A stretch of 64,000 bases of DNA from Fistulifera solaris (taxonomy: Eukaryota > Bacillariophyta > Bacillariophyceae > Naviculales > Stauroneidaceae), in assembly GCA_030295235.1 (NCBI GenBank), contig AP026146.1:620001-684000 (forward strand). The letters run 5' to 3'. The position numbers and the translations under genes were made by a program. Shown here one piece after another: positions 1-64,000 of this stretch (the stretch's first letter is position 1; each line of letters begins with the position of its first letter). The notes under the pieces were generated by a model. It saw only the letters and a program-made list of their open reading frames with translations, ran no database searches and had not been told where the DNA came from.

Positions 1-192
1 TAATAAATCGAGTACGAAAACGACACTGCTTTGTTCCCTCATCGAAATGCCTGGGTATGCGACAAATGATGCCGTACTACTTTTGGTGAAAGCCATGATT
101 ACGATGGGAAAAGAAATCCTGCGCGAAAGGCATACTCAGTATCACATGACGGTTAGCATGAGAGACATCGGAATACTTTATTACATTTTGAG
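1..192. other. left-edge noncoding sequence
   Basis: This stretch lies downstream of the stop codon of the BAF60-like gene. I see no convincing coding region in it; it probably holds that gene's 3' UTR. Confidence 0.4.
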
Positions 193-1844
193 TTATTCTT
201 CCATGGCGTCCTCGGCTAAGTTTTCGCACTCGTCCACCAATTGCCTCGAAGTAAGAGCGTTCCTGTATTGTCCAGGAAGCAATTCCAACAAAAGATAAGA
301 TAGATGCGCCTCGATTTGTGCAGCACGTCGTGCTTCCGAATTAGGAGGAGCTCCACGAGCCAACGCTTGCCACACCTCAGGAACAGCAAGGTTGTCACTC
401 GTGACGGCCGCTTCGATCATCTGTCGAAGCTCGTTATCTTCTACAGCGTTACTCCGTAGCCCGCGACGAGCAGCCAGTAGATACCGAGCTTTTGTCCGAC
501 TACTGGTGTATTCCAGCTCTCGTCGTTTTATGCGTCGCAATAGCTCACGCAGGCGATACCCGAGCAAAGATGGCACGGCGCACTCCATATCAAATTGCCA
601 AGGTAGCATTTCCTCTCCATCCCCCATTTTCTTTAGCAGGATATAAGTAATCTTAAGAGGATAAGGCTTGGTGACTTTGACAATGACTTGCTTTTGCAAT
701 AAGGTCGTTTGCAGCTGTGAAAAGGAAAGCGCTCCAAACCCAGTACCTCTTGCAGTACACTGTCCGCAACAACTATGGACTTGTTGTCCGGGTCCATCAA
801 GTTCTTGTCGTTGATATAAACATAAAAAGCCATGATGATTTGTGACATGGTCAACGTAGGAGGAGGGAAATGAAGCTCATTGTCAAGAGGCGGCAGTGGA
901 TTGCCATCGGCCGTCCGATCCTCTCCTTTGCGTTTCTGCTGCTTGGGTGTAACAGGAGTACTATCTGTGCCACTCGTCGCGCCATCTTTCTCAATTGCCT
1001 CCTCATCCACGTCTTGCTCTGGAGTACCATGATGTGGAAACATATGGTTCACCAATAGCGGATGCCGAATGGTGTACCGATCGTTCATGTTGTATCCTTC
1101 CGTGGAGACAATATCCGCATGACTTGAAGGATGCATTTGAATTTGCGCCACGACGGAATGAATCTCCAAATCTGTATCGGGAGGAGTGGGTGGACGATAC
1201 TTGACACACCACGCATGGGAATCATCCGACATGTCTCGTGTCCAGCGCATTTCTTGTTTCTCGGAAAGAAAACAAGTTCGCAAATCGATTTGCGATGGAT
1301 CCGTTAATTTGGGTGTCGTATCTCCTCCAGTCGAGCGTCTAGATGATGTCTTCTTCTTGGGCTGTTGTATAGCGGCCGTGACTGGATTCTTGGGTCGGAA
1401 GACGGTTTGCAACTCAACCACTAGCGATTCCATGAAATGAGTAAACATGTACGCTGGTATAGGCTGATCTTCTTCTTTCTCTCCTCCTTTTGAACGATCG
1501 AGGTCATCTTTCGGAATTCCTCCGTACCCCGTCTCTTGGTCGAATTGAGAGGCACTCTTGTGATCTAAATGCCCAATCAATAAAACTCCCTCCAACTGCA
1601 ATTTAAAATGCTCCGGAATGCCTTGCAAGTAATCCGCTTTCGCATACTGATGCGAAATCCACAACCGCAAATGAGACTGTCGGGTAGGACTCGTTTTCTC
1701 TAACAGATTTGAAATACGGCGTCGTGTTTTGACGGCTCTTGCTTCAATACGACTTTCTAAGTCATCCATTCGTTTCATTTGCGCGGTGAAGGCGGTCCAG
1801 ACTTCCGAAATCGGTGAATCATTCATAGCGATTGCGTCCCTCAT
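193..1844 (-). CDS. SWI/SNF complex BAF60/SWP73 (SMARCD) subunit, SWIB domain
   Basis: The product is the SWP73/BAF60 accessory subunit of SWI/SNF-type nucleosome remodelling complexes, acting in the nucleus. The N-terminal region (WTAFTAQMKRMDDLESRI, then HLRLWISHQY and LEGVLLIGHL) matches the conserved pre-SWIB region. The SWIB domain follows at about residues 330-400 (AFYVYINDKNLMDPDNKSI). A low-complexity TPKQQKRKGE segment lies between them. The frame breaks near position 730, inside the SWIB domain. One missing base restores a continuous match into FSQLQTTLLQKQVIV and a normal C-terminal region ending AEDAMEE, giving about 550 aa. The break is probably a sequence error. It starts 374 bp from the divergent PhyH-like gene. 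Confidence 0.85.
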
Positions 1845-2218
1845 CTTCTTTTCTGGCTCTTGAATCTTTCTAGTTGATATTCAAGTGTTTCCAAGGATGT
1901 TATCGGATTCCAAACACACTTTAAACCAGTAACAATGTTTCTAACAATTAATACCTAGGAGAAAATAAATATACCGCTTTTATTAGTGCTGCTGCAGCTG
2001 CAACGGTGGCTATTATTACCGCGTATTTCCCATGCGACAAAAAAGCGACAAATCACATTCCCAGCCATAGTACGTAGCTGGTTTTACATCGTTATCTACA
2101 AACCGTGGAAAATGTCAAAAGAGAATATGAAAAATCCGTCAGTTTGTGAGCCGCACCTAAAACCACAAAACATGACACCTCCGCTTTCAAACTTTCAACA
2201 TATGTAATAAACAAGCAA
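1845..2218. promoter_or_regulatory. divergent intergenic region, probable shared promoter
   Basis: It lies between the start codons of the BAF60-like (-) and PhyH-like (+) genes, so it should hold both promoters. It is AT-rich, with a short CTG/CAG-rich stretch near 1987-2003. I recognise no specific element. Confidence 0.4.
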
Positions 2219-3443
2219 ATGCAAACCAAGAAGATGTTTTATGCAGCTATATCTCTCTTCATCCATTTTTGTATACTTTGCGGTTATGGGGTTCCTGGAT
2301 TTCTTCTGCCGACTTATTTGCTTCAGAGATCATCACGGATTTCTTACTCATTATACGATGATCAAGAAACTGCCATTACCCAACGTGGAGCATATGAAGA
2401 GAGTATCATGAAACCATCCATACCATTACAACCCAATAAACCTAGAGGATCCGGTTCATCGGGTGGATTTGGTGGTCGTTCGAGCAAAGGATCCAAAACG
2501 TCAGCCCTCAAAGAACAAGCCAAAGCACACGCCCAAGTCTTACGTCAAGTCGGTGTGGTTCGTATAGATGACGTCTTGTCCAAAACATTGGCCGATGAAC
2601 TCCGGGAGTTTGTCTATATGCTACGTGATACAGCTAAAACGGAAGTAGCGGAACAGAAAGTAGAACGAAGGCATCGCTTTGCCGACGTTCTCTTGCGAAG
2701 GAATCGGTGTGATTTGACCATGCCTCTGACAGAATTGACGTACCGAGCATTACACGCCTTATTGTGCGAGAGTCCAGTGGGCGCCACTCTTCAAAAATTT
2801 ACTAGGGGATGATGCTGTCCTCTACGAATTTTCATGTTTAATCTCCGAACCGGGAAGTGATCGACAAGTCATTCATCCCGATACACCGATCTTTGGAGAC
2901 GACAATGAGATTCCGGTCTTGTATACATGTTTCGTATCCTTACAAGATATGACTCAAGACATGGGACCCACGTGGTGAGTGATAATATCACTTCATTATA
3001 AACCTCTCTGGTGTGATTGTCTCTCGTCTCGTATTGTTTCTCAACTTTCATCGTTGTTTTTTAGTTGGATGCCTGATACGCATACCAAAGAAGCGCACGA
3101 ATCTTTTCAGATCGAAATACCGAGCGATGGAAATACAGTTAGTCCAAAGGACCAATTGTTAAAGACCAAAGACTCCGTTTTGGGCGTTTTACCCAAGGGC
3201 TGTTGCGGGATTTTCGACTCGCGCCTTCTTCATGCAGGAACAGCCAACCGCAGTGACCAACCACGGGCTATCTTTTACGTCTCTTTCAAAAACCCAAAGC
3301 TAGGGTACCCGGGAAATCCAGCAAGTATTCGCCCTGATTTGAGTGGGAAGCTGAATTTGCGTCAATTGCAAAAAGAGCTCAAGTCTATCCATCAAGGCAA
3401 AGGGAGCATCGCATTAGATGCACTTGCTTCAAAGCAAGTATAG
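2219..3443 (+). CDS. phytanoyl-CoA dioxygenase-like Fe(II)/2-oxoglutarate oxygenase
   Basis: Predicted non-heme iron oxygenase of the PhyH type. The facial-triad elements are visible: the HxD motif in RQVIHPDTP and the distal His in LLHAGTANRSDQPR, whose following Arg would bind 2-oxoglutarate. The N-terminus is a hydrophobic signal sequence, then a Gly/Ser/Lys-rich linker. Two exons are joined by a 90-bp intron (2975-3064, GTGAGT...TTTTTTAG), giving MGPTCWMPDTH across the junction. An A5 run at 2793-2797 breaks the frame; one A fewer gives TLQNLLGDDAVLYEF and closes the gene in frame. The substrate is unknown. The signal sequence suggests ER or plastid routing, but no clear plastid motif is seen. 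Confidence 0.75.
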
Positions 3444-3601
3444 TAGAAAATATTTTATAGAACAATTTGAACATTTCTATTCTATTTGTATGATTTCAAA
3501 TTAGTAGCATGGGGTCGACCGTGTGGAAACGATCGGCGCAGTCGGGAAAACGAATTTCTTTGTCTTCGGCGACAACCCAAACTCGAATGGAGATTTTGCG
3601 A

Positions 3602-4960
3602 TTAAACGGGCTGCAGGCTTATCAATCCAACCAAGCGTTCCTCCGTGATCATGAGCTGTCGAAGTCTAGCATAGTCCCCCAGAATAAGTGCTCCGATGAT
3701 AGTTGCCCACGACATCACCATCAACGACAGCAGAATAATCAAGGCCGCATTTTGAGACACATTCATCTTCTTGCTAACGGCATTGGTAGTTCGTTGGGCA
3801 TACGGAGCCAGAGCAATAGCTCCGAACACCTTGGGGATTTTTATAAATTGAGCGGCCACGTATAGGGACGCAAAGACACGGGCAAACTTGCGCACCAAGA
3901 TCATGGTGAGTGACGAGGAGGTGACCAGTGGATCAACGGGGGCTATTCGCTGCCACTGCCAAGCCATGCCGGTTGTGTAAAATAAAAGATTGAACAAGCA
4001 GTAGGACAGAACGCCAGCGCGACCTTTCCGTTTCAGCATTGAGTATTGACGTTTTGCGATTCGTCGAAATCTTCGAAATGAAAACGACTCGAGCGGCATG
4101 CTGTTCGGAAAGAACAGTAACTCATCTTTTCGTTGGATGGGTCTAACTGATTGATCCTTGAGCTGTTGTTCGATCTTGGCAAGGACTTCATCTCGAGGCC
4201 GTGTGGACCGTATTTCGGGGGCAACAACTCTTTGCGCTTCGTCAACTGCAATGGCAGCCTCCAGCTGACTCCTCCTTTCACGCCGGCGCAGATTCCATGC
4301 ATTTTTCCACCATGCTTGTTGTTGCCTCTTTGGTCGCAGTTCTCGCTTCAGCTGCAAGGAAAGGCCGCGAGGAAAGCAAACCGCGCTCCAGCCTGACCTT
4401 TCAAAGATGTCAATATATTCCTTTGTTTGTTCCCCCGTAATCGGTCTCAACAAGACTATTGTAACGTCTTTGGGTAGCCTATGTAAGGCAGCCAGCGATA
4501 ATACTTCCACCATGGCTTGTAAGCTTTCGTTATTGCCCGCGTCTTCCAAGTCTATTGTCAAATTGCCGATACACAAAGGGACCTCTTTAATGTCGTACTC
4601 TTCATCAATCGTCAAGCGAAGATCATCTACGGTGTACAGGGGAAGATAGTTCTCCTTCTTTTGATAGACATATGTTTCTACAACTGCATGAAATAGCGTC
4701 CTTGTTCGAAAGGGTAAGTTACGTCCCCGTTGAGGCAAAAAGTCGAGCAAAGAGAAATGTTTCGTTTCTTCCACAATATTCAAAAAGTCGGAACTCTCCA
4801 TGGCCCTGAAAGGAAGGAAGGTAGAAGTTCGACGTCCGTTTCCACCGTGTAACATCAAATGCGAAGTCAGGCGTGAACCTCGTTGAGACACCAAGGCAAT
4901 TGCGAGTGTTGAAAAACAATGAAGCCAACCAACGGCTTTTAGCATCTTGGAGAATCGCAT
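3602..4960 (-). CDS. conserved multi-pass membrane protein, probably plastid
   Basis: The gene is an intact 452-aa ORF. A hydrophobic N-terminus (WLHCFSTLAIALV) is followed by a soluble region of about 270 residues rich in Arg/Lys/Gln. The C-terminal third has several membrane segments: GVLSYCLFNLLFYTTGMAW, a stretch around FASLYVAAQFIKIPKVFGAIALAP, and ALIILLSLMVMSWATIIGALIL. The pattern KxGRAGVLxYxLFN...KVFGAIALAP recalls plastid and cyanobacterial DUF1279/FAM210-like membrane proteins, but I cannot confirm membership by eye. Function unknown. It converges with the PhyH-like gene (158 bp between stops) and diverges from the sugar kinase. Confidence 0.7.
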   Translation of the reverse strand: MRFSKMLKAVGWLHCFSTLAIALVSQRGSRLTSHLMLHGGNGRRTSTFLPFRAMESSDFLNIVEETKHFSLLDFLPQRGRNLPFRTRTLFHAVVETYVYQKKENYLPLYTVDDLRLTIDEEYDIKEVPLCIGNLTIDLEDAGNNESLQAMVEVLSLAALHRLPKDVTIVLLRPITGEQTKEYIDIFERSGWSAVCFPRGLSLQLKRELRPKRQQQAWWKNAWNLRRRERRSQLEAAIAVDEAQRVVAPEIRSTRPRDEVLAKIEQQLKDQSVRPIQRKDELLFFPNSMPLESFSFRRFRRIAKRQYSMLKRKGRAGVLSYCLFNLLFYTTGMAWQWQRIAPVDPLVTSSSLTMILVRKFARVFASLYVAAQFIKIPKVFGAIALAPYAQRTTNAVSKKMNVSQNAALIILLSLMVMSWATIIGALILGDYARLRQLMITEERLVGLISLQPV

Positions 4961-5481
4961 GGGAGATCGCAGGATGTCGTTCTTCAGCTTTTACACGGCA
5001 AGGAGAAGGAGAATGGATTCAAAAGCTCCGTGAGGAAAGCGTATGGCACGGCGGAATCACTTTCTTTTGTAAATTACTTGCGATGTGTCCATATGCGAAT
5101 GCAGCGAGACGTGAAGAAATGAAACGATGTTGTTTCTTGCTGACTTTTTTCTTGGTGAGACTTCGTCGGGGAGCTGATGCTGATGCTGATGCTTTCTTCT
5201 TTCCTACATTCTTCACCACACTGCAACGTTGGCACTATCGTAAAGACAGATCACCAATCACATTCATTGTGTTCTTCTTGCTCACCTCATTCGCGCAGCT
5301 TGCACGCGGCTATCAGAACCTCGGCTCAAGTACAGACCGTGTCAAGGTGCACGAAAATCAGAAAACGGCAACAACTTCAACTCTTTCCATTTTCGAAAAA
5401 GGATGATTTTGTTGTAAATCCAGGACATGTTCGACTACAGATCTTGTTCGTCACAAAACATCTCTTAATATATACATCTCT
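4961..5481. promoter_or_regulatory. divergent intergenic region with GATGCT microsatellite
   Basis: It separates the membrane protein (-) from the sugar kinase (+). It contains a short (TGATGC)n run at about 5172-5191. A + strand open frame covers part of it without recognisable similarity; an upstream exon of the kinase cannot be excluded. Confidence 0.4.
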
Positions 5482-6693
5482 ATGAAGCTTACTCCTTGGA
5501 TGACCATGACAACAGGATCCACAATAATCGTTGGCCTCAATAGTGCTCTTCAAAAGAGATTCATTCTTCCTCCCGATGGTCAGTTAGTGCCCGGAAATGT
5601 ACACAGAGCCCGTTCCGTGCAGCTCGGCGTAGGAGGAAAAGGACAAGATGTGGCGATCACTTTGACGTGTTTACAGTATAGTGGAAGCGTAAAATTGGCG
5701 CAGTTTGTGGGAAGTGGTGCCGAAGGAGACGCGGTGTACCGAATGATGGTCGATCTCATGGGAGAAGATTCGATGCAACTGACGGTACGCCCCGCCGGAA
5801 GCATGCGGACGTGTACGAGTATTGTAGCTGCGAATAGCACAACGGAATTGGTAGAACCAAGTGACTTGATAGAGGAGTCGGAAGTGGCGGAATTGTTGTC
5901 AAAGCTGTCGGCCGAAAAGGCCTCGGCGCTTTGTTTCTCGGGAAGTATGCCGCCCGGATGCCCGACTGATACGTACGCCAACATATATAATATTGTAGCG
6001 GGTGACCATACCATCTGTTTGATCGATACTGTCGTGGGCTTACCTGAACTTTTGCGAGCCATCTCGTTGAAACAAAGACACGGACAAACCATGCTGAAAA
6101 TTAACGCCTCCGAACTTTGTCGACTGGCCGGTGTGGAAACCACAGGAGCCGAGACGAACGGAATATCTTCGCCGGAAATAATGACTGCTATCAAAACATT
6201 TCTTTGTCAGCACAAACCTTATGCACAACAGGCGCTGAGTGCCATTGCTATCACCGACGGAGCACACCCAGCATATCTAGCTACAATGCCCGTCGCCGCC
6301 GAAAATGAATTTCGAATATTCCAGATACCGGTTACCAACTTACTGACCGAGAAGAGGCCATTGCCGTGGGAAACCTGGAGCAGAGGAAGCTCGACGACAT
6401 TGTATCCAATTGGAGCTGGGGACGCTGTTGCAGCCGGAACACTAGCGGCTTGGAAATATTTGAGCAGTGATGAACGGCATCCTTCGTCTCTTCCACATGA
6501 ATTAAGCGCTGTTCTCAAGGATGATAGAGTCCCTTCCACACGCGCACTGTTGTCGGCGTTTTCTTTCGGGTTAGCGTGTGGAACAGCCAGCTGCCTCCAA
6601 GAACAAAATTCAGTGCTGAAGCCTCAGGATGTGTTACATTTCTTCAACCGGGGAGGTCGTCCCGCATTCCTGGCATGTGATGTAATATGCTAG
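5482..6693 (+). CDS. PfkB-family carbohydrate kinase (1-phosphofructokinase/tagatose-6-phosphate kinase-like)
   Basis: The protein is an intact 403-aa ribokinase-fold sugar kinase that transfers phosphate from ATP to a sugar or sugar phosphate. The first PfkB signature region contains GVGGKGQDVA (about residues 49-58). The second holds the anion hole and catalytic Asp in PIGAGDAVAAG (Asp about residue 314). LNSALQKRFILP resembles the hexose-phosphate kinase branch (FruK/LacC), so a phosphorylated hexose is a reasonable guess. No clear targeting peptide is seen; the start may be the first Met or the one at residue 7 or 9. No introns or breaks. Confidence 0.85.
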   Translation: MKLTPWMTMTTGSTIIVGLNSALQKRFILPPDGQLVPGNVHRARSVQLGVGGKGQDVAITLTCLQYSGSVKLAQFVGSGAEGDAVYRMMVDLMGEDSMQLTVRPAGSMRTCTSIVAANSTTELVEPSDLIEESEVAELLSKLSAEKASALCFSGSMPPGCPTDTYANIYNIVAGDHTICLIDTVVGLPELLRAISLKQRHGQTMLKINASELCRLAGVETTGAETNGISSPEIMTAIKTFLCQHKPYAQQALSAIAITDGAHPAYLATMPVAAENEFRIFQIPVTNLLTEKRPLPWETWSRGSSTTLYPIGAGDAVAAGTLAAWKYLSSDERHPSSLPHELSAVLKDDRVPSTRALLSAFSFGLACGTASCLQEQNSVLKPQDVLHFFNRGGRPAFLACDVIC

Positions 6694-7331
6694 TGGTTAT
6701 TTTGTATTTTTACAATGTTTTAGCTATTACTCGGAGTACTCTCTAGTTCTTTGCGACATCAGCTTAGTCTGGCGTCGAGAATATCGATTATCATGCGACT
6801 TCCCGATGACTGATTCCCTAATCGTCTGGTTCACTCTACTGAAGCCAAAAGAAATGTTGTTACTAGCTACTAAAACGGAACACGTACGTCCGTCGTGTTA
6901 TTCGCCAGAATCGGAATCGGAACTCCGCCGACGAAAGAATAATTCTCGACTCTCCACTGGATGAAACTCCGTAATCTTACCGGTACTCCTATTTCACATC
7001 TGTTTTCACAGTATACCGCGTAAAGTGGTATCGCCTTTAAACTACCTAATGAGGAAACCTGATTTCTTGTTCTAAGAAATTTGGAGGTCGGTGTCAGCGG
7101 GGGGGTGTCGTGAAGTTCAAAAACGGGTGCAACCAAAATCATTTTCACGACACGGCGACGCAGGTCTGAGAACTAGTCGAGGAATTGGTTCATTCGTATC
7201 GGCGACGCGATACTCGTCCAAACAAACTGAATTCATATCCCGTTCCAGTACTGCGACAGACGTTCTGCCGCAATTGGTGGAACGGCAAGAGCCTGAGGCG
7301 CAAAAGACTTGTACAGAAAAAGCTTGAAAGA
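6694..7331. other. intergenic region upstream of START-like gene
   Basis: No recognised gene. A near-palindrome, TACTCGGAGTACT, lies at about 6728-6740. From 7185 a frame stays open in phase with the downstream ATG at 7332 and encodes a basic stretch, so the next gene may start there. Confidence 0.35.
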
Positions 7332-8632
7332 ATGAATTATTCTACGAATCAACACGAAGCAGAGCACGATGAGGACGATCTTCCTTTTGCTTTATCACAA
7401 GAGGAGCCACTGCCAATTTCTCAACAAAGTGCGCACACATCCGTTGCTTCGAATTCATGTTCATCGCCATCGTGCCACGCAATTTCTTTTGAAGCAACAA
7501 GTTCGGCGCTGCCGCAACTTGCTTCCTCTATTCTCAGCAATCCAACCGACGGAGAAAGTCAGCATTCTTCTCCGGCACAAAGTGAATTGTATACATCCGC
7601 GTCACTTTCTCATGCCGATTCTCGCTGTTTAGACGCTGCAGCGTCTCTTCTTTTCCCAATTCATCATTCAACATGTCGAGTTTACCTTTCTCGCATCTGA
7701 GTCGGACTATTGCTGATTCAACATCGTTGTGCAGCACATCAGACACCGACTTTTCTCAACTTTTGAAACGAGCCGATGCATCAGTGAAGTCACCACGCTC
7801 TGTGATACGGACTATGCCGGCATTACCCGAGGACACGTCTTCTTACAGTCCGACCGCATCCGCCATCAGCAGTCCGCCAACGTTGCCTCGTACTCCTTTA
7901 TTCTCGTCACCCAACAGGATACAACCACAGACAACGATAGTGGAAGGAATGGCTTCTACCATACACACGGATCAACGCTTGGCATCACTCGCCGGAGCTA
8001 CTGCGAGACGCACTGCGGCGAATTCGTTTGTGGTTGCCATTGAAATCATGTCGAATGAAAACAGTATCTTGGATATCATTGGGAATCCTACGATGTTATG
8101 CATGTGGTGTGATGCCGTGCCATCACTGATTGTGACAGAATGCAATGCATCTGCGCGGCGAGATCGACAGCACGATGCAGAATGGATGGAAGCTACGACT
8201 CCGAACGTGATTCCTCCCCCCAACTCGAGCTGCATGTATGCGCTATTTCGGACCATACAAAGTTCCTTGGGCTTTCCTTCGTTTGGTCGTATCACAATGC
8301 TGGTCGAACGACAGCGAAAGCAGGTGGCAGTTACGGTTGGTACATTCGATGGGGGTATTGACGTGTATCACAAATTGGAAGTGCAGCCGCTGTCGGGTGG
8401 GAAAGTGCGCGTAACCGATGACGTTCGATTGCAATTTAATGATGAAAGTGGCACTTGGAGCTCGTTGCAATTGTTCTTTTACCGGATTTAGGGGATCACA
8501 TGAATCAAGCCGTCAGTAGCATGGCTCGACTTCGTTTTTTTGGTGGAACGGGGCGAAAATCCAGCGCGTATCGGCTACACTCCACCAGTACTTCCTAATG
8601 ATGATGGTGATGATATGACACCACTCTTGTAG
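7332..8632 (+). CDS. conserved START/SRPBCC-like protein with Ser-rich N-terminus
   Basis: Unnamed protein of about 433 aa after correction. The N-terminal half is acidic, then Ser/Pro/Thr-rich and probably disordered. The C-terminal half (from NSFVVAIEIMSNENSILDII, through ITMLVERQRKQVAVTV, to VRVTDDVRLQF and LGDHMNQAVSSMARL) has the alternating pattern of a START-like lipid-binding fold. Three breaks occur: near the T4 run at 7651-7654, the T4 run at 8477-8480 and the T7 run at 8535-8541. With +1, +1 and -1 bases the gene closes exactly in frame at 8632. The fold call is inference from pattern; no ligand can be named. Confidence 0.5.
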
Positions 8633-9090
8633 AGAATAATGAATCATCCTAGGATATAGAAGTTGTAAATTGGTTATAAAAGGACGTGATCTTCTAGAGG
8701 ACCTGAGTTGGTGCAGGACCTTTGATGATTCAGGACTGAAATGCAGTCGTGAAGATAGTCAGCTTACATTCTTGCTCATACAAAACCGATTTAACCGTCG
8801 AAGATCGTATCGGTACTGATAATTACATATTCCGGCACAATTTACGGTATACAGCAGTCCTCAACGTTCTTTTCAAACCATTGTTCGACGCAAAAATGAC
8901 GACCGACAACGACAAAGATCATGATGATGAACAACAACGACAACGACAACAAGCCAAAAGCAAACCAGTAGTTCCTTTTGCTTCCAAAAGACTAGAACTT
9001 CGTTTATGGTTGATTCTTTTCTCTTTCAAAGCTTCTCAACGATAGGATTGCGCAATAGAACAGTCGTTACACAAGTATAAACAATCGATC
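8633..9090. promoter_or_regulatory. intergenic region upstream of EB1 gene
   Basis: No convincing gene. An open frame here is low-complexity (Asp/Gln/Arg) and looks fortuitous. The EB1 promoter should lie here. Confidence 0.35.
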
Positions 9091-10389
9091 ATGTCAAGAG
9101 CCACCGATGCCGCCGTCGGTGAGTTTGTGCGGTTATTGTGAATGCGCTTATAAATGAATGCCTTTGTCTATTTCTTCGCTTACTCACCTTCTCTTATCAC
9201 TACCTTGAATCACGTAGGCATGATGGACGCGGCTTATTTCATTGGACGTCGCGAATTGTTGGATTTTTTCAACACGTTACTCGAACTCAATTTAACCAAA
9301 ATTGAAGAGACAGCCACTGGTGCTGTTGCTTGTCAGATGACGGAAATGATTTTTCCGGGAAGTATTCCTATGGCTCGTGTCAATTGGGAAGCTCGTTCGG
9401 ATTACGAATTCGTTCAGAATTACAAATTGTTACAGAATGCTTTCAATAAGCATCATGTACAAAGGTACGTAGACGACAAGGAAAGGATGTGCTGAGGGTT
9501 CTCAAAAGGACCTTGTATCATTTAAACTAAACATCTCATGTCACTCTTCATTATCTGGCAAGATTCGTGGATGTCAATAAGCTAATACGCGCCAAATATC
9601 AAGACAATCTCGAGTTCTGTCAGTGGCTCAAAGCGTTTTACGATCAATCGGGTGTCTTTCGTGATGATTATGATCCCATGGCAGTCCGTGCGAAAGGAAA
9701 GGGTGGAAAAGCCTATAATGCCAAATTGAATACGAAACGAGGAATCAAAGCCAAGCCACGTCCGGCCGGGCATTTGGGGATCCCCAAAACCAATCCTGTT
9801 GTACCCAAACCGGAAGCAGCCTCGAAACCTGTCATGACAACACGACCCCATCGTCCCATTCGCCCCCGCTTGAGTGAAGAGAGTGACGATTCCCTTTTGA
9901 TAGACACTAAAGAATCGATCGGCGGACCCGCGAACGATGCACTCGCGAAAGAAAACGAGCGATTGACTGAAGAAAAGAATGCCCTCGTAGAAGAAAATGA
10001 AACGTTGAGCAGTCAAGTGGCCGAATTGACCTTGACCGTCACAACCTTGGAAGAAGCCGTCCTCGAGACCGAACAAGAACGTCAGTTCTACTTTGACAAA
10101 TTGAGGAACGTCGAAGTGTTGTTGCAAGTGTATCAAGAAAGTAGCACCAGTCATGATGTCGAAACGAGTGCTTTGATGGACAAAATCTTTAAAATATTGT
10201 ATGCGGTACGTGATATTAGTGTTTGTTCTGGCGAAAGTGTTTCGAAGTATCTTGGTTATGATTCACAACTTATTTTCTGCAATTCGTTTACCTGGATAAC
10301 AGACAGCAGAAGACAATTACACTGTCAATGATGACGGAGAAGTAGTTGTTGCGAGCCTGGATCATTCCAATGAGGATGAAAGCGTTTAA
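9091..10389 (+). CDS. microtubule plus-end protein EB1 (MAPRE family)
   Basis: End-binding protein that tracks growing microtubule ends and recruits partners. Four exons (9091-9118, 9218-9464, 9563-10205, 10303-10389) are joined by introns of 99, 98 and 97 bp, all GT-AG, giving 334 aa with exact phase at each junction. The calponin-homology domain is at about residues 13-115 (RRELLDFFNTLL, VNWEARSDYEFVQNYKLLQ, RFVDVNKLIRAKYQDNLEF). A basic Pro-rich linker follows, then a Glu-rich coiled coil and the EBH segment (FYFDKLRNVEVLLQ, KIFKILYATAED) with an acidic tail. No breaks were seen. Confidence 0.93.
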
Positions 10390-10465
10390 TAGAGTATTTT
10401 GCATTGTCCTCTGTGCTGTTGATTCGTCGCTTAAATATCTTTAGTAGTTTGCTTAGGAATACTTA

Positions 10466-12473
10466 CTATTCGCAGTCGGTTGTGTCGTTCAACCACCTCA
10501 AGATTGCTTCTTCGACTTGTATAGCATAAGCCTTGACATCCGCTATGGCCGCATCATCCTCGGCCCGATCATGAGCTTGTTTGTAGCCAGGAACAATTTG
10601 AACTCCGCGTTGATCATCGCGTCGTTTGCTTTGATACACACGATGGGCGTAGTCCTGTTCTAGTTGAATCAAGGTCCTTAAGTGATTTTCGAGCCACTCA
10701 TTTTCAGAAATTAAATCGTCCAGAGGAAACTCGGTTTGTAGGAAGAACCTTTGTATAGTCCAATCATCGACAGTCGTTTCCCATGGACACGGTGGCCATT
10801 CCACATTACTTGTGTTGACGAGTTCCGGTGGCATGATCGAGGACGCTAACTCCAACTCCCATAGATTCGTGCCGTTTCGTCGAAGTCCACTATCAACAAG
10901 AAATCGCCATAAACCTCGCAACGCAAACATTTGAATGCAATTCGTGTACGCTTCCACACCGGCCAAACGTCCTTTTTCGGACAATCGATTGGCACCTAAA
11001 CCAGGAATTTCGGTTTCCGAATAAATGGACCCCGATGATGCTGGCGATAGCAATGCTTGTCGCGCGTGCCAACAGAGACTGAGCGTTTCCGCGCGCAGGA
11101 TCTTCCACCCCGTATAATCCCAATGCCGTTGGGCTTTCCGACGCGTGGCATATTTGGCTTCATTCCGCGCCAGTGTGTAAGGCGAACTCCGCAACAACCA
11201 CCCCGGCAGAATATCGTTGCCTTCTCCGCTCGCAACAATCAATGAAAAGGGCATGGTCACACGTTGGGGCGACAGAGTAGTCCCGGCTGCTACCAACGTA
11301 TAAGGCGCGGAAGAAAGATCGACTGGGAATTTAATGGCCGTCGACAATCCCCAAAAGACACCTTCTCCCGCCGTACATTCCTGATCGGGCAATCGGCCAG
11401 TATGATTCGAACCAACGTTGGCACCATATCCGACATTCCCCCCGTCCCAGTGGCCACAGACATCCGATTAATAGTGATTGATGATGAGCGTTGGTGTTGG
11501 GTCCGACGATCGACGCATGGACTTCTCCCGCCGATACATGTACGTCGGGACCGAGAATCGTCGAAACGACCAAACTGTGCGGACCGGCTTGCGCTTCTTC
11601 CATAAGCAACGTGTCCGTGACCGAGGAATGATCTACAATGGAGGCATTCCATTGCAACATGACATTGTGAACCGTGGATCCCGAAGCGATCTTTGCTTGG
11701 GGCAACAAAATGGCATTCGAAATAGAAGTAGCACCTTGTATAGACGCGTGCGGGTGCAAATAAATGGATTGAAGTGTTGGTGTATCTCGCACCAAGGCAT
11801 GTTTGTCAACAATATTCATATGAATCATCCCGGATGGATGTGTCGTCGTATGCAAAGCCGAGGCTTTCATTTGCTGCACGACGTCTGGCATATCAACTTC
11901 GGGATGTACAGTAATAGGCCGTCCTCCTCCTCGTTCGGCACCGACGGTAATCGTCATGAGACCTAAATGATCATTGGAAGACCAATCGATGGTTCCGCAA
12001 TTGATGATGGTCGCAAAAGGACCAATATAAGTGTTGCAAATGGATGTATTGCGATATACTTTGGCTCGCAAATCAATGATGGAATTCGAAATCAACAAGT
12101 TAGAGTGCAAACCGGGAGGTAGTTTCTTTAAAATACACGTCGAAATTTCCGCTGAGTCATCTTCCTCGTCTCCTAAAACTAGTATAACAGTAGCAGCAAA
12201 TCGAGTCTCCTTGATGGCATGAGACAGACTGATTGCGTGACTTTCGTTGATTGTTGCCGCCGATGTCACCAAACGCACATGATTCCAATCTTCACACGAA
12301 CAGGACTGCTGTTGCAGTGCATCAATTTCGTTCGGAAATAATCCGCGCATTGATTGTTGCTCCGAGACGCTTTGATTGGTCGAAGAGGACCTGGCGAGTG
12401 CAAGCCACTCTTGACACGCTGCGATGCGTGTCGTTCGTTCCTTTCCGCTTTGCAGAAAATCGGGATGTGTCAT
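10466..12473 (-). CDS. DUF4954-type protein with left-handed beta-helix (hexapeptide) repeats
   Basis: About 668 aa after correction. The middle shows hexapeptide-repeat periodicity of a left-handed beta-helix (LLISNSIIDLRAKVYRNTS, SICNTYIGPFATIINCGTID, SISNAILLPQAKIASGSTV), as in nucleotidyltransferase-like sugar proteins. The region after the break reads NVGYGANVGSNHTGRLPDQE, then GEGVFWGLSTAIKFP and LSPQRVTMPFSLI, motifs typical of DUF4954 proteins best known from Bacteroidetes. The frame breaks at the C6 run 11438-11443; one base fewer restores it. The C-terminus is helical. Function unknown; sugar-nucleotide chemistry is only a guess from the fold. Its stop is 76 bp from that of EB1. Confidence 0.75.
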
Positions 12474-12805
12474 TTTTCAAGTCGTCTTCTTTCGAATGAA
12501 ATAAAACGAAATAACCAGAAGGTCAGAAGGAAAATTGTTTGAATGAACTTTCTCGTCTTTTCAATGACTTTTCTTGGAAGTTATGGATGTGCCGCAATAA
12601 AAATGCGAAGGTTGACGATAAATAGTTTATGACTCTATGATAAGTAGTACCGACAAATGTCGCACAATCATTTTTACTAGAGAGGTGTCGAACTTTTTCT
12701 TACAATGCAAGTATTTTTTTCTTCTTTGCGCGTGTAGTTTCATTAGTCGATAGATTCAACAAACAAACAAACAAATGCATGCCCCTGTCATTCATACAAC
12801 AAGAA
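12474..12805. other. intergenic region, DUF924 3' end to DUF4954 start
   Basis: Probably the DUF4954 promoter and DUF924 3' UTR. A short AAAC microsatellite lies near 12758-12776. Nothing else is recognised. Confidence 0.35.
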
Positions 12806-13708
12806 CTACTTGGTCTTTTCTGATGCAGCCGCCGCCATTTGACTTTTGGCCCACATAGGCAAATTCTCCACATCCTTCAACCACATGTCTTCTTCCGGAG
12901 TATTCGTACGTCCATTGACGAAATTACGATGCGGATAACGACCGAAGCGTTCAATGACTTGGGAATGATCCAATGCCATTTGACGTTGAATCTTCCACAT
13001 GTTTGCAAATTGGGGTGGTGACATGGCTTCGACCTTTTCCATAACTTTCAAAATGGTCGCATGATCATCCAACGATTCCGAATGCATAAATGCGGTATTC
13101 AAAAAGACGGTATACGGCAAATAAATTTCACCGTCAGCATGACTATTGCCGTCGTTTGACAAGAACAAATCGGCCACTTGCCGAGCGCGTTGCAACGCGA
13201 CGGGATCGTAAGCGAATGCCTCCAAACTCCCACGGAAACAATTGCGAGAAAGTTGATCGCATAGAATGATTTCACTCATATAATCATCAATGCGACTCGT
13301 CGTGAGAGGCTGCGCGGTTTGCATGGATTCGTTGAGAAGGAAGGTTCCCTTCCCGGCGGCACGAATCGCTTCGGTAAAGGTCGATTGACACAACTGATCG
13401 TATTCGGGAAATCCTTTCCACCACAAATCATTCATGGCTTGAAGACAGTGTCCCTGTCGAAGACCAGTTTCGATCGATTCGGGGTCTTGCAAGTTGACAC
13501 CAAAAAAGAACGATAAGACCGATTCGGGTGTCATGGGATTCTGCACGGCGGCTTGAATAAACGGTTTGCCGACAAATTCAGCAAACGAAAGAGGTTGTGT
13601 CATATTGCTAGTCGTCGTAGAAATAGGAGGATGAGTCGAAGATGCAGTTCGGATACTGTTGTGAGGACAAAAACGCAATGAAGCAAGACGGAAAAATCGA
13701 AAGATCAT
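12806..13708 (-). CDS. DUF924 family protein
   Basis: The gene is an intact 300-aa ORF. The DUF924 hallmarks are visible: ESVLSFFFG near the start, SEIILCDQLSRNCFRG in the middle, and FGRYPHRN followed by TPEEDMWL near the C-terminus. This family has an all-helical TPR-like fold and no established biochemical role. The first 35 residues are basic and Ser/Thr-rich (FRLASLRFCPHNSIRTAS), resembling a mitochondrial presequence; an internal Met at residue 36 could start a cytosolic form. Confidence 0.85.
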   Translation of the reverse strand: MIFRFFRLASLRFCPHNSIRTASSTHPPISTTTSNMTQPLSFAEFVGKPFIQAAVQNPMTPESVLSFFFGVNLQDPESIETGLRQGHCLQAMNDLWWKGFPEYDQLCQSTFTEAIRAAGKGTFLLNESMQTAQPLTTSRIDDYMSEIILCDQLSRNCFRGSLEAFAYDPVALQRARQVADLFLSNDGNSHADGEIYLPYTVFLNTAFMHSESLDDHATILKVMEKVEAMSPPQFANMWKIQRQMALDHSQVIERFGRYPHRNFVNGRTNTPEEDMWLKDVENLPMWAKSQMAAAASEKTK

Positions 13709-14397
13709 ACACTTTTTTCTCTCTCCTGTTAGAAGCAGTCGCTCCTCTTTTTATCAGTAATAAGATGAATGATCGTTTGCAAAGAAGAAGGTGAATGATC
13801 GCCGTCGATGTTTGACACAACTCCGTATTTCATCAGAAGCCAAACCACAAGGAACAAAATCGAAGTCGGCGACGGCGTAAAAAGATCGCGCGACCCACTC
13901 ATGACTGAAATTCTGTCTTGCGAGGAAAAGGTCGCCTACACTAGAGTGTATAGTATTCGAGAGACAAAGATCTGTCGCGCGGCATAGCGAGATGATGATT
14001 CAGCGTTGCATCACAAAAATGGCTAGAGATTGATGAATTGTGATAAGACCAGATACCAGATGTGTAGTTGACAAGGTTAATTGAACGACAGCAAGGTTTA
14101 CGAGCAAGTTGGCTTGGAACTAAGTCAACTATTCGTGACTGCATGCAGTCGTGGTTTGGTTCCGTCGGCATAGGTCGAGGCCAAGTTGAGGCTATGGTAC
14201 TTCTCCGGGTGAAATACTCACCTCTAGGTTCTTTGACGTAACTGACAGTAGTCGTATCACAGAACTGGTTAAGAATATATGAAAACTTGATAATGACGGT
14301 TGTAGCTTACCAAGTAAACGAAACAATGGAATTTTTCACGAGCAAGCTAGCTCGGAGAAAAATTGCAATTCACCTTTTCGAGCTCTTGTTTCAAGCA
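13709..14397. other. intergenic region, no gene seen
   Basis: Lies between the DUF924 start and the sulfotransferase 3' end, both on the minus strand. I see only short fortuitous frames and no RNA gene signature. Confidence 0.35.
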
Positions 14398-15465
14398 TTA
14401 GGCTCGCTTTGTTTTTTCAAATCCCGTCGCTGCACTCGTTATCATAGCTACTCCGCATCGCGCGATACGATACGCCAAATACGACTGTAACGCAATCCAC
14501 ACTGGCAAGCCAGCGGCAACCACATCCATGACCCAACGGACTGTCTGCAAGCTGCTACGATCATTGACATTCGGAAAATCGTGCTGCCGCAATTCAGCGT
14601 TATCAACACCGAGAAATTGTAGCAAAGGAGCCCAACCTTGTTTCACATTAAACAGCAACAGTCGATCAGGAGGAAGCGTCTCCTGACATCGTTTTTGAAA
14701 ATCCCGGTGCAACGCAATCCATCGTTCTTTCTGACCTGGATCATCTACAATGGCCGGATGATGCAATATCTCAAACCACGGCAATGGACGATAGATGTGT
14801 TCCGGATAATGCGAGTGAGTGCGAGGGAAATCTTCCAAAATGGTCAACAGCTGCTCGGGGAAATCAAAATTTCCAATGAGCCATTTCCATGGCCGACAAA
14901 TTAAATGACCCATCAAGTGTGTGATATCCGACCATGATTCAAACCACTTCTCTTCATTGTCGCGAATGGTAAAGAGTACTTTAGCATTGGGCCGCAATTC
15001 CGCCAAGGGCAAAGCAAATAAATTGACGGGGAAATCCAGTGTCGCAGTATATCCTTCCGCCTCAATATCTTTGAGTAAACTTTCTAGTTCGGTGAGATTA
15101 TGATGCTGCTTGTAGTCTTCTGCCGCTCGCAACCATCGAGGAATGTGTTCACTGTGTTCTAACATAGAGCGCGTGTCGTAGACTTTGTGACCCAAGATTT
15201 TGAGTGCTTCTTCCGTCGACTTTGTACCCGACCGAGCAAACCCGGCTCCCAAAACTTGCATGCCATTGGTCGCTGAATCATCATCAATGTGAGAACTGTG
15301 TTTGCGTCGAACGAAATCCAATACAAATTCAAAAGCACCGGCGAGTTTGCTATTGCTGCGTGATTGTTGTTGTTGCTGCGCCGCGACGGCGAGAACGCCG
15401 AGACAACAACTGCCGACTAGTAAAACTGTTGTGGTGTAACTGCTCTTCCAAGAATGACAATTCAT
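14398..15465 (-). CDS. membrane-anchored sulfotransferase-family protein
   Basis: The gene is an intact 355-aa ORF. A hydrophobic N-terminus (VLLVGSCCLGVLAVAA) and a C-terminal hydrophobic helix suggest a Golgi or ER membrane enzyme. The PAPS-binding P-loop is VLGAGFARSGTKSTEEALK (about residues 71-89), and the 3'-phosphate-binding motif is VLFTIRDNEEKWFESW. FNVKQGWAPLLQFLGV and FPNVND match the C-terminal region of the family. Such enzymes transfer sulfate from PAPS to glycans or small molecules; the acceptor cannot be predicted. It diverges from the bicupin gene. Confidence 0.82.
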   Translation of the reverse strand: MNCHSWKSSYTTTVLLVGSCCLGVLAVAAQQQQQSRSNSKLAGAFEFVLDFVRRKHSSHIDDDSATNGMQVLGAGFARSGTKSTEEALKILGHKVYDTRSMLEHSEHIPRWLRAAEDYKQHHNLTELESLLKDIEAEGYTATLDFPVNLFALPLAELRPNAKVLFTIRDNEEKWFESWSDITHLMGHLICRPWKWLIGNFDFPEQLLTILEDFPRTHSHYPEHIYRPLPWFEILHHPAIVDDPGQKERWIALHRDFQKRCQETLPPDRLLLFNVKQGWAPLLQFLGVDNAELRQHDFPNVNDRSSLQTVRWVMDVVAAGLPVWIALQSYLAYRIARCGVAMITSAATGFEKTKRA

Positions 15466-15996
15466 TGTGGATGTTTATTCATTCATCGAGACCTGTGAAT
15501 TGAAGGAAGAATGATTATTATTTTTACTCGGAGTACTGTACCGGTACTGTACAATTAGTTGGCTTCAGCATTCATTCGTCCGGTAAAATGCGCGGTGTGC
15601 GCGGTGGCCGAAAGTTCCGGTTCTGAAGCACGTTCTATACTTTTGCTGTGAAAGTAGGTGATGTTCTTGGAAGTTCCGCAAATAGAACGTTTGAGTGCCG
15701 CTTTGGACCCACGTCATCTGTGACGTTTGACATACGACGCACGTACGTGTGTGTCGCACGAGGAATGAAACAATACTAGAGATGCCCATCAATAACACAA
15801 AAATGAAACCGATGAGCAGCGATGAGATGAATGACGATACCTGGTAGTTTGTAGATCAGTAGAGACATTTTTTTATACAAAACGAGTTCAAGTAATTCAA
15901 ACTCACAACGCTGAAAGTAAAGCTGCTGTCATTTGGTTGTTGATTGTTTTCATTCCCCTTTCAAGCAGTCTTCGTTAACTTACAGCGGATCGCACC
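15466..15996. promoter_or_regulatory. divergent intergenic region with TACTCGGAGTACT palindrome
   Basis: It lies between the sulfotransferase (-) and bicupin (+) starts. It contains TACTCGGAGTACT at about 15525-15537, followed by a GTACCGGTAC-like palindrome. No gene is seen. Confidence 0.4.
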
Positions 15997-17078
15997 ATGA
16001 TGACGATGATGCACATCACAACGTCCTTCATCTTTGCCGCGTTGCTGCAGATGACTTGTCACAAGGTCGTCGGGGCGTTTGTTCCTCAGAAATATCAACA
16101 TTCGACCTTATCACACCACATGGCCGCCTTAAATGATTATCTTTCCTCGCTTTCTTCCCCTTCTTTTCAACATCCGCGGTGCTAGTGTCTCATTCGTCAT
16201 CCGTCGCACCCACCCCATCAGTTACTCGTAAGTCTGATGCCTTCCAAAGAAAACAAGCTAATCTTTTATATCATTCGTAACTGACTCACTCTATCTTATC
16301 ATCCTCTCGTTTTCTTTTTTTTCACGCGATAACAGCCAGTCCAACAGAAACGTCGTATTTTGCACACGCCCCGCTCTCGTTTTTCGCTCTCGATCAATTG
16401 AAAACTAAAGGACCGCGGGCCAATGCCGATGTCGGTCAACCGTGGGATGCGAGTCGATCCTTCTTTGATCAAGATATCATTGCATCGGGGAGTTGGTGGT
16501 GTGCCGAAGGTGGATGGCCGTCTCCAAAACAGCGCACGACGACCGAAATCTTTCATGTGTTGCAGGGACACGGATGTTTGACAGATGTGGACGGTACGCG
16601 ACATTACTTTGGTCCCGGTGATACAGTGATTTTGCCCAAGGGATGGAGTGGACGATGGGATGTTTTGGAAGCGATTCATAAAGTATGGTTTGTGCACGAG
16701 CATCCCCACATAGAAGAGTCGTCTCAACCCATTCGGGTACAAATTGTGCCGTATCACATGGCGTCTCCGCAGTATTTGGTACACAAGGGTGTACGACCAG
16801 ATGCGACTCACGGATCACCCAGTACCTCTTCGAGTGTATTGTACGATGTGGGGCCGACCGAAGTAGGCTTTTGGACGTGTACCCCGGGATCGTTTCCGTG
16901 CAAAAGTCGTTCTACTACGGAATGTTTTCATGTCCTGGAGGGATTGTTCTTTTTGACCAACGACGCGGATGGTACGGCGCAACGATGTCAAGCGGGTGAC
17001 ACGGTGGTATTACCGAAAGGTTGGTCGGGACATTGGGATGTGATTGAAACTGTCAAGAAACTATGGGTGGTGGTATGA
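15997..17078 (+). CDS. plastid-targeted bicupin (DUF861/EutQ-like cupin pair)
   Basis: Two successive small cupin domains are visible: GHGCLTDVDGTRHYFGPGDTVILPKGWSGRWDV and, near the C-terminus, LTNDADGTAQRCQAGD with VVLPKGWSGHWDV. Both repeats end in the same PKGWSG-WDV signature typical of DUF861 cupins. The N-terminus is a signal peptide ending VVGAFVPQ, an Ala-Phe-type junction expected for import into the complex plastid, followed by a Ser/Thr-rich transit region. A 108-bp intron (16228-16335) splits the transit region. A missing base in the T4 run at 16164-16167 is needed before the donor; then the phases fit exactly. The substrate is unknown. Confidence 0.72.
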
Positions 17079-17671
17079 GGATGTAAGATGTTCGATAGAA
17101 GCGGGAAGTCAAAGTGAACCACCTGCTTAGGAAATATTCTAAGTTGCCTATAAGAAGATGATTTCTATTATTCAGGTGTGCCATGAGCTCGTTGATGTTT
17201 GACAGTATATGATGCAATGTTGGAAAAATACCGCAGAGGAATAGAAAGGCCGTCGCGAACGGTCAAAATTCGTCAAGACATTGATGGATACAGCTTGATG
17301 AGTGGCTTTTAAGCTGGAGAAGTCCGTCTTCGCCATCATTTTACTCAAGTTCCTCGTCGGCATCGAAATTGGTGGCAGTTCGAGAAAGTTTTCGGTTTGA
17401 AGTTAACGTCCAAGTGATCCGGCTCCTAGTCCAATACGGATGATGCTTCGTTTTGAAGCATAATGTAAACGCCCGTTGCTTGAACTTTCGGCTACGCTAG
17501 TATTTTAGTTTGGGTAGAATATTTCACGACTGACTTTGATCGTCGGTCACGAATTCATTCATCGTCGCGTCAGAAGGGATTCGTTATGTGAGCATTATTT
17601 ATTGCGTCGTTTGTGATACGATTCATCCAATATTAGTTATTCTCATTGTTGAAACCGCAACAATTCTCATG
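17079..17671. promoter_or_regulatory. intergenic region upstream of SURF1
   Basis: No convincing gene; short fortuitous frames only. It should hold the SURF1 promoter. The SURF1 frame is open from 17588, so an earlier start is possible. Confidence 0.35.
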
Positions 17672-18477
17672 AGCAGCAGCAAAGGACTCTCGAAAGCCGG
17701 TCAAGTTTTCTTCGGAGGCCTTTGTGTCGGCACATTGGCTTGGGAACATGGCAAACGCAACGCTACTTTGAAAAGATTCGTCTCATGGAAGAACGACAGA
17801 GTGATTTACAGAAAGCACCTACTGAAACATTCAACATACAAGAAATACAACAGCAAACGAACAACTTTTGTCAACTGCAGCTTCAAGGACGTTACGATCA
17901 CCGACACGAATTTCTAGTTGGGCCGCGCGGTCCTCCTCCCGGTGCTTTGCCCGATACGGCTGGAGGAGGAGGAATCAGTTCAGCACCGCAGGGGTACTTT
18001 GTTATGACACCTTTCATACTAAAGAAAACAGGAGAAACGGTCTTAGTCAATCGAGGATGGGTCCCACGGGCCATGGTGGTACCCGACCGGCGGCAGTCTT
18101 CGTCAAACGCTTCGAGAAGTGATTTGTTGCAATGGGATCGTCCGGACACGGTTACGGACTTGGTAGTGGTTCCGGCTCGTGCCGAAACACCCAAATCGTT
18201 GTTGGTCGCACAACACGACTTTCAAGCGCAACCTCCACGACTCTTTTGGTACGATCAAGTAGCCATGCAAGCCGCAGCCGGTCTCCCCTTGCAACCACCT
18301 TCCTTAATTGTCACGGCGATACAAAACAAAAATCAATCTTCTTTGCCCTTACGACCGCCCGTCGAGCATGTGGGAGATTTCAAAGTTACACCCGCTATCC
18401 ATGTTGGTTATGCCGCCACGTGGTACGGTTTGTCGTTGGCGGGTGTGTACATGACGCGGATGCTTCTTCGGAGATGA
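17672..18477 (+). CDS. SURF1: SURF1-like cytochrome c oxidase assembly factor
   Basis: SURF1 proteins assist assembly of cytochrome c oxidase in the mitochondrial inner membrane. Family hallmarks are the first membrane helix ending in GLGTWQTQRYFEK, the central LVNRGWVPR, and the second helix after HVGYAATWYGLSLAG. One base is missing near the GG at 17737-17738; restoring it joins VFFGGLCVGTL to GLGTWQTQR, giving 268 aa. The linker is rich in Ser/Pro/Gln. A start at 17588 would add 28 residues. It converges with the next gene (132 bp between stops). Confidence 0.87.
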
Positions 18478-18609
18478 AATCGAATGCATTAACAAATAAG
18501 CAAACGCAAAATAGAATCAAGTTCTTGTGCGTATATAGTATTTATGCGTTTCTTTGCTAGCTGCGAAATATGCCCTTAGCCACGCGACGAAGAGGTATCT
18601 TCTTCCTGG

Positions 18610-19191
18610 TCACGTCCGAAGAAACAAAGATTCCAGTTCTTCCAAATCCAAATTGTATTCCATCAAGGCGAAAGCTCTTTTCCATGAGGATTTCCTTTCT
18701 TCAGGTTGATCCATGCGACCCTGAGACTTGCCGAGACGGAACAAGGTCTTAGCGACGCGTTCCGGTGGATCTTCATTTTGCGTTTGCAACAGAAGACAGG
18801 CCGTGTAGGCTTTCTTAGCGGCCGCGTAATCGTTCATCTCTTCACAGATCATGCCCAAAAAGAACTGCACTTCTGCCAATACATCGATCGGAAACATGTC
18901 GGGCCCTGCTTCCGATTTACCAACGAGGTTCACGAGCCAAATGGACACGTATTCCAGCTCGGTACGGTCCTTCCGAGTGGCCAATCCACGGAACACCAGA
19001 CCACTTTGATCGTCCGTGGTGCGAGGAATGAACCAAGTCGCCAACAACTCCAAATCGTTCCAATCGAGTGGCGCCGAAAAGGTTTCGATGAGTTTGATAA
19101 GTCGATTGGCATCACGAGAAGAACAATTATTTTTCTTGAGAGAAAATTGTTTCTCGGTCGCTCGGGAGAACCAAGACTTGGCTTTGAACAT
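18610..19191 (-). CDS. small helical-repeat (TPR-like) protein
   Basis: Intact 193-aa ORF. I do not recognise the family. The middle (LAEVQFFLGMICEEMNDYAAAKKAYTACLLL, in two parts) has the spacing of one or two TPR helices, followed by RVAKTLFRLGKSQGRMDQPEE. The N-terminus MFKAKSWFSRATEKQF is basic and amphipathic, possibly mitochondrial. The end is uncertain: a one-base change near 18630 would replace the last residues by an acidic tail. A scaffold role is only a guess. Confidence 0.6.
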   Translation of the reverse strand: MFKAKSWFSRATEKQFSLKKNNCSSRDANRLIKLIETFSAPLDWNDLELLATWFIPRTTDDQSGLVFRGLATRKDRTELEYVSIWLVNLVGKSEAGPDMFPIDVLAEVQFFLGMICEEMNDYAAAKKAYTACLLLQTQNEDPPERVAKTLFRLGKSQGRMDQPEERKSSWKRAFALMEYNLDLEELESLFLRT

Positions 19192-19663
19192 TGTGAAGAG
19201 TGAAAGAAGATGTTAAATGCAGTGAGGGGATGATACAAGACGGAAAGTTGTACCACCTGATGACAGGGGGAAGTCACAATGCAATTTGATGATCTGAACC
19301 AAGCTTCGTCAACAAACTACAGACTCCGAGCAAATTATGTGGCATGGAGATGCCTCTTTGCAGAAAGAGAGAGATTGTGAGAAGAAAAAAAAAGAACACT
19401 GGAAGGTGCACAACATCAAAAAGGCAAGATTCATAAGAGCAAAGATATAGTACTGTACTGCCTTGGGCTCAGACTCTGACTCGTCTTGATGCGAAATCTT
19501 ATAGCTTTTTACAGCGATTGCTGGTTGTGAATTCTGACGTTCTACAAGGTTGCAATGTTCAACTTGCAAGCATAATATTTCGTCTTCGAACTTTGAATTG
19601 CCGAAATGCCGATGGCCAATCACGGTGGCATCATTTTTTGATGGATGCGGCGTGCGGTGCCCT
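19192..19663. other. intergenic region left of the transposon
   Basis: No convincing gene. The promoter of the TPR-like gene should be here. The right end abuts the target-site duplication of the MULE. Confidence 0.35.
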
Positions 19664-19672
19664 CAAGAAAAA
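19664..19672. repeat. target-site duplication, left copy
   Basis: The 9-bp CAAGAAAAA immediately precedes the left terminal inverted repeat, and the same 9 bp follow the right one at 25537-25545. A 9-bp duplication is typical of Mutator-like insertions. Confidence 0.9.
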
Positions 19673-19803
19673 GGGGAGACTTCCGTTAGGTCTCCAACCA
19701 GGGTGAACCTCTTCCGATAGCTCTCCCGTTAGGAGAGACGTTAACTGACTACATTCAACTTTACAGTAGAGTACGCGCCATTGGATGTGGTACTAATTAC
19801 TTA
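19673..19803 (+). repeat. MULE left terminal inverted repeat (131 bp)
   Basis: Begins GGGGAGACTTCCGTTAGG and ends GTGGTACTAATTACTTA. It matches the reverse complement of 25406-25536 over all 131 bases as read. It contains internal short inverted pieces such as CTCCCGTTAGGAGAG. Confidence 0.95.
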
Positions 19804-19973
19804 AAGGCCTTCCATCCATCATTAGTTCTACTTAGGTCACGCACAATAACCGCACAATCGTTCGCGTTGTGCGTTTGTTCCGTTCCGACTGCCGACAAGA
19901 TGATCAGAACGCTGCATTCCTTATTGTCATAGTTGCCCTTCCGTTCCTACTGTTGCTCTTTTACAACATTAAC

Positions 19974-21890
19974 ATGTCGATCATTGAAACGAAGGGCGAC
20001 GATCATTCGTCACGATTATGCAAAAATATGGGGCACTTCCTCCAACCGGTCCGTATGATTTTGAAAAGTTTCTCTATGACAAACCGATCCCTGAGGATGA
20101 TCACGAGGAGCTTCTCCGCAGCATCGCTTTTGTGTAATGCGATCGAAAGCTCTTACGAGATGTCAGCAAGCACGGAGAAAGCCCTTGCTACGTGTGCACT
20201 TGCTGCAAAACGTTCTCACTTAAGTTCAAGGAAGAAAACGGCGAACTTCGATTGCTACGACCATCCTAGTACTAACTTCAGGCACAGTTTGTTTTGCACT
20301 CCAACAAACGACCTCCCAAAGGACTGCCGCAGAAAATCAATGATAGTGCAGAACATTCCTGCTGTTCAAGACTTCTTCAAAACATGCTTCCAGGCACCAA
20401 ACTTCGACAGTCATGCTACTCGCAAGAATCTCAACGCCGTCCTCAGGAAAGAGGGTTTCGACATCGAAGTTGGCCCGACAATGCATTCAAATCTCAAGAA
20501 ACACTTCCGTGAGGTCTACCCGAAAGGATTTGTTGATGTACAATGAGCTGTTGGCCCAGTATCTTCGGAAATATGTCGAGCTAAATCCAAATGCCTCCGT
20601 CAATTTAGAAACTGACCAGAACTCATGCTTTTTTCGGTCAACTGTGTTCATTGAGAATGCCGCGCACTTCTTTAGAAATGCCTGCATTCCTGCAATCTTT
20701 TAGACGGAACACACATCCGTATACCCGAACACGATGGAATTGGAGTCCCGATCATAGGGGTCGATGGAAATGGAAGTAACATTCCACTTGGTTTTGGGTT
20801 GATTCCCTCGGAAAACAAGCAAGGGATGATATATATCCTTCTCATGATGTATCAAGCTGGGTTCAATTTCGAAGAGTTTCCAGTATTCACTGACCGAGGA
20901 CACATTCTAGCCGCTGTCCGAGCGTTGGCAGAACATTATGGACTGGTTGTTTCCGTGAAGTATTGCTTGATTCATATTCTTCAAACATTTACCATCTATT
21001 CAATATCAATCAACGATCGGCGAGAGGGCAGAGCGGTCGGCTTGGTTTATCGCGCGCGAGATGCAAAGCGCTCCAGATGTTAACGCCTTCTTGGATGCTG
21101 CGAAGAAGCTTGTCAAAGCGCTTCCACAAATTGAAGAAAACGAAACTCTTAGTACCGGTGCGCTGAATTGTTATCTATGTTCTTGGGACAATTCATCCTA
21201 CTCATTGGACTGTGTTTGGAAATACACCGAGTCAACATGAATCTATGTGGGAGCCCCTATATTTTACCTATCTAGCTGAAGTGAATGGCTTCACAGAGAT
21301 AAGTGGAGACGTCGACGAATGGAGGTGGTTGCTCAACGATCACGTGCCAGTTGGAAACAAGTTCCCTTTATATGGTTTCTGTTCAACAAATCATGTCGAA
21401 TCGGCCCAGCAGTGGCTTCTACATCATGAAGTGAGGACTAATACCCCTCCACTAGCCATTTCTAACTTTTTGATGGCGGCTGCCGAATCTCTTCGACAAT
21501 TTCGAGATGAAATAACAACCAAATCTGCTAGGTTCCTCACCATATACTTTCGAAGCTTGCAAGATACAGGCAATGAAGATCTAGATTTTGTAATAGAGGA
21601 TGCTGAAGGATGCCCGATGGCAGTTTGAAATTCAAATTATGCAGCTGAAAAGCACAAGAAGACGGAGTATGTTACTTATGAACCCACGAGCACTCCGTCC
21701 CTGTACTGCTCCTGCAGTAGAACAGCGATGCGGGAAATCTACTGCGGCCACATCAACCTTGTTTCACGTACAAGATCCTCAACTTGGCCCTCAATCCCAC
21801 CCTCTGTGTTTTCGCAATTCTCACGAAGAGTTTGGAAAAGTTCCGACAAGTGGTGATCGTCAGCTTCCTTACAGAGTTTCTTAACAACTA
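19974..21890 (+). CDS. MULE transposase with SWIM zinc finger (frame-broken)
   Basis: Transposase of the MuDR/MULE class. From left to right: an N-terminal region with a Cys cluster (CYVCTCCKTF), a helical region (MIVQNIPAVQDFF to ELNPNASVNLETDQNSC), the catalytic segment with LDGTHIRIPEHDG (Asp codon near 20703), VDGNGSNIPLGFGLIPSEN, VFTDRGHILAAVRALAEHYG, HWTVFGNTP, STNHVESAQQWLLHHEVR, and a SWIM finger with CxC near 21707 and CxH near 21742. Several single-base breaks interrupt the frame, among them the A5 run at 20022-20026, near 20528, the T4 run at 20698-20701, around 20985-21010, near 21175 and near 21640. Start and end are approximate. Confidence 0.8.
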
Positions 21891-22326
21891 TCCGCTGACT
21901 TGACGTCCCGGGATTTGGGGATATCAAGCTTGCTTATCAATCAGAAAACATTTATCCATCACCAACTTACACTGACAAGCTTAACTCGGGGGAACAGAAT
22001 AATCAGTAATGGTGAACCGGGACCACGTAAGTCAAAGAAAAAGAAGCAATCGGGCGCTGGAATCAGCACGAATGACAAAGGAGTATGAGCCAAGTTCAAA
22101 GAACAAGCTCAGTCGAAATAACGATGCAATAGCAGAAGCGATTGCCGCCCGATGGTCTGTTTGATTTTGGGACCAAACCAAAGGCGAACACATGCAACAG
22201 CTAGAATCAACTCTTGGAGTATAGCGTAGAGGCGGCAAGCCCTTACCTCGGCACTGCTTTCACTGCAGATCACCGAATCACACAATTCGACAGTGTCTGG
22301 ACTACCTCAAAGATGATCGAAGGTAC

Positions 22327-25038
22327 ATGGATCCTGCATTACTTGAAACTGGCGCAATTCTGGTCAACCATTTCCCAACATGCGTCATTGACATGGATGC
22401 AGGAATTACTTCTGAAGATTTGGACAACGATGATACCTCCGGAGGACATGGCCTTCACAATATTGACAAGATTGGCTTAGTAGAAGACTCTGATGCAGCC
22501 AATGCCATTGTCCAGTCACGGATTTTAAAGCTTACTGGAGAAGACGCTGCAGAAATTCACGCTGAAGACGACAACGAAAATAACTATCTTCTGGATATGG
22601 ACCTTGCTCCGTCAGGTAGTAACCGAGATATTGTAGTAATTATTCGTGACAAGGATTACACGGAAAGAAGAAGTCACGAACAAGAATTGACCATGGTTGA
22701 TGATGTCGAGGTAGGCATCCATGACGATTCCCGTCTGAACAGTGCACACTCGGGTCATCTGTCGACAATTCTAGAGGATGAAGATGTGGAACCAAGCACC
22801 GCACATAATGCTTTTGCCTCAAGTCCCGCAACAACAGAATATTCAGTAAATGAAATGCCAACAACTAGAACAAAGAGGAGATCCAAACAAGCTTGAATTT
22901 AAAAGCGCAGAAGGCAAGTCCATCTACCGCAAAGTCATCGATATTGAAGACAGCGACCGCATCCAGACCGAATTTGAAACCACCGCCGACCACAACAGCT
23001 TGTGCTTCCAGTCCAGCAACAACAGATTTTTCATTAGTCAAAATGGCAACGAGAAAGAGGAAACGGCCGAAACAGCCACCAAATCAAAAAGCTGAAGGAA
23101 CAAGTCCCGCCACAACTGATTCGTCAATCTTTGAGAGGCCGACCATGAAGAGTCAAAATCTGAAGCCACCACCTGATATCAGAGCTCATGCCTTGACTAT
23201 CGAGTCTTCAATGAATGAGAATACAACACAAAAAAGGAAAAGATCGAAACTGACAGCAAATTCCAGAGCCAAAGGCCCGACTCATGCCCGTAAAAAAGAA
23301 GTTGAAACCGCCACCGATTGCAGAAGCAAAAGCAGGAAGTCCCGCCACAGCAGTTTCTTCCATAGTTGAGATGCCAACTATGAAGAGGGGTAATCTGAGA
23401 GCACTGCCAAGATCTCATTCAAACAGTCCAACAACCGAAGTATCACGATTCCTGAAGATATGATTATAAAGATACCGAAGACAGAACCCACTAATGCAAG
23501 TCCCGCCACGTCTGCTAGTGACGATTCATCACATGTATTTAAAAGGCGATTAGACATCCAAAAGAAGAATGCAAGTCCCGCCAAATCCGGTAATCTCAGT
23601 GACGATTCGTCGCATTTCCTGAAAATGCCGCTAGATCTGCGAAGAAAGAACTTGGCACAAAATGAAGCTCTCAAGTTCATTTTCAGTGGGTATTCCGAAA
23701 ACCAGAAGAACTCGTAGAGCTATAACAAGTCCCGCTACTGCCACTAGTGGGACCTCATCACAATTCTTGAGAACACCCTTCGACCTGAGACGTAAGATTG
23801 TAGATCCCAGAAATGAAAATCAATTTTCATTACGTCGACAACAAGTAAGGCAAATTGGAGTAGCCCCTTTGCAACCCCCAGTCATTACTGATGAACCATC
23901 AAAGATCGTATCCTATTTTTTACGACACAGCTTATCCATTTGTGGGAACCATTGAGCAATTAAATTGTTTGGTTCAAGAACACGAGTTTGATATTCCAGA
24001 ATCATTTCACGGAAAACGGAAACAAATGATTTAACGATGAAAAGAAGGGCTTCAACCCGGCAGCAAGGGCGCAAACCAGCGAGGACTTGTGAGTGAGAAC
24101 AATATTGCAATCCACGTGCGCGGAATACTCTTGCAGAGACAGCAAAAGGAAAGAAGTGGAATAGAATCATTTATCACTGTAGGGACAAGAAAGAATGGAA
24201 ACGATCTGATTTACAACAAAGAAGATGCCAGGGGATCTCTTCGGTCACTCCTTTTTGCAATCCAGTGCAAAGGGCGTTGATAAAGGTCGCGAGTCGTCAC
24301 GACCTGAAGAGGGAAAGAAGCATCATATCAAGGTGCTAGAGTGGTGCCACGGCATCCATAACCAGTGAATGCCTTGAAATTATGAACTCGCAATGTTATT
24401 TCAATGACGATTGTGAACAGTTTCCTTGAAAGCATAACAAGCAAGACCGTGAACGGATGAGGGAGTTATTGCACACCCGTCGTATGTCATGAGTAATCTG
24501 TGGGATTCCGCCAACCAAAATATTAAGAGAGAGGGTAGACTGCAGCTTAGTTCAGCGTTTGTGGCATTGAATTCTATGACAAAATCGAACAATTTGGGCA
24601 TTCATTTATTCCCTATGTGCAAGGAGAGGCACTGGTGGTTGATGGTGGTTGATGCCGATAATCGAGTTATTTATTCGCTCGACTCCCTCGAAGATCCGGA
24701 CGATCACTACTCTAATGCTGTCTGGCTTTCAGGTTTATTTAAATTCGCGTGCGGTGAGGCAGCAATTAGAATGCGCGTCAACAAGCGAGCAGCAGGAATC
24801 AACATTACCCGATTTCGCTCCGTGGGAATACCAAGAAATGCGTCTTCCCAATAAACTATTGCAACATGATGGCCATAGTTGCGGACCATATGTATGTTTT
24901 TATGCGGCGACAATTCTGAAACATGGTCGACGTGCCCTCAATGAGAGGACATGGTTCCTTGACTCTATTTCGGAGATTGGAGTCGGAGATGATCTCCGAC
25001 CTTTTGTATTTGATGTTATGTTTCAATTGGCTGAATGA
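22327..25038 (+). CDS. transposon accessory protein: acidic region, SPAT repeats, C-terminal ULP1-like protease (frame-broken)
   Basis: Second coding region of the MULE; I treat it as one gene although this is not proven. An acidic N-terminal part (IDMDAGITSEDLDNDD) is followed by at least seven copies of a motif around SPAT, each trailed by Ser pairs and basic clusters such as RKRKRPKQ and KRKRSK. The C-terminal segment from about 24489 is a ULP1/C48 protease-like domain: RHWWLMVVDADNRVIYSLDS supplies the catalytic His and Asp, and LQHDGHSCGPYVCFY the oxyanion Gln and catalytic Cys. Frame shifts occur near 22890, 23370-23460, 23690, 23930-24480 and 24740-24800. ULP1 enzymes process or remove SUMO; here the target is unknown. 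Confidence 0.65.
22821..23760 (+). repeat. degenerate SPAT-coding repeats in the MULE
   Basis: The core (A)AGTCCCGCCAC recurs near 22821, 23009 (diverged), 23101, 23335, 23497, 23571 and 23726. At protein level each copy is SPAT or similar followed by a 25-60 residue spacer. The last three copies share DDSSH(V/F)F or TSSQF and then D(L/I)(R/Q)(R/K)K. Confidence 0.7.
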
Positions 25039-25157
25039 CACGTATAGAGTAATGTGTGATATTAATCAACCAAGTCTAGTTTGAAACTGAAATTGTGTAG
25101 ATTGGGTTTTGATTATTTACACGAAGTAGTTTTCGACGAAAGCCTTGATCGGTGGAA

Positions 25158-25300
25158 GGTCACGTAGGCTGGGTTTTTTCTTTATTGGAAGGTCGCGCTC
25201 GCTGCATCAGGGTCACGTGAGGCTGGTTTTTCTTTATTGACAATTGAGAGCGGTCGCGCTCGCTGACTTTTCTTTATCAAGAGCGGTCGCGCTCGCTGAC
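25158..25300 (+). repeat. subterminal repeats of the MULE right end
   Basis: GGTCACGT(G)AGGCTGG followed by TTTTTCTTTATTG occurs twice (near 25158 and 25211). GGTCGCGCTCGCTG occurs three times (near 25191, 25252 and 25285), the last two inside the longer unit GAGCGGTCGCGCTCGCTGAC. GAGCG-GTCGCGCTC can fold on itself. Such arrays often bind transposase. Confidence 0.7.
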
Positions 25301-25405
25301 TATTGTTTATTGAGGATTTGGTTATCTTAGAGGGGTGATTCATGAATCATCCGGGACTGTCATTCATAAGGCTTTGTTACTTTATCGAGCAACCTAAGTA
25401 GATTC

Positions 25406-25536
25406 TAAGTAATTAGTACCACATCCAATGGCGCGTACTCTACTGTAAAGTTGAATGTAGTCAGTTAACGTCTCTCCTAACGGGAGAGCTATCGGAAGAG
25501 GTTCACCCTGGTTGGAGACCTAACGGAAGTCTCCCC
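25406..25536 (-). repeat. MULE right terminal inverted repeat (131 bp)
   Basis: Reverse complement of the left repeat at 19673-19803, with no difference seen by eye over 131 bases. Confidence 0.95.
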
Positions 25537-25545
25537 CAAGAAAAA
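25537..25545. repeat. target-site duplication, right copy
   Basis: CAAGAAAAA, the same nine bases as at 19664-19672, directly after the right inverted repeat. Confidence 0.9.
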
Positions 25546-25826
25546 GCGGGTCGTGAGAATGACCCTTCAAGTGTGACTGATTCCCATATCTCAAAACTGC
25601 TCAGAAGACCCAGATTTAACTAATTATCATCGAAGATCGACTTTCGTCATGACGAACTACGGCAAAAGAAAAGCGGTTGATAACGTCAATCACAATTCCA
25701 TCCCACTACCAGGTAGTCAACATGAGGAGACGGATCAACAGCTAAGGCGTACGTTTGCGATGAAAACTGTAACTAGGCGATAGCAGCCAAATCAAAGACC
25801 CTAGAAAGACGCTAAACGCTAGACGA

Positions 25827-28800
25827 CTAATAGTTTTCACGACTGGTATCGACTGCTCGCAACGACCGCTCGTAAAAGTCGAGATGTGAGTACATCTCTT
25901 CACCAGCTGCTTTGAGCAAACTCTTGGCGTTCAGCGGCGATGGGCTTACGTGTGCGGGACTTTTTGCTGGTGCACGTGCTGGTGATCCGTTAGTGTTCAT
26001 GGACATGTGCTTTTTCTTGGCGGCAATGCGTTCTCTGAAACGCTGCTTGACGCCATCTAGTTTCTCCTTATTAATACCACCACCAGCTAGACTGCCCGTA
26101 TTCGCAGGGTGCGCTGGGTTGGCTTTTGCTCCGTAAGATTTCTCATCAGTGCCACAGAGCGCCCTTTCCCCGATAGGAAATGTGCGGACGAGGGATCGGA
26201 TTGAAGCTCCATTAGCTTTTGTCGTAAATCATCGAGCTCTCGTTGCCTCTCCTTCTCTGCCATTCTAGCTTCTTCTTTCACTGCTAGTGCTTCACGAGCT
26301 GCTAACTCCGCCCTGATTTCGGCTCTCCTTGCACGGCGGGCCCATTTCTGTTTCTCAATCATATTTTGCTCTTCCCAATATTGCGAATCGTTATCGGAGT
26401 AGTGAGAACTCTCGTAGGATACTATGGACGAGGTACCAGCGCAAGATTCGGATTCAATTTTCACCAATAAAGCTTGGTACCGATTTACAAGCTGCTGTAT
26501 GCGGTCGCGGACAAGGGAAAACGCCTGTTCGGCCTGAACGAGCTTCTTTGAAATAGTTTTAACTTCTTCCATAGCAGTCAAGTATTCCATTTCGGCATCC
26601 GTCATTGTATCAAATCCCATGTTGTCACCTTCCGTATGCAAAAGGTATTCCGCGGCAATCTGCTTTTTAGTTGCGTTGTTCAGTTTGTTCCGTAGTTTCT
26701 ATTGTAAAGTCAAGGCAAGGAAAGGCAAAGATTAGCTGCAAAGCGACCAGGAGACGAGAAAAATTCTAGCATTGCAGTGGTTCGACATACCTCGCATTGC
26801 TCATTCGTAAGTTTTAACAAAATACTCTGGCAATCACCAATGGTAAACATTTCAAATCCTCTCATGTGACGACCACCAAGTGACGGACACCGGTATTGCA
26901 TAAAGTCTGTATCATCTACCCAGTTCACGGGTTCCCATGTGTATCTCCGACTCGACATGGAACACACGTTGGCAATGGGACGGCGAATGAAGTAGGTACT
27001 TTCGGCGCGGCGGGTCAAAACAGCCGCGTTGCGAATATCTCTCGGGACAACACCGTCTCGCCACGCCTTGCTTACAATACATGCATCTCTGACACGCAAG
27101 CCTTCTCGATGATACGGCGTGGTCACAATATCATCTACTACAGTCGTGCCACCACGGCGCTCAAGTCCTCTTTCAATGTCTTTTTCCATGATACGGCTAC
27201 GCATTTCAAAGAGAGCGAAGGCTTTGTTTTCATCATTAACCTTTTCCAATTCAGCAAGCGACGCAGTTTGTTCGGCTTGTTGTGATAGACGTCGATACCG
27301 CCGAACGAGCTTTTTCATGGAATTCGGAGGAATGTAGTACTCCGATAAATCACCTATATAGTCTACTTCGCCAGCATACGGATTTGTAAACAAAGACGAC
27401 TCTTCGTCGCTAGAAAAGCGAGAAATCTCGGCTGCTGACCGCGCCGGGGTAATAGTTCGAGGCGTCCCATTAAAGTTCCCTTGAATACCGTGCAACGAAC
27501 TATCGGTTGCCTTGCGTCCCTTGGCCACCATTTCGTGAAAACTCGGTACATGAGCAAAGCCATTGTGATCTATATCACTGTTGGTGAGCTGGTCATCGTA
27601 GTCACTGGCTGTTTTTCGATTCAGGAACCCGTCGGCGGATGTTTGAATCGCCGTCAATCCTCCGCCCAAAGAGATAATGCTAAAATCGTTGGTTTCTTCC
27701 ACATCTTCGGCAATGCTGATAGGATATTGTTTTCGAAAAAGGGGGACTCGGTACGAATGTCAAATTCCTCTGCGACGCCGTCAAATACATCCGTCTCTAA
27801 ATCCGATCCAGTAGCCACTGTTCTACGCCAAGCGTTTGAAACAGCCGAAGTTGCTTTTGATGAAGTATCCGATTCCATATTATCGGCCAAGCAGGGCACT
27901 TCGTGTGTCTTGTCAATGAGTCCCAAGTATCCCGGAAATGTTCTTACTGGTGGCTCCATACGATTGTTGGCTTCTAAAAGTTCTTTCGTGGGGGCGATCA
28001 ATTGTTTGGAGGGAAAGAGTGATTGTGATTGACTTGTTTGGCGATTTGCCAAAGGATCCTTCCAGTCAGGACGGCTCATACTCGTGCCATCTTCGATCGG
28101 AAATGGGGAAAAGAAGGTTGGTTGGGAATGTGGATCGAACGACGAAATCGCCAGCAATTCATTTTCATTCATATAAGCCGATGACGTCGTGGACGAAACC
28201 GGAGACGCTGGTGGTTTATTCCGCGGTGCCAATTGTGACGGTGCTATTTTCCGGGTGTTACTCATCGTCGTGTAAGAACGCACCGGTTGGGGCGAGGAAT
28301 TCCTTGTGCTCACAACAACATCTGACACTTCACTGGGATTGCTGCTGTCATCGTACGATTTGACACGTCCCCGCGAATCTTGTGTCCCCGGCCATCCGAC
28401 ATGGCCACTGCTACTACTCGTGGTAGGAGACGTCGTGCGCTTTTCTTCGACCACCGTTCGATGATGATTCCCAAACAACAGGGCCAAGCGAGCGATCCGG
28501 CCGGGCGGTGCAGTTTCCGAGGGCGCATTCGAATTTCTCGGCGTCGGTCTCCGTTGTTTGGTTTGTTGCGCTCGCGCCGTCAAGGATGATACCAGATTGT
28601 TTTCTGTTTTCTTCTCCTCGATGGTGGGACTGTCCAGTAAAGCATCCCACGAGGCCTCTTTGTTGTTGTTGTGTAAAGCAGATTTGTTGGATTTGGAATA
28701 CGCCGGAAGGAATTGTAATGCACCGTTGGAAGAAGGATTCAATTCTTGTGTACTTGTGTGAGTAGTAAATCGATGGGATTGCGTCGTTCGTTGCGATACT

Positions 28801-28907
28801 TCGACTTTGGTGCTTGGATAAATAATGGCTCCAACCTTCGAATCAGTCGAGACGACCGATCGATTGCGATGGTTGTTGGGATATAATATACGACTTTGAC
28901 TCATCAT
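25827..28907 (-). CDS. large unknown protein with disordered N-terminus and coiled-coil C-terminus
   Basis: I do not recognise this protein (about 996 aa after correction). The N-terminal 400 residues are Ser/Thr/Pro/Asn-rich and probably disordered. The centre has a helical stretch (MKKLVRRYRRLSQQAEQTAS) and a conserved-looking segment around RDACIVSKAWRDGVVPRDI. The C-terminal third is coiled coil (KWARRARRAEIRAELAAREA), then a basic tail ending YSHLDFYERSLRAVD. A 92-bp intron lies at 26699-26790. Two single-base breaks, near 27710 and near 26140, must be repaired; the second adds about 100 codons past the apparent stop at 26087. With both, the phases close exactly. Confidence 0.55.
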
Positions 28908-29603
28908 TCAGTCTATAATTATTGTGTTTGTCGAGGAAGAGACGAGAAGAGAAGTGAATAGGGTTTCAACCAGAGCACCAAACTCTCGAGTGAGTAATCT
29001 TGTTTGTATGAATGCGAATGTCAGAATTAGTGCCGTCCTTTGTTACCCTCTCGCTTCTTGTAATTTATCAGTTATATTTGCCGCTAATTCCCTCGCAAAA
29101 AAATTGGGCTGGCTCTCGAATTATCAGCAAAAGACAACGAAAGGCAACGGTGGTTTCATTTCGTTAACAACGTAAAACGAGAGGACGAACAAAGAGGCGG
29201 AGAAATTTTCACGCAAATCCGAGTCTTGAAGGACGGCGAGGTGCGCGAAGCACTTTTACTATAAGGAAATGTACTCTGCTCACCAAAATTTTTGCACGCC
29301 AGCCGTTTCTTCGGAAGAATACTTAAAGAGTGGTCTTGTATTGGACGAGAAAAAAAGACTGCCATGCGTGCTTCAGTCATACTGACGTAAAACGTCTTTG
29401 AGTGGCGGACGAGAAAACAAATAATGGTTTCAAAAGCGTACTTCGTATTTTTAGCTCCATCCGACGATGGTTTATTGTTTCTTGTTGATAAACAATAATG
29501 AATTGACAATTTCATAGCATTAGGGCATCTAATCTATACTTCACAATTTCTCTTTTCTCTTCATGAACATGCACGTGACATCATCATCATCATCATCATC
29601 ATC
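28908..29603. promoter_or_regulatory. divergent intergenic region with ATC microsatellite
   Basis: It separates the coiled-coil gene (-) from the DUF5672-like gene (+). An (ATC)8 microsatellite at 29580-29603 abuts the downstream ATG, so length changes there would alter the leader. I see no gene. Confidence 0.4.
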
Positions 29604-30626
29604 ATGATTCCTAGTGCTCGCTCTTGTACTTGTAACGTCTTGCTACTGATTCTTCTCGTGTTGCAGTGGGTCGCTTTCACTTGGTTTCTACAAAATTCGC
29701 ATTCGATCACACCATCGTCAGACGCGTTTTTTGAACAACCTTTCGCTATCTCCAGTCATCGCGATGATGATTCAATCAATCAAGACGACGAAACTATAGA
29801 AGGAGTTTTTGCGACAATTCTCTTTCGAGCACCCCGATGGATGCATTTGCGTTATACGACCATGATCCACAATGCTTTGACCAATTTACCGAATGCTCGT
29901 TGGCGGGTGCAACTCTTTGTGAATCGACCGTGGGTGCAGGCCGAGTTGTTGCCGTGGCATCCGGGATTGCTGCGCTTGTTTCAGGATCCTCGCATCATTG
30001 TCACAAATATGCCCGCAACGTTGACCCAGGGCAAACCAAAACAAGTACTGGCGTCGCGATGGTTCTGGGAAACCCTCGTGGCCGATGCGGTGGTATTATT
30101 TTCGGGGAATGGAGCCTTTTGTACGAATCATTATAATACAGATTGGGACCATTTCGTGCAGCAAGTGGATTTTTGTGGAACACCCGGACGGGGCCGTGGA
30201 GGTGATGTCAGTACACACTCGTTCCGCCGTCGGTCCACCATGTTGGAGGCCACGATCTATGCCGAACAACATCAAATGACACCCGCTGGGACAGAACCGG
30301 CGTTCATTTTAGAAGTACTCGAAAAAATGCAAAAAGAAGGAAAACAAATACGAATGGGAACAACCGAAGATATGATGTTACTGGGCGGAGTAACGAATTT
30401 AACCAACAGTAATGGTACATTGCAACGAGTGCCACTGTTAGTATCGGGAACCCAAGCCAAAGTGGCTTGGACGGAACGAGACTCGTTGCTTAAACATTGT
30501 CCCGAATTGAAAATGATCTTTCCTAGTATGCATGAACCAGCCTGTTTTGGAGCTCATCCGAATCCTAATGTGTGTCAAGCATCGATTTGTGCATTGCAAG
30601 ATGTCATTCCCCGGCAAGGTTGTTGA
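29604..30626 (+). CDS. DUF5672-type glycosyltransferase-like type II membrane protein
   Basis: Intact 340-aa ORF. A signal anchor (VLLLILLVLQWVAFTWFL) is followed by a luminal domain. RWFWETLVADAVVLFSGNGAFC resembles the DUF5672 core, in which the equivalent of SGNGAFC is a QTDS-like metal-binding site; here the expected Asp is replaced by Asn. RGGDVSTHSFRRRSTML corresponds to the GGLSLR segment of the family. The protein is probably a Golgi enzyme acting on glycans; the donor and acceptor are unknown. The lost acidic residue makes catalytic activity uncertain. Confidence 0.65.
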   Translation: MIPSARSCTCNVLLLILLVLQWVAFTWFLQNSHSITPSSDAFFEQPFAISSHRDDDSINQDDETIEGVFATILFRAPRWMHLRYTTMIHNALTNLPNARWRVQLFVNRPWVQAELLPWHPGLLRLFQDPRIIVTNMPATLTQGKPKQVLASRWFWETLVADAVVLFSGNGAFCTNHYNTDWDHFVQQVDFCGTPGRGRGGDVSTHSFRRRSTMLEATIYAEQHQMTPAGTEPAFILEVLEKMQKEGKQIRMGTTEDMMLLGGVTNLTNSNGTLQRVPLLVSGTQAKVAWTERDSLLKHCPELKMIFPSMHEPACFGAHPNPNVCQASICALQDVIPRQGC

Positions 30627-30999
30627 TGCAGGAGAGTGTTGGCTTTTTGCTTGCTGGCTTGACACTCGGATCTTCTGTATCCTTACTTAGGAGTCGATTT
30701 ACTCATCATACGGAGTACCTTTAGGACTTGAAGAACTCCGTTGCGCAACAATGTGGATGATACTGATGAGCGAGAGTACTGGTTTGAGTATTTCGTTTTC
30801 CGGATGATGACGTCGAATGATGTCAGAACTATACCAGTACCAGTACGCCGCAACAACGAGATGTCACGACGACAATACAACCAGAAAACAAAATTGTTCC
30901 TGGAAAGAGTTCTCATCATCGTCAATGATTTCATTCTTCTTGATTTAAACAATGATGACATTGTTGTCACAAGCATCCCACTACTTGTACTCCCTTCAA
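30627..30999. promoter_or_regulatory. intergenic region upstream of carboxylase gene
   Basis: No gene is seen. It contains TACGGAGTACC at about 30709-30719 and a CCAGTACCAGTAC run near 30835. The MCC beta promoter should lie here. Confidence 0.35.
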
Positions 31000-32817
31000 A
31001 TGAACAGATCCTACGCCTTCATGATTCGCTCTCGATCGAAAGCGTCGTCGTTGTCGTCGTTCTTCTTTTCGACTTTGGTGAAAGGACGCGGCTCGCTTTT
31101 TTCCGCACGTGACGACTTCTCATCATCATCGTCGCTATTATTTGTCGTCTTTGATTCCTCCACATCATCTAGCACCACCGTTACTGGATGACACAGATAT
31201 TACACAAACGCAGTCCTTCAAAGATTCGGTGCAACACGTGCAAGCACAAGTCGAACTATTCAATCAACGCTACCAGCTTGTTCGTCAAGGTGGAGGTGCT
31301 GCGGCCGTGCAGCGTCATCAGGAACGGAACAAGCGATTACCACGGGAGCGCATAGATCTCTTGGTCGATCCGGGTACACCCGTACTCGAATTGTCGCCGT
31401 TGGCGGGTACCGATTGGTCCGAAGGGACGGCTACCACGAAACACCACATTCCGTCGGGAGGGATTGTCACGGCCATCGGGATCGTCTCGGGGACGCCTTG
31501 CATGATTGTGGCAAACGATGCCACGGTCAAAGGAGGGACCTATTTCCCAATCACCGTCAAGAAACACTTGCGCGCGCAAGAAATCGCTATGCAGAACAAA
31601 TTGCCCTGCATTTATTTAGTCGACTCCGGTGGTGCCTTTTTGCCGCAACAGGATCAAGTCTTCCCCGATCGTGATCATTTTGGTCGTATATTCTACCATC
31701 AGAGTATCATGAGTGCACAGAACATTCCCCAAATTGCTGCGGTCTGTGGGAGTTGCACTGCGGGAGGTGCGTACGTTCCGAGTCTGTGTGATGAAACCAT
31801 CATGGTACGGGGCAATGGAACCGTCTTTCTCGGTGGACCACCGTTGGTGCGGGCAGCGACGGGAGAAGTCGTTACAGCACAAGATTTGGGAGGAGCGGAC
31901 GTTCATGCGACTCGATCGGGTGTTACGGATCATATTGTGAATACCGAAGAAGAGGCCATGGCGAAATTACGACAAATTGTTTCGTTCTTGGGACCGCAGC
32001 AACGAATGCTGCAGCCGACTTTGTCATCGTCGTTCGAAGAACCACTCTACAATGTCCAAGAACTGGAAGGCTTGGTGCCGACCGACTCGACGAAGCAACC
32101 CATGGACGCTCGTAAGATTCTCGCACGAATTTTGGATGGTAGTCGCTTTCATGAATTCAAAAAGAGTATGGAACCACACTCGTGACTGGCTTTGGTAAAA
32201 TAATGGGACAAGATCTGGGCATCATTGCCAACAACGGTATTTTGTTCTCGGAAAGCTCCTTGAAAGGAGCACATTTTGTACAACTCTGTTGTCAACGAGG
32301 TATTCCGATTTTGTTCTTGCAAAATATTACCGGTTTCATGGTGGGACAGAAATACGAACATGAAGGCATTGCCAAACACGGCGCCAAATTGGTGTCGGCA
32401 GTTTCCAATGCCACTGTCCCCAAAATCACGCTAATTGTCGCAGGTAGCTTCGGTGCCGGAAATTATGGCATGTGCGGACGCGCGTTTAGTCCTCGTTTCT
32501 TGTTCATGTGGCCCACCGCTCGAATTGGTGTCATGGGTGGTGCGCAAGCCGCGAAAGTGTTGTCTACGGTCCAACGCGACAACAAGGAACGCAATGGTGA
32601 AACATGGACGGAAGAGGAAGAAAAAGCATTCGAACAGCCCATTTTGGATCAGTTCGAAAAGCAGAGTTCCGCTTATTATTCCACACGGCATTTGTGGGAC
32701 GACGGAATCATTGCACCGGCGGAAACGCGTATTGTTTTGGGAAATGCTTTGGCCATTGCCCGACGAGTTGGATGCGATCCACCCAATGCTACACAGTTTG
32801 GTGTTTTCCGCATGTAG
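31000..32817 (+). CDS. methylcrotonyl-CoA carboxylase beta subunit (carboxyltransferase)
   Basis: Mitochondrial carboxyltransferase subunit of leucine degradation, about 605 aa. Hallmarks are [92 protein letters not shown] and [13 protein letters not shown], all of the MCC beta type rather than propionyl-CoA carboxylase. The start at 31000 gives a basic Ser-rich mitochondrial presequence ([17 protein letters not shown]). Two breaks need repair: one T too many in the T6 run at 31097-31102, and one base missing near 32167, where the family has a Tyr-Gly pair. With both the length closes in frame. An ATG at 30952 is an alternative start. Confidence 0.9.
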
Positions 32818-32944
32818 AAAGAGAAAACGAAATATAAAAGATTGTGAATGAAATTTAAAGATAAGGCATAAGTAAAGGGATAGAAAGGAAAATAGAAAAC
32901 AAAGAGAGTCTTTCCATATACGGTCGCCGAGATGAGAAAAATTC

Positions 32945-33656
32945 TTAGAGACCCATTTTTGACATGAGCATGTCGCGTTCCTCTTGCTTTTCATTCATAT
33001 CGATTCCATAGTATTTACCCTTCAGGGCTAGTATGGTACTGATCACAGCTAAGTTGCCGATCAACGCCACACGAAAAAGATACGACGGCACCTTCTTCTC
33101 CTTAATGTCAGCTTTCATTAAAATTCCTGGAGCAATGTACACGCCATACAAGAGATGATAGAAGCCTGCCGCACCAAACACATACATCACGATAGAAAAG
33201 AGATTGCACGGAATGCGCTGCTGCAGTTCAGTAATGAATGTAATCGTACATGGCAGGATCCGGTAACCACAACAAAGCAGCGATCCGTGTCGAGAAAACG
33301 TGACCGAAGATGGCGGTAGCCAAAAAGTGACCAGCGTATCGATGCCATTGCAGTTCTGTAGGTCCGGGTGTATACGTCTGAATAGCATCATCGTCTTTCT
33401 TGGAGCGCGTCCACTCAACCTTCTTTCGATGCAAATAGAGAACACCCGCACTGGTCAAATGTACGAGCAATACCAACAGGAGTTGCGTTTCAAAGACGGG
33501 ATGCTGATAGATTCCTCGCATATGACTCATCATGTTCCGACCGTATTCCCAACCCATATTGAGACAAAGGTGACTACATAAATGTATCGTCAGGAAGAAA
33601 GCAAAGGCCAGGCCCGACGCGGCCTGGAGTTGTCTCCACAAGTCAATGGATGGCAT
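32945..33656 (-). CDS. Mcp1-like mitochondrial membrane protein (Mcp1 TM domain)
   Basis: About 236 aa with five predicted membrane helices. QLQAASGLAFAFFLTIHLCSH and HRYAGHFLATAIFGHVFSTR show the two-fold HR-SG...H pattern of the Mcp1_TM family (formerly DUF1691), whose spaced His residues resemble the heme-binding helices of succinate dehydrogenase anchors. Fungal Mcp1 acts at the mitochondrial outer membrane in lipid homeostasis; the role here is inferred. The frame breaks near 33233 (one base too many); repair gives MYDYIHTELQQRIPCNLF and a fourth helix pair. A start at 33701 would add 15 residues. Confidence 0.65.
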
Positions 33657-34066
33657 TGTATGCGCAAGGAATGAGATTGTAATGAGACAAGAGGGGATCA
33701 AAAGAGAGGTGGCTTATGATTCCTTCAGTCGATTTGATTTCTTGTTGATGCGAACAGTTGTAAAAGCATGAGAACCTTTCTTGTTCCAAATCATGAAGAA
33801 GATCGATGAAAGAATGAGAGAGTTTATTTAGAAAAAATGAGTTTGTTTGTTGGCGTTTTCGGAGAAGCGTTTTCGGCTGCACTCAGTATATTCCGACTCA
33901 AATGCAAGTCAGTCCCGGAAAGGGACAAGCGCCAAACGCCAAACGGCAGCATTTGCAGCATTGGTTAGGGCAAACCATTTTCTTTTTTCCTTTGCAATTG
34001 AACGTCTTCAATAATCTATCTATAACTTGCTTCATTTCCAATTTAATACGTAAAACAAACAACAGC
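33657..34066. promoter_or_regulatory. divergent intergenic region
   Basis: It separates the Mcp1-like (-) and GNAT (+) genes and should hold both promoters. No element is recognised. Confidence 0.35.
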
Positions 34067-35635
34067 ATGACTTACTCGAGTGCAGAGGCCACAGGAGATC
34101 TCGAAAAGTTGCAAAAAGCTTATCAGCAAGTCACTGCCGCGTTCGGGTCGGTCGATTCAATTATAGAAGCCTTTGGCTTAGCCAACATGCCTTCGGCTCA
34201 GCGTTACGGGATTCTGTTTGGCTTCCTTGTCTTCATAACGACTGTCTCGGCTGTCTTGGCTCTATTAGTATTGGGTGGTTCCTTCAAGCGCATCGCCGAA
34301 CAAGCCGTGACGGGGAAGCCGACTCTATTGACATCAACAGAAGTACGCAAGGAACGGCCATTGCTGTTGGAAACCCTGTTGGAAGGCCGAGAACGCTTGC
34401 AAAGAATTACGCACCACCGACATTGACCGATCAGCCGACGAATTTGACGCAAATGCTACTCAATGTGGCACCCGATCCGGTCGAGGATGTTGACGGTGAT
34501 GAGGATTCAGCGCAAAAACAAGGAGAAGAGAAAAAAGTCACATAAAGAACGATACGTTCCGCCATATTACGAAGAGAATTATAGCAGTGCTTATCGGAAA
34601 TGTCAGGATCAGCCTGGAGGTACGTGTCTTGTGACAACAAGGATCGATTTCGTTGACCTTTTTCAACTCAAAGAATCCTTGGTGCTCTCATCATTTCTTG
34701 TATTTCATGAATCAATTTTACCGGCTTCTGTTTTCTTGAAAGGAAAAGTGCTTTCAGGGCGTCCTGAAGCTCGCTTCGAGGCATATGCTCGAGGATTTGC
34801 TGGTTGCGGACCGTACACGAGTCTAGACTATCGGCGGTCATATGCGCGACTGTACGAGTCGATTTGTTGTGCGACACATCAGTCGGATGACAAGTACACG
34901 GAATTGTTTGACCAGCGTCCCGCCGACATTATTGGTCGTTTCGTTCGGTTGGAAGCCATGTCTGTTAATCGTCACTTGAATGAGTTGTTTCATTTGACAG
35001 ATGGTTCGCCTCGTCTCGACAAGAAAGCGTATGATCCACTGGAAGTATGGGGATTTCAACCCGAAGGACCATTTCGTTCACCTAACGATATGCACAAGTC
35101 GTTTGTGTTTCAGCGCAAATTCAATGAGGCCGGCTTTGCTATGGTTCACAGTGTCACAGAAAGGATTACCGGCGTCATATTGTTGACAAATGATGCTCCC
35201 GAACACTTGTCCATTCAAATGGAACCACCTATCATGGCACCAAACAGTCAGGGAACACAGCAACAGATGGAAGCGTGCTTTTTACTCCTGGATCGCTTGT
35301 TCGCATACGGTTACCGTCGGATTCAAATGGCTGTTGATTCACAGGACCCCGACGGAAACAAATTGGCCAATCGGTTGGGTTTTACTTTCGAAGGCGTTCT
35401 ACTCCGTCATATGGTTTTGAAAGACGCCAGTCGCGATAGCAGTGTTTACGGTTTGTTGAATAGCGATTGGAAGAAAGGTGCGAGAGCCGTATTGTTCGGA
35501 AAGCTGTACGGTGAAGCTGCGCTCAAAATTGACCAAGGCAATGAACAGCGAGAAGCGGAAAAAGATGAACAATCCAAAAAGTTGGCCGAAATGAACGAAA
35601 AGGGAACAGGGGTCGAAAGTGAAAAGCAAGCGTAA
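34067..35635 (+). CDS. membrane-anchored GNAT N-acetyltransferase
   Basis: Predicted 476-aa protein joining a short helical region, one membrane helix (YGILFGFLVFITTVSAVLAL), a linker with PPYYEENYSSAYRKC, and a GNAT domain of the RimJ/RimL type (VRLEAMSVNRHLNELF, FAMVHSVTERITGVILL, CFLLLDRLFAYGYRRIQMAV, NKLANRLGFTFEGVL). The last two are the acetyl-CoA-binding and C-terminal GNAT motifs. A 138-bp intron (34620-34757) separates linker and enzyme; its frame happens to be open. Two breaks, near 34399 (base missing) and in the A6 run 34531-34536 (one too many), cancel out. A highly charged Glu/Lys tail ends the protein. Confidence 0.7.
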
Positions 35636-36499
35636 AGAGATTACTGACAATGATCTTTTGACCAGAAAAATATTCAACCAAGGTTAAATTCCTTAGACAC
35701 ACAGTGCTATGAGCTGAACGAGTTTACAGCGCCGCTTTCGTTCTGACATAAAAGACGCATCATGCTGTAATGGGAAAGAAATTCGCTTTCGGTTTCTCTA
35801 GTAAAGTTTAGAAATAGATGATGTACAGGTACCGAGTTGAAACAATTTCGTCCCGAGCGAACAGAAAGATGATACATTGCCCTTTCCAGTGAGCTGTTTC
35901 GCCAGTCCATTTTACGTCCATTATCGTATACTCGGAGTATTGACGTGTCAATATCTATGTCGGAAATATCGTATCTTAACGTGTCAATATCCATGTCGGA
36001 GAAAGCTATGATGGCATTGGTGCATTCTAGACCTAAAAAGTGCAATCGAAAACTAAACAGTACTTGTACCTGGTATCCGGGTAAAAGGTCAACTTTCATT
36101 GAAAAAATTCCCACGGAGCCTACGTGGATTCCACCTAGAAAATCGATGCATCGTATCTTCGCTCTTTTTCACGTTTGGATTTCTAATTGATTGTAAACAT
36201 CGGTTACAAGTGTCAATTATTGATGTTGGTTTATGGTTCTACCACGTTTGGCGTTGCTGTAAAAAAAGTACTCGAAAAATAGTAAATATCCGGGTACCCC
36301 CTCTGTCGATAAATTGCCTTACGGAGGCCGTATTGGTATGTACTGTATGCGAAATGGATGTAGACATTTGCACCACAGTGCATCTGAGATTTGCATCGTC
36401 TTCCATGTTGTTTTGGTGGTAGCGATGTAACAAGCGTGTTTACGACAGAGTATTATTTTACCAGTATCACAAATTCTTTCTTTTTCTTGATTACATTTC
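35636..36499. other. intergenic region with short direct repeats
   Basis: No gene is seen. A 22-23 bp sequence, ACGTGTCAATATC(T/C)ATGTCGGA, occurs twice at about 35942 and 35977. A TATACTCGGAGTAT palindrome lies just before it at about 35927-35940. Confidence 0.45.
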
Positions 36500-36817
36500 A
36501 TGACGACTACTTACTCGAATTTACTCGTACGCACGGAGCCCGTCATTACGGATCCTCGCGAGATGCAAACTATTTTATTGTTCAGTCTCCGAGCACTTTG
36601 GGGCACGTTGGAACGGCACAGTTGTCAGCTTTCCGTGTCTCTTGCGGACGGCATGCAGCGAGTGACATGTCGAACGGACTCCGTCGCGGCGGTACGAGCG
36701 GCGCTGACACTGGTGACGCCACCGCCGTATCTGGAATCAACAATTTATCGATTCGATGTGCTGCAAGTGGAGAGTTGTATAAACCAAGACGAAGAAAGGG
36801 CAAATACCGATGACTGA
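36500..36817 (+). CDS. possible RNase P/MRP subunit, POP5/Rpp14 family
   Basis: Intact 105-aa ORF. The order YSNLLVRTEP, then MQTILLFSLRALWGTLE, then a strand-rich middle VTCRTDSVAAVRAALTLV, and finally YRFDVLQVES fits the POP5/Rpp14 fold, a small protein of RNase P and MRP that matures tRNA and rRNA. The match is by pattern only and weak. The ORF length and start context are good, so a real small gene is likely even if the family is wrong. Confidence 0.45.
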   Translation: MTTTYSNLLVRTEPVITDPREMQTILLFSLRALWGTLERHSCQLSVSLADGMQRVTCRTDSVAAVRAALTLVTPPPYLESTIYRFDVLQVESCINQDEERANTDD

Positions 36818-37958
36818 TTGAGAGAAGAAGACTATCATAAGTTGTGACTAGTCCAACTGCAACACATATACGTCTTTTGATACAGGATACTTCAAGGTTT
36901 GCTCTGTACTTTCTATCGTGGTGGATTGTGTGATGTTTTCAATGCTTGTGGACTCGTGGACGAGAAAACCCATGGCACACAAGATGCTAACCTCCGGTGA
37001 ATCCCATGGAAAATGATGCTGATGATTTTGGGCATAGTTGACTCACGTTAAGTGTCTTGCCGGAGAATCGCTAGATTTTATGAGAGCTCCGTCAATGGTG
37101 CAACTTTTAGCAAAACGAGCAAGCGGGGCTATTTATCATGAACTCGATATTTTCAAGGATGAGATACGAGAGTCTTCATTGGGGCTGCAACTTCCAGCCA
37201 AAGCCGTCATTTCGGTGCAGTCATCACGTAAGTTTGCTCGTCGGTACTTTGTTTTTTCAAACCACTGCATGCATTAACCGTAGCCTAATCTCTAGCCTCT
37301 TGCGGATATTATTTGACGCAACCATTCTTTTAGGGTGCCCACCGCGTGATCCTAGAGCTAGTTCTTTCGTTGTAAATTTTGCGAGTTCATCAGTCCTGGG
37401 ACTGTACACTCTGATTGACCATGGAGTATGGCTGAACAACTTTTTGCGTCATCGTTGTATGTGGTTGTTCTGGTTTCCTTTGCGTTCGCCACGGTTGCGG
37501 TTGCGGGACCCGCTCATAGTGCACTCGCTGTGTCCCACCTAGCGGAAGTCGGCGGCATTTGGTTGCCCTCATCGGGTCGTTTTCAGTACCAGTACACTAA
37601 ACGCTAGTGTGAAGGAGTCATGGATGGAGGTCACGCGATACGGTGTGTCCTTGCAAGACAGAAATAGTGCATTCCGTCTCGGATCGCGCATCACATGCCG
37701 AGACATCTTCAATTGTTACAAGTTGAATGAACCCATAACATAATGCAAGGCAAAGCTAGGTTGACATCTGGCCTCCCCTGGCAAATTATCTTCAGATTCA
37801 GAAAGCTACTGTCGATCGTGCGTGATTTGCGCGATGCGCGTTCTAGTTTGAGGAAACTGTGAGCCGATGTTTGTTTCCAGTTTTCTGCGAACCTGCCAAT
37901 CGTTTCATAAAGCGAACAAGAACAAAAACAAAAGGTTGTATCACACACAAGCGACAAA
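36818..37958. other. intergenic region with small open frames
   Basis: No recognised gene. Open stretches around 37083-37240 (MRAPSMVQLLAKRASGAIYH) and a 59-aa frame at 37428-37607 look protein-like but have no family match. They could be exons of an unrecognised gene. Confidence 0.35.
37428..37607 (+). CDS. possible small membrane or secreted protein (59 aa)
   Basis: An ATG frame of 59 codons with a hydrophobic N-terminal segment (LYVVVLVSFAFATVAVAG) and a short soluble tail (GGIWLPSSGRFQYQYTKR). An in-frame stop precedes it. The only support is the signal-peptide-like character; it could be chance. Confidence 0.2.
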   Translation: MAEQLFASSLYVVVLVSFAFATVAVAGPAHSALAVSHLAEVGGIWLPSSGRFQYQYTKR

Positions 37959-39576
37959 ATGATGTTCCGCAATCTTGTTTTCCTTGCTTCGGTCGGCGCG
38001 GCCTCTTCGATGGATGTCTATACCGCAATGATCATGCCTCTTTCCAGCAACTATACAGCTGAAGGAACAATGGTGGTGATGGTCGAAGAGGGAAGCACCT
38101 CTATCTTCTACGGAGGCCATGTGATGGGTTTGGAATCTTCTTTGGACGCGACGATGTGCACAGCAATGAACGGTTGTGGGTAAGCAGGCTCTCGTTCATA
38201 CATACTTTTCACAGTCAACAATGGAATCACTCTAACACATTTGAAGTCTTCACATTCATGTGGGTATGTCATGTGAGAGCGTCGAAACTCAGGGCGGTCA
38301 CCTTTACGAGACAGATGAGGACCCGTGGTTGGAAGCGCGTCACTCTACGACTGCAGATGGTGTGCTCATTGAGGGCACTTGGCTCGAGATCGGCACTAAC
38401 GAAGTTAACGGTAGAGTTGTGATCGGTACGTGTCCATGATATCATTTATTTTGCCACATAACTCGCAATGACTAACAATAATTAATCAATTTACATCTGA
38501 AGTTCACAATGAGGCTGGAGAAAGAGCTGGATGCGGTATCTTGCAACCTGTCATGGAAAGTATGACTCAACTGTCGGCTATGACAAGTCCCCTCGGAGAC
38601 GATAGCATGGCCGAAGCGGAAACCTTTGTTGCGGGGGGATGATATGTTCTTGTGCTATGCTGGGGTGGCCCGTGGACTCGAGGCAAATGTCATGAGTTTC
38701 ATGAGTGAAGGCGGCATGGATTGTAATGTCGCCAACGGCTGTGGCACCCATATGCATCAAGGCACATCGTGCGAGAACCTCGATACTCAGGGTGGACACT
38801 GGTACGAAACGGAGGAAGACCCTTGGTTGATGGAGGGCTATCTTTCTACCACAGCGGATGGCATGGCTTACTTTGGAAATTGCCTTATGGTTGGGTCTGC
38901 TACATCCATGGCTGAAGGCAGACCTTTTATTGTTCATGATTCGATGGGGAACCGTGTCAGCTGCGGTATCCTGGAAGCACGGGATGCGATGGGCGAAGCT
39001 CCTTCTCCGTCGATCGGAATGGAACCTACGATGATGCAGCCTTCTATGATGGACCCGACCGTGATGCAACCTTCCATGATGAACCCGACCATGATGGATC
39101 CCACGATGATGGACCCTACCATGATGGATCCAACGATGATGCAGCCTTCTATGATGGACCCGACCATGATGGATCCCACGATGATGCAGCCTTCTATGAT
39201 GGACCCTACCATGATGGATCCCACGATGATGCAGCCTTCTATGATGGACCCTACCATGATGGATCCCACGATGATGCAGCCTTCTATGATGGACCCTACC
39301 ATGATGGATCCCACGATGATGCAGCCTTCTATGATGGACCCGACCATGATGGATCCCACGATGATGCAGCCTTCTATGAAGGACCCGACCATGATGGATC
39401 CTACGATGATGCAGCCTTCTATGATGGACCCGACCATGATGGATCCTACGATGATGCAGCCTTCTATGATGGACCCTACCATGACGGACCCTACCATGGG
39501 ATCCTCTTCTTCGTCTTGGCTCTCTACATTGCTCCAAACCATGGTGCTTCTCATTGTCGTTGTTGTCTACATTTAA
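37959..39576 (+). CDS. secreted protein with two Cu/Zn-SOD-like domains and a Met-rich repeat tail
   Basis: About 490 aa. A signal peptide (FRNLVFLASVGAASS) precedes two SOD-like domains. Each has a Cys-bounded HxH motif (GLHIHVGMSC; GTHMHQGTSC), then QGGH, a TADG loop, and an (I/V)VH...R..CGIL end, matching the copper-ligand His residues and disulfide Cys of Cu/Zn-SOD. Then come about 32 pentapeptides of the types MMDPT and MMQPS, a Ser-rich stretch, and a C-terminal hydrophobic helix (TMVLLIVVVVYI) for a membrane or GPI anchor. Introns: 38180-38246 (67 bp) and 38426-38502 (77 bp). The G6 run at 38633-38638 has one base too many; with repair all phases close. Copper handling at the cell surface is inference. 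Confidence 0.75.
39016..39500 (+). repeat. 45-bp minisatellite encoding Met-rich pentapeptides
   Basis: The regular unit encodes MMDPTMMDPTMMQPS and is repeated about eight times, with a more irregular 5' part. Copies differ mainly by CCG/CCT and CCC/CCT codon changes and rare Met to Lys or Thr changes. Because ATGATG dominates, the antisense strand is also open in two frames. Confidence 0.9.
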
Positions 39577-39757
39577 GAGTATTTTGAACTGGTTAACATT
39601 GGACTGGAATAACAATCACGAATACATACAATCTAGAGATAGTTTCGTTCAAGAAGAAGAGACGACAGAAATCGACTCGGTCCTCAAGAGAATACGTTAA
39701 CTTCGAAAAACAGGTATCACATCGAAGCGGGTATACACACACCCAGAAATAGTAGCG

Positions 39758-41257
39758 TTACATCCAGCTAGACAGATCCGATGGAACGTCTCGATCCTCA
39801 TTGCCAGAGAATTCGAGAATCGAAGCAAGCTCCTCGCTGATCTCCTTCCTAGGGTCGGGAGCGTTTGTGAGAAGACTTGGGCCAAACAAATCGTTCCCTC
39901 CAGAGGTAGCGGACCACGTTGAAGCGCGACTACGGTTTTCACCAATAGAGAGCCCTTCAAAGCCGGAGAGAGTAGAATTCATGCGAAAGGCGTCTGACAA
40001 TCCAGTAACAGGTGTGATCTCTTCATTAGCAGGACCAAACTTTGAAAGCGAAGGATCGAGGGCGAATTCTTCGGATGTGTGAGAAAGAGAGGGCATTGAA
40101 ACCGCAGAAGATGTCCTCGCACGATTCGATTCTTGGTAAATTGAGCTGTAGAAGCTTTCCAGCGACGGATTGCTGCTGCGAGGTGCAATCACGTCAGCTC
40201 GCGGGGAACTAAATGTCGAAAGGCCAGGGAGATTCAACTCGCCCGTCAAAGGATGGTCTTCATACAATTGAGACAAACCTGCCCGCGGTGAAAGAGTAGC
40301 AGCTCGGCTTCGATTTGGAACATACGCATCATGAAACTGACTGATCATCGGAGAAGGGCTATCGCGGCGAAATTCTTGACCAACGGCATTCGCCGAGAAA
40401 GAACGTGCGCGATTGCCGTACATCCCGTCTTCCAATGGAGCAAAGCCCTTCTCTGAGCCAAAATACTCCGATGTCTGGGTGCTTACGCTTCCTGATTCCC
40501 AAAGGTCGTTTCGCGAATCGAGAGATCGAGTTTCGTGGTGGTGATTCCTTTCGGAGATACTCATCGGTGGCTGTGCTCCCATACTATAAATCTGTAATGG
40601 AACAACAGAACTTCGAACTGGGGCTCGATCATGAATTTCTGGTACAGGTTGCGCCGGCACTGGATTATGAGCGCTGGTCCCCAAGGACGGCACATGTTCG
40701 CTAGCTTCTGCCTGCAATCTTGCTTTTGTCATGGCTTTCAGTTCATGCACAGTCAATCCGTGAGGAAGCTTCGCTTTCACACCCGAGTCTGCGGTGTAGG
40801 AGGATGAATGGATGGGACTGGAAGACAAGACTCTTGCTTTTCAGGCGCATAAAGCGACTGAGTATTAGAAGGTGCAACAGGGGGCGGCGCGTCGCGGCTG
40901 TACGAAATCGTAGCTCGATTTGGGTAGTCATCAGCGATGTAGCTGACATTAGGTACGCTAGTCGGAGAAAAAACAGATCCAGGATGAGCTCCGTTGAGAT
41001 AAGAAACAGCTGACGCGGAGTGCCCTGGCATTTCTTGAGGTCGATAGCCGAACCTGCTCGAATTGTGCGGAAATGGTAACTCATCGTTTTGCTGCTGCTC
41101 TTTCGCTAAACGTATCGCGGTTTGCTTCTTTAAATCCTGTGAGCAAAGATAAACGTATTCGTTTGAGTTTATTTGTTGAAGGAATAAAAGAAACCGAATT
41201 GCTCACCGCAAACACTTTATTTGCACAAACGACTTTCTTGCGATGAAAGGCAGCCAT
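39758..41257 (-). CDS. conserved Ser-rich protein with HGLTVHELKAMTKARL motif
   Basis: About 476 aa after correction. Two exons: MAAFHRKKVVCANKVFA, then a 70-bp intron (41137-41206), then DLKKQTAIRLAKEQQQ and a long Ser/Pro/Asn-rich region. The motif LPHGLTVHELKAMTKARLQAEA (in two parts: LPHGLTVHELKAM and TKARLQAEA), which I recall from other stramenopile proteins, lies in the middle. The rest is probably disordered, with SP and RSRA-type sites that look like phosphorylation targets. One base is missing near 40815-40830. A regulatory role is likely, but no function can be named. Confidence 0.6.
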
Positions 41258-42675
41258 TACAGTACCGTTATTCTTGGCAACACTATCTGTAAATAGGCGA
41301 AAAAACTATTTGCGACGTCCCGCCAAGAATTTTTTTACACTTAAGGCTGTCCGTACGGTTTTGAAAAGGAACAAGACTCGGATACACGTCGAACAAAAGC
41401 GCCCTCAGGAATTGGTCTCCGTCGCCATGAACTTACCGACAACGTAATGCCTCTTCTATTTGCGCCTGATTTTTTCTTTTGCTGTCCCTGCGATTGAGGG
41501 ACAGCCCCGACTTTGATGAAGACCAATACGGCATGGCCGGCAACAGCCTCGCCTCTCGGCGAAAAATAATTTTTATGATCGGTGTGCACGAGTGATCAGG
41601 ACGAGGCAAGGCGGGCACCGCTCGGAGATGGAGAGTGCGGGTCACAGACACAAGAAAAGACGCCGGTACCGGTACATTGATCCTACGTATTCCGCCGTAC
41701 GGGCAGTTTTTCTTCTTCTCTTCCTATAGTCGGACGTTGTGTTTTTTTAGAATGTAGGCAATAAGCCAATCAATTTACAGGTGTGCTATCTTGCTTAGTG
41801 TGTTAATTTCAAAAGACAGGTTGCTCGGAGACTCACACATTTGTCTGGCGGTTTTAAAGTTCCTATACTGCAAATAGTCGGCCTTTAACTATAATCCAAG
41901 ATATGAACAGTTTATTCAGCACATAGCCGTTACGCAATCTTCCGCGCCTAATCTGCGCTACACATTTCAGTTGCAAGACTGGGGAAGTGTGGGAGGGAGA
42001 CTCCTTCCAATATTTCATTCTCACGTCGACTAATTGATCACGATATCTTTGAAACCCTCTAGGGATGAACGAACGGTACCAGCACCAACAGTTGCTTGGC
42101 GTTACGCTATTACGCATCGAAACTAAATTGAAGCAAGGGAGTGAATGCAAGCTAGAGCTTTCATGCAGCATCCTCATGGGTTGAACATGTAATTAATTTC
42201 AAACCTGGTTATTTGAAAGCGTAAGATTTCTTTTGTCGTTCATTTTCGCTGCGAAGAAGGTTTAAGGGCAGAGACGAGTTCCTAGTTTTTGTACTTAATG
42301 AAATCGGGTACCGATACGAGCTTAGTCTCCTTGCTGCCGTCATCGCCTATGGTTCAAATAGTACACGGGACGAGAAAGCGTCAGTACCAAACGTGTCTGC
42401 AATCTCGTACGTCATACTTTTCATGCCACTAAAAGGCTCGATTTCGACTGGAAGATCCGGTACTCGATTCCGCTCGACGAACGACAGCATCGTTCTTCTT
42501 TTCAGTCAAGTTCTGTGTCGTTGATGATGATGATGACAAGGTGAAATCTTCGAATAAGAAAAGCAATTCATTCTATTTCTTGAGAAAAGCTATCAACCTC
42601 ATCTCAAGTATCCTCGTCATTGATATATTCTGCTCGTTTTTATTCATTTCGACTTTCTGTTTTTCTAATTGCATT
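41258..42675. promoter_or_regulatory. long divergent intergenic region upstream of ClpX
   Basis: At about 1.4 kb this is the longest apparently gene-free stretch. Short frames on the minus strand near 41341-41651 have no recognisable content. No RNA gene signature is seen. A GTACC/GGTACC-rich patch lies near 41660-41690. Confidence 0.35.
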
Positions 42676-44849
42676 ATGATACGAGCCGCATCGAGAGCTT
42701 TGACAAGTTCCGCACGACGAGTCGGTGCAGTCATCGTCCCCAATACTTCTCCTTACAGTCCCGGCTCTTTCTATAAATTGTCTCTGTCCTCGCTAAGTTT
42801 TGATGAGGAGCGTTTTCCGTTACCCGAGCCCGCCCTAGCGATTGCGTATGATTATGAGGATGACGGCGAACCGGATTCGCACGATCCCAAAGAAGTCGTT
42901 CGACAGGAATGCCTCTCATCTACAAACTTAAAATCAATTGAAATTACGGCTGCATCAGGTCCACGATCTCCCAGTTCTTCGCCTTATCCACCTCCGTCGA
43001 ATTATGATCAAGGAAAGGTGATTCCCCGAGGAAAATCCGGTACCGGAGGAGGCGGAGGACGACATCGTTGTCCGAAATGTGGTGCTCAAGTGACATTCCA
43101 ACACGGAGACTTTGAAGAAAACACATTTTATTGTGCGGCTTGCTCGGGATGGTTTGTATCAAATACCAAGATTACTGCGAAGGACGACCCCTACGATGAA
43201 CTCATGGAGAAGCAACAGATTCAGGCGAAGCGCATCCACGAAGATCCGCAAACGGTCATGCAGCACATTCCGAAACCACCCGAGCCGCATGAAGTGCATC
43301 CACCGCAGCCGCATTCTCCTCTGAAGAAAAAGGTTCCTACTCCAAAGGAGATTATGACGGGTCTCAACGAATACGTAATTGGGCAACGAAATGTCAAGGT
43401 GGCCCTCTCCGTCGGTGTGTACAATCATTTCAAGCGCATATACGTGGCAGAGGAGCAAGCGGCAGCGCAACAACGTAAACAAGCGGAGATGGAAGAAGGT
43501 GCCTTTATGGCAAGTGCCAACAGTATTCCCATCAATCAGCTACATGATGGACCGTCCCTGGCCGAGATGAATTTGGGGCAATTTTCGAGCAGCAGTGTTT
43601 CTCCTACGATGGAAAACAGAACGGAAGGACACTCGTTCAACAGTATCAACAATCCAAAGTTTGCGCGAGAAGTGGAAGATGTTGAAATTGATAAGAGTAA
43701 CATTTTGGTAAGAGCGCATGCGCTTGGTCTATTCTTTGTGAACCAATCGTTTGTAGACTCATTTTAGTTTCTTTTTTTTAGTTGCTAGGCCCAACAGGGA
43801 GCGGAAAGACATTGCTGGTAAAAACTCTTGCTCGTTTGGTTGATGTTCCGTTGGTTATTGCGGACGCCACATGCTTGACCCAGGCGGGGTATGTCGGAGA
43901 GGATGTCGAAAGCATCCTGTTTAAACTGTATTTAGAAAGTGGACAGGACATCGAAAGATGCCAACGGGGTATTGTTTATATTGACGAGGCCGATAAGATT
44001 CGAAAATCTGGTGGGAATGTAAGCATCAGCCGGGATGTTTCTGGAGAAGGTGTTCAGCATGCATTGTTGAAAATCGTTGAGGGAAATGTCATTAATGTTC
44101 CAAAGGTACGTTGACGTGTGGTCCAACTTCAATTACCTGATCACCGAATGCTAACTGATGTTTTGCTAGGAACCCGGTCGAAAAAACCCGCGCGGCGATT
44201 TCTTGCAGATTGACACAACGAACATTTTGTTTATTTGCGGAGGCGCCTTTTCTGGTTTAGAGCGGATCATCAACCGACGAGTTCACGCTGCTTCGATTGG
44301 TTTTGGTGCGCAGATGAAAAGAAGGTCGACGACCCGACTGTGCAAGGACGATACTTTGAAAATGCCATACCCAAGGATCTAGTGGATTTTGGTATGATTC
44401 CCGAGTTCGTGGGTCGTTTCCCCATTATTGTATCCACCAAGGGTTTAGACATTGACAATTTGGTAGACATTCTGACCGAACCAAAGAATTCAATTATCAA
44501 GCAATACCGTCGTCTTTTTGCTATGGACGATGTCAATTTTCATGTGACGCAGGATGGATTAGAGGCAATTGCACAGACAGCTTTTACTCGCGGAACCGGC
44601 GCTCGTGGTCTTCGCTCCATAACTGATTCCGTTTTGATGGAGACGCAATACGTCGTACCGTCCCGCCCAAATGTCCACACTGTATATGTGGATGCTGAGG
44701 CAGTGAATGGACAAGGCAAACCCGTCCTTTTGGAAGATCCCGAAATGACGGTCGAGAAGTATGAAGAGTTGAAGAAAGGTCAGAGAACAGTGGAGGGAGC
44801 GGCACCGGTCCGCATTGAGAACGAAGAAGAGATTGAACAGGTAGCATAG
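42676..44849 (+). CDS. CLPX: mitochondrial ClpX, AAA+ unfoldase of the ClpXP protease
   Basis: ATPase that unfolds substrates for ClpP or remodels them alone. The start gives a basic Ser-rich presequence ([15 protein letters not shown]). The N-terminal C4 zinc finger is CPKCG...YCAAC (about residues 132-157). The AAA+ domain has Walker A GPTGSGKT (about 347-354), Walker [18 protein letters not shown] and the sensor region IPEFVGRFP. About 95 residues rich in Gln and Ser are inserted just before Walker A. Introns lie at 43708-43781 and 44106-44169. One base is missing near 44311; restored, [19 protein letters not shown] is continuous. About 670 aa. Confidence 0.93.
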
Positions 44850-44926
44850 GAAGGATAATAGATTAATTCATATACGTTATGATTTTGGATGTGTTTGAGT
44901 TAGAAGTGCTTGATGCAAACTATCAA

Positions 44927-46155
44927 TTATGCGATCATGGTAGCTACGGTAACGCCAGTTCCACCCACCATTAAGGCTCCTGCTACTCCAACAGCAAAAG
45001 GTTTCCAACCAACGCCGCGAAAAGAAGAAGCAGAAGTTCCCAAGCCCACTCCAGCCATTGCGGTACCGAGCAAATATTTGGACAAATCATTCCCTAACCA
45101 GTCCATAGCTACAGTAAAGTAGTGTTGTGAAGCCGTCGCTTCTACCAAGAGTAAATCGCCAGTCGATCGCACAGTTGACATGCCTAAGAATGTGAGAAGA
45201 AAGGGCGGTACATATTTTTTGTAAATGTCATGAGTCCCGACATAGTTGGGGGCGATGTCGAAGAATCGGACGCATTTGGAGACGATCTTGCATTCGGCGT
45301 TTCTTCTTTTGTTGCTGCACAACATGTACATAGGACAAAACGGGAATTGCTACTGCCAAACCCAAGTTACGTAACAATTTCGTGACAGCCGCAACTTGAA
45401 ACGCAACATCATCTCCGTAAATCTCCTTATAGGCCAACGCCGATCCCAACACTTGACTGGTATCGTGAATAGCAACACCCAGACACATTCCCACTTGTGC
45501 ACTATTCCCATCACACAATGCATGTAGCAAATACGGATAATATAACATGCCAAAAGTGCCAAAGAGGACGGTATTGGCTACTGCTTCGGCAATATCTCGG
45601 GACGGTGCCTGTATGGCCGGTGCCAGGGACCGTAATGGCCGTGACACCGCAAATGGATGTCCCCGCCGTCAACAATAAAGTCAACGAAGAGGATGACAGT
45701 CCCGCCCAATAACGGCCCGCGAAAGGAATAAAGAGCATCCCCGCACCCACGGACGACACCACGACCGGAATACTTTGCGAACTGGTTGCCAGTACTTGAC
45801 CGCAACTCAGTTTCGCGGCGACACAAACAATGCCCGTTTGTAAAAGAGTTTTGGTGCAAAACGTCAAACCCGGTTGAATGGTAGCGGTATGATGATGATC
45901 GGGGGTATGTTGTATTTCACAATCATCCCGAGTAATATGGAAGTCGGTATGCCCGAAATGGGCATGTCCCAGATAGACGAAAGAACGGATGTCATTTGAA
46001 AACCACCCAAGGCGGTGGAAGCACATAAAGCGACACCGGGAAATATCGATGGATGGCTCTTTTTCGCTGTTCTGATTGTCGTTCGATGGTGTAGCGAAGG
46101 AGGTGTCACGGCTGTCATCCAGCGAAGACGAACAGTTGGTGTTCGAGCGGTCCAT
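44927..46155 (-). CDS. YeiH/UPF0324-type putative sulfate-exporter-like membrane protein
   Basis: About 409 aa. The UPF0324 signatures are present: SIFPGVALCASTALGGF and ILLGMIVKYN near the start, TFCTKTLLQTGIVCVAAKLS, TAGTSICGVTAI, GVAIHDTSQVLGSALAYKE, KLLRNLGLAVAIPVL, and KKYVPPFLLTFLGMS with a GVGLGTSASSF C-terminal helix. A hydrophilic Ser/Asn-rich N-terminus and a linker before KKYVPP are extra. Five single-base breaks (T5 46060-46064, G5 45901-45905, near 45627, near 45318, T6 45215-45220 on the + strand) are needed; together they close the frame exactly. The transported ion is unknown. The family is mainly bacterial. Stops are 77 bp from ClpX. Confidence 0.75.
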
Positions 46156-46483
46156 CGTTTGTGCTGACGCAAAGAAGAAGGTATTGTGAAGCTGAAGCGA
46201 AGGAATATTGATTGCTGTATCATCTTGAAAGAAGCGAATGAATTGGGAAGGGCAAAGCACAAGCGCCGAGAAATAAGAATAAAAGATACTGTTTTTTTTT
46301 TTGTCTTGCGCTTTGTTTGTTTTACCAGTACCAGTACTACGTACAAGCGTGCGAGATCGATATATATCCGGGTTATCTCTGCACATGTGGGGTGATAGGA
46401 ACGGGCCTAAACCTAACTTACGAGAGCTACGTGACAAAACACTGCGCATACAACAACAAATATTTCTTCTGAATAAAAGCAAC
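46156..46483. promoter_or_regulatory. short divergent intergenic region
   Basis: 328 bp separate the YeiH-type (-) and MED21 (+) starts. It contains a CCAGTACCAGTACTACG run near 46326 and a long T tract near 46292-46302. Confidence 0.4.
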
Positions 46484-47347
46484 ATGAATGACAGTAACCA
46501 TCAAAGCAATATCAATATCATTAGCAGCAACAGCAACAGCAATGTCTCGGATGACGATTTCTCCATTGAGAACGACGAACCTTTGGATAAAATCGATCCC
46601 ATTACCGTTTTGCAAGACAATATAGGTCCGTCAGTTGGTGATTGTTGTGAAAGAGTATATTCTGTGTTTTGTTTCTTTCTTTCTTTCTTTCATTCAACTG
46701 TGAACTTTTTTTTGCTTTCTTGTTGGCAATCATCAATTCCTTGTACACTTCTCTCATACTCCACCAACGAATCCAACAACAACAACAACAACAACAAAAT
46801 ACTCACACATATACACAGACGGGCTGTCGTTGGCCATGTTTGATGCATTGCGCCAATTGAGAGATGCTGTAGCTCCCGAATCGGGAAATTTAGGAAATAC
46901 CAACAATAACAACCGAAATGATGACACAGAACACGCACTCGATACCGATGAATTGTGGAAGGCCTACAAAGCCAAAGATCCCGATGTTCTCGCCATGGTA
47001 CCTAGTATGACCGGAATCAATTCACGAGAAGACTTTGAACGATGGCATGCCCAACACGAGATGGACAAGGATAAAGAATTAGTCACGCAACTAGCTGCCA
47101 TTGTACTAGAAAAAAGTCGAGCCATTGATCAGCAAGTGCAACACCATATTCCCGGGATGCACCGGACGCGTCCAGAGCAAAAGAGTACATGGCACAACTC
47201 GTACAAGAAAATGTACAAGTCGCGCGTGAATTGGAACAAACCTATGCACAGGCACGGCAACAACGGGATCGATGTCGAGCGTACATTCGAGAAAATACTT
47301 GTCGAGCTTTGGGAATCAAAGAAGATTCGGAAGCAGTGTTTTTATAA
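46484..47347 (+). CDS. Mediator complex subunit 21 (MED21/Srb7-like)
   Basis: Subunit of the Mediator middle module, a coactivator of RNA polymerase II. After a Ser/Asn-rich N-terminus, LSLAMFDALRQLRDAV starts the MED21 helix pair. A long helix follows: ELVTQLAAIVLEKSRAIDQQ, then HHIPGMHRTRPEQKEYM and LEQTYAQARQQRDRCRAYI. One base is missing in the A4 run at 47179-47182; repair replaces a basic frame by the expected coiled coil ending SEAVFL. The intron ends at 46818; its donor is either 46626 or 46638 (both keep phase), and it holds a CAA repeat. About 227 aa; an upstream ATG at 46385 is possible. Confidence 0.72.
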
Positions 47348-47992
47348 AAGAAAAGATCAATTTCAGTGTTGCAGGTCTCTATTCATTGCATTGCATTTGA
47401 TTTGATTTGATTTGATTTGATTATGTAAGCGGAATAAAACGGAATTCCTCAGTCTCATTTCTTCTATATACCTGGTAGTTATGTCCTCGTGATTTCATCC
47501 ATCTCTGATACCGGTTTATTCGTGTGACTTCGACGATCGTCCTATTGTAAAATGCATTAAGTACATAACGTAGTAGCGTGAAGCGGCTCATGGTCAACAA
47601 AGCTAGATTGAGCTGAATTTAAGAACCAAGTGACATACGATTAGGGTAAGGCTTATTCCCTCAACCGACTATTGATTCGTGAATAAATGCAGTCGTGTTT
47701 AAGTGGTGTCAACAGTTTAGGTTTATAGTAAAGACAAAACGAAACAATAGAGCAAAAATCGCATCGCAAATCGCAAAAACACTCGAAAGAAGACGATCCC
47801 CACCACTTTTTTTTTGTTCTTCCGAGGGAGGACAGCTTGCGAGTTGCGCGATGCGCTTGTGTCACTTTTGACAATGGTTCCCAAATTAGGGCGGGCACAT
47901 CCAGCACCAAAGGAAGTAATACCATACACCGTATCATAGCTGCCTGCAGGGAGAAGCGGGAGAGAAACAGGAATTCGTCGGATTTTTCTACC
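47348..47992. promoter_or_regulatory. intergenic region with TTGAT microsatellite
   Basis: A pentamer run of about five TTGAT units lies near 47397-47421, just past the MED21 stop. The amino-acid transporter frame is open from 47837, so the start could be earlier than 47993. No other gene is seen. Confidence 0.4.
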
Positions 47993-49374
47993 ATGTCATC
48001 TTCCGATAGCAGTTACAGCAGTGACAATAGCAATTTCGTTGAACTGGCCAAACAATACGCTGTCGACAATTCCTTTTCGTCCGATGACAGCCATGAATAC
48101 GGTAGTATTCGTATGACAAATGAAACAAGAGACGGCATCCTCACCATGTTGGAAGATGTGGAAGAAAGGACAAGAACAAGAACACCACAGTTGACACGAA
48201 CGGAAATGGGACAAATTGCCGTCAATATTGTTGTGAGCTTTGTCGGAGCCGGTTTATTGGGTATTCCACACGCCTTTTTTCGAGCGGGATGGTTGCTCGG
48301 GAGTCTTACGCTATGCGCCACGTCGGCACTGAATCTGTATGCTTTGCTTCTTTTGCCTAAAGTACGAAAACGATTACAAGAACAAGGATTACAATGTCAT
48401 TCGTATGGTCAAATGGGTCTGTTGCTTTTAGGAGAGCGGGGAGAAGTTGTTGTCAACTTGTGCCTCGTACTGAGTCAAACAGGATTTGCCACGGCCTATC
48501 TGATATTCATTGCCGAGTCCTTGTATCGAGTAAAGCGCTGGAAAGTTGTATTTGGTTGCGTGCCGGGTTTGGCATTATTGGTGCAAGCACAAGATATGCG
48601 ACATCTGAGTCCCTTTAGTTTACTCGCCAATTGTGCCAATTTACTAGGACTTTCGGCGGTATTATATCAGGATTGGATCCAACTGGAGCATCCTTGGGTG
48701 GATCGAAACACGGAAGACGATACCGTTCGAGCGTTTCGAATGGGAGGTCTCCTTTTGTTGTAGCCGTGACGCTTTATTCGATGGAAGGTGTGGGCTTAAT
48801 ATTAAGCTTAGAGTCGTCGTGTCGGAATCGAGCGCAATTTCCTTCTTTGTTGAAAACCGTCGTGGGAGGCATTACTGTCTTCATGGCATTGTTTGGTTCA
48901 GCCGGATATTGGGCTTTTCGAGGTGATACAATGGCTCCCATTACGCTAAATTTGGGACACAGTCGGGCTGCTTCTCTCGTCCAAGGTGCCCTTTGTGTCG
49001 CACTCTACTTTACGTACCCCATCATGATGTTTCCCATTTGGAACATTGCCGAGAATCGTATACTCGAATTGCGTCCGGAACAAACGTGCCCACGCTGGCT
49101 ACTGCGTGCCAGTATTGTATGTGCCACGGCAATTGTGGCATATGCTGTGCCAGACTTTGGAGAGTATTTATCGCTGGTGGGCAGCAGTATATGTACGATT
49201 TTGGGATTTTTGTTGCCGGCATATTTTCACTTGAAAGTATTTGGTTCCGAATTGTCGGTCGCTCAATCATTAGTAAGCCGGACACTGATTGTGGGTGGCA
49301 CACTGTTTGCCGTCATCGGGACATTTCAGAGCATGAGCAATATGATTACGAATTCAACAGGAGATAACTCGTAG
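47993..49374 (+). CDS. amino acid/auxin permease family transporter (AAAP, SLC36-like)
   Basis: About 460 aa. An acidic Ser-rich N-terminus is followed by about eleven membrane helices. The first contains the family signature IVVSFVGAGLLGIPHAFFRAGW. Later motifs are YGQMGLLLLGERG, PFVVAVTLYSMEGVGLILSLES and GFLLPAYFHLKVF. These transporters usually carry amino acids coupled to protons. A single base is missing near 48750-48752 (GLPFVVAVT after repair); without it the protein stops before helix 7. The position in the plasma or vacuolar membrane cannot be told. Confidence 0.85.
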
Positions 49375-49558
49375 TTAATGGCAAGTTCTCTTTTCTAGTA
49401 ACAAAGCTGCTTCACTTTTCCCGGAGTGGATTCGCCTCTTTCCGCAGCGTTGTAAGCCACGTGAGGACTGGGCTAGTTTGCTGTTTCATCCTGCAAGAAC
49501 ATCTTCCATAATTTGGTAGCGCTAAGAAGACAAATGATACGGACACCTAATCGCATTC

Positions 49559-51823
49559 TTATTTCAATCTAGTTGATTGCTTAGTTTGTAGATACGAGTC
49601 CTTTCTTTTCAGCATGAAATCAATTTTCGGGTCGCGACCACGGAAGCTACGAAAGAGTTCTTCTGGTGCCCTGGTGTTGCCTGCACCATAGATGAACTCT
49701 CTTGCTTTACGAGCGACTTCTGGGTCAAAAATGTTGCCAGATTCTTCAAAAGCAGCAAATGCATCCGCATCTAATACTTCGGCCCATTGGTAAACGTAAT
49801 ATCCAGCAGCGTACATGGAAGTGGCGAATAGATGCGAAAAGTGGGCCGGCCGATGCCGCATCACAATGGCGGCGGGCATTCCCAAACGCTCCAATTCTTG
49901 CTTCTCAAAGACCATCATGTCAAAGTCGGTATAATCATCCAACTGATGCATCTTCATATCGAGTAAAGCACAAATCGAATATTCCACAGTACGAAATCCT
50001 TGCTGGAAAGAACGTGCGGCACGAAGTTTCTCCAGCAAATTGTCGGGAATGGGTTCACCGGTCTCATAGTGCTTACAGTATTGTTTAAGAACACTGGTTT
50101 GATCAAACCAGTGTTCCATCAATTGAGAAGGAAGCTCGACAAAATCGGTCAACACATTGGTCGACGCCAAGCGTCCATAGTCCGCGTTCGAAAGCATTCC
50201 ATGGTGCGCGTGACCGAATTCATGAAACAGCGTGTGGCAATCATCGTAGCTCAAAAACGTGTGCTCAGATCCTTTGGCGAAGTTATTGTTGTTGATGACG
50301 ACGGGAACCTGCAAAATGGGGTCTGATCCCAACGGCAAATTGCGACTTTGACTGCGAAATTCGCTCATCCATGCTCCACCACTCTTGTGAGAACGAGCGA
50401 AATTGTCGTGTAAGAAGATGGCTATGAGACGGTCCTTCTCCCGGACTTCGTACACATCTACATCAGGATGATAAACTTGTAAGTCGGGACGTTTCGTGTA
50501 GGCCAGACCAAACAATTTGTTCGAGACAGCAAACAAGGCTTCACGCGCTGCATTGAGAGTAAAATAGGGTCGCAACAAACTCTCGTCTAAATCGTACTTG
50601 GTCTGACGCACTTTTTCGGCATAATAGCGCCAATCCCACGCCTGCAATCCACCTTCCAGGCATACATTTTCATCTTGCACAAATTCTTCGAGCATCTTTC
50701 GTTCTTGATTGGCGGCTTCTTTGGCCCGAACCCAAACATTCTCCAACAATTCGTTAACTTTTTCCGGAGTTTGTGCCATGCGATCCGCACATTGAAATGC
50801 GGCAAAGTTGGGATAACCGTGGATTTGTGCCAATCGCTGTCGCAGTTGCAAAATTTGCTTTGTCAGTGCCAAATTGGTTTGTTCCCCACGTGCGACCCAC
50901 GCTTCCCACACTTGTTGCCGCAACTGGCGATTGTCACTGTACGTCAAGAACGGTTCCACCATGGATCGACTGAGGGTCATGAATGTCTGATTTTCGGTAT
51001 GACCACGCTCTTCTGCCGCCGCCTTGGCCGCTTCGATCAAAGATGCTGGACATCCGGACCAATCGTTGATTTCCAAAGTCCACGAGGCTTCTTCCGCCAT
51101 GACATTTTGTTGAAATTGCGTCTGTAAGGTAGCGAGTTGTGCTTGAATGTCACTGACTTCGGCTTGTTGTTCCGCCGAAAGAGCCGCCCCGGCACGCACA
51201 AAATCCAAGTGAATCCGTTCCACCAAGCGTTGTTGTTCCGGCGTGAGTTGCAAAGTATCGCGTTGTTGATACACGCGATCAATGGCGGTGAACAATCCCG
51301 GAATTTGGTACCTTTGACTCGCGTGTCGAGACAACAATGGAGCCATTTGTGTTTGTACGGCTTGCAATTCGGGAGGATTTTGACTGGAACACAAATTCGA
51401 ATAGACGCCGGTGACACGATCCAGTAAAGCTCCCGCCCGATCGAATGCAGCGATTGTCGACTCGAAGGAGGGATCGGGATGTTGTGCAATTTCTTCGAGT
51501 TCTTGCAAATGAATTTGCATGGCTTCCTGCAAAGCGGGTGCAAAGTGTTCGACTTGAATTTGTTGAAAAGGAGGCAGCTGAAAGGGTTGTGAGGACCAAT
51601 CCGTGAGGAGTGGATTGTGAACTGTTGCAATAAATGTTGTGGGTGTTGACATGGTGGAAGCAAACAATAAGTTTGAACGAAACGGACTTATTCGCGTGTT
51701 GCGAGCGTCGGAAGAGAATTGACTACGAACGCCTTGTAGAAAGGAAGACGATTGCTTTGCTTTGTAAGCAAAACAAGCTACAAGACACGAATATTGATGG
51801 AGTCGCATGCTTGCTTTGTTCAA
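49559..51823 (-). CDS. M3-family oligopeptidase (oligopeptidase A-like)
   Basis: The ORF is intact and encodes 754 aa, a zinc metallopeptidase that degrades short peptides such as cleaved targeting sequences. The zinc site is HEFGHAHHG (about residue 536) with the third ligand in the downstream ELPSQLMEHW segment. VEHFAPALQEAM near the N-terminus and the YYAEKVRQTKYDLDE segment match the oligopeptidase A branch. The first 55 residues (HQYSCLVACFAYKAKQSSSF, then an Arg/Ser-rich stretch) look like an organellar targeting sequence. An internal MSTPTTFIATVHNPLL could start a cytosolic form. Convergent with the transporter gene. Confidence 0.92.
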   Translation of the reverse strand: MNKASMRLHQYSCLVACFAYKAKQSSSFLQGVRSQFSSDARNTRISPFRSNLLFASTMSTPTTFIATVHNPLLTDWSSQPFQLPPFQQIQVEHFAPALQEAMQIHLQELEEIAQHPDPSFESTIAAFDRAGALLDRVTGVYSNLCSSQNPPELQAVQTQMAPLLSRHASQRYQIPGLFTAIDRVYQQRDTLQLTPEQQRLVERIHLDFVRAGAALSAEQQAEVSDIQAQLATLQTQFQQNVMAEEASWTLEINDWSGCPASLIEAAKAAAEERGHTENQTFMTLSRSMVEPFLTYSDNRQLRQQVWEAWVARGEQTNLALTKQILQLRQRLAQIHGYPNFAAFQCADRMAQTPEKVNELLENVWVRAKEAANQERKMLEEFVQDENVCLEGGLQAWDWRYYAEKVRQTKYDLDESLLRPYFTLNAAREALFAVSNKLFGLAYTKRPDLQVYHPDVDVYEVREKDRLIAIFLHDNFARSHKSGGAWMSEFRSQSRNLPLGSDPILQVPVVINNNNFAKGSEHTFLSYDDCHTLFHEFGHAHHGMLSNADYGRLASTNVLTDFVELPSQLMEHWFDQTSVLKQYCKHYETGEPIPDNLLEKLRAARSFQQGFRTVEYSICALLDMKMHQLDDYTDFDMMVFEKQELERLGMPAAIVMRHRPAHFSHLFATSMYAAGYYVYQWAEVLDADAFAAFEESGNIFDPEVARKAREFIYGAGNTRAPEELFRSFRGRDPKIDFMLKRKDSYLQTKQSTRLK

Positions 51824-52298
51824 TGTTGCGATTCAGTTTTACTCCGTAGTAGTCTTGTTGCCTCGCAACTCGCAACGAAAAACCGCACACACGCGCTGCC
51901 AGCACCGCCGCATCTATGACGATGGGCTCATGACTCACAATCAGTCTTGTAGAAAAACGGTCAACACTTTGATACTATGGTCCATTTTACTGTATGATAA
52001 TATGTGAATCTTCGGCATGTTGATCCGTATTAGGGTTAGGAGTACCGTGAAAACACTGAAGTTGACTACAATAAGGATAAGGAGTGGACTGTTGCGACGG
52101 TGCGACGGACGACCGCGCTGCAACAGAAAAGAGAAAAGAAACATTATTATTTTAGAAAGAGCCATCCGCCATACGTTATCAGGCATCCGCAAACAAGGTG
52201 AATCGAAAGTGATGAGGCGACGGAACTATACTCCAAATAATATCCTTATAAGTCATAACTCATCGCTTCCTCTTTGAATTGCTCTATCTCGATCCACC
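51824..52298. promoter_or_regulatory. divergent intergenic region with TACTCCGTA motif
   Basis: It lies between the peptidase (-) and TrhO (+) starts. It contains TTACTCCGTAG at about 51839-51849. No gene is seen. Confidence 0.4.
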
Positions 52299-53348
52299 AT
52301 GGAGTCAAATGAGTCGTCGTCTATCGAATACGAATTCACGATTTTAGCCCTTTATCAATTTCTCGATCACAAACTCGCCCCCGAAGTTGTGGCCGACCGT
52401 CGCGATCAATTGGAGGCATTCCTTCGTCCCAAAACAGCACGCGGAATGATCATTCTTGCGCAAGAAGGCATCAATGGGACCATTTGTTTTCCGTCCGAAC
52501 ATAGAGATGCCATTATGACTCATCTTTTGCACGATTTTCCGAATTTACGAACCCGATTATCGTATCATAAAGAAAACGTTTTCTTTCGTCTCAAGGTCCG
52601 TATCAAGTCGGAAATTGTTACACTGGGCGTCAACGCCACTGCTTCTGATCCAACTTTGCAAGTCGGTACCTACGTAGAGCCTGGCGACGATTGGGATAAG
52701 CTTCTACAAGATCCAAATTGTTTAGTGGTAGATACACGCAATGAATATGAATATCAGGTCGGGACGTTTCATAACGCCATCAATCCACACACGCACTCCT
52801 TTGTCGATTTTCCGGAATGGATCCAAAACAACATGGATCAAATGAAACAAGTCACAAAAGTAGCCATGTTTTGTACGGGAGGTATTCGTTGTGGAAAGGC
52901 GACGGCTTATTGCATGAATTTACTGAAGGATTCACCGCAAAAACCAGAAATTTTTCATTTGAAAGGAGGTATTCTGGGTTATCTGGATGCTGTTCCAGCG
53001 GAAAAATCATTGTTTAAGGGAGAATGTTACGTATTCGATCGGAGAACGGCGGTTCAGCACGGTTTGAAGCCGTCGACGAGCTATGTACCGTGTCATGCCT
53101 GTCGTCATCCGCTGACGGCTGAAGATCGGTTACATCCCGATTATGAAAAAGGTGTATCGTGTCATGTCTGTATCGATAGTCGTCAGACACGTCGTGAACG
53201 ATATGAGTCTCGACAAAAGCAAATGAAATTATGGGATACTCATTTGCATGATCGAAAAGAGCGCAAACTGCAAAATCAACTACAACGTGTCGATTCCGCT
53301 ACCGGAGTGTCGAATACCGGTAGTTTATTGATCGAAGGGAGCACTTGA
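52299..53348 (+). CDS. TrhO-like tRNA uridine(34) hydroxylase, rhodanese family
   Basis: The ORF is intact, 349 aa. TrhO/YceA proteins perform prephenate-independent, oxygen-dependent 5-hydroxylation of uridine 34 in tRNA. The N-terminal region (LAQEGINGTIC) is typical. The rhodanese domain carries the catalytic loop CTGGIRCGKA (Cys about residue 192), preceded by VVDTRNEYEYQVGTF. A C-terminal CHACRHPL...CHVC pair of CxxC motifs probably binds zinc. No targeting sequence is clear, so cytosolic is most likely. No introns. Confidence 0.9.
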   Translation: MESNESSSIEYEFTILALYQFLDHKLAPEVVADRRDQLEAFLRPKTARGMIILAQEGINGTICFPSEHRDAIMTHLLHDFPNLRTRLSYHKENVFFRLKVRIKSEIVTLGVNATASDPTLQVGTYVEPGDDWDKLLQDPNCLVVDTRNEYEYQVGTFHNAINPHTHSFVDFPEWIQNNMDQMKQVTKVAMFCTGGIRCGKATAYCMNLLKDSPQKPEIFHLKGGILGYLDAVPAEKSLFKGECYVFDRRTAVQHGLKPSTSYVPCHACRHPLTAEDRLHPDYEKGVSCHVCIDSRQTRRERYESRQKQMKLWDTHLHDRKERKLQNQLQRVDSATGVSNTGSLLIEGST

Positions 53349-53721
53349 TCTCAAAGAGTCTTTGTTGTAGGGATGTAAAGAGGTCTGCAACGACCGGACG
53401 TTGATTGTGATATCATTTCTTATCATTCTCCTTATAGAATATGATTAGAGCTATATCCTACGGAGTGCATTTGTCGCAATTTTACGGAGTAGTAGAGTAC
53501 GAAGGGCAACGACAAAAGACCTTTGCCATCGTCCAAAATCAAGGAAATGTCTACACTCGTTTCATCGACTTTTTTAGCTTTGCGTCTAGTATTACGATTG
53601 ATTCGTTGATTTTGAAAGCATGCAACAGCAGCTCCACACAACTAGCGAGCGACAAAACAGTACAGACTCATTGCTTTCCTATAACACAGAATAATAATAC
53701 GGTTAAGCCATAGAGTAGTAT
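53349..53721. other. intergenic region with two TACGGAG motifs
   Basis: CTACGGAGTG near 53459 and TACGGAGTAG near 53483. A short open frame (53441-53713) overlaps them without recognisable content. Confidence 0.35.
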
Positions 53722-54628
53722 TTACATACCAACCTCAACCGTTTGTTCCGCCGCATGCATAATTTTCGGATACAAGGCACGAGCTTCGGTCTCTCCGCCT
53801 CCACCGACTTCCACCTGAGGCAAAGCGTTGCTCACTCGGTCACTCAACTCCTGTGGTGGAAATCGCGAGAATCGACTGGCCGACGACTGAAAGGCTACGC
53901 CATTGGCGTCTGTTCCGGTCCATACCACATAGATTGTCAAGTCACAAAGAGTTTTTCCTTCCGACGCGAGTACATTGCATTCGTCTTCGGTGATTTCACA
54001 TCCTCTTGTCGGCTGTCCTGACGTGGCCTGAGTTTGCTGTACACCATTGAAATCGTAGGTAATTTCGGCACACTTATCACTGGAGCAAAATACGCAAGAA
54101 TCGTCCCAGGTAACACCTCTCACCATTCCGTCTTTGACATCAATAATGGCCGTCAAGTATGGGAATACTCGAGCTTCAACGGCATCGTAATAAACACGAA
54201 GAAATCCACTCTTATCTTGCGCCGCAGCCGCAATTGTCACATCTCGTTGATAAAAGACAGTCTCCGACTCGACAACCAAATCATTGAATGCTGAAGGAAA
54301 GAGGCGGGGTGAGACTCATGAGTCATCTCTGCGGAAAAGCACGACGCAAGTAGGACGAAAACATACAATTCGGAATGTGCATTCGTGAATACTGATCAGC
54401 TTCTGGCTGAAACGATAAACGAATATAATCTACACCACGAGCCCAGTCTTTGGTATTGCCGACGTGAAAGCACACGATTGTCTGTTTCCCAATCTCAATT
54501 TTTTCGAGTGTGTCGACCGAAGCGCCGGAAAAGGTCGCTTGACAACCTCCCCATTTGTCGCCGGAAGATTCGTCTTGGGCAGCAACCAGCGACCACAGTA
54601 ATGCGAGCAAAATAGTGAATGATTTCAT
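53722..54628 (-). CDS. secreted protein of unknown function with paired cysteines
   Basis: About 276 aa. A clear signal peptide (MKSFTILLALLWSLVAAQ) leads a soluble protein with Cys residues likely to form disulfides (WGGCQATFSG, TIVCFHVGN, DDSCVFCSSDKC, GCEITEDECNV, KTLCDLTIYVVWTGT). Two exons flank a 76-bp intron (54291-54366); the junction reads MHIPNSFNDLVV. No catalytic motif or anchor is seen. It may be a cell-wall or secreted adhesion-type protein, but I cannot name a family. An alternative Met five residues upstream (54643) would weaken the signal peptide. Confidence 0.7.
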
Positions 54629-54643
54629 TATTAAAGATGTCAT

Positions 54644-55574
54644 CGATATCGTAAATATGGTAATGCTAATATGTTTGTCAACAAATAAAAACGCTTGCCA
54701 AATGTCTCTTTTTCCGCAGCGCTGGGGGCGTTACGGTGAGGCTGGATTCGACATACACAATTGGCTACCGATACGATCCGCAAGTTGATACTACGGGGTA
54801 ATTTATAATTTGAGCTGACACATCCGACGCTTCGATGCGTTGTAAGATCTTCAAAAACAATAAAAGCAACACTTGAATGAGATTAGTTAGTCCATGGCTT
54901 GTCGAAAAGTGGTAAACAATGTTTGTCTGGACATAGATTCTTTCATTGCACCTAATCCGGGATTGCCGTAAAGTTGAGTCACAGCTTTTTCAGACAACAC
55001 TACCCTATTTTGTGGTGCAGGTAATTCAATCCAACAAATCTCTCAATTGCAGCAACAGTAATGACGTAGATAGAATACTTGTTCAATGGTTTGTCGAGAA
55101 GTGGCAAATAATGGTAGTATGGGCAATATATTTCATTCGTAAATGTACAGAACTATTACCGGGACTGCAGTAAAGTTGAGTCACAGCTTAACCAGACAAC
55201 TTCATTATTATTTTTGATAGTCTCCGAGGCGTACCGGTGCGATAATTGCTTGCTTATCGAACGCAAAACAGAGCACAAAAGCCTCGATCATTTTTTTCGC
55301 ATTTCTTGCATGACTAGAGACACTTCCCATTATAAAGCAACTCATTCTCTTTCAAGCGAGCAGAATCCATTCTTGCAATAGTGCGACGAAAAAAGCCATT
55401 GGAATTACTTTGAAGCAGCGCAACAATTGCTATCACTTTCCTTTCTGCACCTGGGGCTTTGTAAATTCCGTATTCGTCATTTCTTCTTGTCGACGCGTGC
55501 TGAAGAATTGCCACCGAAAGCATTCACTGGATAAAACCTTGTTTTACTCTTTCCATCCAAACAACACGGACAGT
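54644..55574. other. intergenic region with a diverged direct duplication
   Basis: No gene is seen. Two imperfect copies of about 110 bp sit at about 54892-54998 and 55085-55200 (see the repeat entry). Confidence 0.4.
54892..55200 (+). repeat. imperfect direct repeat, two copies of about 110 bp
   Basis: Both copies hold TTGTCGA(A/G)AAGTGG at one end, and TAAAGTTGAGTCACAGCTT followed by CAGACAAC at the other, with diverged middles. The period is about 195-200 bp. No coding content. Confidence 0.6.
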
Positions 55575-56355
55575 ATGGAAGATCGCCTTCATGGACTCGC
55601 CGATTCGTTTCGTCGCGAACGTGACGATGCGTTGCGACGCAAAATGACAGCTCAAGAACGATTGACTTTGAAAAAACAAGAAGTGGATGCCATGACTGCT
55701 ACTTTGAATAATCTAGAGGAAAAGCAGAAGCAATTGAAAGTTCATATGAGTAAAGCTGAAGAGAATGAAGAGTTGCGCAGGGAAGTGTCGCAATTGACAA
55801 AAGAAGTAAGCATCAGTGATTTTAGTGGTGGCATGTTTTGACAGTGTAGGATTTTCATTGACTCTTGTCTACTTTCTTGTGCTTCAGGTGGAATTTCAAC
55901 ATGCGCAGCTTTTGAATAAACGCGAGAAAGCAGAAGCGCTTCGGGGAGAACTTGCCGTCAAAGTGAAGCAGCGTCAGCTCTCACTCGCCAAGGTTTGTGA
56001 CCTCCTACACCAGCAGCGTGAGAGGAACCAGCAGATGATTCAGTCTCTGACAACGGGACGCTCAGATGATAAGTTGAAGTCAGTAGAAGCTGCGAAAGAA
56101 CTTCTCTTGCTGGAGCTCGAGAACGATCACGATGGACACAACTTGAAAAAGTGGCGTGACTGGGTGCAAGTCAAGATTCAGTTTCTATCCGATCAAGGCG
56201 AGCACAAACGTCGTGAATGTGCTCGTCTCGAAACGATCATTGAAGGATATCGCACTAACATGCGTCTTTCGGTCAGTGATTCGAAGGAGAAGGACGAAAC
56301 GTCTGGCGATGTAGTCACGGAAAAAGCTCTTGTCATGATGGAATGCAGCGCTTGA
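55575..56355 (+). CDS. coiled-coil protein of unknown function
   Basis: 232 aa in two exons with an 81-82 bp intron (55806-55887), phase 0. The protein is almost wholly helical with heptad-like patterns, from MEDRLHGLADSFRRERDDAL through VDAMTATLNNLEEKQKQLK to HKRRECARLETIIEG. The conserved-looking core KKWRDWVQVKIQFLSDQ is not recognised. Charged coiled-coil proteins of this size often belong to kinetochore, centrosome or basal-body complexes; that is a guess. Confidence 0.65.
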
Positions 56356-56553
56356 TCATCGAGTACCGAGAGCCAAGTCCAAACACGCGTAGATTCCGTA
56401 GCAAGACCTTTTAGTCGTCGATTTGATTCACTTCATTTGCACTTTCTCTATAGTTTTACATCACTATCTGGGACCAAAATCCGTTCAACTCACTTACGAA
56501 AGCTTTATACAGATCTTCGACACAATCTTAACAAAATGGGTATAGACCAGATT

Positions 56554-57414
56554 TCAGCCCCAATAATCTCCGTTTTCTGCTTGAACTAGAAACCGTGTGG
56601 GGTGCTCGACTGTAATTCGGTTTGTAGTGTGTTCCGCTTCGCCCCACAATTGGGCGGCCGCATTCATGGCATCATTGACCCATTTCTTTCTCATCCTGTT
56701 GTTGTCCTTGGCGCTTAGTGGTGGAAGGGATAGACGTCTGTATCGCATTGCTTTCTTTGGGTCTTTCAAGCAATGATTAAGAACAACTAGCAATTGCAAT
56801 GCCTCAAAATGCCATGGCTTCAAACCAATCGCACGTTCGGCCATCTCGGCGGCTCTCGGCAATTGATCCACCCCTTGGTGAAACAGTAGCATAGCTAATC
56901 GCGAATGAGGTTCGGCCCAACCAGGAAACTGCCGCGTCATTTCCTCCAGCATTGCTTCCTCGTCGACCAACCCCTCCGAGCATTCTTTCTGCATATGCAA
57001 CATGGCAGCCGCCGCATTCTTGTCCTTTTCCGTGGTCCACAGGTGCACCAGTTCATCCAGCGCATCGTCTGAGTTCTCTAGACTTTGTAATAGTTCTATT
57101 TCAAGTTCACGGAAGCTTCTCCCCGTGCTGGTGAGGAACATGTGTCGTGCTTTTGCTTCCGCAATAATTCCTTCTCGCAGGATGCTACTTTGTCGATCAA
57201 TGGCAAAGTATTCTTCAAGACGCATTCGAACGCGGTAGAGTTCATCCTGCTCGGCGTAATCTGGATCGCGATAAAAAAGAATGGAAGACGCACGAGCCGT
57301 CATTACTGGTGCCTCGAGAACTCTGGGGGTGAATGCCAGCGCTATCCCTATCTTTATGCACACGAAATAGAAGGCACGCAACCGAAACGCAATAGTGTTG
57401 TTTGTACAAATCAT
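56554..57414 (-). CDS. plastid-targeted helical-repeat (TPR-like) protein, paralog 1
   Basis: Intact 286-aa ORF from the Met at 57414. A signal peptide (FYFVCIKIGIALAFTPR) contains an Ala-Phe-Thr-Pro junction typical of diatom plastid proteins. The mature part has EGIIAEAKARHMFLTSTGRS, DDALDELVHLWTTEKDK, and TPR-like helices FPGWAEPHSRLAMLLFHQG and ERAIGLKPWHFEALQLLV. It shares these blocks with the neighbour at 58123-58946, so the two arose by tandem duplication. Function unknown; a plastid protein-interaction role is likely. Confidence 0.72.
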   Translation of the reverse strand: MICTNNTIAFRLRAFYFVCIKIGIALAFTPRVLEAPVMTARASSILFYRDPDYAEQDELYRVRMRLEEYFAIDRQSSILREGIIAEAKARHMFLTSTGRSFRELEIELLQSLENSDDALDELVHLWTTEKDKNAAAAMLHMQKECSEGLVDEEAMLEEMTRQFPGWAEPHSRLAMLLFHQGVDQLPRAAEMAERAIGLKPWHFEALQLLVVLNHCLKDPKKAMRYRRLSLPPLSAKDNNRMRKKWVNDAMNAAAQLWGEAEHTTNRITVEHPTRFLVQAENGDYWG

Positions 57415-58122
57415 GGTGTTCTTGCTCGTTGTTGTGTAAACCGTCTTGGGAACTCGCTTTGACAGAAAAAGAAAAAGAAGAAGAATCGGTTGACACACTG
57501 CGAAAGATTGATTGGGTCGATCATCTCGATCGACAGAACAAAAAAACCATCCAATGCCTCTTATAAGAATTCTGCCGATCTAGCGTTCACGAAAGATCGG
57601 AACCCTTTGGCGATGTGACGGGTGATGGACAGTACACTGTCGTAGATGTCGTACGGAAACCACTCTTGTTCCCCAGTGTGATGGTGCGTCATTGGAGTAC
57701 ATTTTCATCGTATAGTAGGATGCACCACTTCAACTGACCATCTGGCGCAGCCGGTCGGCAGAAAAAGACACGAACTGGATTCCATCGAACAGAAACGAAT
57801 ATCACCACGGCATCGGAATCGGACGTTCCTTTGCTAGAGATAGATAGCATCTACCCCTCTAGTAGTCAATGAATCCGTCCCGAGAGCATCAATGAAGACT
57901 TTAACAAAGGTTAGGAAAGGTATGCTGGTAGAATGGTAGACTAAATACTTTGTAATATAGTGAGGACTTGTCACGGGTCACAGTCAACTAAAAATCTTTA
58001 TCAAAGTGTTTCGATTCATCGACTGCAAAGAACTATGATATGTACGGTGAAAGAAGATCAGCGGATAGGTTAACATACATTGCCAAGAGGTCTCAATTCA
58101 TCATTTTTGATAAGCGTGGTAT
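57415..58122. other. intergenic region between tandem TPR paralogs
   Basis: No gene or repeat of the paralogs is seen here. It should hold the promoter of paralog 1 and the 3' UTR of paralog 2. Confidence 0.35.
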
Positions 58123-58946
58123 TTACTGCCAGCTGTCGTCCGATGTCTTGGTAAGCGTGACCGTACGTTTACTCGTTCCTTGCTTGATGGAGCTTGTTAT
58201 GCGTTCTGCTTCCTGAAAGCGCCCCTTCGCTTGCATCAGCGATCGTTTAACCCACTCCTTTCTATCTCTGTTTTTCGTTTCCGGGTCAAGAGGGGTAACG
58301 CCAAACTACTCCAATGCATCGATCCCTCCATGTCGTGAAAATTGGCGCTGATGGCCACCATTAAATGCAAGGCTTCAAAATGCCAAGGCTTCAAATCAAT
58401 CGCCCGGACTGCCATATCGGCAGCGATGGATCCATGCATAGGACCTCCTTTGTGGAATAAGACGGCAGCGAGACGAGCATGAGGTTCCGCCCATCCGGGG
58501 TGCTCCTCAATCAATTGCCACAGACGAGCTTCTTCAATTTCAAGACCCCTGGAGCAAGAGACATCCATGAACAACATGTCAGACGCCGCATCTTCGTCTC
58601 TTTCGGTGGTCCACAAATGCACCAGCTGGTCGATGGCGTCGTCGGAATCTTCTAAACTTTGGAGCAGTTGCATCTCGACCTCACGCATGCGACGTCCCGA
58701 AGTCGTTAGAAAGAGCTGATTTCGTTCCGCCTCGGCGATGAAACCCTCTCGAATGAAAGTATCATCGTGGGTATCGATGAGTCTTTCGAATCGAGCCCGA
58801 TTCCTTTCAATGTCATCACGATCGGATCGGGTGGAGTAAGCGAGGGCCGTCAGCGTCACACGAGAGGGAGAATGGCGAGGGACGGTGAAGGCGTCGACAA
58901 TGACCGTAGAGGCGGAAATGAGGAGAAGAAAGGAGCGGTATATCAT
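58123..58946 (-). CDS. plastid-targeted helical-repeat (TPR-like) protein, paralog 2
   Basis: About 274 aa. Signal peptide IYRSFLLLISASTVIVDAFTVP ends in a classical Ala-Phe plastid motif (shown in two parts: IYRSFLLLISASTVIV and DAFTVP). The mature part repeats the blocks of paralog 1: EGFIAEAERNQLFLTTSGRR, DDAIDQLVHLWTTERDE, HPGWAEPHARLAAVLFHKG and VRAIDLKPWHFEALHLMV. A base is missing in the T5 run at 58271-58275; repair replaces an early stop by RKEWVKRSLMQAKG and an end parallel to paralog 1. Confidence 0.75.
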
Positions 58947-59422
58947 GATGAAAAAGTTCGTCTGAGTTGTCAGATAAAGACGAGAAGAAATGGACGAAAT
59001 AAGGATTCGCGAAGATTTTTGTGTTTTCGAGTTGATGTTTTTTCTTTTGATGGTTTGATGTTGATGGCTGGGCATGGGCATGGGCATGGGCACGCACTTT
59101 GGCGTTTTCTTTCATCGAATGCGAAGAGTGGAGCCATCAAGTACATTTTACGCAACAGTGATTGGAAGAACCCTTTCTTTAGTATTGAAACGCGATTGAA
59201 ACGAGTGTCCGGTATTCATTGGACGCGCCGGTCGATCCGTTGGCTCGTGAATAAAGTCAGTTGGTGATTGATCGGGACTGAAGGACCCAAGACTTTGACG
59301 TTATTGGCTTGGTGAAGATTTTTTGTTTTCACGACCCGCGTCACTGCTGCGAAACAGTATTGCATTGCTTCGATCCTTTTCTTCGACTTGCACATGTTGC
59401 GCATTTCGTCTATGATTTCAGA
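58947..59422. promoter_or_regulatory. divergent intergenic region with GGGCAT repeat
   Basis: It separates paralog 2 (-) and the sorting nexin (+). A hexamer run of about four GGGCAT units lies near 59069-59092. No gene is seen. Confidence 0.4.
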
Positions 59423-62400
59423 ATGAAGGAACCAGTAGGTGATTTCGAAGCGATCGCGAGTGCGGATTCTCCCAATCCTGCTGAAGCCTTTGAACGAGAA
59501 CAAGTGGCGCTGCAAATGCGATTGAAACAAGTTGCGTTACTTGTACCGCCGGCGGCATGGAAATATGGAATACCCGCTCTGCTGGCCGTTGGGCTTGCAT
59601 CACCTCATGTTATTGTACGGTGGCTGCTGTATTTTGTAAGGCAGGTATTGGGCGTCGCCGTTGGGGTTGCTTTGGGGCTCGGCTTTGTGTGTCATGTTTA
59701 CGATACGCTGACGATCATGAGGGAGAAACACGAAAGAGCAAATGAAGGACTCGTTCGTCCATCATCTACGCAATTTGCTTCTTTAAAAGGATCCATGCGA
59801 CCTCCGTCGGGACTGCAACTGTCGAAATCACCCAGTAGTATGGCCGCTGCTGCGATCGAAGATGAGCAAACCTTCAAAAGCTTAATGATGTCGGCAGGTT
59901 ATTATCGTGACACGGCGAATCGGGGTCAAGTTGTTACCGCCGATACGGCATGGCTGCATCAACCCAATTATGGTTTTGATGGGAATCCGGAGGCTCCACG
60001 ACATGCCCTTCGGCATCTGCAAGAATATTGGCCAACGCTGCCCCCGGCTGTTCTCGAAAAACTTGCGTTACTGATTGAATATGTGTTACGAGATTTTGTG
60101 GGTTGCTGGTACAAGAGCGTGGATGAAGGATGCAAGTACCGTGATGCTGGAGCACTACGGAAAGAAGAAGCCGAGAAGAAAATTGAAAGTGACGCTGACG
60201 AAATACTCAAGGAAAAATCACAATCAAAGTCACATGCTCGAGTGATGTTGTATACTCTGAGCACATATCGTCGCAGTCCGTTTTTGACATCATTGTATAA
60301 CAGTATGGCTGTTTTGTTCGGGAACCTGGCGACAAGGGTGGAACACGTTAATCTTCCCGCGCTCGTGCTGCTACAATGGGCGCGAGTTCTTGCTCATACT
60401 TTTAAAGTTTATCGAAATTTGCGCAAGTCGATTTTGACAAAACATCTTTCCGGGTCGCAAACCAACAAGGGTCTCCGAGAGTCGAGACGGACTTTGGCTG
60501 GAGATACCAGAATGCCGGCGAATCCCGTCTCGGAAATTGACATGACCAAAGAGTTTTTGTTTGCGGGAAAGTTGCACAAGGCAGTCACATTCGGTTTGGA
60601 TGTTCCCGCACTTCTCTTCGCGGACGCCACGGGTCGTGAATGTGGTGTGCCCGGTGACAGTGCTGGTTCGACAGAAAATGAGGTTCTAGCAAGACGCTTA
60701 TTTGAGACTGGTATGATTCGTGAATGTGAACTCGATTACAATCGTGTGCTCAGTCACCGCATCGTTCGGGCATTAGTAACGCGTCAAGACTTTGGTTCTC
60801 CCATTGTTTCATCACTACTGACGGAGATTCTTGCTGGCTGCGCTCTTACGCCTTTAATGAATATTTTTAGTCCAGAGTATTTAAACAGCTGGATAATCAA
60901 AGGCCTTTCTTCGACACGCTCGGAGGAGCCCGCTGCGGGTGCGGCGGACTCTTCAGACAACACGACCTGTTTAGTGACAGAAACAGAGGATCGTGATGTT
61001 CGAGATGGCGACGGCGTTACTTCATTTGGTGGCGATAACTCTACGCGGTCTTTGCAAGGAGTGGGAGCTGAAGTACCAGAAATATCCATCGTGGATAAAG
61101 TCGTCAGAGAGGAGAAACGAAAGACGCTATCAAGCGCGGTTGTGCCGGAAATCAATACATCGGTATCTTCTGCGGAAGATAGCATTCTCTCTTTATTGGC
61201 CCTTGCATTGATTGACGTGCAACGTTATGTGGATTTCGATGATTACCGGCTTGCGAGGAAGAATAATCAGATGACGCAGGTGGACTGGGATGATCCCGGG
61301 TGCCGCGAAGCAGTGTTGCGACTTGTTTTGGTGATCGAATTGGCACTTACACATGGCCGGTGTACTTATCGAGCGAAGGAGCGCTTACCCAAAGAAGCCG
61401 AGATACACGGAGACGACGATGCTGATTTCGAGGATTTTTCTGAGGATCATCTGGAAGAGTCGTTATATGAGTATGGGTCTACAACTTTGTCCCAGATTCT
61501 TATGGAAATGACCAGTGACGTTGACTCCTTCGAGGAACGTGTTGCGAGAGAAAACGCTCTCGAAGTGGAGCGGAAGCGCGCGATTATTGCAGAAATGAAT
61601 GTTGAAGACTATTGTCCCACAGTCGCTGAGCTGTCGACTATTCGAACCCTTATTGCGGCGTGGCTTCACACAGGTCAGATATTTCGCAATGTTTCGATTT
61701 TGGTACAAGCACAAGCGACTGTATTGCTACCTTATTTTCACAGTCATGCATTCGTCCGATCAAAGAATAATGTTGATGGCTTCGTAAAGCAAATAAAGGC
61801 ACTCGACAATGTTGAGATTTTAGTCGACACGATGGCTGTACTTTCTAGCCAACGTCTTGATGCAGGAGATGGCGATGGATTGAAGCAACTGGTGCAAAAA
61901 CTTGCAATTCAAAGCCCAAAAATTGACGATGGCCGCCATATTGAGTCTACAAAAACAGATATTTCTTCCGTTCAACTACTGGGTTCTCCAACTGCTTCGA
62001 GCAGGTATTTGGATTTTCATCGCAACGACTCATTCGCGTCGAGTTTGCGCTCCGAACGCGAGCGCAGAATGCGCTCCTGGCAACTCGTTATTACTGGTGA
62101 TGAAAAAGAGTATGAGCCTATCTGCCGATCCAGGGGACTATCTCATGAAGATGCCACGCTTCACCGTGAAATGCATAATCTTTCGAGAATTTTTTACAAA
62201 GGAACAAATCTTATTGCCATTCGTGATGCAGCGCGCAGAAAGAAATCTGCTGACAATGAGGAGTTTTCAATTGCTGGGACGGAATCCGACGACGGTTTTG
62301 TGTCTCTTTTGACAGTAGAAACGGCGAGTCCAAGGAGGAAGATCGAGGTACCCGATGACGATTCATCTTTTTTGTTGCGGGCTCAGGTACGTCTTGAAAG

Positions 62401-64000
62401 CCCTATGATTTCGTTTTAGTTGCTTTTGGTAACTCATTAATTTGTCATCCTTAGCCAAAAAATTTGAACGCTGTGGGTGTTCACCGTGACCAAAGAAACC
62501 ATGACCAGAGTTTCAAATGCTTTGCTGCGACGTTTGAAGAACGAGTATCGAAACCGGGTTTGAATCCAGCAGCAAGCGGTAAATATTTAAGACGATGCCT
62601 TATTCGGTACTATCCGATTGATCGGACGGCTTCGATTGCTATGTTACACGATTCACGAAAGCTCGATCAAAGGAAATGCAAGGTCCCTGAAACCATTACA
62701 CTCGATGAGGCGAACCGAAATTCTGCTCTCCTATCAACTGATTTCTTACAGGAGCGTCACTTATGCAACCGCCACCTTCCGAGGGGAACTACCCGATCGC
62801 AGTCGATTCTTGCTAGCTCTGTGATTGAACCTTCAGACTTTACATCAATGCCAAGGCCGGGAAAGGCCATGGACTTTATTTTTCGACTTTCCTTCTTCGA
62901 GAACCCTATGGTTGATTTAGAAGGGCGTTATTTTACTATTCATGATTCCTCGGTACTAGGGGTGCACCGGTCAGATGCGAGTGCAATGGAGTTCAGCGAT
63001 GCATCTCTCAGTACAGTCCTGTGTATGATCGGAGACACAGCAGGAGAGACAAAAAGTAGTACAACAGATTCATCAAGCCAAGGAGTTCAGATGGGGAAAG
63101 ATGGGTATCCGGTCATATGGATGAAGTTCAGTGGCGATGATACCAAAGTTGAAATGAAGCCTTATCGCGCCTCATTTGTTCGAGCCGCCTTGTTGGTGAC
63201 AGAAGCTCGACAAGAAGCGCAGCTCCAGGTAAGTGCAAACTCATGCTTAAGCCGAGGAATTTACGAGCAGCGACTGACGTGGGTTTTCATTCCAGTGCCT
63301 CCTATCTTGTGTCAAGTCTGGCTCAGCGACGAATGCCACAAAAGCTTTGATCGACTCCATTTTGAAACCAACCTATAAACTTATTGAATATGCTGGCAAC
63401 CGTAGTAGAGAAAAACAATCTATTGTTCTTCGCGATCTGAAACTTGGAGTCAATCATATTGATAGAGCGCAACTCCGTAGAAATGGTCTTTTGGATCCTC
63501 GCTATCCAACAACTTTACTAGACATGACCGCTAGAATAGAAGAAGCTCTCCAATCAAACGATGACAGACCAGGTGCCGACTTCTTCGGAGTCTCGGCAAC
63601 TTCATATAAAATTCGTTGTACGGTGAAAGTTCGAGTTGCTGATGTTGATGCCGACGGCAATGAAGGTCTTGAAAATAGCAGTCGGATGTGCCAGGAGGAG
63701 TGGGTCGTGCACAGATCTTTCAAAGATTTTCAAACGCTGCATAAACATTTGAAAACTCAACTCGCTGCAAGTCTCTCGTCGGGGACACCGGCTAGTCGCT
63801 TGGTAGGGGCTGCAACGGCTGCTTTCGCACCAGCCGCATCCTCCCAAGGTCGTCAACGACAACCGTTCATAGCATCCCTTTCTCAGGCTTCGAAAGCTGG
63901 AGCACTTGGCGTGACAAAGAAATCAATTTTGAAAAGAATGGAAATATTGAACGAGTATTTGTTGTATTTGCTTGCCCCTGGCAACCCCGTACGTTTGTGT
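59423..64000 (+). CDS. PXA/PX-domain sorting nexin (SNX13/14/25-like), 3' end missing
   Basis: Partial, over 1,470 codons. Two membrane helices near residues 45-90 (YGIPALLAVGLASPHVIVRW; VLGVAVGVALGLGFVCHVY) anchor the protein, as in SNX13/14/25. The PXA domain spans about residues 190-495 (HLQEYWPTLPPAVLEKLALL, then RLFETGMIRECELDYN and LNSWIIKGL). A long acidic region follows. The PX domain begins near residue 1349 (VRVADVDADGNEG, then WVVHRSFKDFQTLHKHLK), a phosphoinositide-binding fold. Introns at 62387-62454 and 63229-63295. A GTACGT at 63989 may be a third donor. This group works at ER-endosome or ER-lipid-droplet contacts. Confidence 0.85.

Follow-up and report, generated by a model that had tools for sequence, protein, structure and literature searches.

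The question raised by this locus is whether a stretch framed by inverted repeats in the diatom Fistulifera solaris is a complete Mutator-like element (MULE), how recently it moved, and what it encodes. The element spans 5864 bp, at positions 19673-25536 of the window, i.e., the whole stretch of 64,000 bp that was analyzed (contig C35:620001-684000 of a 51.7-Mb, 61-contig assembly). Its terminal inverted repeats (TIRs), located at 19673-19803 (5' arm, plus strand) and 25406-25536 (3' arm, minus strand), have 131 nt each and are 100% complementary, and by sequence reading the same 9-mer, CAAGAAAAA, is present on the left (19664-19672) and right (25537-25545) sides. The boundaries reported in the first-pass annotation, namely, a 5864-bp element with identical 131-bp inverted ends and a perfect 9-bp target site duplication (TSD), are thus confirmed, with the refinement that the TIR that is invariant across the family measures 130 bp, starts with GGGAGAC, and begins at 19674 in the window copy. 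The outermost G/C of this copy is an additional base between TIR and duplication; such a base was seen at one or both ends in 5 of 22 copies, in one of which (L012) a 10-bp duplication is an equally possible reading. Inside the 3' end, two subterminal 33-bp repeats (AGAGCGGTCGCGCTCGCTGACT...) are found at 25247-25310 (plus strand), with degenerate neighbors upstream. Similar stretches occur at loci on contigs C15, C21, and C5, which have the subterminal stretch alone in common with the element; the pieces fetched from them revealed no pair of inverted repeats. Among frames of at least 250 amino acids, the element is preceded by a SURF1-family gene that ends at 18477 and followed by an unnamed frame (26710-27759), and Rfam and tRNA scans of the 64-kb window gave no matches.

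A search of the genome with the TIR returned 48 candidates, and all of the 40 that were scored matched at 100%. Genome searches with internal segments retrieved at least 21 copies of the transposase segment and at least 24 copies of the Ulp1 segment described below. Together with 23 loci fetched from the assembly, the window copy gives a family of at least 24 copies: 20 full-length copies (5846-5873 bp), 3 copies of about 3.2 kb, and 1 copy with an altered right end (L017, C16:892504-900100). In the latter, the last ~280 bp differ and a diverged TIR-like sequence is seen at about 6200-6600, so that this copy is perhaps chimeric, with a part derived from an older element. The 23 two-ended copies all have identical TIRs over a length of 130 bp, and a 9-bp TSD was detected in 22 of these when at most one extra base per side was allowed and in 17 when none was allowed. 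Mispaired left and right 9-mers, with no extra base allowed, matched in 0 of 506 cases. That left and right 9-mers agree in 17 of 23 copies under this stricter rule, versus none of the mispaired controls, indicates that the duplications are not a product of chance. Among the 22 duplications, that of L018 is a poly-T run and that of L012 is ambiguous by one base. No TSD was found for L015, one flank of which resembles a tandem-repeat sequence present on many contigs, and a pairwise comparison of 47 flanks revealed no similarity at an E value of ≤1e-4. The first-pass annotation had considered that a lack of other copies, together with differing ends, would speak against its reading; neither was found.

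The same annotation had suggested looking for an empty site. We searched with the joined flanks of 8 of 23 prepared insertions and scored 40 of 415 candidates, a sample in which misses carry no evidence. Matches spanning the junction were obtained for three of the eight insertions (window copy, L012, and L010). For the window insertion, a related site without the element is present on the paired contig C34 (84%; 80% over 460 columns). The empty site of L012 is on C8 (72%), and the L010 junction was matched at seven other places at 99-100%. Among the scored candidates, the joined flanks of L009, L011, and L014 matched their own halves alone, those of L013 matched their own halves and four partial right-flank sequences, and those of L015 matched their own halves and many repeats.

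MULEs are characterized by TSDs of 8-11 bp, by long TIRs, which are absent in some members, by a SWIM or CCHC finger, which is common but not universal, and by the motif set LDGT, TDRG, YCxxH, and NxxES. The family studied has a 9-bp TSD in 22 of 23 two-ended copies, TIRs of 130-131 bp at 100%, and a putative transposase coding region at 20002-22350 (plus strand, approximate limits, split over frames). This region contains LDGTH at 20700-20714 with the first catalytic Asp, TDRGH at 20889-20903 with the second, the motif NHVESAQ with the Glu codon at 21398-21400, and a YCLIH motif. Sequence reading also revealed a SWIM-type zinc finger of the pattern CxC...CxH (CSC...CGH, 21707-21751, plus strand), which aligned with that of the related gene L044 (E=0.71 for the stretch alone), and a CCHC zinc knuckle, CFHCRSPNHTIRQC (22255-22296, plus strand), with a weak Pfam match (E=0.19). 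Segments of at least 30 residues share 26-55% identity with related proteins, and the MULE domain PF10551 was matched at E values of 4.7e-4 (21 bits) and 1.8e-4, at scores of 21 to 22.3 bits that are below the curated cutoff of 27.6. In a genome-wide PF10551 search, a relative on C2 alone was listed and the window family was not; this relative scored 27.8 bits with its neighbors, over the cutoff, and 25.5 bits in another scan. The Pfam SWIM profile exceeded its cutoff in L044 alone, and no relative of the C2 transposase was confirmed when viral contigs were scanned. We conclude that the element represents a variant of the MULEs rather than a new class.

All of the motifs assigned in the first-pass annotation to a MULE transposase (LDGTH, TDRGH, and SWIM) can thus be read, but the coding region of the window copy is divided among several frames, and in none of the 20 full copies do LDGTH, TDRGH, the Glu motif, and the SWIM finger share one frame. 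The description of a complete transposon is supported as far as the structure of the element is concerned. In one full copy (L016), LDGTH, TDRGH, and the Glu motif are in one frame, and in another (L020) a single 302-amino-acid frame holds the Glu motif and the SWIM finger. A TGA before the SWIM finger, in frame in the window copy and with its letters present in 20 of 20 copies and in L017, was considered as a common lesion and discarded, since the L020 frame shows that not every copy is read in the frame of this TGA. A T-run directly before the first catalytic Asp shifts the frame relative to the related families B and C in all 21 transposase-bearing copies. An intron at this point was rejected because homology to family B continues there without a gap. 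The shift may be a common lesion, a systematic undercall, or a site of recoding, so that the copies are candidate rather than demonstrated autonomous elements.

The element also carries a C48 (Ulp1/SENP-like) peptidase region, overlooked in the first-pass annotation, at 24357-25038 (plus strand, left limit approximate), with the predicted catalytic residues His (24630-24632), Asp (24681-24683), Gln (24862-24864), and Cys (24880-24882) kept. Individual pieces of the window matched PF02902 below its cutoff (E=7.6e-4 and 0.054), and the hand-joined reading reached an E value of 1e-7 and 32.5 bits (cutoff, 20.7). In one of the 23 two-ended copies (L028, 32.2 bits), a single frame contains both the His and the Cys motif, and the copy at C1:2433930-2434241 is over the cutoff and stop-free. 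Of the 24 copies, 2 appeared in the list of a genome-wide search with PF02902. Families B and C were absent from this list and were detected by their likeness to the Ulp1 region of the window (tblastn, 3e-16 and 3e-22). In an alignment of the three families, the His, Asp, Gln, and Cys residues are kept at 33 and 35% identity to the first sequence, and a profile of this alignment against solved structures retrieved SENP2, SENP1, and yeast Ulp1 in all of the 10 chains listed (best E=1.1e-5). Transposase and Ulp1 may be either one protein or two. The Pfam matches of the pieces scanned included no VANC-type domain. Further C48 matches were observed elsewhere: two neighboring ones with equal scores lie a short distance beyond the window (C35:614193-614456 and 615231-615494), with one at C34:595071-595331 on the paired contig, and others with internal stops and no transposase match nearby at C21:445425-446075 and C18:126819-127085.

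Family B is located on C2 (L042:4592-9021) and has a TIR of 264 bp at 98.9%; a 9-bp TSD was looked for and not found. Family C is located on C46 (about L046:3272-7557) and has a TIR of 238 columns at 95% and a TSD of 9-10 bp. TIR searches gave one full copy of each, and family C had three additional partial matches elsewhere. In both families, as in that of the window (family A), the Ulp1 region lies downstream of the transposase region on the same strand. Because three diverged families share this layout, the association of transposase and Ulp1 appears to be old in this host lineage. Another pair of MULE-like genes, on C38 and C39 (L044:3192-5888 and L045:3157-5406), has open frames of 899 and 750 amino acids. 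In this pair, the second Asp motif is altered in both members and the Glu motif in one, the SWIM finger is kept, and the dN/dS ratio is ~0.14 over 690 codons; no inverted repeats were found in the 9.6 kb around each gene. From these sequence features, the pair is likely a domesticated transposase.

Among known systems, maize MuDR/Mu resembles the family in its long TIRs, its 9-bp TSD, and its deletion derivatives mobilized in trans; the product of its second gene, mudrB, is not known to be a peptidase, whereas the window family has an Ulp1 region. The second ORF of MuDR is mudrB (PMC6446971). The diatom MULEs of group 37 of Dupeyron et al. 2019 (MULE-Diatoms) share with the window family a stramenopile host, a SWIM finger, and a TIR of similar length (123-124 bp versus 130 bp). 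As far as descriptions can be compared, they differ from it in having one ORF without other motifs and a TSD given as "No TSD and not indicated," whereas we found a 9-bp TSD and a C48/Ulp1 region; the text of that source contains none of the terms "ulp," "protease," and "peptidase" (PMC6446971). MULEs with a gene of this SUMO-protease-like kind are otherwise known mainly from plants. Ulp1-bearing MULEs of plants and the antisilencing activity of KIU have been described (PMC13317346). The KIU-carrying VANDAL/Kaonashi elements of Arabidopsis and the ULP1-MULEs of melon, rice, and grapevine are alike in having an Ulp1 domain beside a MULE transposase (PMC13317346, PMC2528002), and in melon and other ULP1-MULEs it has the orientation of the transposase (PMC2528002), as in the window family. 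In contrast, the Arabidopsis KI elements lack TIRs and carry Ulp1 in reverse, in a VANC-type gene (PMC13317346, PMC2528002), whereas the window family has TIRs and families A, B, and C have both regions on the same strand. Stramenopile Cryptons also include transposons with Ulp1-family C48 peptidases, but these are tyrosine-recombinase elements and not MULEs, and the source places the peptidases in oomycete elements (PMC3212892). Among the open-access papers searched, we found no description of a diatom MULE with Ulp1.

To the first reading, our analysis adds, besides the Ulp1 region, deletion derivatives and CpG-linked differences between copies. The three copies of about 3.2 kb (L013, L022, and L031) have one identical break at majority positions 405/3062 and lack the segment 406-3061, which corresponds approximately to 20078-22745 of the window. 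They have lost most of the transposase region, have kept both TIRs and the Ulp1 region, and are flanked by three different TSDs. The deletion would thus have arisen once and then moved with transposase supplied from elsewhere, since derivatives without most of the transposase region still spread.

The 20 full copies differ at 331 columns, which form 94 clusters. A CpG is found within 3 nt of 79 clusters, versus a mean of 34 and a maximum of 45 in 200 null placements. Of the remaining 15 clusters, 13 are homopolymer length changes, some beside a CpG, and two are not (columns 1323 and 4739-4740). In the majority sequence, 129 of 277 CpGs are affected, whereas, for each of 14 other dinucleotides, no more than 0-4 of the 106-266 occurrences distant from CpG vary. 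By region, affected CpGs amount to 0/12 in the TIRs, 8/23 in the 5' subterminal stretch, 16/20 in the 3' subterminal stretch, and 47/96, 41/91, and 17/35 in between. The 12 TIR CpGs represent 6 distinct contexts, and a hand estimate from per-context rates gives ~0.025 for their being unaffected, which is only suggestive of an exemption of the TIRs. The four-gamete test is violated by 902 of 1653 informative site pairs, unlike tree-like mutation. A comparison with host genes (27 of 29 ORFs; 31,265 bp with 2085 CpGs; ORF 38578-39615, with antisense overlap, and ORF 45511-46500 were dropped) is circular because the ORFs were chosen for being open. The differences fit miscalls of a presumed long-read platform at presumably methylated CpGs and at homopolymers rather than decay. 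Methylated motifs (Dcm, in a bacterium) and homopolymers have been reported to account for most nanopore consensus errors (PMC6591954), and CG methylation that targets transposons has been reported in diatoms (PMC9998398).

To estimate the age, we considered the 2415 columns that are not part of homopolymers and lie 6 nt or more from the nearest CpG, a choice that would miss real CpG changes. Only columns 1323 (C/G, 16:4) and 4739 (A/gap, 16:4) vary among them, and three further insertion columns vary (1992 and 3263, in one copy each, and 4740, in 7 copies). With 0-1 substitutions in 48,300 cells, the upper bound, calculated by hand, is ~0.6-1 x 10^-4 per site. Assuming the mutation rate reported for Phaeodactylum tricornutum, 4.77 x 10^-10 per generation (PMC6604790), the family spread within about 1-2 x 10^5 generations, as an upper bound. 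The family has thus spread very recently, in agreement with the recent movement and the possibly active family suggested in the first-pass annotation; this is supported by the copy number (at least 24), the identity of the ends, the independence of the 9-bp duplications, and the related site without an insertion.

Taken together, we consider it very probable that the element is a Mutator-like transposon of the DDE type, which moves by cut and paste, bears an Ulp1 region, and spread in a recent burst, and that its frame breaks are mainly basecalling errors. A TIR transposon of another superfamily would account for the 9-bp TSD, which by itself also fits other groups, but the probability of such an origin is negligible in view of the LDGT, TDRG, YCxxH, and NxxES motif set, the SWIM-type finger, and the long TIR. 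If the element were old and decayed and gene conversion had maintained the similarity of its ends, identical ends alongside broken frames in the window copy would be explained. The interiors, however, are near-identical outside CpG and homopolymer sites, for which reason we rejected interior decay with converted ends, and 22 of 23 copies have perfect duplications that differ from copy to copy; this reading, too, is barely credible. The CpG-linked differences could instead be real mutations, which might arise, for example, if a silenced element is damaged in a targeted manner and then repaired with errors, and the finding that a single site can have as many as 16 alleles in 20 copies would agree with this. 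We nevertheless judge it very unlikely, given that the differences are mostly indels and mixed substitutions, not C-to-T changes, that all four combinations occur in over half of the site pairs, and that nanopore errors at methylated motifs and homopolymers are a known pattern (PMC6591954, for bacterial Dcm motifs).

More weight is to be given to the possibility, which we hold to be genuine if rather doubtful, that all copies in the assembly are nonautonomous. In this case, the T-run shift would already have disrupted the transposase of the founder, and the copies would have been moved in trans, either by a source that is unseen or now lost or by a related family. Since the shift is common to all 21 transposase-bearing copies, the whole burst could be defective; moreover, it is identical in these copies and not at a CpG, the frame continues at this point in relatives B and C, and the deletion derivatives point to trans mobilization within the family. 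On the other hand, homopolymer lengths elsewhere in the element differ by one between copies, so that a systematic undercall is possible, as is ribosomal frameshifting at the T-run.

According to the recent-burst explanation that we favor, the transposase would bind the TIRs and move the element, and an intact source would also mobilize copies unable to make transposase. The Ulp1 product may help the element to persist, for instance, if it strips SUMO-type marks off chromatin or the transposase or if it counteracts silencing; by analogy with plant VANDAL/KIU, its role is perhaps antisilencing. The element body would be CpG methylated in the host, and the frame breaks of the window copy would be mainly basecalling errors at methylated CpGs and homopolymers. 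A more specific version appears unlikely to us, namely, that of a diatom MULE-Ulp1 lineage resembling VANDAL/KIU, in which Ulp1 would be an antisilencing factor, perhaps directed at the 33-bp repeats, that would keep the TIRs unmethylated while the body is methylated and would in this way have permitted a burst dating to the last ~10^5 generations. Against such TIR protection, the 3' subterminal stretch with the 33-bp repeats has 16 of 20 CpGs affected, like the body.

These data may be of use beyond this locus. A near-undiverged diatom family with deletion derivatives would suit transposition tagging and the observation of how a new invader is silenced, and the presence of Ulp1 in three diverged nonplant families would allow comparative tests of why MULEs keep this domain. 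The CpG-linked pattern implies that a transposon gene may appear inactive in a long-read assembly without necessarily being so, and it suggests a crude methylation readout from assemblies. As to the host, its genome contains 87 LHC/FCP-family matches, many of them in equal or near-equal pairs on neighboring-numbered contigs, which points to an algal host whose genome comprises two related subgenomes. For one such match, the closest solved chains carry names such as LHCI, ACPI, and FCPI, which we take to denote the red plastid lineage. For F. solaris, 42 chromosome pairs have been reported (PMC5935921). Two further features of the window were observed: an open frame at 38584-39576 is dominated by a repeat unit of the MMDPTMMQPS type, and two adjacent minus-strand frames at 56554-57579 and 58236-59111 look alike by eye, apparently as a result of tandem gene duplication.
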